Assembly (NCBI GenBank): GCA_029861425.1
Contig: JAOTZH010000010.1
Coordinates: forward strand, 1-41,981
Source: Gemmatimonadota bacterium
GTDB lineage: Bacteria > Gemmatimonadota > Gemmatimonadetes > Palauibacterales > Palauibacteraceae
DNA length: 41,981 nucleotides
Reading direction: 5' to 3'
Positions within the stretch are counted from its first letter, which is position 1, and each line of letters opens with the position of its first letter. Below the pieces are notes generated by a model. That model searched no databases, was not told the DNA's origin, and saw only the letters and a program-made list of their open reading frames with translations. The position numbers were made by a program, and so were the translations under genes. This document shows positions 1 to 41,981 of the stretch, in pieces.

Positions 1-1158
1 CGGCATCACGAGCAGGTCGACGGGTCTGCGCCTGTAGGCCGAGTTCGAGTTGTAGACGATGCTCGCGAACACCTCGTAGTCGTTCGGGGTCCCATCCGGT
101 CCGAGACGGATCACCGAGATGCGATCGCCGGAGACCTGCGAGCGACTCGTGGTCGGGGTCGTCGGCTCGGTGCCATGCTCCGCCACGAAGATCGCGCCCT
201 GGTACTCGGGCGGGAACATGTCCCCGGTGTAGAACCGCATCCCGAGCGGCGCCGTGTGGCCCTCGAACTCGTACACCGGGGGCACGAGTCCCCCGGGAGC
301 GCTGGCGCCGATCAGCGGGTCGGGAAGCCGGCCGTGAACATACGGGAACCCGAAGTCCTGCCCCGGTCCCGTGGCGCGGTTCACCTCGTCCGGGGGGATG
401 TCGTAGAAGCGCGGATCGCTGAACGGCCAGGAGGCCCCGTTGTCGGTGAAGTAGAGATCCCCGGTGCTCGGGTGAAAGTCCATCCCCAGCGAGTTTCGGA
501 CGCCGGTCGCGAATACCTCGACATTCGATCCGTCGGGGTCCATGCGGACGATGGTCGAGTAGCGCCAGTCGTCGTTCAGGTCGTTGGCCGTGTGCGCCCC
601 GACGAGGAAGGACCACCGGGTGCCGACCGGTACGTAGAGTCGATCATCGGGTCCGTACCGCAGGTAGCGCCAGAAATGGCCCACGTCAGTGGCCTCGGCG
701 GTTTCCGCGCGCGTCGGCAGGCCGTCGAACAGGAGGTGTGGCTGCGGATTGTCGAGGGTCGAGTCGATGTCGTCGATCCGCCAGACCTGGTGCTCGTTGC
801 TCACGAACAGCGAACCGTCGTGATAATCGACCCCGTTCGGCGTCCCCCACCCGTTCCGGATCTCCCTGATCTCGTCGACCCGGTAGTCCCCCTCCCGGTC
901 GATCAGCGCATACACGGGACTCGTGAGACCGGCGGTGAAGAAATACGTCCCGACGTAGACCGTGCCGTCGTCGCCGAGCGCCAGAGACCGGGGACGGGTC
1001 ACATCGCGGGCGAACTCCTCGATCCTGAACCCGTCGGGGAGGTTGAAGTCCGCTTCGAGTCCTGTGGGGGGGCCGTTCCCCGGGCCGGACGGCAGCCCGG
1101 TCTCCGCGCACGCCAGGGCGGCCGGCAGACAGGTGACGGCGGCAAGCTTCCGGAACAT
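1..1158 (-). CDS. PQQ-type sugar/sorbosone dehydrogenase-like lipoprotein, truncated by window edge
   Basis: Own translation of the minus strand from ATG at 1158 is open to position 1: MFRKLAAVTCLPAALACAETG (lipobox-like), then LPDGFRIEEFARDVTRPRSLALGDDGTVYVGTYFF and NGVDYHDGSLFVSNEHQVWRIDD, GVRNSLGMDFHPSTGDLYFTDNG, beta-propeller style. Not in the ORF track because it runs off the window. Confidence 0.8.
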   Translation of the reverse strand, partial: MFRKLAAVTCLPAALACAETGLPSGPGNGPPTGLEADFNLPDGFRIEEFARDVTRPRSLALGDDGTVYVGTYFFTAGLTSPVYALIDREGDYRVDEIREIRNGWGTPNGVDYHDGSLFVSNEHQVWRIDDIDSTLDNPQPHLLFDGLPTRAETAEATDVGHFWRYLRYGPDDRLYVPVGTRWSFLVGAHTANDLNDDWRYSTIVRMDPDGSNVEVFATGVRNSLGMDFHPSTGDLYFTDNGASWPFSDPRFYDIPPDEVNRATGPGQDFGFPYVHGRLPDPLIGASAPGGLVPPVYEFEGHTAPLGMRFYTGDMFPPEYQGAIFVAEHGTEPTTPTTSRSQVSGDRISVIRLGPDGTPNDYEVFASIVYNSNSAYRRRPVDLLVMP

Positions 1159-1238
1159 TGAGGGACCCTCCAGGCTCGGACTCGGCGCTCGTCCTACATA
1201 ACCTCCCACCGGCCCGTCGGGTTTCAGGCCGTGACTCC

Positions 1239-2537
1239 CTACGGGGTGAGGCGCTGCATCATCCGCGGGAACGCGATCGACTCGCGGAGGTGGTCGATCC
1301 CGCACATCCATGTGACGGTCCGCTCGACGCCCAGCCCGAAGCCGCTATGAACGAACGTCCCGTACTTCCGGAGATCGAGGTACCACCCGTAGGACTCCTC
1401 CGGGAGGCCCTCCTCGCGGATTCGTTCGAGCAGACGGTCGTGGTCATCCTCGCGCTGACTCCCGCCGATCACCTCCCCGTACCCCTCGGGCGCGAGCATG
1501 TCGTTGCACTTCACCGTCCTCGGATCCTCCGGGTTCTCCTTCATGTAGAAGGCCTTGGCACCCTTCGGGTAGTCGTAGACGAACAACGGGACGTCCCGTC
1601 CCTCCACCAGCTTCGCTTCATCCGGCGCGCCGAGGTCCGAACCCCACTCGATCTCGGCGCCGTTCGCTTGCAGGAACTCCACGGCTTCCGTGTAGCTCAT
1701 TCGATCGAACGGCGGCTTGATCGCCTCGAGCTTCGAGATATCGCGATCCAGCGCCTCGAGGTCCTCACGCCGGTTGTATAGCACCCGTTTCACGATGTAG
1801 CAGACGAAGCGCTCCTGAAGCGCCATGTTGTCGTCCGAGTCGTTCCACGCGACTTCGGGTTCCACCATCCAGAACTCCGTGAGGTGGCGCCGCGTCTTGG
1901 ATTTCTCGGCCCGGAACGTCGGACCGAAGCAGTAGACCTTCCCCAGCGCTGCCGCCGCGGCTTCGACGTACAGCTGGCCGGTCTGGGCCAGATACGCCGT
2001 CCCGAGATCGAAGTACTCGGTCTCGAACAGCGTCCCGGCCGACTCGCCGATCGCCCCCGTGAGAATGGGTGTGTCGACCAGGGTGAAGCCTTCGTGGTGG
2101 AGGAAATCCTTGATCGCGCGGATCACCTCGTCCCGGACCCGCATAATCGCGATCTGACGCGAGCTGCGAAGCCACAGGTGCCGGTTCTCGAGCAGGAAGT
2201 CCGTGCCGTGCTCTTTCGGTTGGATCGGGAAGTCCTCGGACGCTCCGAGGAGCTGCACGCCCGTTGCCGTGAGCTCGACCCCGGATGGGGCGCGCTCATC
2301 GACCCGAACGACTCCCGTCACCGAGACCGCGGCTTCATGACCGAGGCTGTCGAGCGTTTCCCAAACCTCCTCTTCGATCTCGTTCTTCACGAAGACGCAC
2401 TGGACCTCGCCGGTCCCGTCGCGCAGCACCAGAAACGAGATTTTCCCACTCGACCTGAACCGACGGATCCAGCCTCGGAGGGCCACCGTTTCGCCGGCGA
2501 GTTCCGGCAGATCCTCAATCGACCTGTATTCGATCAT
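1239..2537 (-). CDS. asnS: Asparaginyl-tRNA synthetase
   Basis: 432 aa ORF. OB-fold N-terminus (ETVALRGWIRRFRSSGKISFLVLRDGTGEVQCVF) and class II motifs (FGPTFRAEKSKTRRHLTEFWMVEPE, GFGLGVERTVTWMCGIDHLRESIAFPR). Confidence 0.95.
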   Translation of the reverse strand: MIEYRSIEDLPELAGETVALRGWIRRFRSSGKISFLVLRDGTGEVQCVFVKNEIEEEVWETLDSLGHEAAVSVTGVVRVDERAPSGVELTATGVQLLGASEDFPIQPKEHGTDFLLENRHLWLRSSRQIAIMRVRDEVIRAIKDFLHHEGFTLVDTPILTGAIGESAGTLFETEYFDLGTAYLAQTGQLYVEAAAAALGKVYCFGPTFRAEKSKTRRHLTEFWMVEPEVAWNDSDDNMALQERFVCYIVKRVLYNRREDLEALDRDISKLEAIKPPFDRMSYTEAVEFLQANGAEIEWGSDLGAPDEAKLVEGRDVPLFVYDYPKGAKAFYMKENPEDPRTVKCNDMLAPEGYGEVIGGSQREDDHDRLLERIREEGLPEESYGWYLDLRKYGTFVHSGFGLGVERTVTWMCGIDHLRESIAFPRMMQRLTP

Positions 2538-2577
2538 TGTCTTCGTCAGTCCGTTATCGTCACGCGCCGCAATGGCG

Positions 2578-3303
2578 CTAGAACTCCAGCTCGAACTGCT
2601 GCGGCACCCAGGTGGTCCGCGGAGCGCCGTTCAGCGTCGCCGGACGATACCGCAGCGCGGGCGCCATTGCCTCCAGGTACGGGACGAGCCAGCTCCAGGT
2701 CCCCTGGTCTTCGCGGAACTCGATCTCGCTCACCCGACCCGTCCAGTCCACGAGCACCCAGAAATCCAGTCTGACGCGCCCGGCAGGTCGCGCCTTCCCC
2801 TCTCTCTGGATCGCCCCGGCCATGACCTGCGCCAGGAGCGCTCCCGCTTCCGCCACGTTGTCCAGCTCGGGGCCGCAGATCTCCGTCCGGTCCGGCCACA
2901 GCTCGGGGCGGGGCGCGCCGAAATCGATCCAGAGCGTCTCCTCCGAAGCGAGCGTCGGCGCATCGATGATCCTCGCCAACACGGCCGAGAACGCGTCCTC
3001 GGCCTCCGCCGGGACAGTCAGCATCCGTCGCTCGATTCCCGCCGGCCCATCGCCCCCCGTCCGAATCGCGATCGACCCGAGCGGTGCCTGACCGGCCTCC
3101 CTCAGTACTCCGGCCAGCTCCTCTTCGAAGGCGATCAGGGAACGCGCCCGCTCGTGCCATGACCCATGATCAGGCCCTCTCTCGATGGCGCATTCCTGTG
3201 CGGCGGCCGGGCCGGCCCACAGTGCTGCCGCGAGCGCACCCGCCGACAGGACGCTTCGGGCGTCTGCCCCTGTTCTGGCTCCGCTGGCGTTCCGGGTTCG
3301 CAT
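2578..3303 (-). CDS. Secreted protein with TonB C-terminal-like domain
   Basis: In-frame start MRTRNASG at 3303 inside the longer ORF 2578..3735. Signal peptide ends ALWAGPAAAQE. C-terminus VRLDFWVLVDWTGRVSEIEFREDQG...ALRYRPATLNGAPRTTWVPQQFELEF resembles TonB-C. Confidence 0.65.
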   Translation of the reverse strand: MRTRNASGARTGADARSVLSAGALAAALWAGPAAAQECAIERGPDHGSWHERARSLIAFEEELAGVLREAGQAPLGSIAIRTGGDGPAGIERRMLTVPAEAEDAFSAVLARIIDAPTLASEETLWIDFGAPRPELWPDRTEICGPELDNVAEAGALLAQVMAGAIQREGKARPAGRVRLDFWVLVDWTGRVSEIEFREDQGTWSWLVPYLEAMAPALRYRPATLNGAPRTTWVPQQFELEF

Positions 3304-3355
3304 CGGACCAGTCTCGCCAACCCGGGCGCGACGGGCAAACCCGCAGCCCCCGTCG

Positions 3356-5008
3356 CTAGGGAAGCCAGGCGAAGTCGACCACCAGTGGCCGGTGGTCCGA
3401 TGCGTCGTCGCTGTCCTCGGCCCGCAACCCGAGGGACGCGAGCGCGGCCGGAACGAGGTCGGAAGTCTCGAACACGAACGCCCGCACGGGCCGCATCGAC
3501 CCGGCGGGGTGCAGCAGATAGTCGAGCTGGCCGGGCGGAAACGGGGTGGTCGGTCCAGCCCATGTCGCGCTGGACGCGCCGTCCAGCTGCAGGGCGTAGA
3601 CCTCGACCAGGTCCCCGTCTGCCCCGGCCAGTCCCTCGCCCATACGGCGAAGGGGAGCCGACGACCCGACGAGATTGAAGTCGCCCCCGACGAGCACAGG
3701 GACCGCACCCGGATCCCCGAGGGCCTCCCTGACACTTCGGTTTATGGCGGCCGACTCCAACGATCGGACCCGGTCCTGCGGCGAATCCGCCGAGTTCCCG
3801 CAGCAGACGAGATCCAGGACGACGGCGAATACCGTTCGTCCCCCGATTTCTACGTGGGCTCCGGTCGCCGGCACGCCCGCCCGCACGACGACCGGGCCGG
3901 GCAGACGGCCCGGCATCGCCCCACCGTCTTCGTCGGCGTAGGGCACGAAGTCGAACGAGGCGGCCGGGGTCACGGAACCGCGGGCCGCGATGATCCCTCG
4001 TTGGCGCCCACCGCTCGTTCCCACATGAATGTCCCAGTTGGCACGGGTCGGGTCTCCCGCGGGCAGGATCGCCTCGACAGCCTCGGCGTCCTGCCCGGAG
4101 GTCACCTCGTCGAGCAAGACCAGATCGGGGTCGAGCGCCGCCAGGACACGTCGGGCCGGATCCGGCTCGTCTGCCAGGCGTCCCGCGACGTTCCAGACGA
4201 TCACCCGCAGTGCGGTTCCCGCATCTCGCTCAAGTCGACCCGCCTCGACGCGCGGCCAGGACACTCGTCCCGCCATCTCGGCCGGTCCGGCCGCAGGCGT
4301 CACCACGTCCGCGCCTCGGCCGAACGGAGACGAGCGAGCCAGTTCCTCGCCGGCCTCGCTCACGCTCACGACGCGCGCGACGAAACCGCCGTCCGCGAAA
4401 TCGCCCATCGAACCGGAGCCCCGAGCGAGGCGAAGCTCGATCGTCGAAGCGGAGTGACGAGGCTCGAACCAGAGGCCCACGTCGTGTGGAACCATCGGGT
4501 CGCGCGGGGCACTTGTGCGGCCCGGGGCGTCGGCCGACGGCCGCCAGGCCGCGACTCCCTGTCGCACCTCACCGTCGTGGGCGAGGTACGACAGGCTGAC
4601 TACCAGATCGACTCCGGCGACGCCGAATGCGTCCTGTCCGGTCGCGGGGTCGGTGTCGGAGTCGAACGCCAGCAGAAGTGGCGACGTCCGGCCCTGTACG
4701 TTCGTCACCGCACGCAGCGTGAGCTGCAGATACACCGCGTGAGCGTCGAGCTCGATCGACACCACGGCGACGTCGGGGGAACCCACGAGCGTCTGCGCGG
4801 GCGCGCCGTCCCAGTCGTCGAATCGGCCGTCGATCACGATTGCCACCGGTTCGGAGGGGACCGGGGAGTCGACCGGCTCTTCTGGGGGCGGCTGCCGGTC
4901 GCCCGCGCAGCCCGCGACCAGCCATGCGGCTAGGAGCATGGAGGAGGCGACGAAGCCGCGGCCACGCACTCCGTCACCCCACCTGATAGAGCGCCTCGCG
5001 CCCGGCAT
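3356..5008 (-). CDS. Endonuclease/exonuclease/phosphatase-family lipoprotein with N-terminal carbohydrate-binding-like domain
   Basis: Lipoprotein signal MLLAAWLVAGCAGD (alternative start 4939). EEP motifs VIVWNVAGR, LVGGDFNLVGS, ASDHRPLVVDF. N-terminal VAIVIDGRFDDWDGAP...LLLAFDSDTDPATGQD. Confidence 0.75.
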   Translation of the reverse strand: MPGARRSIRWGDGVRGRGFVASSMLLAAWLVAGCAGDRQPPPEEPVDSPVPSEPVAIVIDGRFDDWDGAPAQTLVGSPDVAVVSIELDAHAVYLQLTLRAVTNVQGRTSPLLLAFDSDTDPATGQDAFGVAGVDLVVSLSYLAHDGEVRQGVAAWRPSADAPGRTSAPRDPMVPHDVGLWFEPRHSASTIELRLARGSGSMGDFADGGFVARVVSVSEAGEELARSSPFGRGADVVTPAAGPAEMAGRVSWPRVEAGRLERDAGTALRVIVWNVAGRLADEPDPARRVLAALDPDLVLLDEVTSGQDAEAVEAILPAGDPTRANWDIHVGTSGGRQRGIIAARGSVTPAASFDFVPYADEDGGAMPGRLPGPVVVRAGVPATGAHVEIGGRTVFAVVLDLVCCGNSADSPQDRVRSLESAAINRSVREALGDPGAVPVLVGGDFNLVGSSAPLRRMGEGLAGADGDLVEVYALQLDGASSATWAGPTTPFPPGQLDYLLHPAGSMRPVRAFVFETSDLVPAALASLGLRAEDSDDASDHRPLVVDFAWLP

Positions 5009-7094
5009 AGCGCTCCTCCATTTCGCGCGCCAGCTCCGCGTGCCCGCTGGCCTGGAGCTCGGGATCGTCCGCGACGATCGCGCGCGCCCGACGGCGGGCG
5101 TCCTCGAGCAGCTTGCGGTCCCGCTCGAGATCGGCGAACCGGAGCGTGGCGATGCCCGACTGGTCCTTTCCGAACAGGTCCCCCTGACCCCGGATTCTCA
5201 GATCTTCTTCCGCCAACCGAAACCCATCGTTGGTGGAGGCGAAGGCGGCAAGGCGTTCCGACGGCTCTCTGCCCGACTGGAACGCGACGCAGTAGCTCTG
5301 GTCCGCCCCTCGACCGACCCGTCCTCGAAGCTGATGGAGCTGGGCCAGACCGAACCTCTCCGCGTCCTCGATGAACATCACGGTCGCGTTCGGCACGTCG
5401 ATGCCCACCTCGATCACCGTGGTCGCGACGAGCACGTGGACGTCGCCGGTCAGAAAACGGCGCATCACGTCATCCTTCTCCGCCGCCTTCAGACGCCCAT
5501 GGAGCAGCCCGACCACGAAGTCCGAGAACCGCTTTTCGAGTTGCCCATGCATCGACGTCGCCGCGCGCACCTCGAGCACCTCGGACTCTTCGATCACGGG
5601 GTACACCACGTATGCCTGTCGACCCTCGGACAGCTGTTCCTGCAGAAACTCGAAGGCGGCATCGCGGCTGTCCGGGCCCCGGACTCCGGTCACGATGGGC
5701 TTCCGGCCCGGCGGAAGCTCGTCGATCACGGAGATGTCCAGATCGCCATAGAGCACCAGGGCCAGGCTGCGCGGGATCGGCGTCGCGGACATGACGAGGG
5801 CGTCCGCGTTCCCGCCCATCTCACGGAGCTTGCGACGCTGCTCCACGCCGAACCGGTGTTGCTCGTCGACGATCGCGAGGCCCAACGAGCGGAAGGCCAC
5901 CGTGTCCTGGATCAACGCATGGGTCCCGACGACGATCGCGGCCTCTCCGGACTCGATGCGCTGGAGCGCGTACTGGCGGGCTTTCCCGGTCACGGAACCG
6001 GTGAGGAGTACCGGTTTCGCTCCGACCGGCTCCAGCAGCGTCGTCAGCGTGCGCTCATGCTGCTCGGCGAGCAGCTCCGTCGGGGCCATCAACACGGCCT
6101 GGTGACCCGCCTCCACGGCCTTCAGCATGGCCAGGGCCGCGACCACGGTCTTCCCGCTCCCGACATCGCCCTGGAGAAGGCGGTTCATCGGCGAGGACGA
6201 CGCCATATCCGTCTCGATCTCGGTCCACACCCGCTCCTGCGCGGCGGTCAGCTCGAAGGGGAGAGCGGCGAGGAACGGGGCCGTCAGGTCCGGCGGGGCC
6301 GTAAACGAGATTCCCTCCACGTCCAACCGGAGTCGAGCCCGGGCCCGAGCATGCAGAAGCTGCAGGAAGAACAGCTCTTCGAACGCGAGGCGTCGGCGTG
6401 CCGGCTCGATCGAGTCCAGGCTGTCGGGCCTGTGAAGGGCGAGCAGGGCGTCCGCGAGATCAGGCAGCGAGAGCTCCTCCCGCCACGCCGCAGGCAGCGG
6501 ATCGTCGTCCGAGATTTCGCCGATGAGAGTGTCCAGGTTCTCGTCCACGATCGTCCGCACCTGGCGATGCGTGAGACCTTCGGTGGCCGGATAGACCGGG
6601 AAGACCTGGCCGCCGGAACGATCGAAGTCGCCGTCTTCGGGTCCGGGATGTATCGAGGGAGGCGCGTCCGACTCCGCGGCTCTCGAGAGGACCGTGTGCT
6701 CGCGGGGTTGGATCTGGCGCCCGTGAAAGAACCGAACCGGTCCGGAGACCAGGAGTCGATCGCCCTTCGTGATCGACCGGTCGAGCCAGGGCTGCCCCGG
6801 CCAGGCGCATTCGATCATGCCCGTGTCGTCCTTGAGGACGGCGCGGAACACGCGAAGGCGTCTGCGGGTCGGGATCACTCCCTTCGATACCACGGTGCCT
6901 ATGACGGTGGCGTCGTCCCCGGGGCTCAGACTCGAAATCGGGTCCACGGTCGTCGCATCCTCGTACCGGTGCGGAAGGTGGTACAGGAGGTCACGTCCGG
7001 TGCGGACGTTCATTTGTTCGAAGCGATCGGCGCGCCGTGGGCCGACGCCCTTCAGGTATTGCACCGGGCCGGAGAGCAGCGACCGAGGCGTCAC
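4974..7094 (-). CDS. recG: ATP-dependent DNA helicase RecG
   Basis: 706 aa. LLQGDVGSGKTVVAALAMLKAVEAGHQAVLMAPTELLAEQH, VDEQHRFGVEQR, MSATPIPRSLAL, TTVIEVGIDVPNATVMFIEDAERFGLAQLHQLRGRVGRG. Confidence 0.96.
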   Translation of the reverse strand: MTPRSLLSGPVQYLKGVGPRRADRFEQMNVRTGRDLLYHLPHRYEDATTVDPISSLSPGDDATVIGTVVSKGVIPTRRRLRVFRAVLKDDTGMIECAWPGQPWLDRSITKGDRLLVSGPVRFFHGRQIQPREHTVLSRAAESDAPPSIHPGPEDGDFDRSGGQVFPVYPATEGLTHRQVRTIVDENLDTLIGEISDDDPLPAAWREELSLPDLADALLALHRPDSLDSIEPARRRLAFEELFFLQLLHARARARLRLDVEGISFTAPPDLTAPFLAALPFELTAAQERVWTEIETDMASSSPMNRLLQGDVGSGKTVVAALAMLKAVEAGHQAVLMAPTELLAEQHERTLTTLLEPVGAKPVLLTGSVTGKARQYALQRIESGEAAIVVGTHALIQDTVAFRSLGLAIVDEQHRFGVEQRRKLREMGGNADALVMSATPIPRSLALVLYGDLDISVIDELPPGRKPIVTGVRGPDSRDAAFEFLQEQLSEGRQAYVVYPVIEESEVLEVRAATSMHGQLEKRFSDFVVGLLHGRLKAAEKDDVMRRFLTGDVHVLVATTVIEVGIDVPNATVMFIEDAERFGLAQLHQLRGRVGRGADQSYCVAFQSGREPSERLAAFASTNDGFRLAEEDLRIRGQGDLFGKDQSGIATLRFADLERDRKLLEDARRRARAIVADDPELQASGHAELAREMEERYAGREALYQVG

Positions 7095-8033
7095 CTACGC
7101 CTCTGAGAGGCCCAAGAGCTTGTCGATGTAGTCGTCGGGCGTGAACGGCTCGAGATCGTCGAGTTGTTCGCCCGTGCCCAGAAACCGGACGGGGACGGAC
7201 AACTCCTTCGCGACCGCGACCGCGGTCCCCGCGCGCGCGGTGCTGTCGAACTTCGCGAGTACGAGCCCGCTGAGCTCGAGCTCGGCCCCGAACTGCCGTG
7301 CCTGGTTGAGGACGTTCTGACCCGACGTCGCATCGACGACGAGAAGTCGCTCGTGCGGGGCTCCTTCGACCTGTCGTCCGACCACGCGGTCGATCTTCCC
7401 GAGCTCGCCCATCAGGTCCGTCTGGGTGTGCAGCCGGCCGGCCGTATCGATGAGAACCCAGTCCATGTCGCGGGCGAGCGCCGCCTCCACCGCATCGAAC
7501 GCGACCGCGGCCGGGTCCGCGCCGGGCCGGCCTCCGACGAACTCCACGTCGAGGCGCCCGGCCCATTCGGCAAGCTGTTCCTGCGCCCCCGCGCGAAACG
7601 TGTCGGCCGCCGCGAGCAGCACGGAGTTCCCTTCGCGCTTGAGCCGATGGGCGAGCTTCGCCACGGACGTGGTCTTCCCGACTCCGTTGACGCCGAGCAC
7701 GAGGACGACGGCCAGGCCGTCCGCACGGGCGAGCTCCTCGGGAGCGGCCCCCGGCGGGCTCGCGGCCTCCAGGACCTGCCGGATCTCGGTGGCCAGCAGG
7801 TCCCGCAGATCGGCCGAAGACCGGATCCGGCCCCGCTCGCTGGCGCGCTCGAGCGTCTGGACGAGCTCCATCGACATCTCGACGCCGAAGTCCGCCTCCA
7901 GGAGCACGCGTTCGAGACGCTCAATCGTGTCCTCGTCGATGCCGCCTTCGACGATCGTGTTCACGTCCGCGAGCGCGAAGTCCACGATTCGCCGCCAGAG
8001 CGACCGTTTCCGTTCGGCCTTGAAGTCGCTCAT
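7095..8033 (-). CDS. ftsY: Signal recognition particle receptor FtsY
   Basis: Start MSDFKAERKRSLWRRIVDFAL at 8033 (ORF track extends further upstream). GTPase motifs LGVNGVGKTTSVAKLA, DTFRAGAQEQL, DTAGRLHTQTDLMGEL. Confidence 0.94.
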   Translation of the reverse strand: MSDFKAERKRSLWRRIVDFALADVNTIVEGGIDEDTIERLERVLLEADFGVEMSMELVQTLERASERGRIRSSADLRDLLATEIRQVLEAASPPGAAPEELARADGLAVVLVLGVNGVGKTTSVAKLAHRLKREGNSVLLAAADTFRAGAQEQLAEWAGRLDVEFVGGRPGADPAAVAFDAVEAALARDMDWVLIDTAGRLHTQTDLMGELGKIDRVVGRQVEGAPHERLLVVDATSGQNVLNQARQFGAELELSGLVLAKFDSTARAGTAVAVAKELSVPVRFLGTGEQLDDLEPFTPDDYIDKLLGLSEA

Positions 8034-9967
8034 CTCAGTCCGATCTGGTGACGCCACACCCACTCGACGCACAGCAACGCGATCGCGAGCGCGAACGGCC
8101 AGACCGGTCGGGGCGTGCGCGCCTCGACCGCCGACCTCGCTTGCACTGCCGGCGCGATCGATGCGACGTCCGCTGGCGGCCCCGGCAGGAGCTCGACCGC
8201 GTCGGAGAGAATCTCGAGTGGTCTTTCGCTCGCGAACTCTCCGTCCGGTCCTTCGCCTCCCAGCCGGAGTGTGTAGCGGCCAGCGGGCAGGCCGTTCGCC
8301 ACCACCCGCCCGTCCGGAGTGGGCCACGCGCCGGAGAAGACTTCCGCCCCCTCGTCGTCCGAGACCGTGATGGCGAGGTCCGTCACTCCCGAACGAACCC
8401 GCCACTCGAGCGGTTGGCCCGGCGGCGGCACGGCGACGAGCGCGACGAGCCGGGACACCGCGTCCTCGACGAGCCAGCCCACGACCCCGGAGAGCACGCC
8501 GTCGTACACCCGTCGTGCCGGACCGCCCCGCGAAGCCCACCGCCACCAGTCTGCCCCGGAAGCGACCGCCCACCGGACGGGACCGCGCTCCCCGGCGATC
8601 ATGAGCGGCCGCGCCTCGCCGCGTCGTCCCCTGTTCGCCGTCAGCACCGTCCAGGAGCCGCTCTCATCGACCGCGTACAGCTCCGTCATCGGAGGGAGCG
8701 GGTCCAGGTCGACGTCGGTCAGCAACGCGGCGGCGGGGCTCGGGGGGATGGGTCGCATGGCGTACCATTCCCCGGGCACCGGGCCGGTCAGTCGCACACC
8801 GGCCCCGGGGACGTCGCCCGCGCCACGCGGCAGGAACAGGACCCGGGGATGCGAACCCAGGGCGCGCTCCAGCCAGTCGGGCAGCTCGTCGGGGGCGCCC
8901 TGGGCCACGAGCAGCCGGGCACCGGTCAGGGCTCGTCGGACAACCGCCTCCTCGACCACGCGCGGCCGGGCGTCCAGCTCCAGGTATCGCCCGTCGGCCA
9001 GGCGCATGAACCCGCGGGCCCCGCCCAGTACCAGCCGCTCGAGCGACGGCAGCATGAAGCGGGATTCCCAATCCGGTGCCGTCGAGATGAGAACCGCGCC
9101 GGTAGCCGACTCGGAGATCTCGACCCAGGTGGGCACGCGGTCCGAGACTCCGAGTGGGTCTGCTCCGGCCCCGAGCACGACCTCGTAGCGCCGCCAGGCC
9201 GCCTCTTCCCCGGGATCGAGGGGCACGAAACTCAGCTCGGTCACGGAGCCCCGTCCGGCGGTCGGTCGCTCGACTCGTTCGCGGGCCAGGACCGCCTCGT
9301 CGAGGACGAGCTCGACCATGACGCTGTCTCCCGCACCTCCGGTCGCACGCAGCTCCACGTTCACTCGCACGGTGTCACCGGCTCGGGCCCTTTGTGGAGC
9401 TCGGACCGCGGCGATGCCGACGCGATCCACCGGCTCGGTCACCCGGATCTCGCGTACGCCGAGCCCGAGACCGCTGGCGACCTCGAGCGCCTCGACGCGG
9501 TCCCCCCAGTCGCCGTCGGTCACGACCCAGACGCTATCGGCCCCACCGAGCCTGGCGGCCTCGAACGCGGGACGTACACGCGTGCGAGCGTCGGCCGCGA
9601 CCAGGGAGTCGAGCTCCAGCCGCGGTATGCCGACCACGTCCTCCCCGAAACGATAGAGGCGGTCGGGGTCGAGCGCCGCGGCCTCGGAAAGCGCAGAGTC
9701 CAGCCGCGACCGGGCACCTTCGTCTCCGGGGCGCACCGGGAGTCCCATGCTCGCCGAGGCGTCGATGAGCACCACTCGCTCCGGCGCACCGACCACGCGT
9801 CCACGGAACGCTGGCAGTGCCAGCCCGGCGAGGATGAGAAACAGCGCGATCGCTCTGAGGGTCGCCGGCCCGGACCTCCCCGACACGCGCTCCTCGCGCG
9901 CGCCGTAGGCCCAGAGCACCAACCCAAGCGCCGCAAGGGCGGCAAATAGCAGGACGAGGGGACTCAC
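8030..9967 (-). CDS. Membrane-anchored VWA-like protein (BatA/aerotolerance-regulator-like N-terminus)
   Basis: GTG start at 9967 (VSPLVLLFAALAALGLVLWAYGAREERV). N-terminal TM helices then VVLIDASASMGL (VWA/MIDAS-like). 4-nt overlap with ftsY. Confidence 0.65.
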   Translation of the reverse strand: MSPLVLLFAALAALGLVLWAYGAREERVSGRSGPATLRAIALFLILAGLALPAFRGRVVGAPERVVLIDASASMGLPVRPGDEGARSRLDSALSEAAALDPDRLYRFGEDVVGIPRLELDSLVAADARTRVRPAFEAARLGGADSVWVVTDGDWGDRVEALEVASGLGLGVREIRVTEPVDRVGIAAVRAPQRARAGDTVRVNVELRATGGAGDSVMVELVLDEAVLARERVERPTAGRGSVTELSFVPLDPGEEAAWRRYEVVLGAGADPLGVSDRVPTWVEISESATGAVLISTAPDWESRFMLPSLERLVLGGARGFMRLADGRYLELDARPRVVEEAVVRRALTGARLLVAQGAPDELPDWLERALGSHPRVLFLPRGAGDVPGAGVRLTGPVPGEWYAMRPIPPSPAAALLTDVDLDPLPPMTELYAVDESGSWTVLTANRGRRGEARPLMIAGERGPVRWAVASGADWWRWASRGGPARRVYDGVLSGVVGWLVEDAVSRLVALVAVPPPGQPLEWRVRSGVTDLAITVSDDEGAEVFSGAWPTPDGRVVANGLPAGRYTLRLGGEGPDGEFASERPLEILSDAVELLPGPPADVASIAPAVQARSAVEARTPRPVWPFALAIALLCVEWVWRHQIGLR

Positions 9968-9980
9968 CGGCGGAGTCGCG

Positions 9981-11288
9981 TCAGTCCTGCGTCCTCGCCG
10001 TAGCCGAGGGGATCGGCATCTCGACCCGCTGCAGCAGGCCGAGGGCGTGACCGCTGTTCGCATCGAACAGCTCGCGGTACTCGTCCGCGACCGGTTCGGC
10101 CCGCGGGAACTGCATTCGGGCCGGGTTCACGTGCGAGCCGTCCCGGAGGAACTCGTAGTGGAGGTGAGACGCCGTCGCGAGGCCGCTGGAGCCGACAAAG
10201 CCGATGACCTGGCCCTGCTCTACTCTCGCGCCCGAGCGTACGCCGCGGGCGATGCCGCTGAGGTGCGCGTAGCGGGTGCGCAAATTGTTCGCGTGCCGGA
10301 CCTCGATGGCCGTCCCGTAGCTCCCCCAGCCCCCGGCCCGCGTGACCACTCCTCCTCCAGTCGCGCGCACGGGGGTCCCTCGGGAGGCGCCGTAGTCGAT
10401 TCCCAGGTGCGGCCGGGTGCGCCGAAGCACCGGGTGAAACCGGCGCATGCTGAAACCGCTCGTCACGCGCGCGAGATCGAGCGGGGCGAGCAGAAACTGC
10501 CCCCTGAGCGCCTCGCCCTCCCCATCGTAATATTCGACAGGCTCGCTCTGGTCGGGCTGGAAACGGACGGCGGTCAACAGCCTGTCCCCGTTTCGGAACT
10601 CCGCGGCGAGGATCCGCGCGATCCGCACGGATCCGTCCGGCCGCACGTCCCTCGCCATTACCAGCCGGTATGAGTCGTTCGTTCGAATGTCGCGCCAGAA
10701 GTCGATCTGCCACGCGTAGATCCGGGACAACTGTCCGATCATCTGATCGAGCTGCCCGGCGGTCAGGGCGGGTCCGTCGCCGGAGAGACGCGAATCGTAG
10801 AGGTTGGAACCGATCAGCCCCGCGACGAGGATCGTGTCGCGAACGATCCGCACCGAGTCGAGTCGCGCGTCCCACGGCGCGCCATCCCCTTCCGAGGCGA
10901 GGAGATGCAGCGTCCGGTCGCGGTCCAGCTTCAGACTGATCCGGGACAGAGATTCGCCCGGGCGAACCGCGAACGTGATCTCGGTACCCGGACGAAGACG
11001 ACGGGGACTCTCGTATTCCCTGATGGCCTCGACGACTTCGAGGATTTCGCCGCCGGTCAGACCCTGCGTCCCGAAGACTTCGGCGAGTGTCTGCCCCGAC
11101 TGGAGGCTCTCGACCACTTCGACCGGAGGGGGTGGCGTCGGAATCTCCACGACCTTGATCGGCTCCGGCCCTCCGGACGAGCGGAGGAATGCCCAGACGA
11201 GGGCCGTGCCGACCAGACCGGCCCCGAAGGCCGACCACACTCTTCTGTCGCGTAGAAGCTCCAACCGAACCACCCCTTCATCGCGCAC
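9981..11288 (-). CDS. M23 family peptidoglycan metallopeptidase with LysM/OapA-like N-terminal region
   Basis: N-terminal TM, then HPVLRRTRPHLGIDYGASRGTPVRATGGGVVTRAGGWGSYGTAIEVRHANNLRTRYAHLSG...GSSGLATASHLHYEFLRDG (HxxxD and HxH zinc motifs). Confidence 0.92.
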   Translation of the reverse strand: MRDEGVVRLELLRDRRVWSAFGAGLVGTALVWAFLRSSGGPEPIKVVEIPTPPPPVEVVESLQSGQTLAEVFGTQGLTGGEILEVVEAIREYESPRRLRPGTEITFAVRPGESLSRISLKLDRDRTLHLLASEGDGAPWDARLDSVRIVRDTILVAGLIGSNLYDSRLSGDGPALTAGQLDQMIGQLSRIYAWQIDFWRDIRTNDSYRLVMARDVRPDGSVRIARILAAEFRNGDRLLTAVRFQPDQSEPVEYYDGEGEALRGQFLLAPLDLARVTSGFSMRRFHPVLRRTRPHLGIDYGASRGTPVRATGGGVVTRAGGWGSYGTAIEVRHANNLRTRYAHLSGIARGVRSGARVEQGQVIGFVGSSGLATASHLHYEFLRDGSHVNPARMQFPRAEPVADEYRELFDANSGHALGLLQRVEMPIPSATARTQD

Positions 11289-11309
11289 GCCCTCCGGTCA
11301 GCCGCGCGC

Positions 11310-12515
11310 TCAGTCCATCTGCCGCCGAATGAAGGTCGGGATCTCGAGATCCTCGAACTCCTCGGCCGGATCGGTCCAGGGCTCGTCACTGGCAGCACTG
11401 GCCGCCGCCGCGGCCTCCGCCGCCCGCTCTTCCACGAGCTGGGGACCTTCGTACCGCGACCCGATCACGATCGGTTCCGACCGGATCTCCGTGATCGCCT
11501 CCTGCTCCTGCTGCTGCGGCGGCGCCTGCACGGGCGCGGGCTCGTCTTCTTCGACCGGCTCCCCGAACCCCGTGGCGATTACCGTGACGCGAAGAGCGTT
11601 CCGCAACTCCGGCTCGTGGACGACGCCGAAGATCATCTCACCATCCTCGCCAGACGCTTCCTGGATGATGGAGTTGATCGTCGTGACCTCATCGATCGTG
11701 AGGTCGGGTCCGCCGGTGATGTTCACGAGAACGCCCGTGGCACCGTTGATGGATACGTTGTCGAGCAGGGGAGAGCAAATGGCCTGCTGGGCCGCATCCA
11801 CGGCTCGTTCGTCGCCTTCGGCCCTCCCGGTCCCCATGAGCGCGGCACCGCGATTCGACATGACGGTCCGCACGTCGGCGAAGTCCACGTTCACCTCGCC
11901 GGTGACGCTGATGAGGTCGGAGATCCCCTGCGTAGCGTGCAGGAGCACCTCGTCGGCCTTCTTCAACGCCTCTCGAAAAGTGGTGTCCTTCCCGACCACC
12001 GCCAGCAGCCGCTCGTTGGGCACGACGATCATCGTGTCGACGGCTCGTCGGAGCTCGCGGAGACCCATTTCCGCGTGGCGCATCCGTTTCCTGCCCTCGA
12101 AGTGGAACGGCCGCGTCACGATGGCGATGCAAAGTGCACCCATCTCGCGCGCAATGCGGCCGATCACGGGAGCCGACCCCGTCCCCGTACCGCCCCCCAT
12201 CCCCGCGGTCACGAAGACGAGATCGGCGCCCTCGAGCGACTTTCTCACCTCGTCCTCGGTCTCGGCGATCGCCTGACGCCCGATCTCGGGGCGCGCCCCG
12301 GCGCCGAGGCCCCGCGTGAGTCGCTTGCCGATCTGGATCTTGATGTGCGACTCGGACTGCTTGAGTGCCTGCGAGTCCGTATTCACCGCGATGAACTCGA
12401 CGCCCTCGAGCTTCTCGTCGATCATCCGGTTCACGGCGTTCCCGCCGGCGCCACCCACTCCCACGACCTTCATCCTCGCGTTCCGCGAGATGTTGTCGTC
12501 AAACTCGAACACCAT
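11310..12515 (-). CDS. ftsZ: Cell division protein FtsZ
   Basis: [32 protein letters not shown] at 12515. Tubulin signature [13 protein letters not shown]-terminal peptide [11 protein letters not shown]. The ORF-track start at 12971 is an upstream extension. Confidence 0.97.
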
Positions 12516-12552
12516 TTGCCCCTCCGCTCCCCCGGTCCCGTTCACATCCGAC

Positions 12553-13782
12553 CTAAAAGAAATCGCGAATCCAACCTCCGACGCGGGCGATCGCCCGCGT
12601 CGCACCTGCCAGACTGCCGCTCCTTCGCTGCAGACTCCCGTACATCGCCAGGCCGACACCAGTCGCGTAGACCGGCGTCGCCACGGCGTTGGTCGCTCCC
12701 GACAACCCGCTTCCCGGTACGCCGAGGCGCACCGGAAGGTTGAAGACGGAGCGAGCGAGTTCGACCGTCTGAGGGGTGCAGACTCCACCCCCGGCGAGGA
12801 CGATCCCGGCGCCCAGCCGGTCCCGGACCCCCGCCTCCTCCAGCTCGTCGTAGACGAGACCCAGGATCTCGTCGAGACGCTGTTCGATGATGTGCGCGAG
12901 GAGCTCCCGCGAGACACGTCGCCCGGCGCCCAGGGACGGCCCCGACACCTCGAGCTGCTCCTCCGGGTCAACGGCGCTCCGACGGGCCGAGCCGTGATTC
13001 TCCTTCAGGCGGCACGCCTCGTCCTCGGGGACACCGAGGCCTCGCGCCACGTCCCGCGTGATGGCCGATCCGCCCCAGGGCATCGTCGCGACGTGCAGCA
13101 TGCGCTTCCCGCCGTACACGAGGACGTCCGTCGAAGCACCGCCGATCTCGATGAGCGCGACGCCAGCGTCCCGGTCCCCGTCGTCGAGCAGCGACAGACC
13201 CGAGGCCAGGGGAGCGATCACGAACTCCTCCGCTCGATAGCCCGCGCGGTCGACCGCCTTCGCGAGATCGCGGCAGGCCGCCGAATCGGCCGTGACGACG
13301 CTGACATCCGCCTCGAGCCGTGTCGCCATCATCCCGACGGGGTCCTGAATCCCGCCTCGGCCGTCCACCGAGTACTCCTGGCAGATCGCGTGAATCAGCT
13401 GCCGATCGGGAGGCACGGGGACGGCCTGGCCGACCTCCTGGACCCTGCGAACGTGAGTGGGAGTGATCTCTGCGCCGGACACCGCCACGACGCCCCGCGA
13501 CCGCGAGGTCTCCACGTACGCGCTCGGAACCGAGATGAAGACGCCATCCGCTTCACGCCCGGACATCCGCTCGGCCTCCTGCAGCGCCTGCCGCACCGAC
13601 GTCGTCGCGGCCTCGAGGTTGGTGATGGCGGGGCCGTTCATCCCGCCCGCCGGGCTCACGCCGACCCCGATCACGCCGAGCGGATCCCCCGCCTCGCGTC
13701 CGGGCGGGCTCTCCGCGATCACCGCGCACGTCTTCGTCGACCCGACGTCGACGCCGGCGATCACCGCGGATCCGGCGATCAC
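12553..13782 (-). CDS. ftsA: Cell division protein FtsA
   Basis: 409 aa. [54 protein letters not shown]-terminal amphipathic tail GGWIRDFF. Lies next to ftsZ. Confidence 0.95.
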
Positions 13783-14537
13783 CTTCCCTCCACGGGTGTC
13801 AGGACGACCTGGGCGGGAAACCGCGCGTCCGCGCGAGCGACCTTCTCCTCCTCGGCTTGCCCGAGGGCGAGCGAGACCCTCCGAAGGGCGAGCTCGGTCT
13901 CATCCCGCGGGAGCAGAACCACACCGGCGTCGGCGGCCGGGAGCATGAAGAAGCCGTACCCATCAGGCGCGCTCTCCACCTGGGAGACGACGGAGATGAA
14001 GCCCGGGTCGGCCCGACCCAGACGATCGAGCACACTCGCCATCTCGCGGATGTCCGGGTCGCTGACGAGGTCGTCCTCCAGCGTGGTCACCCCCTGGATG
14101 ACAGGGAGATCGAGGCCCGCCTCGAACGGCTCGAGCGGGAGGACGCGACCCTCTCCGTTCACCGCGCGTAGCTCGGGGGTGGCGACGAGCGCCACGGGCC
14201 TCTTTTCGACGACGACGACGGAGAGCGCCCTGAGTCCGTCTCGCCGGACGGCGGCCTCCCGAATCATCGGGTGCTGGCGGATGCGGTCCTCGATCCCGTC
14301 GACGCGATCCCAGACGGACGCATCGGGCTCCAGCGCGATCAGCTGGTTGATTTCGTCGGCCGGCACGTAGCGGGTACCGACGATCGTGACGTGCTCGACC
14401 CTGAACGCCGGGAGCGTGGCGAGGAGCCTCGGCACCCACTGCGGTACGCCCAGTCCCAACAGGCCCGCGGCCGCGATCACGAACAGGCGGCGAAGGCCGC
14501 GCCGGGTGACGGAAGAAGGAAGGAGGGCAGCGGTCAC
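13779..14537 (-). CDS. ftsQ: Cell division protein FtsQ (POTRA domain)
   Basis: GTG start at 14537 (VTAALLPSSVTRRGLRRLFVIAAAGLLGLGV). TM, then FRVEHVTIVGTRYVPADEINQLIAL (POTRA). Overlaps murB and ftsA by 4 nt each. Confidence 0.88.
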   Translation of the reverse strand: MTAALLPSSVTRRGLRRLFVIAAAGLLGLGVPQWVPRLLATLPAFRVEHVTIVGTRYVPADEINQLIALEPDASVWDRVDGIEDRIRQHPMIREAAVRRDGLRALSVVVVEKRPVALVATPELRAVNGEGRVLPLEPFEAGLDLPVIQGVTTLEDDLVSDPDIREMASVLDRLGRADPGFISVVSQVESAPDGYGFFMLPAADAGVVLLPRDETELALRRVSLALGQAEEEKVARADARFPAQVVLTPVEGR

Positions 14538-15427
14538 GCGGCCCCCAGAGCCACGAGACGATCGTGCGCGAACCCCCAGAACCGGATCTCGGGTTCGAGC
14601 CATACCCCGAGCTGCTCGTGCGCACGCCTCCGGGTCTCGATCATCAACTCCACCACGTCCTCCGCCCTCGCATCCCCGTGATTCACGATGAAGTTCGCAT
14701 GGCGCTCGGCGATCTGCGCGTCGCCGAGTCGCGCGCCCCTCATTCCCACCCGGTCGACGATTTCCCAAGCCGAGCCGTGCGGGTCCCCCGGGTTCTTCCA
14801 GGTCGAGCCCACAGACGGGAGCTCGTACACCTGGTCTCCTACCTTACGACTTCTGAAGTCTAAATGCGCGTCCTCTATAAGCATAGGGTCCCCCGGCTCC
14901 GCCTGAAAGCGTGCACCGATGAAGATCCAGGACTCGGGCAAGTCAACGTGACGATAGCGGAAACCCGCGTCGTTGCTGGCGATTCGCACGACCTCGCCGC
15001 CGTCGTCGACCGCCTCTACCCATTCGACCCTGTGCCACAGCCATTCGTCTCGTGAACCGGCGTTCATGCGCAGCCCACCGCCGATCGTCCCCGGCACCGC
15101 TTCCAGGAAGCGGAATCCCTTTCGCGCTTGCCGACGCGCGGCGTTTGCGAGGGCCGGAAGACGCGCCGCGCCGCCGGCCTCGATCGCACCTTCTGAGACG
15201 GTCAGACGATCGAAGTCCCGACCCAGGATGATCACCGGCTCGTCGACTCCGTCATCCGAGATGAGGACGTTCGCTCCCGTTCCCAGAACCAGGTGCGCCC
15301 CCCCCTCGAGAGCGGCCAGAACCCGCTTCACTTCGTCGATCGTGTCCGGCCTGGCCAGGCGGCGCGCGCACCCACCGATCCGATAGCGCGCGAGGGCGGC
15401 GAGGGGGACGTCAGACTCCCACTCCAC
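14534..15427 (-). CDS. murB: UDP-N-acetylenolpyruvoylglucosamine reductase
   Basis: 297 aa. FAD-binding LVLGTGANVLISDDGVDEPVIILG, AVPGTIGGGLRMNAGSR, LPSVGSTWKNPGD, GDAQIAERHANFIVNHGDA. Confidence 0.95.
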   Translation of the reverse strand: MEWESDVPLAALARYRIGGCARRLARPDTIDEVKRVLAALEGGAHLVLGTGANVLISDDGVDEPVIILGRDFDRLTVSEGAIEAGGAARLPALANAARRQARKGFRFLEAVPGTIGGGLRMNAGSRDEWLWHRVEWVEAVDDGGEVVRIASNDAGFRYRHVDLPESWIFIGARFQAEPGDPMLIEDAHLDFRSRKVGDQVYELPSVGSTWKNPGDPHGSAWEIVDRVGMRGARLGDAQIAERHANFIVNHGDARAEDVVELMIETRRRAHEQLGVWLEPEIRFWGFAHDRLVALGAA

Positions 15428-16846
15428 CTAGGAGAGCGCTCCGCCGCGAGCCGCCCCTCCGGGAGACGACCGCGCGGCCCGAGCCGCGGCTTCGTGCGCG
15501 ATCGCCGTGACGTCGCCCGCGCCCATGAACGCGATCACCCGTCGATTGGCCCCCGCGACCGCCGCGTCGGCCAGCGCGAGCGCCTCGCTGCCGTCGACGA
15601 GCGCGCCGGAGAAGCCGGGCGACGCGACGATGAGATCTGAGCTCACACCCTCGATCGGCTCCTCGCGAGCCGGGTAGATCGGCAATACGGACACGCGGTC
15701 GGCCGACTCGAGCGCGGTTCCGAATTCGGCCGCGAAGTCGCGAGTCCTCGTGAAGAGGTGTGGCTGAAATACGACTTCGATGGCGGCATCCGGGTAGGCC
15801 GCGTGAAGGGCTTCGATCGAAGCCGCCACCTCGGTCGGGTGGTGTGCGTAATCGTCGACGAGTGTCGCCGAGCCCCAGGTACCGAGCACTTCCAGTCGCC
15901 GCCCGACTCCGGAAAACCCGGCCAGGCCGCGAGCCGCAGCGGACGGCCGCGCGCCCAGCGCGAGCGCCACGGCGAAGGCCCCGGCCGCATTTTGCGCGTT
16001 GTGCCGGCCGGGCACTCTCAGTGTGACGTCCGTTTCGCCGCCGGCCCAGATGATCCGCCACCGCCCGTGCGGCGCGTGGGGTGCGAGCCGAAAGTCGGCA
16101 TCGTCGGCGAACCCGTACGACCGCGAACCGGCGTAGTCGGCTCCGAGGGACCGGGCTCCGGCATCGTCCGCGCAAAACAGAAGACCGGTGCCGCCGTCGG
16201 CCCGGCCCGCGAATTCGGCGAAGGCCGCGCGCACCCCGTCGAAGTCGCCATACGTGTCGAGGTGTTCCGCCTCCAGCGAGCTCACCAGCGCGACGGTCGG
16301 GTCGAGCTCGAGGAAGGACCGGTCGTACTCGTCGGCTTCAACCACCGACGGCCCGGTCCCAGTGCGCGCGAACCCGCCCCATGCTCCGACGTGGCCTCCC
16401 ACCATCACGGTCGGATCGAGGCCCGCCGCCTCGCACGCGAAGCCTGTCATCGCGGTGATGGTCGTCTTCCCGTGCGTGCCCGCGATTCCCGCCAAGGGAC
16501 GTCCGTTCAGGGCCGCTCCGAGAGCCCGGGCCCGGCGCAAGACGCGGACGCCGGAACGGAGAGCCGCCTGCACCTCTGGTGCGTCGTCGGGCACGGCCGA
16601 GGTGCGCACGAGGAGGTCGACGCCGTCTACATGCGACGCCCCGTGGCCGGCGGCCACGGCGATGCCGAGAGACGTCAGGTCGCCGTGATCGCCCGGCGAC
16701 CGATCGCAGCCGTCCACCTCGTAGCCGGCGTGGCGCATGAGCTTGGCCAGCCCGCGCATACCCGCCCCCCCGATGCCCACGAGGTGAATGCGGCCTCCGG
16801 GAGCGGGCAAATCGTCTCGCGTCGCGAGACGCGGCGAATCGTTCAT
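15428..16846 (-). CDS. murC: UDP-N-acetylmuramate--L-alanine ligase
   Basis: MNDSPRLATRDDLPAPGGRIHLVGIGGAGMRGLAKLM at 16846. AGIAGTHGKTTITAMTGFA, VVEADEYDRSFLELDP, DDYAHHPTEV. Confidence 0.95.
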   Translation of the reverse strand: MNDSPRLATRDDLPAPGGRIHLVGIGGAGMRGLAKLMRHAGYEVDGCDRSPGDHGDLTSLGIAVAAGHGASHVDGVDLLVRTSAVPDDAPEVQAALRSGVRVLRRARALGAALNGRPLAGIAGTHGKTTITAMTGFACEAAGLDPTVMVGGHVGAWGGFARTGTGPSVVEADEYDRSFLELDPTVALVSSLEAEHLDTYGDFDGVRAAFAEFAGRADGGTGLLFCADDAGARSLGADYAGSRSYGFADDADFRLAPHAPHGRWRIIWAGGETDVTLRVPGRHNAQNAAGAFAVALALGARPSAAARGLAGFSGVGRRLEVLGTWGSATLVDDYAHHPTEVAASIEALHAAYPDAAIEVVFQPHLFTRTRDFAAEFGTALESADRVSVLPIYPAREEPIEGVSSDLIVASPGFSGALVDGSEALALADAAVAGANRRVIAFMGAGDVTAIAHEAAARAARSSPGGAARGGALS

Positions 16847-16865
16847 GGTCGTTTCCGCGTTTGGG

Positions 16866-17987
16866 TCATCGCGCGTCCGTCGTTCGCGCGAGCTCGAGGA
16901 CGGCGCCCGCGATCTCGGCCGCCGCGGTCGGACGCGCACGGGAACGTGCCGCGGAGGACATGGTCTGCAGCCGCCCGGCGTCTTCGAGAAGCGAGCGACA
17001 GCTTCTCCACAGTTCTCCGGTCGAGAGGTCACGTTCTTCATGCGCGACGGCGGCGCCGGCGTCCGCCAGCGCCCGCGCGTTCAGGACCTGGTGGTTCGCC
17101 GCGGCAGTCGGCAGAGGGACGAGCACGGACGGGACCCCCGCCGCGCACAACTCGGCCACGAGCATGGCCCCGGCGCGGCTCAGGGCGAGCGTCGCCCGAT
17201 CCAGTTGCCGACCGAGGTCTCTGATGAACGGGACGACACGAATTCGGGCGGCGGCGGAGAGCGAGGCCGCCTCGGACTCGACGCGATCGGCGTGGTCCCG
17301 GCCGGCGATCCAGACGATGGATACGTCATCCGGTACCGCATCCTCGGCCGCTTCCGACAGGTCCGCCAGGAGCCGCTCGTTGATCGCACGCGCCCCCTGG
17401 CTTCCTCCGACCACGAGCAGGATCCGTCCCTCCGGCCAGTCGAAGCCCGTCGACTCACCGTTCTCCCTGGAGGGGGCGACGGGGTTCCCCGAGTCGACCA
17501 CCCGCGTGTTCGGCCCCACCTCCAGCCGCCCGCGTGCTTCCGGATACCCGAGGTGTACCTGGGCGGCCCGCCGGGCCATGAGCCGTGTCACGATCCCGGG
17601 CTCGGCGTTCTGCTCCTGAAGGACGATCGGTATCCGCTTGAGACGTGACCACCACAGTGCGGCGCCGGAGACGTAGCCGCCGGTGCCCACGACGACGTGA
17701 GGGCGAAACGACCGAAACGCCTTCGACACCCCGACCACGACCGCGGGCGCCGTCCAGATCAGGCGCCAGTTGCGCCACGGTTGCGCCCGACGGATCGGCT
17801 CGAGCGGTAGCAGCCGGTGCGCGTATCCGGACTCGGGCAGGACGCGCGCCTCGATCCCCCGGCGGCTGCCGACGAAGAAGCACTCGGTATCGGGCTCGAG
17901 AGCCCGCGCGGCTTCCGCGATGTTGAGCGCCGGGTAGAGATGGCCCCCGGTCCCGCCCCCCGTGAACAGGATGCGCGCGCCGGCCAC
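16866..17987 (-). CDS. murG: UDP-N-acetylglucosamine--N-acetylmuramyl-(pentapeptide) pyrophosphoryl-undecaprenol N-acetylglucosamine transferase
   Basis: ILFTGGGTGGHLYPALNIAE, GTGGYVSGAALWWSRLKRIPIVLQEQNAEPG, SRAGAMLVAELCAAGVPSVLVPLPTAAANHQ. Confidence 0.96.
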   Translation of the reverse strand: MAGARILFTGGGTGGHLYPALNIAEAARALEPDTECFFVGSRRGIEARVLPESGYAHRLLPLEPIRRAQPWRNWRLIWTAPAVVVGVSKAFRSFRPHVVVGTGGYVSGAALWWSRLKRIPIVLQEQNAEPGIVTRLMARRAAQVHLGYPEARGRLEVGPNTRVVDSGNPVAPSRENGESTGFDWPEGRILLVVGGSQGARAINERLLADLSEAAEDAVPDDVSIVWIAGRDHADRVESEAASLSAAARIRVVPFIRDLGRQLDRATLALSRAGAMLVAELCAAGVPSVLVPLPTAAANHQVLNARALADAGAAVAHEERDLSTGELWRSCRSLLEDAGRLQTMSSAARSRARPTAAAEIAGAVLELARTTDAR

Positions 17988-17989
17988 GC

Positions 17990-19141
17990 TCAGGCGCTCC
18001 GCTTCGAGGCGATGTTCAGCAGGATTCCGGTCACGCCGAGCGCCACGACGATCCCGGTACCGCCCGCGCTGATGAACGGCAGGCTCACTCCGGTCGTCGG
18101 GAGGACACCCATGGTGATGCCCATGTGGAGGAACGCCGCGATGGCGATGATCCCGGTCAGGCCGATCCCGAGCAGTCGCCCGAACAGATCAGGCGCGGAG
18201 GCCGCGATCCGGAGGCCCAGGAGCGTCCAGAAAAGGAACGCGCCCAGCAGGAGCGCGGCACCGACGAACCCCCACTCTTCGGCGATGATCGGGAAGATGA
18301 AGTCGTTCTGGGGCTCGGGCAGGTACTGCAGCTTCTGGGTGCTCTCGCCGAACCCGACGCCGATCGCCCCGCCGGCCCCGATCGCGATGCGCGCCTGCTC
18401 GAGCTGGTACCCGACACCCGTGGCGTCCGCCTCGGGGTTCAGAAACGCCAGCACGCGCCGAAGCTGATAGCTGTTGCTCCGGATCTGCAGCCACAGCAGC
18501 GGGACGAGCGGCGCCGCGAGCAGCGCGAAATGCCGGAATCGGGCCCCGGCCGCGAAGAGAACGATCGCCGCCAGACAGGCCGTGATGAGCGTGGCGGACA
18601 GGTGGGGCTCGATGAGAATCAGCCCCAGGACGGGCGCGAGGACGAGCAGGAACGGAAGCAGCCCTTCGCGGAAGCTCCCCAGCCGGTCCTGCTTTCGCTC
18701 GGCCAGAGCGGCGACCCAGATGACCACCGCCACCTTCGCGAATTCGCTCGGCTGGAACGACGGTCCGAGCGCGATCCAGCGCCGGGCGCCGTTTCGGACC
18801 GGGGCGATCTCGAGCGTCCAGGGCAGGACCACCAGCACCAGCATGGCGACGACGACCGCGAGAATCGGCCACGCGAGCTTTCGGTACACCCGGTAATCGA
18901 TGAAGGTCGCGATGAGCAGGGCGACCGCGCCGACCGCCGCCCGTGCGAGCTGACTGACGAGAAAATAGCTGTCGGGAAGCCCTGCCTTCTGGGCCGCGAA
19001 GGAGCTCGCGGAATACACGGATAGGAGCCCCACCAGGACGAGCCCCCCCGTCACGGCCAGCAACCCCCGTCGAACCCACGTGGGCGAGCCCGTCGTACTC
19101 TGGACGGGGGCGAGGCCCCAGTCGAGGGCCGCCTGCGTCAT
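17990..19141 (-). CDS. ftsW: Putative peptidoglycan glycosyltransferase FtsW (SEDS)
   Basis: MTQAALDWGLAPVQ at 19141. Multi-TM. PVRNGARRWIALGPSFQPSEFAKVAVV, EWGFVGAALLL, GVSLPFISAGGTGIVV. 4-nt overlap with murD. Confidence 0.95.
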   Translation of the reverse strand: MTQAALDWGLAPVQSTTGSPTWVRRGLLAVTGGLVLVGLLSVYSASSFAAQKAGLPDSYFLVSQLARAAVGAVALLIATFIDYRVYRKLAWPILAVVVAMLVLVVLPWTLEIAPVRNGARRWIALGPSFQPSEFAKVAVVIWVAALAERKQDRLGSFREGLLPFLLVLAPVLGLILIEPHLSATLITACLAAIVLFAAGARFRHFALLAAPLVPLLWLQIRSNSYQLRRVLAFLNPEADATGVGYQLEQARIAIGAGGAIGVGFGESTQKLQYLPEPQNDFIFPIIAEEWGFVGAALLLGAFLFWTLLGLRIAASAPDLFGRLLGIGLTGIIAIAAFLHMGITMGVLPTTGVSLPFISAGGTGIVVALGVTGILLNIASKRSA

Positions 19142-20505
19142 TCCGCCTCCTCCGCCTGGAGCGCCCGCACGTACTTCTCGAACGCGTCTCCACGGACGGC
19201 ATAGCTGGGGAACATGTCGTAGCTGGAACACGCGGGGGAAAGCAGCACGGCGTCCCCCGGCTCGGCGAGCGCACGGGCGCGGCGGACCGCTTTTTCGAGT
19301 CCGTTCGCGATCTCGAGCTCGACCTCGGGACCGAGCTCGCGGAGGATGAGTGGGGCGCTCTCTCCGATCGCGATCACCGAGCGCGCGTTCTCCAGCGCCG
19401 GAATCAACGACGTGTAGGGCTCGCCTTTGTGACGTCCTCCCATGATCACGATGAGCGGGCGTTCGAAAGCCTCGAGCGCGACTCGGGCGGCGGAGATGTT
19501 CGTGGCCTTCGAGTCGTTCACCCACAGCACATCGTCGAACTCCGCGACGGGGGCCAGGCGGTGCGGGAGGCCATGGAAGGTCCGAAGGCCGGCCCCGATC
19601 TCGTCCGCCGTGCATCCCGCCAGCGAGGCCGCGAGGCCGGCCATGAGGGCGTTCGTCCAGTTGTGCCGGCCGAGCAGCGGAAGATCAGACGTCGAGATCC
19701 AGTCGTGAGTGACGCCGTCCCGGCACTGTACGAGGCGTCCTTCCTGGACGAAGGCTCCGTCCCCATCCGCCGGCTCGAGCGTCGCGAGGACCCGTTGACC
19801 GGCGACTCCGCTGACGAGCTCGAGGACCGCGGGATCATCTCCGTTGAGGACCCAGAAGCTCTCCTCGCTCGCGTTGGCGAAGAGCCGCGCCTTGTCGGCG
19901 TAGTATCGATCGAGGCTGGCGTACCGATCCAGATGGTCTGGCGCGAGGTTCAGGAGCACGCCGATCGCGGGGGCGAAGGACTCGAGATCCGCGAGCTGGA
20001 ACGAGCTCAGCTCCACGACGACCCAGTCCGGCTGGTCCTCCAGCAGCGCCACGTCCGACAGCGGCCGGCCGATGTTGCCGGCGGTGACCGCCGACCGCCC
20101 GGCGTGCTCGAGCAGGTGACCGCACAACGCGGTCGCCGTCGTCTTGCCGTTCGTTCCAGTGATCCCGACCACTCTCGACCGCAGCTGCCGGAAAGCCACC
20201 TCGATCTCCGCCACGGTTCGCAGCTTGGCGTCCCGGACCGCGCTCCGAACCTCGGTGGCCGGATCGATACCGGGACTGGTCACCACCAGCCTCGATTCGA
20301 GAATCCGCGCGATGTCGTGACCACCGGCCTCCGCGTCGATCCCCGCCGCGATGAGCTCCGCCGCTGCGGCGCGCTGCGCGTCCCCCGCACCGGCGTCGCT
20401 CGCGTAGACCCGACCGCCCATCTCGTTGACGAGTCGGGCCGCCGCCGCTCCCGACGCCCCGAGACCCAGGATCGCGACCGGGTCGCCGCGTTCGAACAGG
20501 TCCAT
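19138..20505 (-). CDS. murD: UDP-N-acetylmuramoylalanine--D-glutamate ligase
   Basis: MDLFERGDPVAILGLGASGAAAARLV at 20505. VVGITGTNGKTTATALCGHLL, NLAPDHLDRYASLDRYYADKARLF, WVNDSKATNISAARVAL, LSPACSSYDMF. Confidence 0.95.
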   Translation of the reverse strand: MDLFERGDPVAILGLGASGAAAARLVNEMGGRVYASDAGAGDAQRAAAAELIAAGIDAEAGGHDIARILESRLVVTSPGIDPATEVRSAVRDAKLRTVAEIEVAFRQLRSRVVGITGTNGKTTATALCGHLLEHAGRSAVTAGNIGRPLSDVALLEDQPDWVVVELSSFQLADLESFAPAIGVLLNLAPDHLDRYASLDRYYADKARLFANASEESFWVLNGDDPAVLELVSGVAGQRVLATLEPADGDGAFVQEGRLVQCRDGVTHDWISTSDLPLLGRHNWTNALMAGLAASLAGCTADEIGAGLRTFHGLPHRLAPVAEFDDVLWVNDSKATNISAARVALEAFERPLIVIMGGRHKGEPYTSLIPALENARSVIAIGESAPLILRELGPEVELEIANGLEKAVRRARALAEPGDAVLLSPACSSYDMFPSYAVRGDAFEKYVRALQAEEAE

Positions 20506-21611
20506 CAACGCACCTTCAGGGTGGCGAGGCTGACGAGCGCGAAGATGATGCCCACGATCCAGAATCGGACGACTACCCTCGTCTCGGGCCAGCCCATCTT
20601 CTCGAAGTGGTGGTGCAGCGGCGCCATCCGGAAGACGCGCCGGCCGGTGCCCGTGCGCTTGCGCGTATACCTGAACCAACCGGTCTGGATCATCACCGAC
20701 ACGCCTTCCATGACGAAGACCCCGCCCACGATGACCAGGAGGAACTCGGACTTGAGGAGGACCGCCACGGCTCCGATCGCTCCGCCAAGCGCCAGCGAGC
20801 CCGTATCGCCCATGAAAACCTGGGCGGGCGGGGCGTTGAACCACAGGAATCCGATCGCCGCCCCGGCCAGGGCGGCGCAGAAGATCGAGAGCTCGCCGGC
20901 CCCGGGGAGATAGAAGACCCCGAGGTATGCCGACGTGTCCACGCGACCGATGGCATAGGCGAAGAGGCCGAACGTGATCGCGGCGATCGCCGCGAGGCCG
21001 GTGGCCAGGCCGTCGAGCCCGTCCGTCAGGTTGACGGTGTTCGCGCTCCCGGCGACGACGACCGCGACGAAGAGCGGGAACAGGACGGGGGCGATCACGA
21101 TGCTCAGGTCCTTGAAGAACGGCAGCATCGTCTGCGACGGTCCGTACGGGGAGAGCGGTAGCCACAGCAGGAATCCGCCGAGTGCGAGACCGAGGATGAA
21201 CTGCCAGATCAACTTGTAGCGAGCGATGAGTCCACGGGACTCGTGACGGACGATCTTGAGGTAGTCGTCCATGAACCCGATTGCGCCCATCCAGGCGGTC
21301 ACGGCCGCCGCGATCCAGACGTACGGCTGGTCCAGCCTCGCCCACAGCAGGGTCGGGATCAGAGTGGCGGCGAGAATGATGAGGCCGCCCATCGTCGGCG
21401 TGCCGGCCTTCTTCAGATGGGTCGACGGGCCCTCGGCTCGGACGACCTGGCCCCAGCCCCGGGTCTGCAGCCACCGGATGACCCGCGGCCCGACGACGAA
21501 CGCTGTGAGCAGCGCCGTGACCATCGCCCCGGCGGCCCGAAACGAGATGTACTGGAATACGTTGAACAGGATGTGCTGCTCGGACAGCGGAAACAGCAGG
21601 TGGAAGAGCAT
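20505..21611 (-). CDS. mraY: Phospho-N-acetylmuramoyl-pentapeptide-transferase
   Basis: 368 aa multi-TM. KKAGTPTMGGLIIL, MGAIGFMDDYLKI, NTVNLTDGLDGLATG, FMGDTGSLALGGAIG, RMAPLHHHFEKMGWPE. Confidence 0.97.
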   Translation of the reverse strand: MLFHLLFPLSEQHILFNVFQYISFRAAGAMVTALLTAFVVGPRVIRWLQTRGWGQVVRAEGPSTHLKKAGTPTMGGLIILAATLIPTLLWARLDQPYVWIAAAVTAWMGAIGFMDDYLKIVRHESRGLIARYKLIWQFILGLALGGFLLWLPLSPYGPSQTMLPFFKDLSIVIAPVLFPLFVAVVVAGSANTVNLTDGLDGLATGLAAIAAITFGLFAYAIGRVDTSAYLGVFYLPGAGELSIFCAALAGAAIGFLWFNAPPAQVFMGDTGSLALGGAIGAVAVLLKSEFLLVIVGGVFVMEGVSVMIQTGWFRYTRKRTGTGRRVFRMAPLHHHFEKMGWPETRVVVRFWIVGIIFALVSLATLKVR

Positions 21612-23005
21612 TAGCGACCCCCTCCGGCCGTACGTCCGTTGCGCGCGCCGAAGCGGTCCTCCAGCCAGTCCAGCACGCGTTCCAGCCGCGCCCCGCGCGA
21701 CGCCTTCACCAGAACGACCTCATCGCCGGTGAGCGCCTGAGCGAACTCCTCCCAGACGTCATCGGGACCTTCCCCGGCCACGACCCCCCCGCTCGCCAGC
21801 GCGGCATCGTCGAAGGCAGGGGCAAAACAACCGGTCGCGGCGATCGGCGAGAACCCGGCCTCCGACAGCGCCGCCCCTACCTCACGGTGCGCCGGGATCT
21901 CGTGATCCCCGAGCTCCAGCATCGAGCCTACGAACGCGGCGAGGCGGCGACCCGGGTAGAGGTCGCGACACTGCGCGATGGCGGCGCCAAACGACTCGGG
22001 GTTGGCGTTGTAGCAGTCGGCCAAAACCGTCAGGTCTCCGATCCGTCGCACAGCCCCCCGGTGCCCGAGCGGCCGGTATCGGGCCAGCCCGCGTGCGACG
22101 GAATCGAGCGGGATGTCCACAGCCTCGGCGACGGCCGCGGCCATCAGGGCGTCGCGCAGATGGTGTTCGCCGCCCACGTCGACCTGAGCGCGAACGCCGG
22201 ATCGCTCGAACCAGACGCGCTCGGGGCCGACCTCGAATCGATCCGGCCGGTAGTCGGCTTCGGGCCCCAGTCCGGCGACGATCGCCGTGGGGCGAATCTC
22301 CCGTGCTGCTCGGGCCAGACTCACGGGCAGCTCACCGACGACGACCGCTCCGTCGGTCGAGGCGCCCCTCACGAGATCTAGCTTTTCATCCATCACCCGA
22401 GCCTCGTCACCGAAGGCCTCCAGGTGGGCCGGTCCCACGGTCGTCACCACGACGTCGTCGGGGGCGGCGATCGCCGTCAGCCGGGCGATCTCCCCGGGCT
22501 CACTGGCGCCCAGCTCGAGGATCCAGAAGTTCGCCGCCCGAGGTGCCCGGAGAATCGTGAGAGGAAGACCCACCTGGCTGTTGAGATTTCCTTCGGTCCG
22601 GTACACGCGGCACGCCTCGCCCAGCGCGGAGGACAGCATCTCCTTCACCGTGGTCTTTCCGGAGCTGCCGGTTACGGCGATCACCCGAGCCGAGGCCGCG
22701 GACCGGACGTTCGAGGCGAGGTCGCCGAGAGCATGGACCGGGTCGGCGACCGCGAAGTACTCGAGCGACAGGTCGGGATGCTCGCCGTTCGCGGAGATGA
22801 TCGCCCCGGCGGCACCGGCGGCGGCGGCCTGCGGGAGGAAGTCCGCTCCGTCCACTCGTTCTCCCCGGATGGCGACGAACAGGTCGCCCGGCGCGACTCG
22901 CCGTGAGTCCGTGGACACGCCGGTGTAGGTCCGGTCCTGAGCGACACCGGAAGGAAGCGACAGTGCCGTCCGGATCCGACCCGAGGTCAGCGTCGAGGCG
23001 CTCAT
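21611..23005 (-). CDS. murF: UDP-N-acetylmuramoyl-tripeptide--D-alanyl-D-alanine ligase
   Basis: GVSTDSRRVAPGDLFVAIRGERVDG, IAVTGSSGKTTVKEMLSSAL, ILELGASEPGEIARL, LADCYNANPESFGAAI. Confidence 0.94.
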   Translation of the reverse strand: MSASTLTSGRIRTALSLPSGVAQDRTYTGVSTDSRRVAPGDLFVAIRGERVDGADFLPQAAAAGAAGAIISANGEHPDLSLEYFAVADPVHALGDLASNVRSAASARVIAVTGSSGKTTVKEMLSSALGEACRVYRTEGNLNSQVGLPLTILRAPRAANFWILELGASEPGEIARLTAIAAPDDVVVTTVGPAHLEAFGDEARVMDEKLDLVRGASTDGAVVVGELPVSLARAAREIRPTAIVAGLGPEADYRPDRFEVGPERVWFERSGVRAQVDVGGEHHLRDALMAAAVAEAVDIPLDSVARGLARYRPLGHRGAVRRIGDLTVLADCYNANPESFGAAIAQCRDLYPGRRLAAFVGSMLELGDHEIPAHREVGAALSEAGFSPIAATGCFAPAFDDAALASGGVVAGEGPDDVWEEFAQALTGDEVVLVKASRGARLERVLDWLEDRFGARNGRTAGGGR

Positions 23006-24471
23006 CCCGTCGCACCTGCGGAGATCTCCTCCACGATGGCGGCCTCGTCGAACGGGAGCTTCTCTTCTCCGACGATCTGGTAATTCTCGTGCCCCTTCCC
23101 GAGAAGAACGACGGCGTCATCGGGCCCGGTGTGGGCGAGCGCGTACTCGATCGCCTCTCGTCGGTCCAGCACGACCTCGAACGTCTCGGGGTCCAGACCG
23201 TCGACGACCTGCCCGCAGATCTGAGCCGGGTCTTCGGAGCGTGGATTGTCCGTCGTGACGACCGTGAGGTCGGCGAGGCGGGTCGCGATCTCACCCATGA
23301 GGGGTCGCTTGCCTGGATCCCGCTCCCCTCCGCAACCGAACACCGCGACGACTCGGCCCGGCACCAGGCCTCGAAGCGTCGAGAGCACCCTCTCGTACGA
23401 ATCGGGCGTATGTGCGTAGTCACGGAACACGAGCGTGGGCTCGCGACGCAACACTTCCATCCGGCCCGGAACCGCGGGAGAGGAAGAGAGCCTGGCCGCG
23501 ATTTCGATGGGCGAGTGGCCGAGACCGAAGCTCACCGCAGCCGCGGCGAGAGCGTTTCGAACGTTGAATTCGGCGGGGAGAGGCAGTCGAACCGGAGCGT
23601 CGCCGCCCGGGGTCGCCAACCTGAACGTCGTGCTGCCCGGTCTCGGCTCGACGTCGATGGCGCAGATGTCGGCGGCTGGGTCGAGGCCGTAGCGCAACGT
23701 GCGTGCCCCCGAAGGTGCCAGATCCCGCCATGCCGGCTCGTCCTGGTTGACGGCGCAGATCCCCCCGTCCTCGAGGAGGTCGACCAGCCTGAGCTTCGCC
23801 GCCCGGTACGAATCCAGATCGGCGTGGTACTCGAGGTGCTCCCTGCTGAAGCTCGTATACGCGATCGCGGCGAACCGCAGCCCGTCGATCCGCCGCTGCA
23901 CCAGCGCGTGCGACGACGCCTCGAGCGCGACGGACGCCACCCCGTCTTCCCGGAGCCCGGCGAGGATCCGCCCGAGCGCGATGGGGTCCGGGGTCGTGAG
24001 CGACCCGGGCCGCACGACGCCGTCGGCCCCGACCACTCCGAGCGTGCCCACGGCGGCGGACGACTCGCGACCGGCAAGCACCCAGCGGACGAGCCACGCG
24101 GTGGTCGACTTTCCGTTCGTCCCGGTGATACCGATCAGGCGGAGCGGGTCGCCCGGGTCACCCGAAAAGAGCATCGCGAGAACGGCGATAGCGCGTCGCG
24201 AATCGGAGACGACGAGTTGAGGGAGCTCGCTCGGTGTGGTTTGCTCGACCACGGCCGCGCTGGCCCCGGCGCGGGCTGCCGTGTCGACGAACGAGTGACC
24301 GTCGACCCGCGTGCCGCGAACTGCGACGAACAGGTGGCCGGCTCCGGCGTCGCGTGAGTCGACGCTCAGGTCCGTGAAATGGCTCGGCGGATCTCCGACC
24401 CAATGGGGGCGGACACCGGCCGCTTCAAGGCGGTCGTGGACTCGCTCGCTGGAGATGCTCTGGTCTCGCAC
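23002..24471 (-). CDS. murE: UDP-N-acetylmuramoyl-L-alanyl-D-glutamate--diamino acid ligase
   Basis: LIGITGTNGKSTTAWLVRWVL, VDSRDAGAGHLFVAVRGTRVDGHSF, VFRDYAHTPDSYERVL, TTDNPRSEDP. Start uncertain: GTG 24471 chosen, ORF track starts at 24576. Confidence 0.93.
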   Translation of the reverse strand: MRDQSISSERVHDRLEAAGVRPHWVGDPPSHFTDLSVDSRDAGAGHLFVAVRGTRVDGHSFVDTAARAGASAAVVEQTTPSELPQLVVSDSRRAIAVLAMLFSGDPGDPLRLIGITGTNGKSTTAWLVRWVLAGRESSAAVGTLGVVGADGVVRPGSLTTPDPIALGRILAGLREDGVASVALEASSHALVQRRIDGLRFAAIAYTSFSREHLEYHADLDSYRAAKLRLVDLLEDGGICAVNQDEPAWRDLAPSGARTLRYGLDPAADICAIDVEPRPGSTTFRLATPGGDAPVRLPLPAEFNVRNALAAAAVSFGLGHSPIEIAARLSSSPAVPGRMEVLRREPTLVFRDYAHTPDSYERVLSTLRGLVPGRVVAVFGCGGERDPGKRPLMGEIATRLADLTVVTTDNPRSEDPAQICGQVVDGLDPETFEVVLDRREAIEYALAHTGPDDAVVLLGKGHENYQIVGEEKLPFDEAAIVEEISAGATG

Positions 24472-24797
24472 GGGATGCGTTGTCGGCCCGGCTTCATGGA
24501 TCGATCTGTGGCTTGACGCGGACACGCGACGGGTGCGGACTACACCCCCCGCGGCCCGCATGAAAGTGACAGGCACGGCCGTACCCTGGCTGGAACCGGG
24601 TCATCATCCACACCCCACACACCACCCGGCCGCACCTGTCTGTGTCTGGCCCTCGACCCCCTGGTCCGGGTCCTGCCTTCCTGCTCTCGAGTCGCCGTCC
24701 GTTCACCGCGCTCCGCTCGCCCCGAGCATCCGAACGCGGACGTATGTCGTTCGATACGGCTATCACCGCCGCCGACCGGTTGTTCCAGTGTTCCCTG

Positions 24798-26852
24798 CTA
24801 CCGCAACACGACCTTCTCGCCCCGCCGTACTTCCCGTCCCGGGGCCGGCGTCTGCGTCATGACGATCCGACCTCCCGACCAGTCCGCGCGGAGCCCGAGA
24901 TCGTGGAGCCGCGACGCTGCGGCGCGAACGGCGAGCCCACGCAGGTCGGGCATGGCGATAACCCCGGCTTCAACGGATGCGACGGCGCCCCCCTGGCCGG
25001 GGCGATCGACGGCGAAGATGAACGGACCCCGATCGGCGGTCGGCGCGTTGCCCGACCAGGTGCGCGGCTCGACGCCCGACCTCACGAGCCGGCGATCCAC
25101 CGCGCCGACCTCCTCCGCCAGCGCGGCCTGCAGCGTCGCCTGGCTGGTCGGTGCCGCGATGGCTCCGCCGTAGTACGCGCCGCGCGGGTCCTCGAGACGC
25201 GTCAGGATCACGATCCGCGGTCGATCGGCCGGCGCATAACCGACGAAGGAGGCGCGGTAGCGACCTTCGGGATAGCGGCCGTCGATGACGAGCTTCGCCG
25301 TTCCCGTCTTACCGGCCACGGCCAGCCGCGCCATACCCGCCAGCTTCGCTGTCCCTTCGCTCACGACGTCCGCCAGCACCTGGCTCACGGTCCTCGCCAC
25401 GTCCGGACGCACCACTTCGCGCACGACCGTCGGCCTCGCGCTCCACACGGTGCGCCCCGCCCCATCCCGGACTTCCTTGACCAGGATCGGCCGCATGAGC
25501 TTCCCCTCGTTCGCGAGGGCGCCGTACGCGGCGGCGAGCTGGAGCGACGTCGTCGCCATCTCGTAGCCCATCGCGTGCGACGCCGGGCTAAGGGCCGACC
25601 ACTCCGAGGTCCGGGTGAGTCGTCCGCCCGACTCCGACGGATACGCGACGTGTGTGGGCATACCCAGGCCGAAGTCCCGCAGGTAGCTATACTGCACGGC
25701 GGGACGAAGGCGATCCGAGAGCTTGGCCGCGCCGATATTGCTGCTCTGTGCGATCACATCGCGTACGGTGAGCTCGTCGAACCCGTGAACGTCGTTGATG
25801 ACTCGCCGCCCCGCCCTGAGCTGGCCGCCCTCGACATCGATGACCTCGTCGAGGTCCACGAGCCCCTCGTTCAGAAGAGACGCGAGCAGCAGCGGCTTTG
25901 CCGTCGAGCCGGGCTCATACGCGTCCGAGAACGCCGGAACGGAGCTGCCGGACGACCCATCCTTTTCGCTCGCGACCGCCAGTAGCTCGCCGGTGCGCGG
26001 ATCGTAGATGATGATGTCACCGCCGACCGCCCCGGTGCGGGCGAGAGCACGCGCCAGCTCGTTCTCCGCGATTCGCTGTAGCTCTGCGTCGATGGTGAGG
26101 ACGACGTCGTACCCGGGCTTCGCCTCGGTGAGAACCGCGTCGGGCGGCCGGTATTCCTCCTGCCGCGCGTCCAGCCGAATCGTCCGCCGGCCCGGCTCGC
26201 CGCGGAGAAGAGAATCGAGATGGAGCTCGATGCCGCTCAAACCGGTCCCGTCATCGGCGATCCGTCCGACGAGCCGGGTCCCGACGCTTCCCCTCGGGTA
26301 CTGTCGGGCCGGATAGGCGTTGAAGCCGAGACCGTTCGGGACGCTCGCGAGCAGTCCCGTGCGTTCCTCGTCCGTCACCCCGGTCGCGATCGACTCCCAT
26401 CCGCCGCTCGTCGACAGGAGGCGGGCCCGCCGCCCCGGTCCGAGATCGATCACCGCCTCGATCGCGGCGAGGGCCGTTTCGCGCTCGACGGACAAGTCGG
26501 CGGCAGACAGGAAGGCGTGATAGCGGGTGTCGTCGGAGACCAGTGGCTGCAAGTCCCGATCGAGGATCTCACCGCGTGACGCCGGAATCGGACGCTCGTC
26601 GAAGCTCTGGGCGATGGCGCGAGCGCGCAGTTCGCTGCCCTCGAGAAGCTGGAGGGTACCGAGCCGCGCCGCGTATGCGACGGCCACCACCGTGAACGCC
26701 CCCTTCAGGAGCTGGTGACGCCGCCGGTGCGTGCGTGGGGAGATCGGCTCCGGGCGCCCATCCAGAGCAACCCGAATCCACTCACCCGTCCTCTGTAGTC
26801 CGAACCTCGTCACCCGGCCACCCTCCGAGCTCCGACCCCGTTCGCCGGCCAC
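24798..26852 (-). CDS. ftsI: Division-specific penicillin-binding protein (FtsI/PBP3-like) with C-terminal PASTA domain
   Basis: N-terminal TM. RPIPASRGEILDRDLQPL, active-site EPGSTAKPLLL (SxxK), AQSSNIGAAKL (SxN), AVAGKTGTAKL (KTG). PASTA MPDLRGLAVRAAASRLHDLGLRADWSGGRIVMTQTPAPGREVRRGEKVVL. Confidence 0.95.
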   Translation of the reverse strand: MAGERGRSSEGGRVTRFGLQRTGEWIRVALDGRPEPISPRTHRRRHQLLKGAFTVVAVAYAARLGTLQLLEGSELRARAIAQSFDERPIPASRGEILDRDLQPLVSDDTRYHAFLSAADLSVERETALAAIEAVIDLGPGRRARLLSTSGGWESIATGVTDEERTGLLASVPNGLGFNAYPARQYPRGSVGTRLVGRIADDGTGLSGIELHLDSLLRGEPGRRTIRLDARQEEYRPPDAVLTEAKPGYDVVLTIDAELQRIAENELARALARTGAVGGDIIIYDPRTGELLAVASEKDGSSGSSVPAFSDAYEPGSTAKPLLLASLLNEGLVDLDEVIDVEGGQLRAGRRVINDVHGFDELTVRDVIAQSSNIGAAKLSDRLRPAVQYSYLRDFGLGMPTHVAYPSESGGRLTRTSEWSALSPASHAMGYEMATTSLQLAAAYGALANEGKLMRPILVKEVRDGAGRTVWSARPTVVREVVRPDVARTVSQVLADVVSEGTAKLAGMARLAVAGKTGTAKLVIDGRYPEGRYRASFVGYAPADRPRIVILTRLEDPRGAYYGGAIAAPTSQATLQAALAEEVGAVDRRLVRSGVEPRTWSGNAPTADRGPFIFAVDRPGQGGAVASVEAGVIAMPDLRGLAVRAAASRLHDLGLRADWSGGRIVMTQTPAPGREVRRGEKVVLR

Positions 26853-26876
26853 CCCGCCGGCTCTCCCTTTATCCCC

Positions 26877-27212
26877 TCAGCGCTCCGTGTCCGAGAGATG
26901 AAACAACTCGCCATCTCCGGCACGACGCAGCCCGATCTCTCTGGCGGCCTCCTCCATCCTGGGGAGAGCCGACAACGAGTCCACCCGCGACACCTGACCG
27001 GCCACCCGATCGCGAAGGATCAACTCCGCGCCCTCGAGCCGGTCGAGCTCCCGCGACAACCTCCGGCCGTCCTCGCTTCTACGAACCGCCGAAGCCAGCG
27101 ACGCTACCAGGAGCGTCCCACCCACCAGTGGAAGCCCCCACCGTCGAAGCGTCTTCCTGCGCACACGCGGCGACCCCATCGCCTCGTCGCCTAGCTGCCA
27201 GAGTTCTCCCAT
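26877..27212 (-). CDS. ftsL: FtsL-like cell division protein
   Basis: MGELWQLGDEAMGSPRVRRKTLRRWGLPLVGGTLLVASLASAVRRSEDGRRLSRELDRLEGAELILRDRV: short cytoplasmic tail, one TM, coiled coil. Syntenic slot between rsmH and ftsI. Start ambiguous (27212 or 27179). Confidence 0.75.
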   Translation of the reverse strand: MGELWQLGDEAMGSPRVRRKTLRRWGLPLVGGTLLVASLASAVRRSEDGRRLSRELDRLEGAELILRDRVAGQVSRVDSLSALPRMEEAAREIGLRRAGDGELFHLSDTER

Positions 27213-28138
27213 GCTCTCAATCGCGCGCTTCGGGCCCTCGGATTTCGCTTGACTTCCGCATCGGTCGGTCGCTCCGGCCGACGCGTCAGCACGCGCCCGA
27301 GCGCCTTGCCACGGCAACGGCACTCTGGCAACTCGGGCGGGCAAACGCAGTCCCTGCCCCAATCGCGAAACGTCTGCTTTACGATTCTGTCTTCAAGAGA
27401 GTGGTAGGAGATCACGACGAGCCGCCCACCCACCGCAAGCCGCTCGCGAATCGACTCCAGCCCCTCCTTCAACGCCCCCAGCTCGTCGTTGACCGCGATC
27501 CGCACCGCCTGAAAGACGCGGGCCTTCTCGCGTTCGGAAGCGCTCCTCCCGAGCACCGCCGTCAACGCACCGACCAGGTCATCGCTAGTAGAAAACGGTC
27601 GGGCCTTCCTCCGCCTCACCACCTCACGTGCGAGCACTCTCCACCTGCGCTCGTCCCCAAACTCACGGAAGACCCGACCGAGTTCCTGCTCTGTCGCTGC
27701 GTTAAGAAGGTCGGCCGCGGGCTCTCTGCCTTCGCCGGTTGTCCCGCCCATCCGCATCCGCAAAGATGTGCCCGGACGAAAAGAGAACCCGCGAGCCGTT
27801 GTATCGATCTGGTGGGACGAAACGCCCAGGTCCATAAGGGCCCCCGCCAGATCATCTATGTCGGTACCGCATTCCAGCGTCTCGATATCCCGGAAGTTCC
27901 CGAGCACGATCTCGACTCGATCCCTGTACTTCTCGAGCCGTCTCGTGGCAGCCTCGATCGCTTCCGGATCCTGATCGATCCCGATCACCCGCACAGCCGA
28001 CTCCGCCTCCAAAAGACGGACCGCGTGCCCCGCACCGCCGAGCGTGGCGTCCAAGAAAATCCCCCCACGCTCCGGGCGCAGGAACCGCAGCACTTCATCC
28101 GGCATGACCGGCTCGTGCTGAAACTTCTTCTCGGTCAC
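27191..28138 (-). CDS. rsmH: 16S rRNA (cytosine(1402)-N(4))-methyltransferase
   Basis: MTEKKFQHEPVMPDEVLRFLRPERGGIFLDATLGGAGHAVRLLE, GIDQDPEAIEAA, MDLGVSSHQIDTTARGFSFR, VISYHSLEDRIVKQTFRD. Confidence 0.97.
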   Translation of the reverse strand: MTEKKFQHEPVMPDEVLRFLRPERGGIFLDATLGGAGHAVRLLEAESAVRVIGIDQDPEAIEAATRRLEKYRDRVEIVLGNFRDIETLECGTDIDDLAGALMDLGVSSHQIDTTARGFSFRPGTSLRMRMGGTTGEGREPAADLLNAATEQELGRVFREFGDERRWRVLAREVVRRRKARPFSTSDDLVGALTAVLGRSASEREKARVFQAVRIAVNDELGALKEGLESIRERLAVGGRLVVISYHSLEDRIVKQTFRDWGRDCVCPPELPECRCRGKALGRVLTRRPERPTDAEVKRNPRARSARLRAWENSGS

Positions 28139-28198
28139 CTCTCTCGACTCATCATCATCCGCCGACCATGCGGTGATCAGGTCGATCTATCCTGAGTG

Positions 28199-28636
28199 CT
28201 ATACCAGCACCGACTTCATGTGCTGATCGAAAGCGTCGTCGTCGGTCTCGTCTGTCGTCGCCGCCTCGAACCGCGCCGGATCCCAGATCTGGATCTTGTT
28301 GATCGCTCCGACCACCCAGGCTTCGGTCGTAAGACCCGCCGCCTGACGCATCCTCTCGGGGATCAGGATCCTTCCCTGCTTGTCCGGGACCACCTCCACT
28401 GCATCCGCCGTAATCCGGAGCACTTTGTGACGATGCTCCGGCTGGCGCTTCATGTACTCGAGCAGATCCTCCTGGACTGACCCCCAGGCGTCATCTGGAT
28501 ACAGCGTGAGTGCTTCAGGTTGCGTCTGAATGAGGACAAATGGGTCCGATTCGCGGCCCCGGCGGAACTGCGCCGGAAGGCTGATGCGGCCCTTGGGATC
28601 CAGCGTATGCAGGAACCTTCCAAGAAAACCCGCCAC
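28199..28636 (-). CDS. mraZ: Transcriptional regulator MraZ
   Basis: 145 aa. MAGFLGRFLHTLDPKGRISLPAQFRR and second repeat DKQGRILIPERMRQAAGL (SpoVT-AbrB-like). Confidence 0.96.
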   Translation of the reverse strand: MAGFLGRFLHTLDPKGRISLPAQFRRGRESDPFVLIQTQPEALTLYPDDAWGSVQEDLLEYMKRQPEHRHKVLRITADAVEVVPDKQGRILIPERMRQAAGLTTEAWVVGAINKIQIWDPARFEAATTDETDDDAFDQHMKSVLV

Positions 28637-28702
28637 GATTGGCCCTTGTCACTGAATGCAGGGTGTCCTCCCAAGACGACCCAATCCACCCACCGAGGGC
28701 AC

Positions 28703-28731
28703 ACCATACGACGCTCCATCGTACCACGCAA
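28703..28731 (-). promoter_or_regulatory. Candidate sigma70-type promoter for mraZ/dcw operon
   Basis: Minus strand TTGCGT (28731-28726), 17-nt spacer, TATGGT (28708-28703), about 70 nt upstream of the mraZ ATG. Confidence 0.45.
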
Positions 28732-28756
28732 CCCCACTTTATCCCATTCTTCCCCA
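28722..28756 (-). promoter_or_regulatory. Array of four MraZ boxes (TGGGN at 10-bp period)
   Basis: Minus strand reads TGGGG-aagaa-TGGGA-taaag-TGGGG-ttgcg-TGGTA: three exact and one degenerate TGGGN boxes with 5-nt spacers upstream of mraZ. Confidence 0.8.
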
Positions 28757-28773
28757 CCACCACCCCAAGAGAA

Positions 28774-28802
28774 ACGGGCTCGCCCCGGAAGGGCGAACCC
28801 GT
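28774..28802 (-). terminator. Intrinsic terminator-like hairpin after the TPR gene
   Basis: ACGGGCTCGCCC-cggaa-GGGCGAACCCGT: 12-bp stem with one mismatch/wobble. On the minus strand it is followed by TTCTCTT. Confidence 0.65.
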
Positions 28803-28839
28803 CTTCCTTTGTGCGCGCTACGGCGGGATCAGAGAGGCG

Positions 28840-30606
28840 TTACCGCTGGCAGTTCGCCTCGATGATCTGCTCCTGCCGATACAGCTGCACATCCACCGCT
28901 TCGCGGATCTGTGCCTGGTTTCCGCCCTGGTAACCGCCGGCCTGACCGAGGTGCCCACCGACGTTCTGGAACGCCCCGAGCGCGGCGCGGGCCGGCCCGC
29001 AGGCCTCCGCGTCCTCGTTGCCTTGATCGAGAGCCGTCCCACGCTGGTAGTACCCGTAGGCGATGAAGAAGTGGATCTGCTGAGCGGTGTCCGGACTCTC
29101 CGCGAACTCGGACGCGACCTCGAAGAGGCCGATCGCCGGCAGGTACTCGCCGTTCTCGAAGTGGTCCTGGTAGCCCTGGCCAAAGAGCGCGTTCGCGATC
29201 TCGTCGGAGTTCGCACCGTTCTGTACCGCGGTACGGAAGTCGGCGATCGCGCCGTCCGAGTCCCCCGCGCGCAGCTTGTACAGCGCGACGCGCTGGAAGC
29301 CACCCGAGATGTCGGGGTTGTAGCCGAGGGCCTGCTCCAGCTCGGAGGCCGCGGCCGCGTAGTCCTCCATCTCGCTATAGACGGAGGCGCGCGCGTTGTA
29401 GACCTGCGCCAGCATCTGTTCCTTCGAGATCGTCGGCGCCTCGGCACCCTCGGCGACGGGCGGCGGGTCGTTGATGAGCGCGATCGCACGGTCCGCGAAC
29501 TGCAGCGCGGCGTCGTATTCCCCGATGAGTGCGTTGGCGCTCACCACGTTGGTCAGCATGCTCGCGTCGACGTCGTTCCCCTTGAGGTCGAACACCTTCC
29601 CGAAAGCCTCGACCGAACGACGAATCGCCGCTTCGTCCGTGACCTGTCCGCCCTCCTGGCCCGCACTGAGCGCGACGTTCCCGAGATACACCCACAGATC
29701 GGCATTGGTGTCATCGAGCTGGACGCCGTCCTCCAGGATCTGCATGGCCTCGGTGAAGCCACCGGCGGTGGCGAGCTCGAACGCGATTTGCAGCCGTACG
29801 GCCGCATCGTTCGGATTGAAGTTCAGGTACTCCTGGTAGTAGCGAAGCGAGTTTTGCCGATCGCCCAGCTGCGCGTACGTATACGCCAGCGACTGAAGCG
29901 CCTCCGTGTTCGAAGGATCGGCCGCGACGGAGAGCTCGAGATCCTCGACCGCCGCCCCCCATGACTCGGTGAGCATGTGGGTCCGGCCTCGGAGATAGCG
30001 CGCACGGTCGCTCTGCGAGTTCATCTCGAGCGCGCGGTCGCAGTTCCGGAGCGCATCTTCGACGGACTCCGAAGCGAGATACTCGGCGCAGAAGGCGATC
30101 GACTGCAGATACTCGACCTGCTCGCCCAGCCCCTCCAGGATCACGCCGGCGGCCACCCGGTCCTCTTTGCGGTCCGCCACGGTGAACGTCTCGATGGGGA
30201 GCTCATCCTGGGTACGCGGATCGAAGAAGCTCACGGCGATCTCGATTCCGCCCGGCACGGCGTTGGCCGTCCCGACCATGACGAGCGCGGCCTGCATCTG
30301 CGCCGCCGTCTGTCGCCATTCGATCGGCGACAGGTTGTCCATGTCCAGATCGTACTGCTCAAGGAAGTCCTTTATGTCCCCTTCCTCGGTCGCGGTGTAC
30401 GCCCCGAAGCCTTCCATCGCTTCGCGGACGCGCTTCGCGACATCCTTCCCGAAGTTGTTGTGGACCCCTTCGCCGACCATGAGGGGCGCGACTACGATCG
30501 AGCGGTCGCTCGCCTGCGCGGCCCCGTCGGCGGGATTCAGGTGGATCACGGAAGCGGCAAGCAGGAATGCCGCTGCCATCGAAAAGGCGCCAGATCTGCT
30601 TCTCAT
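28840..30606 (-). CDS. Exported TPR-repeat protein with TolB-N/CsgG-like N-terminal domain
   Basis: 588 aa. Signal peptide MRSRSGAFSMAAAFLLAASVIHLNPADGAAQA, then SIVVAPLMVGEGVHNNFGKDVAKRVREAM, then repeated TPR-like helices (ALQSLAYTYAQLGDRQNSLRYYQEYLNFNPNDA). Confidence 0.75.
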   Translation of the reverse strand: MRSRSGAFSMAAAFLLAASVIHLNPADGAAQASDRSIVVAPLMVGEGVHNNFGKDVAKRVREAMEGFGAYTATEEGDIKDFLEQYDLDMDNLSPIEWRQTAAQMQAALVMVGTANAVPGGIEIAVSFFDPRTQDELPIETFTVADRKEDRVAAGVILEGLGEQVEYLQSIAFCAEYLASESVEDALRNCDRALEMNSQSDRARYLRGRTHMLTESWGAAVEDLELSVAADPSNTEALQSLAYTYAQLGDRQNSLRYYQEYLNFNPNDAAVRLQIAFELATAGGFTEAMQILEDGVQLDDTNADLWVYLGNVALSAGQEGGQVTDEAAIRRSVEAFGKVFDLKGNDVDASMLTNVVSANALIGEYDAALQFADRAIALINDPPPVAEGAEAPTISKEQMLAQVYNARASVYSEMEDYAAAASELEQALGYNPDISGGFQRVALYKLRAGDSDGAIADFRTAVQNGANSDEIANALFGQGYQDHFENGEYLPAIGLFEVASEFAESPDTAQQIHFFIAYGYYQRGTALDQGNEDAEACGPARAALGAFQNVGGHLGQAGGYQGGNQAQIREAVDVQLYRQEQIIEANCQR

Positions 30607-30770
30607 TACGTCACCTCGGACCAGGTTTCACTCCAGGGCCGAACACCTTCGTCCGGCGCCCTCCATCTATCGACCGGTCGCGCGCGAGTCATACTCGGCA
30701 TCGGACCGGCCCGAACACGTCCGTTTAACGCGGCGTGGCCGTCCTCGCAGCCGCGAAAGGATCGATATAT

Positions 30771-30806
30771 GAGAAAACCGCCCCCGCACGGTTCCCACGG
30801 AGGCGG
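30771..30806 (-). terminator. Intrinsic terminator for the oligopeptidase B / CpsB unit
   Basis: Minus strand CCGCCTCCG-tgggaaccgtg-CGGGGGCGG-TTTTCTC: 9-bp stem with one G-U pair, followed by a T-tract. Confidence 0.7.
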
Positions 30807-30939
30807 ACCATGGAAATTACCACGGTCTAGAACCGGACTCAACCGTGAATTCAACGTACACACGAAAGACCGACGGGATCCGTCACCTCCCAACGCTCGT
30901 AACGCCGTGCCGGCGCGACCGTATCCCTCCAGACAGACG

Positions 30940-31779
30940 TCACCTGCGCCTTCTCCCGCGAGATGAACCGGCCACGCCCAGATCGACGCTGCGGCCCTCC
31001 ACGGGCTTCCCGGGTTCGCCGGAGATCAGGCGCCGAGGGTTCTCCGACACCAGTTGCCGAATCCACTCTTCACCGGACTCGACGGGTTCGTCACCAGCGC
31101 TCGAAACCGGTGCGACGGCGCTCTGTAGCAACGTGAGCGCCGGTGGCCACTCGGGGACCCCCATCGCGTGGTAGTCGCTCGCCACACATGTCACCCATCC
31201 CCGGGCGAGAAGCTCTGCCGCGATTTGACGTGGAGCCGACCCGTATCCGCCCGCGAGGGAGCGCGCGTTAACCTGTAGCGCCGTTCCGTCCGCGACCCAG
31301 CGAGCCACCCGGTCGAAGGCCGTCTCGATCCCGAAGTAGCGCTCCGGGTGCGCGAGGACCGGCAGCCACCCCGCGTCGACCACGGCCTTTAGCTGGTTCC
31401 CGGCGAAGGGCGGCAACTGGAAGGAGCCGAACTCGACCAGGACGGCGGGACCTCCTTCGAGACGAAGGCGGGGGTCGGAGAGGTCCGCCACCGGAGCGTC
31501 GAGCTTGAACTCGCACGCTCTGCCGAGAGCGATTTCGAGATCGCTCTCGGCCAATGCCTCCGTGAGCTCGTCGTACGCTTCATCGAACAACGCGAGGCGC
31601 GCGTCGGCGCGCGACCGGCGTTCGAGCAGCGATGCCCGAAAGTGCGGAGTCGCGATCACTTTCTGCACGCCCTGCTCCTGGAGGGCCTTCAGCGCCGAAA
31701 GAGCCTCGGCCAGGTCGCGGGCGCCGTCGTCGACGCCGGGGAGCACATGGGAATGCAGGTCGACGATTTCGGCGCTCAC
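30940..31779 (-). CDS. CpsB/CapC-family PHP-domain tyrosine-protein phosphatase
   Basis: MSAEIVDLHSHVLPGVDDGARDLAEAL (PHP motif of the CpsB family), VIATPHF, LVEFGSFQLPPF, PVLAHPERY, VASDYHA. Confidence 0.85.
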   Translation of the reverse strand: MSAEIVDLHSHVLPGVDDGARDLAEALSALKALQEQGVQKVIATPHFRASLLERRSRADARLALFDEAYDELTEALAESDLEIALGRACEFKLDAPVADLSDPRLRLEGGPAVLVEFGSFQLPPFAGNQLKAVVDAGWLPVLAHPERYFGIETAFDRVARWVADGTALQVNARSLAGGYGSAPRQIAAELLARGWVTCVASDYHAMGVPEWPPALTLLQSAVAPVSSAGDEPVESGEEWIRQLVSENPRRLISGEPGKPVEGRSVDLGVAGSSRGRRRR

Positions 31780-33845
31780 GCCTCGTCCCCCGGAAGGTGG
31801 TCCGGCGAGACCGTCGCGATCAGGAACGCGAACTCGAACGCTCGATCCTTCAGCCAGTCGAACCGACTCGAGGGACCGAGGTGGCCGGCGCCCATGTCCG
31901 TCCGCAGGAGCAGGAGCCGATCATCCGTCCGGCGCCCGCGCAGCCGGGCCACCCAGCGGGCGGGCTCCCAGTACTGGACCCTCGGGTCATGCAGACCAGC
32001 CGTCACGAGCATGTGCGGGTACTCCGCCGCACGGACGTTGTCGAACGGCGAATACGACCGGATGTAGTCGTAGTAGTCCGGATCACGCGGGTCGCCCCAC
32101 TCTTCGTATTCGATGACCGTGAGTGGGATCGAAGGATCGAGCATCGTGGCGAGCACGTCCACGAATGGGACCCCGGCGATAACCGTGCGGAACAGATCGG
32201 GGCGAAGGTTCGCCACGGCGCCCATCAACAACCCGCCTGCGCTCCGTCCCTGGATCGCCAGCCGCTCGGGGGACGTGTACCCGGCCTCGACGAGCGTCTC
32301 GGCACAGGAGATGAAATCCGTGAACGTGTTTCGCTTGTTCAGCATCTTCCCGCCCTCGTGCCAGGGCTCCCCGAGCTCCCCACCGCCACGTACGTGCGCG
32401 ACGGCATAAACGAATCCGCGGTCCACGAGACTGAGCGTCGGCCGGGAAAACACGGGCTCGTTGCAGATCCCGTACGCGCCGTAGCCGTTGAGCAGACAGG
32501 GATGGCTGCCGTCCAGCCGCACGCCGGCCGGCGCGACGACGGAGATCGGGACCGCCGTTCCATCCCCGGCCTCTGCCCAAACGCGCACGGTCTGGTAGCG
32601 GGCGGGATCGTGCCCCGGCACAGGCTCGATCTTGAGTGTCTCCGTCGCCCCGGTCCGCGGGTCCACCCGGAGTGTGGTCGGCGGCTGCACCGGGGATTCC
32701 ACCACGCACCTGACCCCGTCTGCGTCGAACTCGTGATTGTCGCGGAGCGCGAACGTCCTGACCTCTCCCTCGATCGGTACGCGCAGGTTCGCTCCGTTGT
32801 CCCGCAGCCGAACCGAGAGCTCTCTCAGCCCGGACCGCCGTTCGACCACCGCCATGAAGTCCCTGAAGGATTCCACGTCCTCGAGCATGATCTCCGCCCG
32901 ATGAGGGATCTCATCCGACCACTCCTCGGGGTCGCGCGGCGTCAGGCCCTCATGGAGTGGCACGCGCACCAGACGAAAGTTCTCCGCGCCATCGTTGGTC
33001 CTGACGAAGAGGTCGAAGCCACCGTCGACGACGTGATACTCGACGCCCAGGCGGCGCGGGCACAGCGGAAACGGCGGACGCTCGGGAGCCGCGGCGTCCT
33101 GCAGCCAGGTGCTCAGCGTGACCGCGCTCGCCGACTCGATGAAGAGAAACCGTCCACTCCGGGCGCGTCGGATGGACACGTGGAAGGCCTCATCGGCCTC
33201 CTCGAAGACCATCGCGTCTTCCGACGGGTCGAATCCGAGCGTGTGCCGGTAGACCCGGTGGGGGCGTTTGAGCCGGTCGCGCCGGACGTAAAAGACCGTC
33301 CTCCCATCCGAAGCCCAGGCGACGTCTTCCGAGATGCGCTCGATGCGTTCGAGGAGCGTCTCCCGCGTATCGAGATCGACGATGACCAGGACGTAGTCCT
33401 CGTCGCCCGAGGTGTCACGTGTGTAGGCCAGATATCGATCGTCCGGACTCACGGCGTGCGATCCGACGTGGAAGTACTCGTGACCCTCGGCCAATGCGTT
33501 CTCGTCCAGGACGATCTGTGCATCCGATCCGTCCGGGTCGCGCGAGCGCACCCAGACCCGGTAGGGCTTCCCCTCCTCGGTCCGGCTGGCGTAGAAGAAG
33601 GCGCCGCGTCGGGCTGGAACCGAGCTGTCCTCTTCCTGGATCCGCCCGCGGAACTCCGAGTAGAGGGATTGCTCCAGCGGCCGGAGCCGAGACGTTTCGG
33701 CTTCGGTCCGGTCGTTCTCCTCACGGAGGAACGCAAGGACCCGCGGATCGTCGCGTCCACGAAGCCACGTGAGGTCGTCCGTCCCCTCGCCCCGCGCGCC
33801 GGTGGTCAGGCGCCAGCCCCCTTGGCCAGCTTCGCGGCCACGCAA
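31776..33845 (-). CDS. ptrB: Oligopeptidase B (S9A prolyl oligopeptidase family)
   Basis: 689 aa. N-terminal propeller, then YGAYGICNEPVFSRPTLSLVDRGFVYAVAHVRGGGELGEPWHEGG and GRSAGGLLMGAVANLRPDLF. 4-nt overlap with the phosphatase. Start uncertain. Confidence 0.88.
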   Translation of the reverse strand: MRGREAGQGGWRLTTGARGEGTDDLTWLRGRDDPRVLAFLREENDRTEAETSRLRPLEQSLYSEFRGRIQEEDSSVPARRGAFFYASRTEEGKPYRVWVRSRDPDGSDAQIVLDENALAEGHEYFHVGSHAVSPDDRYLAYTRDTSGDEDYVLVIVDLDTRETLLERIERISEDVAWASDGRTVFYVRRDRLKRPHRVYRHTLGFDPSEDAMVFEEADEAFHVSIRRARSGRFLFIESASAVTLSTWLQDAAAPERPPFPLCPRRLGVEYHVVDGGFDLFVRTNDGAENFRLVRVPLHEGLTPRDPEEWSDEIPHRAEIMLEDVESFRDFMAVVERRSGLRELSVRLRDNGANLRVPIEGEVRTFALRDNHEFDADGVRCVVESPVQPPTTLRVDPRTGATETLKIEPVPGHDPARYQTVRVWAEAGDGTAVPISVVAPAGVRLDGSHPCLLNGYGAYGICNEPVFSRPTLSLVDRGFVYAVAHVRGGGELGEPWHEGGKMLNKRNTFTDFISCAETLVEAGYTSPERLAIQGRSAGGLLMGAVANLRPDLFRTVIAGVPFVDVLATMLDPSIPLTVIEYEEWGDPRDPDYYDYIRSYSPFDNVRAAEYPHMLVTAGLHDPRVQYWEPARWVARLRGRRTDDRLLLLRTDMGAGHLGPSSRFDWLKDRAFEFAFLIATVSPDHLPGDEA

Positions 33846-34276
33846 CCGGTGAATCGGCCAAACACGACGTCCGCCACCGACTGGATCACTCCCCCGCGAC
33901 CGAAGGAGGCGAGACGACCGGTGAGGTTGACGGTCTGTGAGACCCAGACGTGCGTCCCACCCTCATCCGCGGGCCGGAGGTTGCTCGTCATGGTCATCCG
34001 AACCGCCCCGACTCCCTTGTCGTCCTTCCCCTCCCCGGTCATCACGACGTGGTGGCGTTCGGAGTCGAGCTCGTCGAAGCGGATGACTCCCTGGAACATC
34101 GTGCCGACCGGGCCGAGCTTCATACCGATCTCACCGCGAAATGTGCGGTCGTCGATCGCACCGATCAGCCTGGCTCCTGGGAGACAGGACACGATGCGGG
34201 TGGGGTCGGTCAGGAAGTCCCACACCTCCTCGACCGGCTCCGGCACGTCGAACTCCTTCTCGATATGTATGGCCAT
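33806..34276 (-). CDS. CoxG-like SRPBCC protein
   Basis: MAIHIEKEFDVPEPVEEVWDFLTDPTRIVSCLPGARLIGAIDDRTFRGEIGMKLGPV...FQGVIRF: CoxG/carbon monoxide dehydrogenase subunit G family pattern. Confidence 0.85.
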   Translation of the reverse strand: MAIHIEKEFDVPEPVEEVWDFLTDPTRIVSCLPGARLIGAIDDRTFRGEIGMKLGPVGTMFQGVIRFDELDSERHHVVMTGEGKDDKGVGAVRMTMTSNLRPADEGGTHVWVSQTVNLTGRLASFGRGGVIQSVADVVFGRFTGCVAAKLAKGAGA

Positions 34277-34417
34277 CGACCTCTGGAGGGCTGCGGCGGT
34301 GAGCAAGCGGTATACTGTCGGGAACGTTCGGGCCAGGCGAGCCCGAACCGTGCGGAAGCTGAAGTGCCCGGGGGAACGCCGTCAAGCCGGTGGCCCATCC
34401 GGGCCAAAGCGAGCGAG

Positions 34418-35314
34418 GTGCGAGCGGTGCAACCCGGGATTGAGCAGACGCGCGAGGGGCTCCTCTCGCAGGGCTACGTGGCCGACCGCGCACTCGCGAC
34501 CACGGTGCATCTGGCGCTCGCCCTCGAGAAGCCGATGCTCGTGGAGGGCGCGGCCGGGGTCGGGAAGACGGAGATCGCGAAGGCCCTGGCCGGCTGGCTG
34601 GGGTCGGACCTGATTCGTCTCCAGTGCTACGAGGGACTGGACGTCCACACGGCCCTGTATGAATGGAACTATCAGAAGCAGCTCCTGCGGATCCGTCTCG
34701 AGGGCGATTCCGCCGACCCGGCCGACGTGGAGCGAACCATCTACGGTCCGGAGTACCTGCTGGAGCGTCCTCTCCTCCAGGCGATCCGGAGCGAAGATCG
34801 AGTGGTGCTGCTGATTGACGAGGTCGACCGGGCCGACGAGGAATTCGAGGCCTTTCTGCTCGAGGTCCTGTCTGACTTTCAGATCTCGGTCCCCGAGCTC
34901 GGCACGATCGAGGCCCGCACCCGTCCGGTCGTCGTGCTTACGTCGAACGGTACGCGAGAGCTGTCGGACGCCCTGCGCCGGCGCTGTCTCTACTTCTGGA
35001 TCGACTACCCCGACGCGGACACAGAGCTGGCGATCCTCCGATCGAGACTACCTGACGTGAAGGAGGCGACGGCCCGCGATGTCGTCGGGCTCGTGCAGGG
35101 ACTCAGGGCCGAACGGCTTTCGAAGCCGCCCGGGATCGCCGAAACGATCGATTTCGTCTCCGCTATCGAGGCGATGGGTGCGGAGAGCGTGGACGGCGAA
35201 ACCGTATCGGCTGCCCTCGGGGCACTCGTTAAGGATCCCGCCGACTTCGCGGCTCTGGATCGCAGTCGAATCGACTCGCTGCTCCGCCCGGACGCCGACC
35301 CGCCGGAGGCGTGA
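34418..35314 (+). CDS. MoxR/CoxD-type AAA+ ATPase
   Basis: GTG start 34418 or 34427. EKPMLVEGAAGVGKTEIAKALAG (Walker A), VVLLIDEVDRADEEFEAFLLEVLSDFQISVPELGTIEA (Walker B), VVLTSNGTRELSDALRRRCLYFWIDYPD. Confidence 0.9.
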   Translation: MRAVQPGIEQTREGLLSQGYVADRALATTVHLALALEKPMLVEGAAGVGKTEIAKALAGWLGSDLIRLQCYEGLDVHTALYEWNYQKQLLRIRLEGDSADPADVERTIYGPEYLLERPLLQAIRSEDRVVLLIDEVDRADEEFEAFLLEVLSDFQISVPELGTIEARTRPVVVLTSNGTRELSDALRRRCLYFWIDYPDADTELAILRSRLPDVKEATARDVVGLVQGLRAERLSKPPGIAETIDFVSAIEAMGAESVDGETVSAALGALVKDPADFAALDRSRIDSLLRPDADPPEA

Positions 35315-35318
35315 GCGC

Positions 35319-36482
35319 TTGGCAGACTTCGACACACCGTTGGCGAAGCCCGGCGAAGGGTTTCGAACCGATCCGGATCGTTGGGTCGGGCGGCTGTGCC
35401 TCGCGCTCCGCGCTGAGGGCCTCGGGGTAGCTTTGTCGGAGTCCGTACTGGCCGGGCATTGCGTTCGCTCGCTGGACCGCGACGACGAGTGGGACATCTT
35501 CAACGGCCTGCGTGCGGCCTTCTGTTCGTCCGAGGGTGACCTCCCCGTCTTCGATCGGTGCTTCTGGCAGCTCTGGGGGGAGACGCTCGCCTCTTCGACC
35601 GAGCAACGAGCCGTGGGCACCGAGGGTCCCGTCGGCCCGGGACAGCCCGAGGGGGGTGCCGGGCCGGAACTCGCGGAACGCGCCACCGAACCATCGGACC
35701 TTCGCTCCGAGGCATTCGGCTCCGCGTACAGCGCGGCGGAGCACCTGACCCGCCGATCGTTCGCCGACGTCTCCGATCAGGAGCTCAGGGAGCTCGACGC
35801 CTGGATCGAGCGTCTGATGCTTCGCCTGTCGACGCGAAGGAGCCGTCGGATGGAGCCCGGCGGGCGGAGAGGTCCAGTCGATCTCCGAAGGAGCGCTGCC
35901 TCGGCGGTTCGGACGGAAGGTGAGTGGGTGAGACTCCTTCGGAGACGGAGGCGGCGCGACCCACCGAGGCTTGTGGTGCTGTGCGACGTGAGCGGGTCGA
36001 TGGAGCGCTATAGCCGGTTTCTCGTGCGATTCCTGCTGGCCACGGGGCGAGCGCGTGAGATCGAGACGTTCGCGTTCAGCACCCGGCTCACCCATTTGAC
36101 GCCCTGGCTCGTGCGGAGCCGGGTCGACGATGCGCTTGCCGAGCTGCGGGCTCGCGGCTGGTCGAGCGGAACGAGAATCGGCGAGTCCCTGGAGACCTTC
36201 CTGCGGCTGCACGGGCGCTCGATGCTCGGCCAGCGGACCCTGGTCGTCATCCTCTCCGACGGGCTCGACCAGGGCGAGGTGGAACCCCTCGAACGCGCGA
36301 TGCGAGAGATCCAGCGGCGCGCCCGACGCGTCATCTGGCTCAATCCCCTGCTCGAGAGCTCGAGATACGCGCCCGAGGCGCGCGGGATGCGGGCGGCCCT
36401 GCCCCATGTCGATGTGTTCGCCTCCGCGCACAACCTCGCCGCGCTCAGAGAGCTGCCAGATCTGCTTCGACTCCAGGGTTGA
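35319..36482 (+). CDS. CoxE-like VWA-domain protein
   Basis: TTG start 35319 likely (LADFDTPLAKPGEGFR). VVLCDVSGSMERYSRFLVRFLLATGRAREIETFAFSTRLTHLTPWL, LVVILSDGLDQGEVEPL, VIWLNPLLESSRYAPEARGM. Confidence 0.88.
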   Translation: MADFDTPLAKPGEGFRTDPDRWVGRLCLALRAEGLGVALSESVLAGHCVRSLDRDDEWDIFNGLRAAFCSSEGDLPVFDRCFWQLWGETLASSTEQRAVGTEGPVGPGQPEGGAGPELAERATEPSDLRSEAFGSAYSAAEHLTRRSFADVSDQELRELDAWIERLMLRLSTRRSRRMEPGGRRGPVDLRRSAASAVRTEGEWVRLLRRRRRRDPPRLVVLCDVSGSMERYSRFLVRFLLATGRAREIETFAFSTRLTHLTPWLVRSRVDDALAELRARGWSSGTRIGESLETFLRLHGRSMLGQRTLVVILSDGLDQGEVEPLERAMREIQRRARRVIWLNPLLESSRYAPEARGMRAALPHVDVFASAHNLAALRELPDLLRLQG

Positions 36483-36639
36483 TTCGTGGGGGAGGGATTC
36501 CGTTGCCGCTTCCGGAGAGGTGGAGCGGCGGCCCGGGATCGATTGACCCCGGGCGCAGCGTCTGCAGCTTGTTGCGGCGGCTCGCACCCCGGTGAGGTGG
36601 GTCCCCTACGTCAGGACCAGGTTCCGCGCCACCGCCCCC

Positions 36640-36660
36640 GAAAACCGGGTGACCGGCTTC
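36640..36660 (-). terminator. Terminator-like hairpin downstream of HU
   Basis: Minus strand GAAGCCGG-TCAC-CCGGTTTTC shortly after the HU stop codon: short GC stem followed by TTTT. Confidence 0.45.
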
Positions 36661-36672
36661 CGACTGTTCCGG

Positions 36673-36966
36673 TTAGACCCGGACGCGGTCCTTGAGGCCC
36701 TTGCCGGCCTTGAACGTCGGGACCGTCATCGCCGGGATGTGGATCGACTGACCGGTCTGCGGGTTACGGCCCATGCGCGCCTTCCTGCGACGCGTGCCGA
36801 ACGTCCCGAACCCTGTCACGGTGAAGTCACGACCGGCGTCGAGCTCGATGGCGATGATGCCGTGACCCGAATCGGTCGCGAAGATGCAGTCGATCACTTC
36901 GCGAGCCTTGGCTTTGCTCAGATCGCACTTCCCCGCGAGCTTCGCCGCGAAATCGTCCTTGGTCAT
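36673..36966 (-). CDS. hup: HU-family DNA-binding protein
   Basis: MTKDDFAAKLAGKCDLSKAKAREVIDCIF...FTVTGFGTFGTRRRKARMGRNPQTGQSIHIPAMTVPTFKAGKGLKDRV. The ORF-track start at 37077 is an extension. Confidence 0.92.
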   Translation of the reverse strand: MTKDDFAAKLAGKCDLSKAKAREVIDCIFATDSGHGIIAIELDAGRDFTVTGFGTFGTRRRKARMGRNPQTGQSIHIPAMTVPTFKAGKGLKDRVRV

Positions 36967-37310
36967 CCTTGTTCCCCCCTGATGGTATTCACAACCATAA
37001 CCGGTGCGAGCACCCGAAAAGAAAGACGGATCAGACCGGTTCGCAAGCCCTCGAACCGGCGTTTGTCCAGTAACCACGCGGAGTTCCGGCGTTTCGACCC
37101 CCCGCGAGACGGCACGTAAGACTCATAAACGAATACACCACAACGAGTTAGGGGACATGTGGGCCACCTGAGGGGGGTGTGGTGGGGCGATTCGCCCAAT
37201 CGACGCTATGTTGGGAACATCCCCATCTGGCGCGGGTTTTCCTCGTTTCGGGGGGCCGGCGCCGCAGCCAACGTCGGTCATCCCCCCGTCGATCCTGAAC
37301 CGAAGGAGTC

Positions 37311-37940
37311 ATGATGGACCACGCGGTCGCGCTCGTTCAGGCCTACCTCCAGGTGAACGGGTACTTCACCGTCGCGGAGTTTCCCGTTCTCGCCCGCCTG
37401 CCGGGCGGAGGCTTCAAGTCGGCAACGGACATCGACCTGCTCGCGCTGCGGCTGCGTGGGTCGCGGGGTGGCGCCGTGGCCGGTGGAAGCGATTTCGAGC
37501 CCGACCCGGAGCTCGAGATTCCGGACGTATCGCTCGACGTATTGCTCATCGAGGTGAAGGAAGGCCGGGCCGAGCTCAACCGGAGCGCGAAGAACCCGGA
37601 GATACTCCGCTCGGTGCTCGCGCGATTCGGCCTGGACGACCACACGAGTCCGAAGTCACTGTCCAATCTGGAGAGGCACGGGGAGGGTCGCTGGCCGGGT
37701 GACGTGGCCGTGCGGATGCTCGCCTTCGGATCGGTCGTGGACCCGGCCGTCGTGCGAGGGTTCCGGGCGATCTCGCTTCCCCATGTCACCCGATACCTGT
37801 CCACGTATCTCGACGCGGACTGGGAGGCCCTGCGACACGCCCACTTCCGGGACGCGGCGCTCGGCCTGCTGGCGCTCTTCGAACAGGTTCGGCGTACGCC
37901 GCCGCGGAGCGCCGCGGACACCGAGCCCGAAGCTCCCTAG
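37311..37940 (+). CDS. Conserved hypothetical, putative PD-(D/E)XK nuclease-fold protein
   Basis: 209 aa. SD-like ccgaaggag before ATGATG. GGFKSATDIDLLALRLRG followed by VSLDVLLIEVKEGRAELNRSAKNP matches the D...(E)xK pattern. Confidence 0.6.
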   Translation: MMDHAVALVQAYLQVNGYFTVAEFPVLARLPGGGFKSATDIDLLALRLRGSRGGAVAGGSDFEPDPELEIPDVSLDVLLIEVKEGRAELNRSAKNPEILRSVLARFGLDDHTSPKSLSNLERHGEGRWPGDVAVRMLAFGSVVDPAVVRGFRAISLPHVTRYLSTYLDADWEALRHAHFRDAALGLLALFEQVRRTPPRSAADTEPEAP

Positions 37941-38239
37941 TGAGGAGCGTCCGCGAAGGGGGCGGAGACGATCTTCACACCCACGAGTCGGAAGCCGATT
38001 CGTGCCAGCCAGCCGAGAGCCAGCAAAGGAATCGCCAGGGGGACCGCGAACGCCGCGATCGACGGGAGGCCGGCGGTCACTGCCCGCAGCCCGAAAAAGA
38101 CCGCCATGTACAGGACCAGCGTCACGATCAGGCCGAGGAACTGCTGCAGCCCAGAACCGTTTTCGGCGTCGATGAGCCCACCGAGCTGCACGCTGGCTAT
38201 CACCCAGAATACGCCGATCGCTAGAAGCACCTGTGACAT
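37937..38239 (-). CDS. Small multi-TM membrane protein
   Basis: 100 aa with hydrophobic stretches VLLAIGVFWVIASVQLGGL, FLGLIVTLVLYMAVFFGL, IAAFAVPLAIPLLALGWLA. Convergent stop overlap with the preceding gene (CTAG). Confidence 0.65.
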   Translation of the reverse strand: MSQVLLAIGVFWVIASVQLGGLIDAENGSGLQQFLGLIVTLVLYMAVFFGLRAVTAGLPSIAAFAVPLAIPLLALGWLARIGFRLVGVKIVSAPFADAPH

Positions 38240-38364
38240 TCGCCCTCCCTGGGGTTGTTGACCGGCGAGGAAGGTACGACGGGCCTCGCCAACTGGTAAA
38301 GCCTGTCGGCCGGATCATGGTTACGTTCTCCCGGGCGACTCGAAACTGCCGGAGGAAGGGCCGC

Positions 38365-39471
38365 ATGAAAGCACCCTCGCTCACGCTCGGAATCGAAGAG
38401 GAATACCAGGTCGTCGATCCGGAGTCCCGGGAGCTCACCTCGTACATCACCGAGATCCTCGGTTCCGACCACCTCGTGCTTCGCGAGCAAATGAAGCCCG
38501 AGCTGCACCAGTCGGTCGTCGAGATGGCCAGCACGGTCTGTGACAACGTTCAGGAGGCGCGGGCCGAGGTCGTGAAGATGCGCGGCCTCGTCTCGTCGAA
38601 GGTGGCGGAGAGCGGTCTCCGGATCGTCGCCGCGGGAACTCATCCGTTTTCGAACTGGACGGAGCAGGAGATCACCCCTCTCGAGCGCTACATCGGGCTC
38701 CGGGAAGACCTGCAGGAAGTCGCGGCTCGCAACCTGATCTTCGGGATGCACGTGCACGTGGGGATCGAGGACCGGGAGTTCCTGATCGACGCGATGAATG
38801 TCTCGCGTTACTTCCTGCCGCACGTCCTGGCGCTGTCGGCGAGCTCGCCCTTCTGGGAGGGCCGCCACACGGGGCTCCATTCCTACCGGACCATCAACTG
38901 GACGAACTTCCCGCGGACAGGACTTCCACTGACGTTCGAGTCGTACGGAGAATACGAGTACCTGATCGACACGCTCGTGCGCGCCAATACGATCCCCGAC
39001 TCGAGCAAGATCTGGTGGGACGTCCGACCCAACCACAGCTATCCGACGCTCGAGTTCCGGATCTGCGACATGTGCACACGCGTCGAGGAAGTGGTGTGTG
39101 TCGCCGCGATATTCCAGGCGCTGGTCGCGAAGCTCTGGAAGCTCCGCCGGGACAACCTGACGTTCAGGCAGTATCCGACCCCGCTCATCGCGGAGAACAA
39201 GTGGCGAGCGGCGCGTTACGGCACGACCGGAAAGCTCATCGACTTCGGGAAGCAGGTCGAGAAGCCCGCCCCCGAGCTGATCCGCGAGTTCATCGGGTGG
39301 TTCCTGGATGACGTGGTGGACGACCTCGGGTCCCGCGCCGAGGTCGAGTACGCCCTGCAGATTCTCGAGAACGGCAGCAGCTCGCAGCGTCAGATCGCGG
39401 TCTTCGAGGAGACCGGCGATCTCAAAGCGGTCGTCGACCACCTGATCGCGGAGACGGCCGAAGGCGTCTGA
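38365..39471 (+). CDS. YbdK-type carboxylate-amine ligase (glutamate-cysteine ligase GCS2 family)
   Basis: MKAPSLTLGIEEEYQVVDPESRELTSY, EQMKPELHQSVVEMAS, FGMHVHVGIEDREF, WWDVRPNHSYPTLEFRICDMCTR, ENKWRAARYG. Confidence 0.92.
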   Translation: MKAPSLTLGIEEEYQVVDPESRELTSYITEILGSDHLVLREQMKPELHQSVVEMASTVCDNVQEARAEVVKMRGLVSSKVAESGLRIVAAGTHPFSNWTEQEITPLERYIGLREDLQEVAARNLIFGMHVHVGIEDREFLIDAMNVSRYFLPHVLALSASSPFWEGRHTGLHSYRTINWTNFPRTGLPLTFESYGEYEYLIDTLVRANTIPDSSKIWWDVRPNHSYPTLEFRICDMCTRVEEVVCVAAIFQALVAKLWKLRRDNLTFRQYPTPLIAENKWRAARYGTTGKLIDFGKQVEKPAPELIREFIGWFLDDVVDDLGSRAEVEYALQILENGSSSQRQIAVFEETGDLKAVVDHLIAETAEGV

Positions 39472-39498
39472 GACGCACTCCGCGGCAGCCGGGCGCTA

Positions 39499-39520
39499 AA
39501 CCCCGCGCCGAAGCGGGGTT
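39499..39520 (+). terminator. Terminator-like hairpin after the carboxylate-amine ligase
   Basis: AACCCCGC-gccgaa-GCGGGGTT perfect 8-bp stem, 28 nt after the stop. No strong T-tract. Confidence 0.5.
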
Positions 39521-39532
39521 CCGTGTCGCGAG

Positions 39533-39548
39533 TGGCACCCCCCTTGCT
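39533..39548 (+). promoter_or_regulatory. Sigma-54 type -24/-12 promoter motif
   Basis: TGGCAC-CCCCC-TTGCT matches the TGGCAC-N5-TTGCW consensus at exact spacing, in an intergenic region upstream of the gene at 39684. Confidence 0.6.
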
Positions 39549-39683
39549 CCTCCCCGACTTCGGTGACGCGCTGTCGGGCGAGCGGTGGGACCCGCGGAGA
39601 CGTGGCTCTGTGCCCGTTTCAACCCACCCGCAAGCCCGGTGGCACGTCCCACTCGAGCAGGTCCCCGGACAGGGGATCTGGCA

Positions 39684-40205
39684 ATGCGCCAAAACCTTGC
39701 AGGACGAGTGAGTGTCATGCGCGATTTGTCGATGGATGACGGGTTCGGGCTCCCAGAGATCGACGCCGGTGAGGACGTCGACATGCGGGCCGAACAGGTG
39801 AACGACATGGACGTGAGCGACGTGGCCGTAGAGGGCCTCGACGCCGGGTTCGACTTTCTGGACAACGTCGACCCGATGAACGAGGTGAACGGCGCGGAGC
39901 CGGACGCCGTCCAGGTCGCGGAGGAGTCGATCGAGGGGATCACCGAAGAAGACGTCGCCGAATTCCGCTCGGGCTGGGCGGACATCCAGGCGAGCTTCAT
40001 CGATGATCCGCATCGGGCGTGCGAGCAGGCCGACAACCTGGTCGATCTCGTGCTCAAGCGTCTGACGGAGCGTTTCGCTCGCGAGCGAAACGACCTCGTT
40101 CGGGCGTGGGATCGCGGAAGCGAGCCCACCGACACCGAGGATCTCCGGGTCGCGATCAAGGGCTATCGCGGACTCGTCGACAGGCTGCTCACCACGCAGC
40201 TGTAG
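39684..40205 (+). CDS. Conserved hypothetical protein with acidic N-terminus
   Basis: ATG 39684 (MRQNLAGRVSVMRDLSMDD) or 39717. Asp/Glu-rich N-terminus. C-terminus VAEFRSGWADIQASFIDDPHRACEQADNLVDLVLKRLTERFARERNDLVRAWDRGSEPTDTEDLRVAIKGYRGLVDRLLTTQL. Confidence 0.75.
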   Translation: MRQNLAGRVSVMRDLSMDDGFGLPEIDAGEDVDMRAEQVNDMDVSDVAVEGLDAGFDFLDNVDPMNEVNGAEPDAVQVAEESIEGITEEDVAEFRSGWADIQASFIDDPHRACEQADNLVDLVLKRLTERFARERNDLVRAWDRGSEPTDTEDLRVAIKGYRGLVDRLLTTQL

Positions 40206-40245
40206 CTCACACCCGGCCACGGTCGGGTGAGACACTCACCCACGC

Positions 40246-40282
40246 AGGGCCGGTGGGGCGCCACAGGCGTCCGCCCGGCCCT
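40246..40282 (+). terminator. Strong GC-rich stem-loop after the hypothetical gene (possible terminator)
   Basis: AGGGCCGG...CCGGCCCT perfect 8-bp outer stem with pairable interior. No T-tract. Confidence 0.35.
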
Positions 40283-40345
40283 CGTGCATATGTTGACCCC
40301 GTCATTGTCCTGAGCCGTCCCGGGAGCAAGACCGGAGGAAGAAAC

Positions 40346-41104
40346 ATGAGCCCTCAACGATTCGCTCGCTCGCTGATCCGCGTTGTCTCAGTTGTGGCCC
40401 TGGCCGCGTTTACGGGCCTGACGGGCTGTTTCCAGATGGAGTATGCCGTCGAGCTCGAGGAGGACCTTTCCGGCGAGGTCGCGTTCGATCTGATGGTGGA
40501 TCTCGACCGGATGGCGTACGGCGTGGCGGCGGTGCAGAAGAGCTTCATGGGCGATGACGGCTCACCGACGGATGAGGAGGTCGAGGCCTCTCGCCAGGAG
40601 CTGCTCGACCAGGTGGATTCGGGGGTTCTCGAGGAAGACAATCTCCGGGCCGAGATCGATCCGGATCTCCCGCCAGGGGTGACGCTGCTCGAAACAACCC
40701 AACGACGAGACGGGCTACGGACCGAGGTGTCGATGCGCCTCGCGTTCGATCACCTGACGTCCCTGAACGCTGTCGATTTTGGGGCGGACGGCGGGGGTGG
40801 ACCGGACGCCGAGCCGTTCGCCGGAATCGAGCTCGTGGACGAGGGCGACACGTTCGTCCTCCGCAACGAGCCGATGAACCCGCTCGAGGAAGTCGAGGAC
40901 GAGGCCGGCGGGATGGACGGGATGGACGGGTTGATCGAGATGATGTTCCAGGACCTCTCGGTCGCCTTCGTCATCGCCGCGCCCTTCGAGATCGTCGAGC
41001 ACAACGCTTCCTCGCGAGAAGGGGACCGGCTGCGCTGGGTCTACGACTACGAGGCACTGGCTGCGGGGCTCGATAACCGAATCTTCGTGCGGTACCGGAA
41101 GTAG
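40346..41104 (+). CDS. Lipoprotein, LppM/DUF3153-like
   Basis: SD gaccggaggaag. MSPQRFARSLIRVVSVVALAAFTGLTGCFQMEYAVELEEDLSGEVAFDLMVDLDRMAYG: lipobox LTGC and the LppM-style beta domain start. Confidence 0.7.
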   Translation: MSPQRFARSLIRVVSVVALAAFTGLTGCFQMEYAVELEEDLSGEVAFDLMVDLDRMAYGVAAVQKSFMGDDGSPTDEEVEASRQELLDQVDSGVLEEDNLRAEIDPDLPPGVTLLETTQRRDGLRTEVSMRLAFDHLTSLNAVDFGADGGGGPDAEPFAGIELVDEGDTFVLRNEPMNPLEEVEDEAGGMDGMDGLIEMMFQDLSVAFVIAAPFEIVEHNASSREGDRLRWVYDYEALAAGLDNRIFVRYRK

Positions 41105-41127
41105 ACCGGGGTGATCCCGGGCGGCGC

Positions 41128-41703
41128 TCAGCCGGGCTCGCCGCCCGCCGTCCCGGGCCGTAGTTGGATCGGGCTGAGCTTCTCTGGGTGCCTCCCCCGC
41201 ATCTCGGCGTAGAAGCTCCGGATCTTCTCCATGTCGGCCTCGATGTCGCCCGTCGGGACGATCGTCTCCCCGATTCCGCCGACCTTGTTCTCGTAGTCGA
41301 GGAACCCGAGTCCGATCGGAACTCCGGCGCCGTAGGCGATCCAGTAGAATCCGCTCCGCCAGTAGTCCTTCCGGCTGCGGGTGCCCTCGGGAGCGATACA
41401 GAGCGTCAACTCGGGTTCATCCTCGAACCAGGAGACGACCTCCGGCACGAAATCGCGCGTGGTGGATCGGTCCAGGGGGATCCCGCCGAGACGCCGCATG
41501 AGCCATCCGAAGGGTGGCTTGAATATCGTGTGCTTCCCCACCCACCGGCATTCGAAGTCGAGAGACCAGAAAGCCAGTAGCGCGAAGACGAAATCCCAGT
41601 TCGACGTGTGGGGCGCACCGATGAGCACGCACTGAGGCTTCGGGACTTCGCCGACCATCCGCCAGCCGATCAGCCGCAAGATGCCGTTTGCCACGTGACG
41701 CAT
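41128..41703 (-). CDS. 1-acyl-sn-glycerol-3-phosphate acyltransferase family protein
   Basis: MRHVANGILRLIGWRMVGEVPKPQCVLIGAPHTSNWDFVFALLAF (HxxxxD), LGGIPLDRSTTRDF, LCIAPEGTRSRKDYWRSGFYWIA. Confidence 0.88.
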   Translation of the reverse strand: MRHVANGILRLIGWRMVGEVPKPQCVLIGAPHTSNWDFVFALLAFWSLDFECRWVGKHTIFKPPFGWLMRRLGGIPLDRSTTRDFVPEVVSWFEDEPELTLCIAPEGTRSRKDYWRSGFYWIAYGAGVPIGLGFLDYENKVGGIGETIVPTGDIEADMEKIRSFYAEMRGRHPEKLSPIQLRPGTAGGEPG

Positions 41704-41725
41704 CCGGTCTCCGTCGGTCGTCCCC

Positions 41726-41981
41726 TCAGGGGACGGTGAACTCGGTTTCCGCCTGCAGCCAGTCACATCGGGACTGGTGTGCCGCACGCTCGAGCGTCTC
41801 GGCCACGGTGTCGCCGCCGAGCAGAATCGTCACACGGAGCGGTCGAGGCGGGCATCCCCCCCCCCAGGCTCGCAGCCACATGCGGGTCCCGGCGTTCACT
41901 CCGACAGCGAGGTCCCATTCGCCCACGATATCTCGGGCGCGCAGGACGCCGCCCTCGTCAATGTACTGGACCCGACACTCG
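41726..41981 (-). CDS. Hypothetical protein, 5' end beyond window
   Basis: Frame open to the window edge: ECRVQYIDEGGVLRARDIVGEWDLAVGVNAGTRMWLRAWGGGCPPRPLRVTILLGGDTVAETLERAAHQSRCDWLQAETEFTVP. Confidence 0.5.
   Translation of the reverse strand, partial: ECRVQYIDEGGVLRARDIVGEWDLAVGVNAGTRMWLRAWGGGCPPRPLRVTILLGGDTVAETLERAAHQSRCDWLQAETEFTVP

Follow-up and report, generated by a model that had tools for sequence, protein, structure and literature searches.

The gap in front of an acidic protein gene of a Gemmatimonadota bacterium contains what looks like an exact sigma-54 promoter, and this raises the question of whether these few letters constitute a genuine promoter and, if so, what kind of message and product it would serve. 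The window, i.e., the whole stretch of DNA analysed (41,981 nt), comes from a 3.85-Mb MAG assembly of 291 contigs. The sequence TGGCACCCCCCTTGCT at 39533-39548 of the forward strand comprises TGGCAC, the spacer CCCCC (39539-39543) and TTGCT, and its GG-N10-GC spacing is exact, as the initial annotation had read it. It is placed in the 245-bp gap between the glutamate-cysteine ligase gene and the acidic ORF (Table 1).

Table 1. Features of the locus, with coordinates in the window and the basis of each assignment.
Feature	Position	Strand	Basis
Glutamate-cysteine ligase family 2 (GCS2), upstream gene	38365-39471	+	Pfam PF04107, E=1.8e-61
G+C-rich hairpin AACCCCGC-GCCGAA-GCGGGGTT, terminator-like, no T-run	39499-39520	+	Sequence
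-24 element TGGCAC	39533-39538	+	Sequence; conserved in five relatives
-12 element TTGCT	39544-39548	+	Sequence; TTGCC in congener, WTGC in other family
Predicted transcription start	39559	+	Promoter geometry, C39547 = -12; uncertain by a few bases
Candidate structured RNA	39562-39650	+	Independent folds of both species agree
TGGCACG half-motif, 3' arm of long stem	39640-39646	+	Sequence, fold
Second leader hairpin CAGGTCCCC-GGACA-GGGGATCTG	39658-39680	+	Fold
162-aa acidic protein	39717-40205	+	Gene caller, congener alignment
Next gene, putative lipoprotein (lipobox LTGC, weak sub-threshold LppM match)	40346-41104	+	

Perfect TGGCAC-N5-TTGCW sites are scarce: there is one in the window and there are two in the whole genome, in which the reversed pattern was found 8 times, and at the control rate about 0.05-0.1 such sites would be expected by chance in a 42-kb window. 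When TGGCAC-N5-TTGC was searched in 17 genomes of the genus, 31 sites were obtained versus 116 for the reversed control, indicating that the motif is depleted in these genomes. With G013 set aside because its gene calling failed, 13 of 24 motif sites, compared with 4 of 29 for the control, were intergenic and had a gene on the same strand starting no more than 400 bp downstream (Fisher p=0.003); the same comparison for any intergenic position gave p=0.0003. The motif letters are by themselves weak evidence, and it is the genomic position together with the conservation that makes the call of this predicted promoter strong.

The machinery for using such a promoter, which the initial annotation had proposed to look for, is encoded in the genome. 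It includes a complete RpoN (487 aa, E=4.7e-65) with the RpoN box ARRTVAKYR, and eight enhancer-binding proteins whose sigma-54 activation domain (PF00158) scored above 200 bits. Among the relatives carrying homologs of the acidic protein, rpoN was detected in the congener G004 and in G135, G383 and G426, and none was detected in G417 (77% complete) or G059 (55% complete), both of which are incomplete MAGs. The approximately 60 bp between the upstream stop codon and the -24 element could not be aligned with the congener and hold no conserved block; further upstream the sequence lies inside the GCS2 gene. Literature searches found no studies of sigma-54 regulation in Gemmatimonadota.

Six other genomes carry homologs, and in five of them the homologous gene or operon is preceded by an exact GG-N10-GC -24/-12 site. 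In the congener, whose ortholog is 62% identical to the window protein, the site (TGGCACCCGGCTTGCC) lies 182 bp upstream of the gene, the corresponding distance in the window being 184 bp. The remaining four genomes come from another family of the class (two genera), and in them the site precedes either the gene or an operon of membrane-anchored and soluble paralogs. It is found at -94 in G135 (TGGCACCGCTGATGCA) and at -72 in G383 (TGGCACCCAAGATGCA), G417 (TGGCACCCATGATGCC) and G426 (TGGCACCGGCCATGCG). Because all such sites number only 6, 2, 3 and 2 in G135, G383, G417 and G426, respectively, a chance site near a given gene is improbable, and our own arithmetic puts the chance of one falling within 250 bp of it at about 0.5-1.5 in 10,000 per genome. 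The -12 element varies among the homologs (TTGCT, TTGCC, ATGC). The only homolog without the site is that of G059, the 55% complete genome in which rpoN was undetected. Most members of the genus do not have the acidic-protein gene. A search of several hundred genomes of the class and phylum recovered homologs of its C-terminal domain in no more than five genomes besides the congener. Wherever rpoN was detected, the Gemmatimonadota members of this protein family are preceded by a predicted sigma-54 promoter. Since this promoter is conserved across two families, the link between sigma-54 and the protein family is old. All these results, i.e., rpoN, the activators and the -24/-12 elements that five other genomes from two families retain in front of their homologs, support the sigma-54 reading that had been put forward from the letters, including the conservation by which it was to be checked.

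The limits of the transcript and of its coding region were also considered. The initial annotation placed the start codon at ATG 39684, giving a leader of about 125 nt. However, the congener has no ATG equivalent to that one, and an in-frame TGA is present just upstream of its equivalent of ATG 39717. As its frame is closed by this stop between the two equivalent positions, ATG 39684 was rejected, the gene starts at ATG 39717, and the leader becomes about 158 nt. A coding leader (the 62-aa ORF at 39523-39711) was likewise discarded, its frame being broken by 1-nt indels between the species. The upstream GCS2 gene adjoins the locus across the genus. The terminator-like hairpin that had been noticed behind it does exist, but it has no T-run, was not called in a terminator scan and is absent from the congener. 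The putative lipoprotein gene downstream is probably not part of the unit, since it is absent at that place in the congener.

The predicted leader can fold into an element of about 90 nt, overlooked in the initial annotation, which begins 3-4 nt past the predicted start in both congeners. It is formed by a long imperfect stem, an invariant 7-nt/2-nt internal loop (ACCCGCG / AA) and an apical hairpin, GAGACGUGGC...GCCCGUUUC. The G004 leader, folded independently, gave the same architecture, which there begins 3 nt past the start predicted for that species, and a covariance model built from the window sequence alone matched the congener with 57 bits (E=3e-8 per genome). Four pairs are changed on both sides between the species in a compensatory manner, and 98% of the cells were paired versus about 40-48% when the partners were slid. 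In the leader core, 32 of 34 positions are identical versus 44-47% at fourfold-degenerate sites of the neighbouring genes. When the differences between the species were shuffled, folds as stable as the real one appeared in 0.6-7% of the trials, depending on direction and alignment. RNAalifold gave z=-6.4 on the structure-fitted alignment, a value biased by the fit, and a weak z=-1.6 on the sequence-only alignment, in which the apical hairpin is misplaced by one base. For this reason, the support is taken from the independent folds and the difference-shuffling, and it argues moderately, from two sequences, for a leader structure conserved with compensatory changes. The initial annotation had also pointed to a second half-motif near 39640. 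The TGGCACG is indeed there, but it is better read as one arm of the RNA hairpin, and the congener does not preserve the letters TGGCAC there. At about the place of the second leader hairpin, a different hairpin is predicted in the congener.

Neither species gave a family match in Rfam 15 or anything near the gathering score, and a known Rfam cis-regulatory RNA or riboswitch was consequently rejected. A covariance search of 149 related genomes recovered the element only in the two congeners; three weak matches (L068-L070) looked like chance on inspection, and at the homolog loci of other families nothing rose above noise. The leaders of the other-family homologs are much shorter, with the coding region only about 45-65 nt after the promoter, so the folded element seems to be an addition of the window lineage.

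Alternatively, 39562-39650 could act as DNA instead of as a folded leader, for example as an inverted repeat or a downstream enhancer to which the activator binds. As DNA the arms are likewise an inverted repeat, and a core with 32/34 identity would suit a protein-binding site. However, the outer arms diverge in sequence between the species yet keep pairing (difference-shuffling 0.006-0.07), the element begins right at the predicted transcription start, and the asymmetric internal loop and the GU pairs look like RNA, all of which makes a DNA site rather unlikely. It is clearly improbable that the sigma-54 promoter chiefly yields a small RNA, with the protein read from a different start: although independent small RNAs typically have a folded element directly at their start site, no terminator was found between the element and the ORF, and in the other family the coding region follows the same promoter after the short leader given above. 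Finally, a chance match of the 11-letter consensus in G+C-rich intergenic DNA, with transcription from another promoter, is highly improbable, for although a single match proves nothing when the motif is no commoner than its reverse in the genome (2 vs 8), its position and spacing recur before the homologs of five additional genomes from two families, such sites are rare in the other-family genomes (2-6 per genome), the genus sites sit preferentially upstream of genes, and a scan of 39400-39760 found no sigma-70-type promoter.

The explanation that we favour, to which we assign a probability of about 0.9 as a whole, is therefore a genuine sigma-54 promoter at 39533-39548 giving a message with a folded leader that encodes the acidic protein from ATG 39717. 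An activated enhancer-binding ATPase would melt the promoter and transcription would begin near 39559. The message would open almost at once with the folded element of about 90 nt, followed by the second hairpin, and would then encode the small acidic protein. In the other family of the class, the corresponding target would be a two-gene operon in which the C-terminal-domain family is accompanied by a membrane-anchored paralog. Within this explanation we infer that the unit is transcribed and from which position, which activator acts on it and in response to what signal, and what the leader does, most likely message stabilisation or translation control. A doubtful extension is that the message starts with a so far undescribed class of structured regulatory RNA sensing a ligand, temperature or a protein, as a second layer of control on a stress-type protein in this lineage.

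The initial annotation described the product as an uncharacterised acidic protein, and neither it nor the relatives scanned matched any Pfam or NCBIfam model. Its N-terminal half is acidic and probably disordered, and its C-terminal domain is helical, with AlphaFold2 helices at residues 77-94, 98-132 and 140-159 and pLDDT of about 60-83 over most of that domain. Fold comparison of the low-confidence model (mean pLDDT 57) against the PDB gave no significant match, the weak ones including the all-helical CsoR, and a PDB sequence search yielded marginal matches only. No homologs were found in viral contigs. The C-terminal domain is also present in Streptomyces plasmids, where it adjoins a membrane-type paralog. 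A two-gene operon of membrane-anchored and soluble paralogs, which have an unnamed domain in common, was observed at L103 (G059), L104 (G135), L111 (G417), L112 (G426) and L131 (Streptomyces).

Other sigma-54-type sites were seen in these genomes, the gene names at the genus sites (L029, L030, L038, L039, L042 and L048) being given by eye from the translations. The only other perfect site in the genome of the window, TGGCACCATCGTTGCA at L042 (G000:C288:9981-9996; same locus as L003), is 68 bp upstream of a glycosyltransferase gene that stands behind a flippase-like gene. Sites located 84-103 bp upstream of lipoprotein-like proteins with repeated carboxypeptidase-regulatory-like units occur in three congeners (L029, L030, L038), and another serves a TonB/SusC-like receptor gene (L039). 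At 1501 of L048 (G012), TGGCACGGATCTTGCT precedes a gene for an Hsp20-like small heat-shock protein by 109 bp, which suggests sigma-54 control of stress proteins in the genus. In the other family, TGGCACCTCGCTTGCC is found 49 bp upstream of orthologous hydrophilic proteins of approximately 80-90 aa in G417 (L122) and G135 (L128), a putative further conserved target. The sigma-54 control and small hydrophilic companions of this kind (L122, L127, L128) suggest that the acidic protein has a conditional role, perhaps related to stress or the envelope; judging from the company it keeps, our guess would be that one of these two is probable.

The locus thus unites RpoN, activators, promoter and target family, and the link between promoter and target survives across families. 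It places an uncharacterised protein family that also occurs in Streptomyces under a switch that stays off until an activator acts, and this makes the condition under which the protein is used testable. The folded leader would be the novel part of the locus, as a specific candidate for a new RNA element.

Compared with the structured 5' leaders in Rfam, the element shares the leader position, a stable stem, an invariant internal loop and apical hairpin, and covarying arms, but it occurs in two species only and no ligand or expression platform was identified. With the unnamed domain family of Streptomyces and Gemmatimonadota, the window protein has in common the pattern W..IQ..F.D.P.....A..LV....R.......L...W..G...TE.LR.A...YR...RLL, but it stands alone, with a longer acidic N-terminal half and no neighbouring membrane paralog. 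The usual sigma-54 targets are nitrogen, flagella and exopolysaccharide genes, and the gene of the window is not among them (compare PMC3162934). A broad survey concluded that the cell exterior is what sigma-54 chiefly controls in bacteria (PMC3162934), in line with the membrane-anchored paralog and the site at the glycosyltransferase gene. With sigma-54 promoters of the form TGGCAC-N5-TTGCW the locus shares both elements, their spacing, RpoN with its activators, the intergenic upstream position and the conservation across species, the difference being the ATGC of the -12 element in the other-family homologs. Overall, the promoter is of an ordinary kind, its link to an uncharacterised protein family is unusually well conserved, and a candidate RNA element is added to it.
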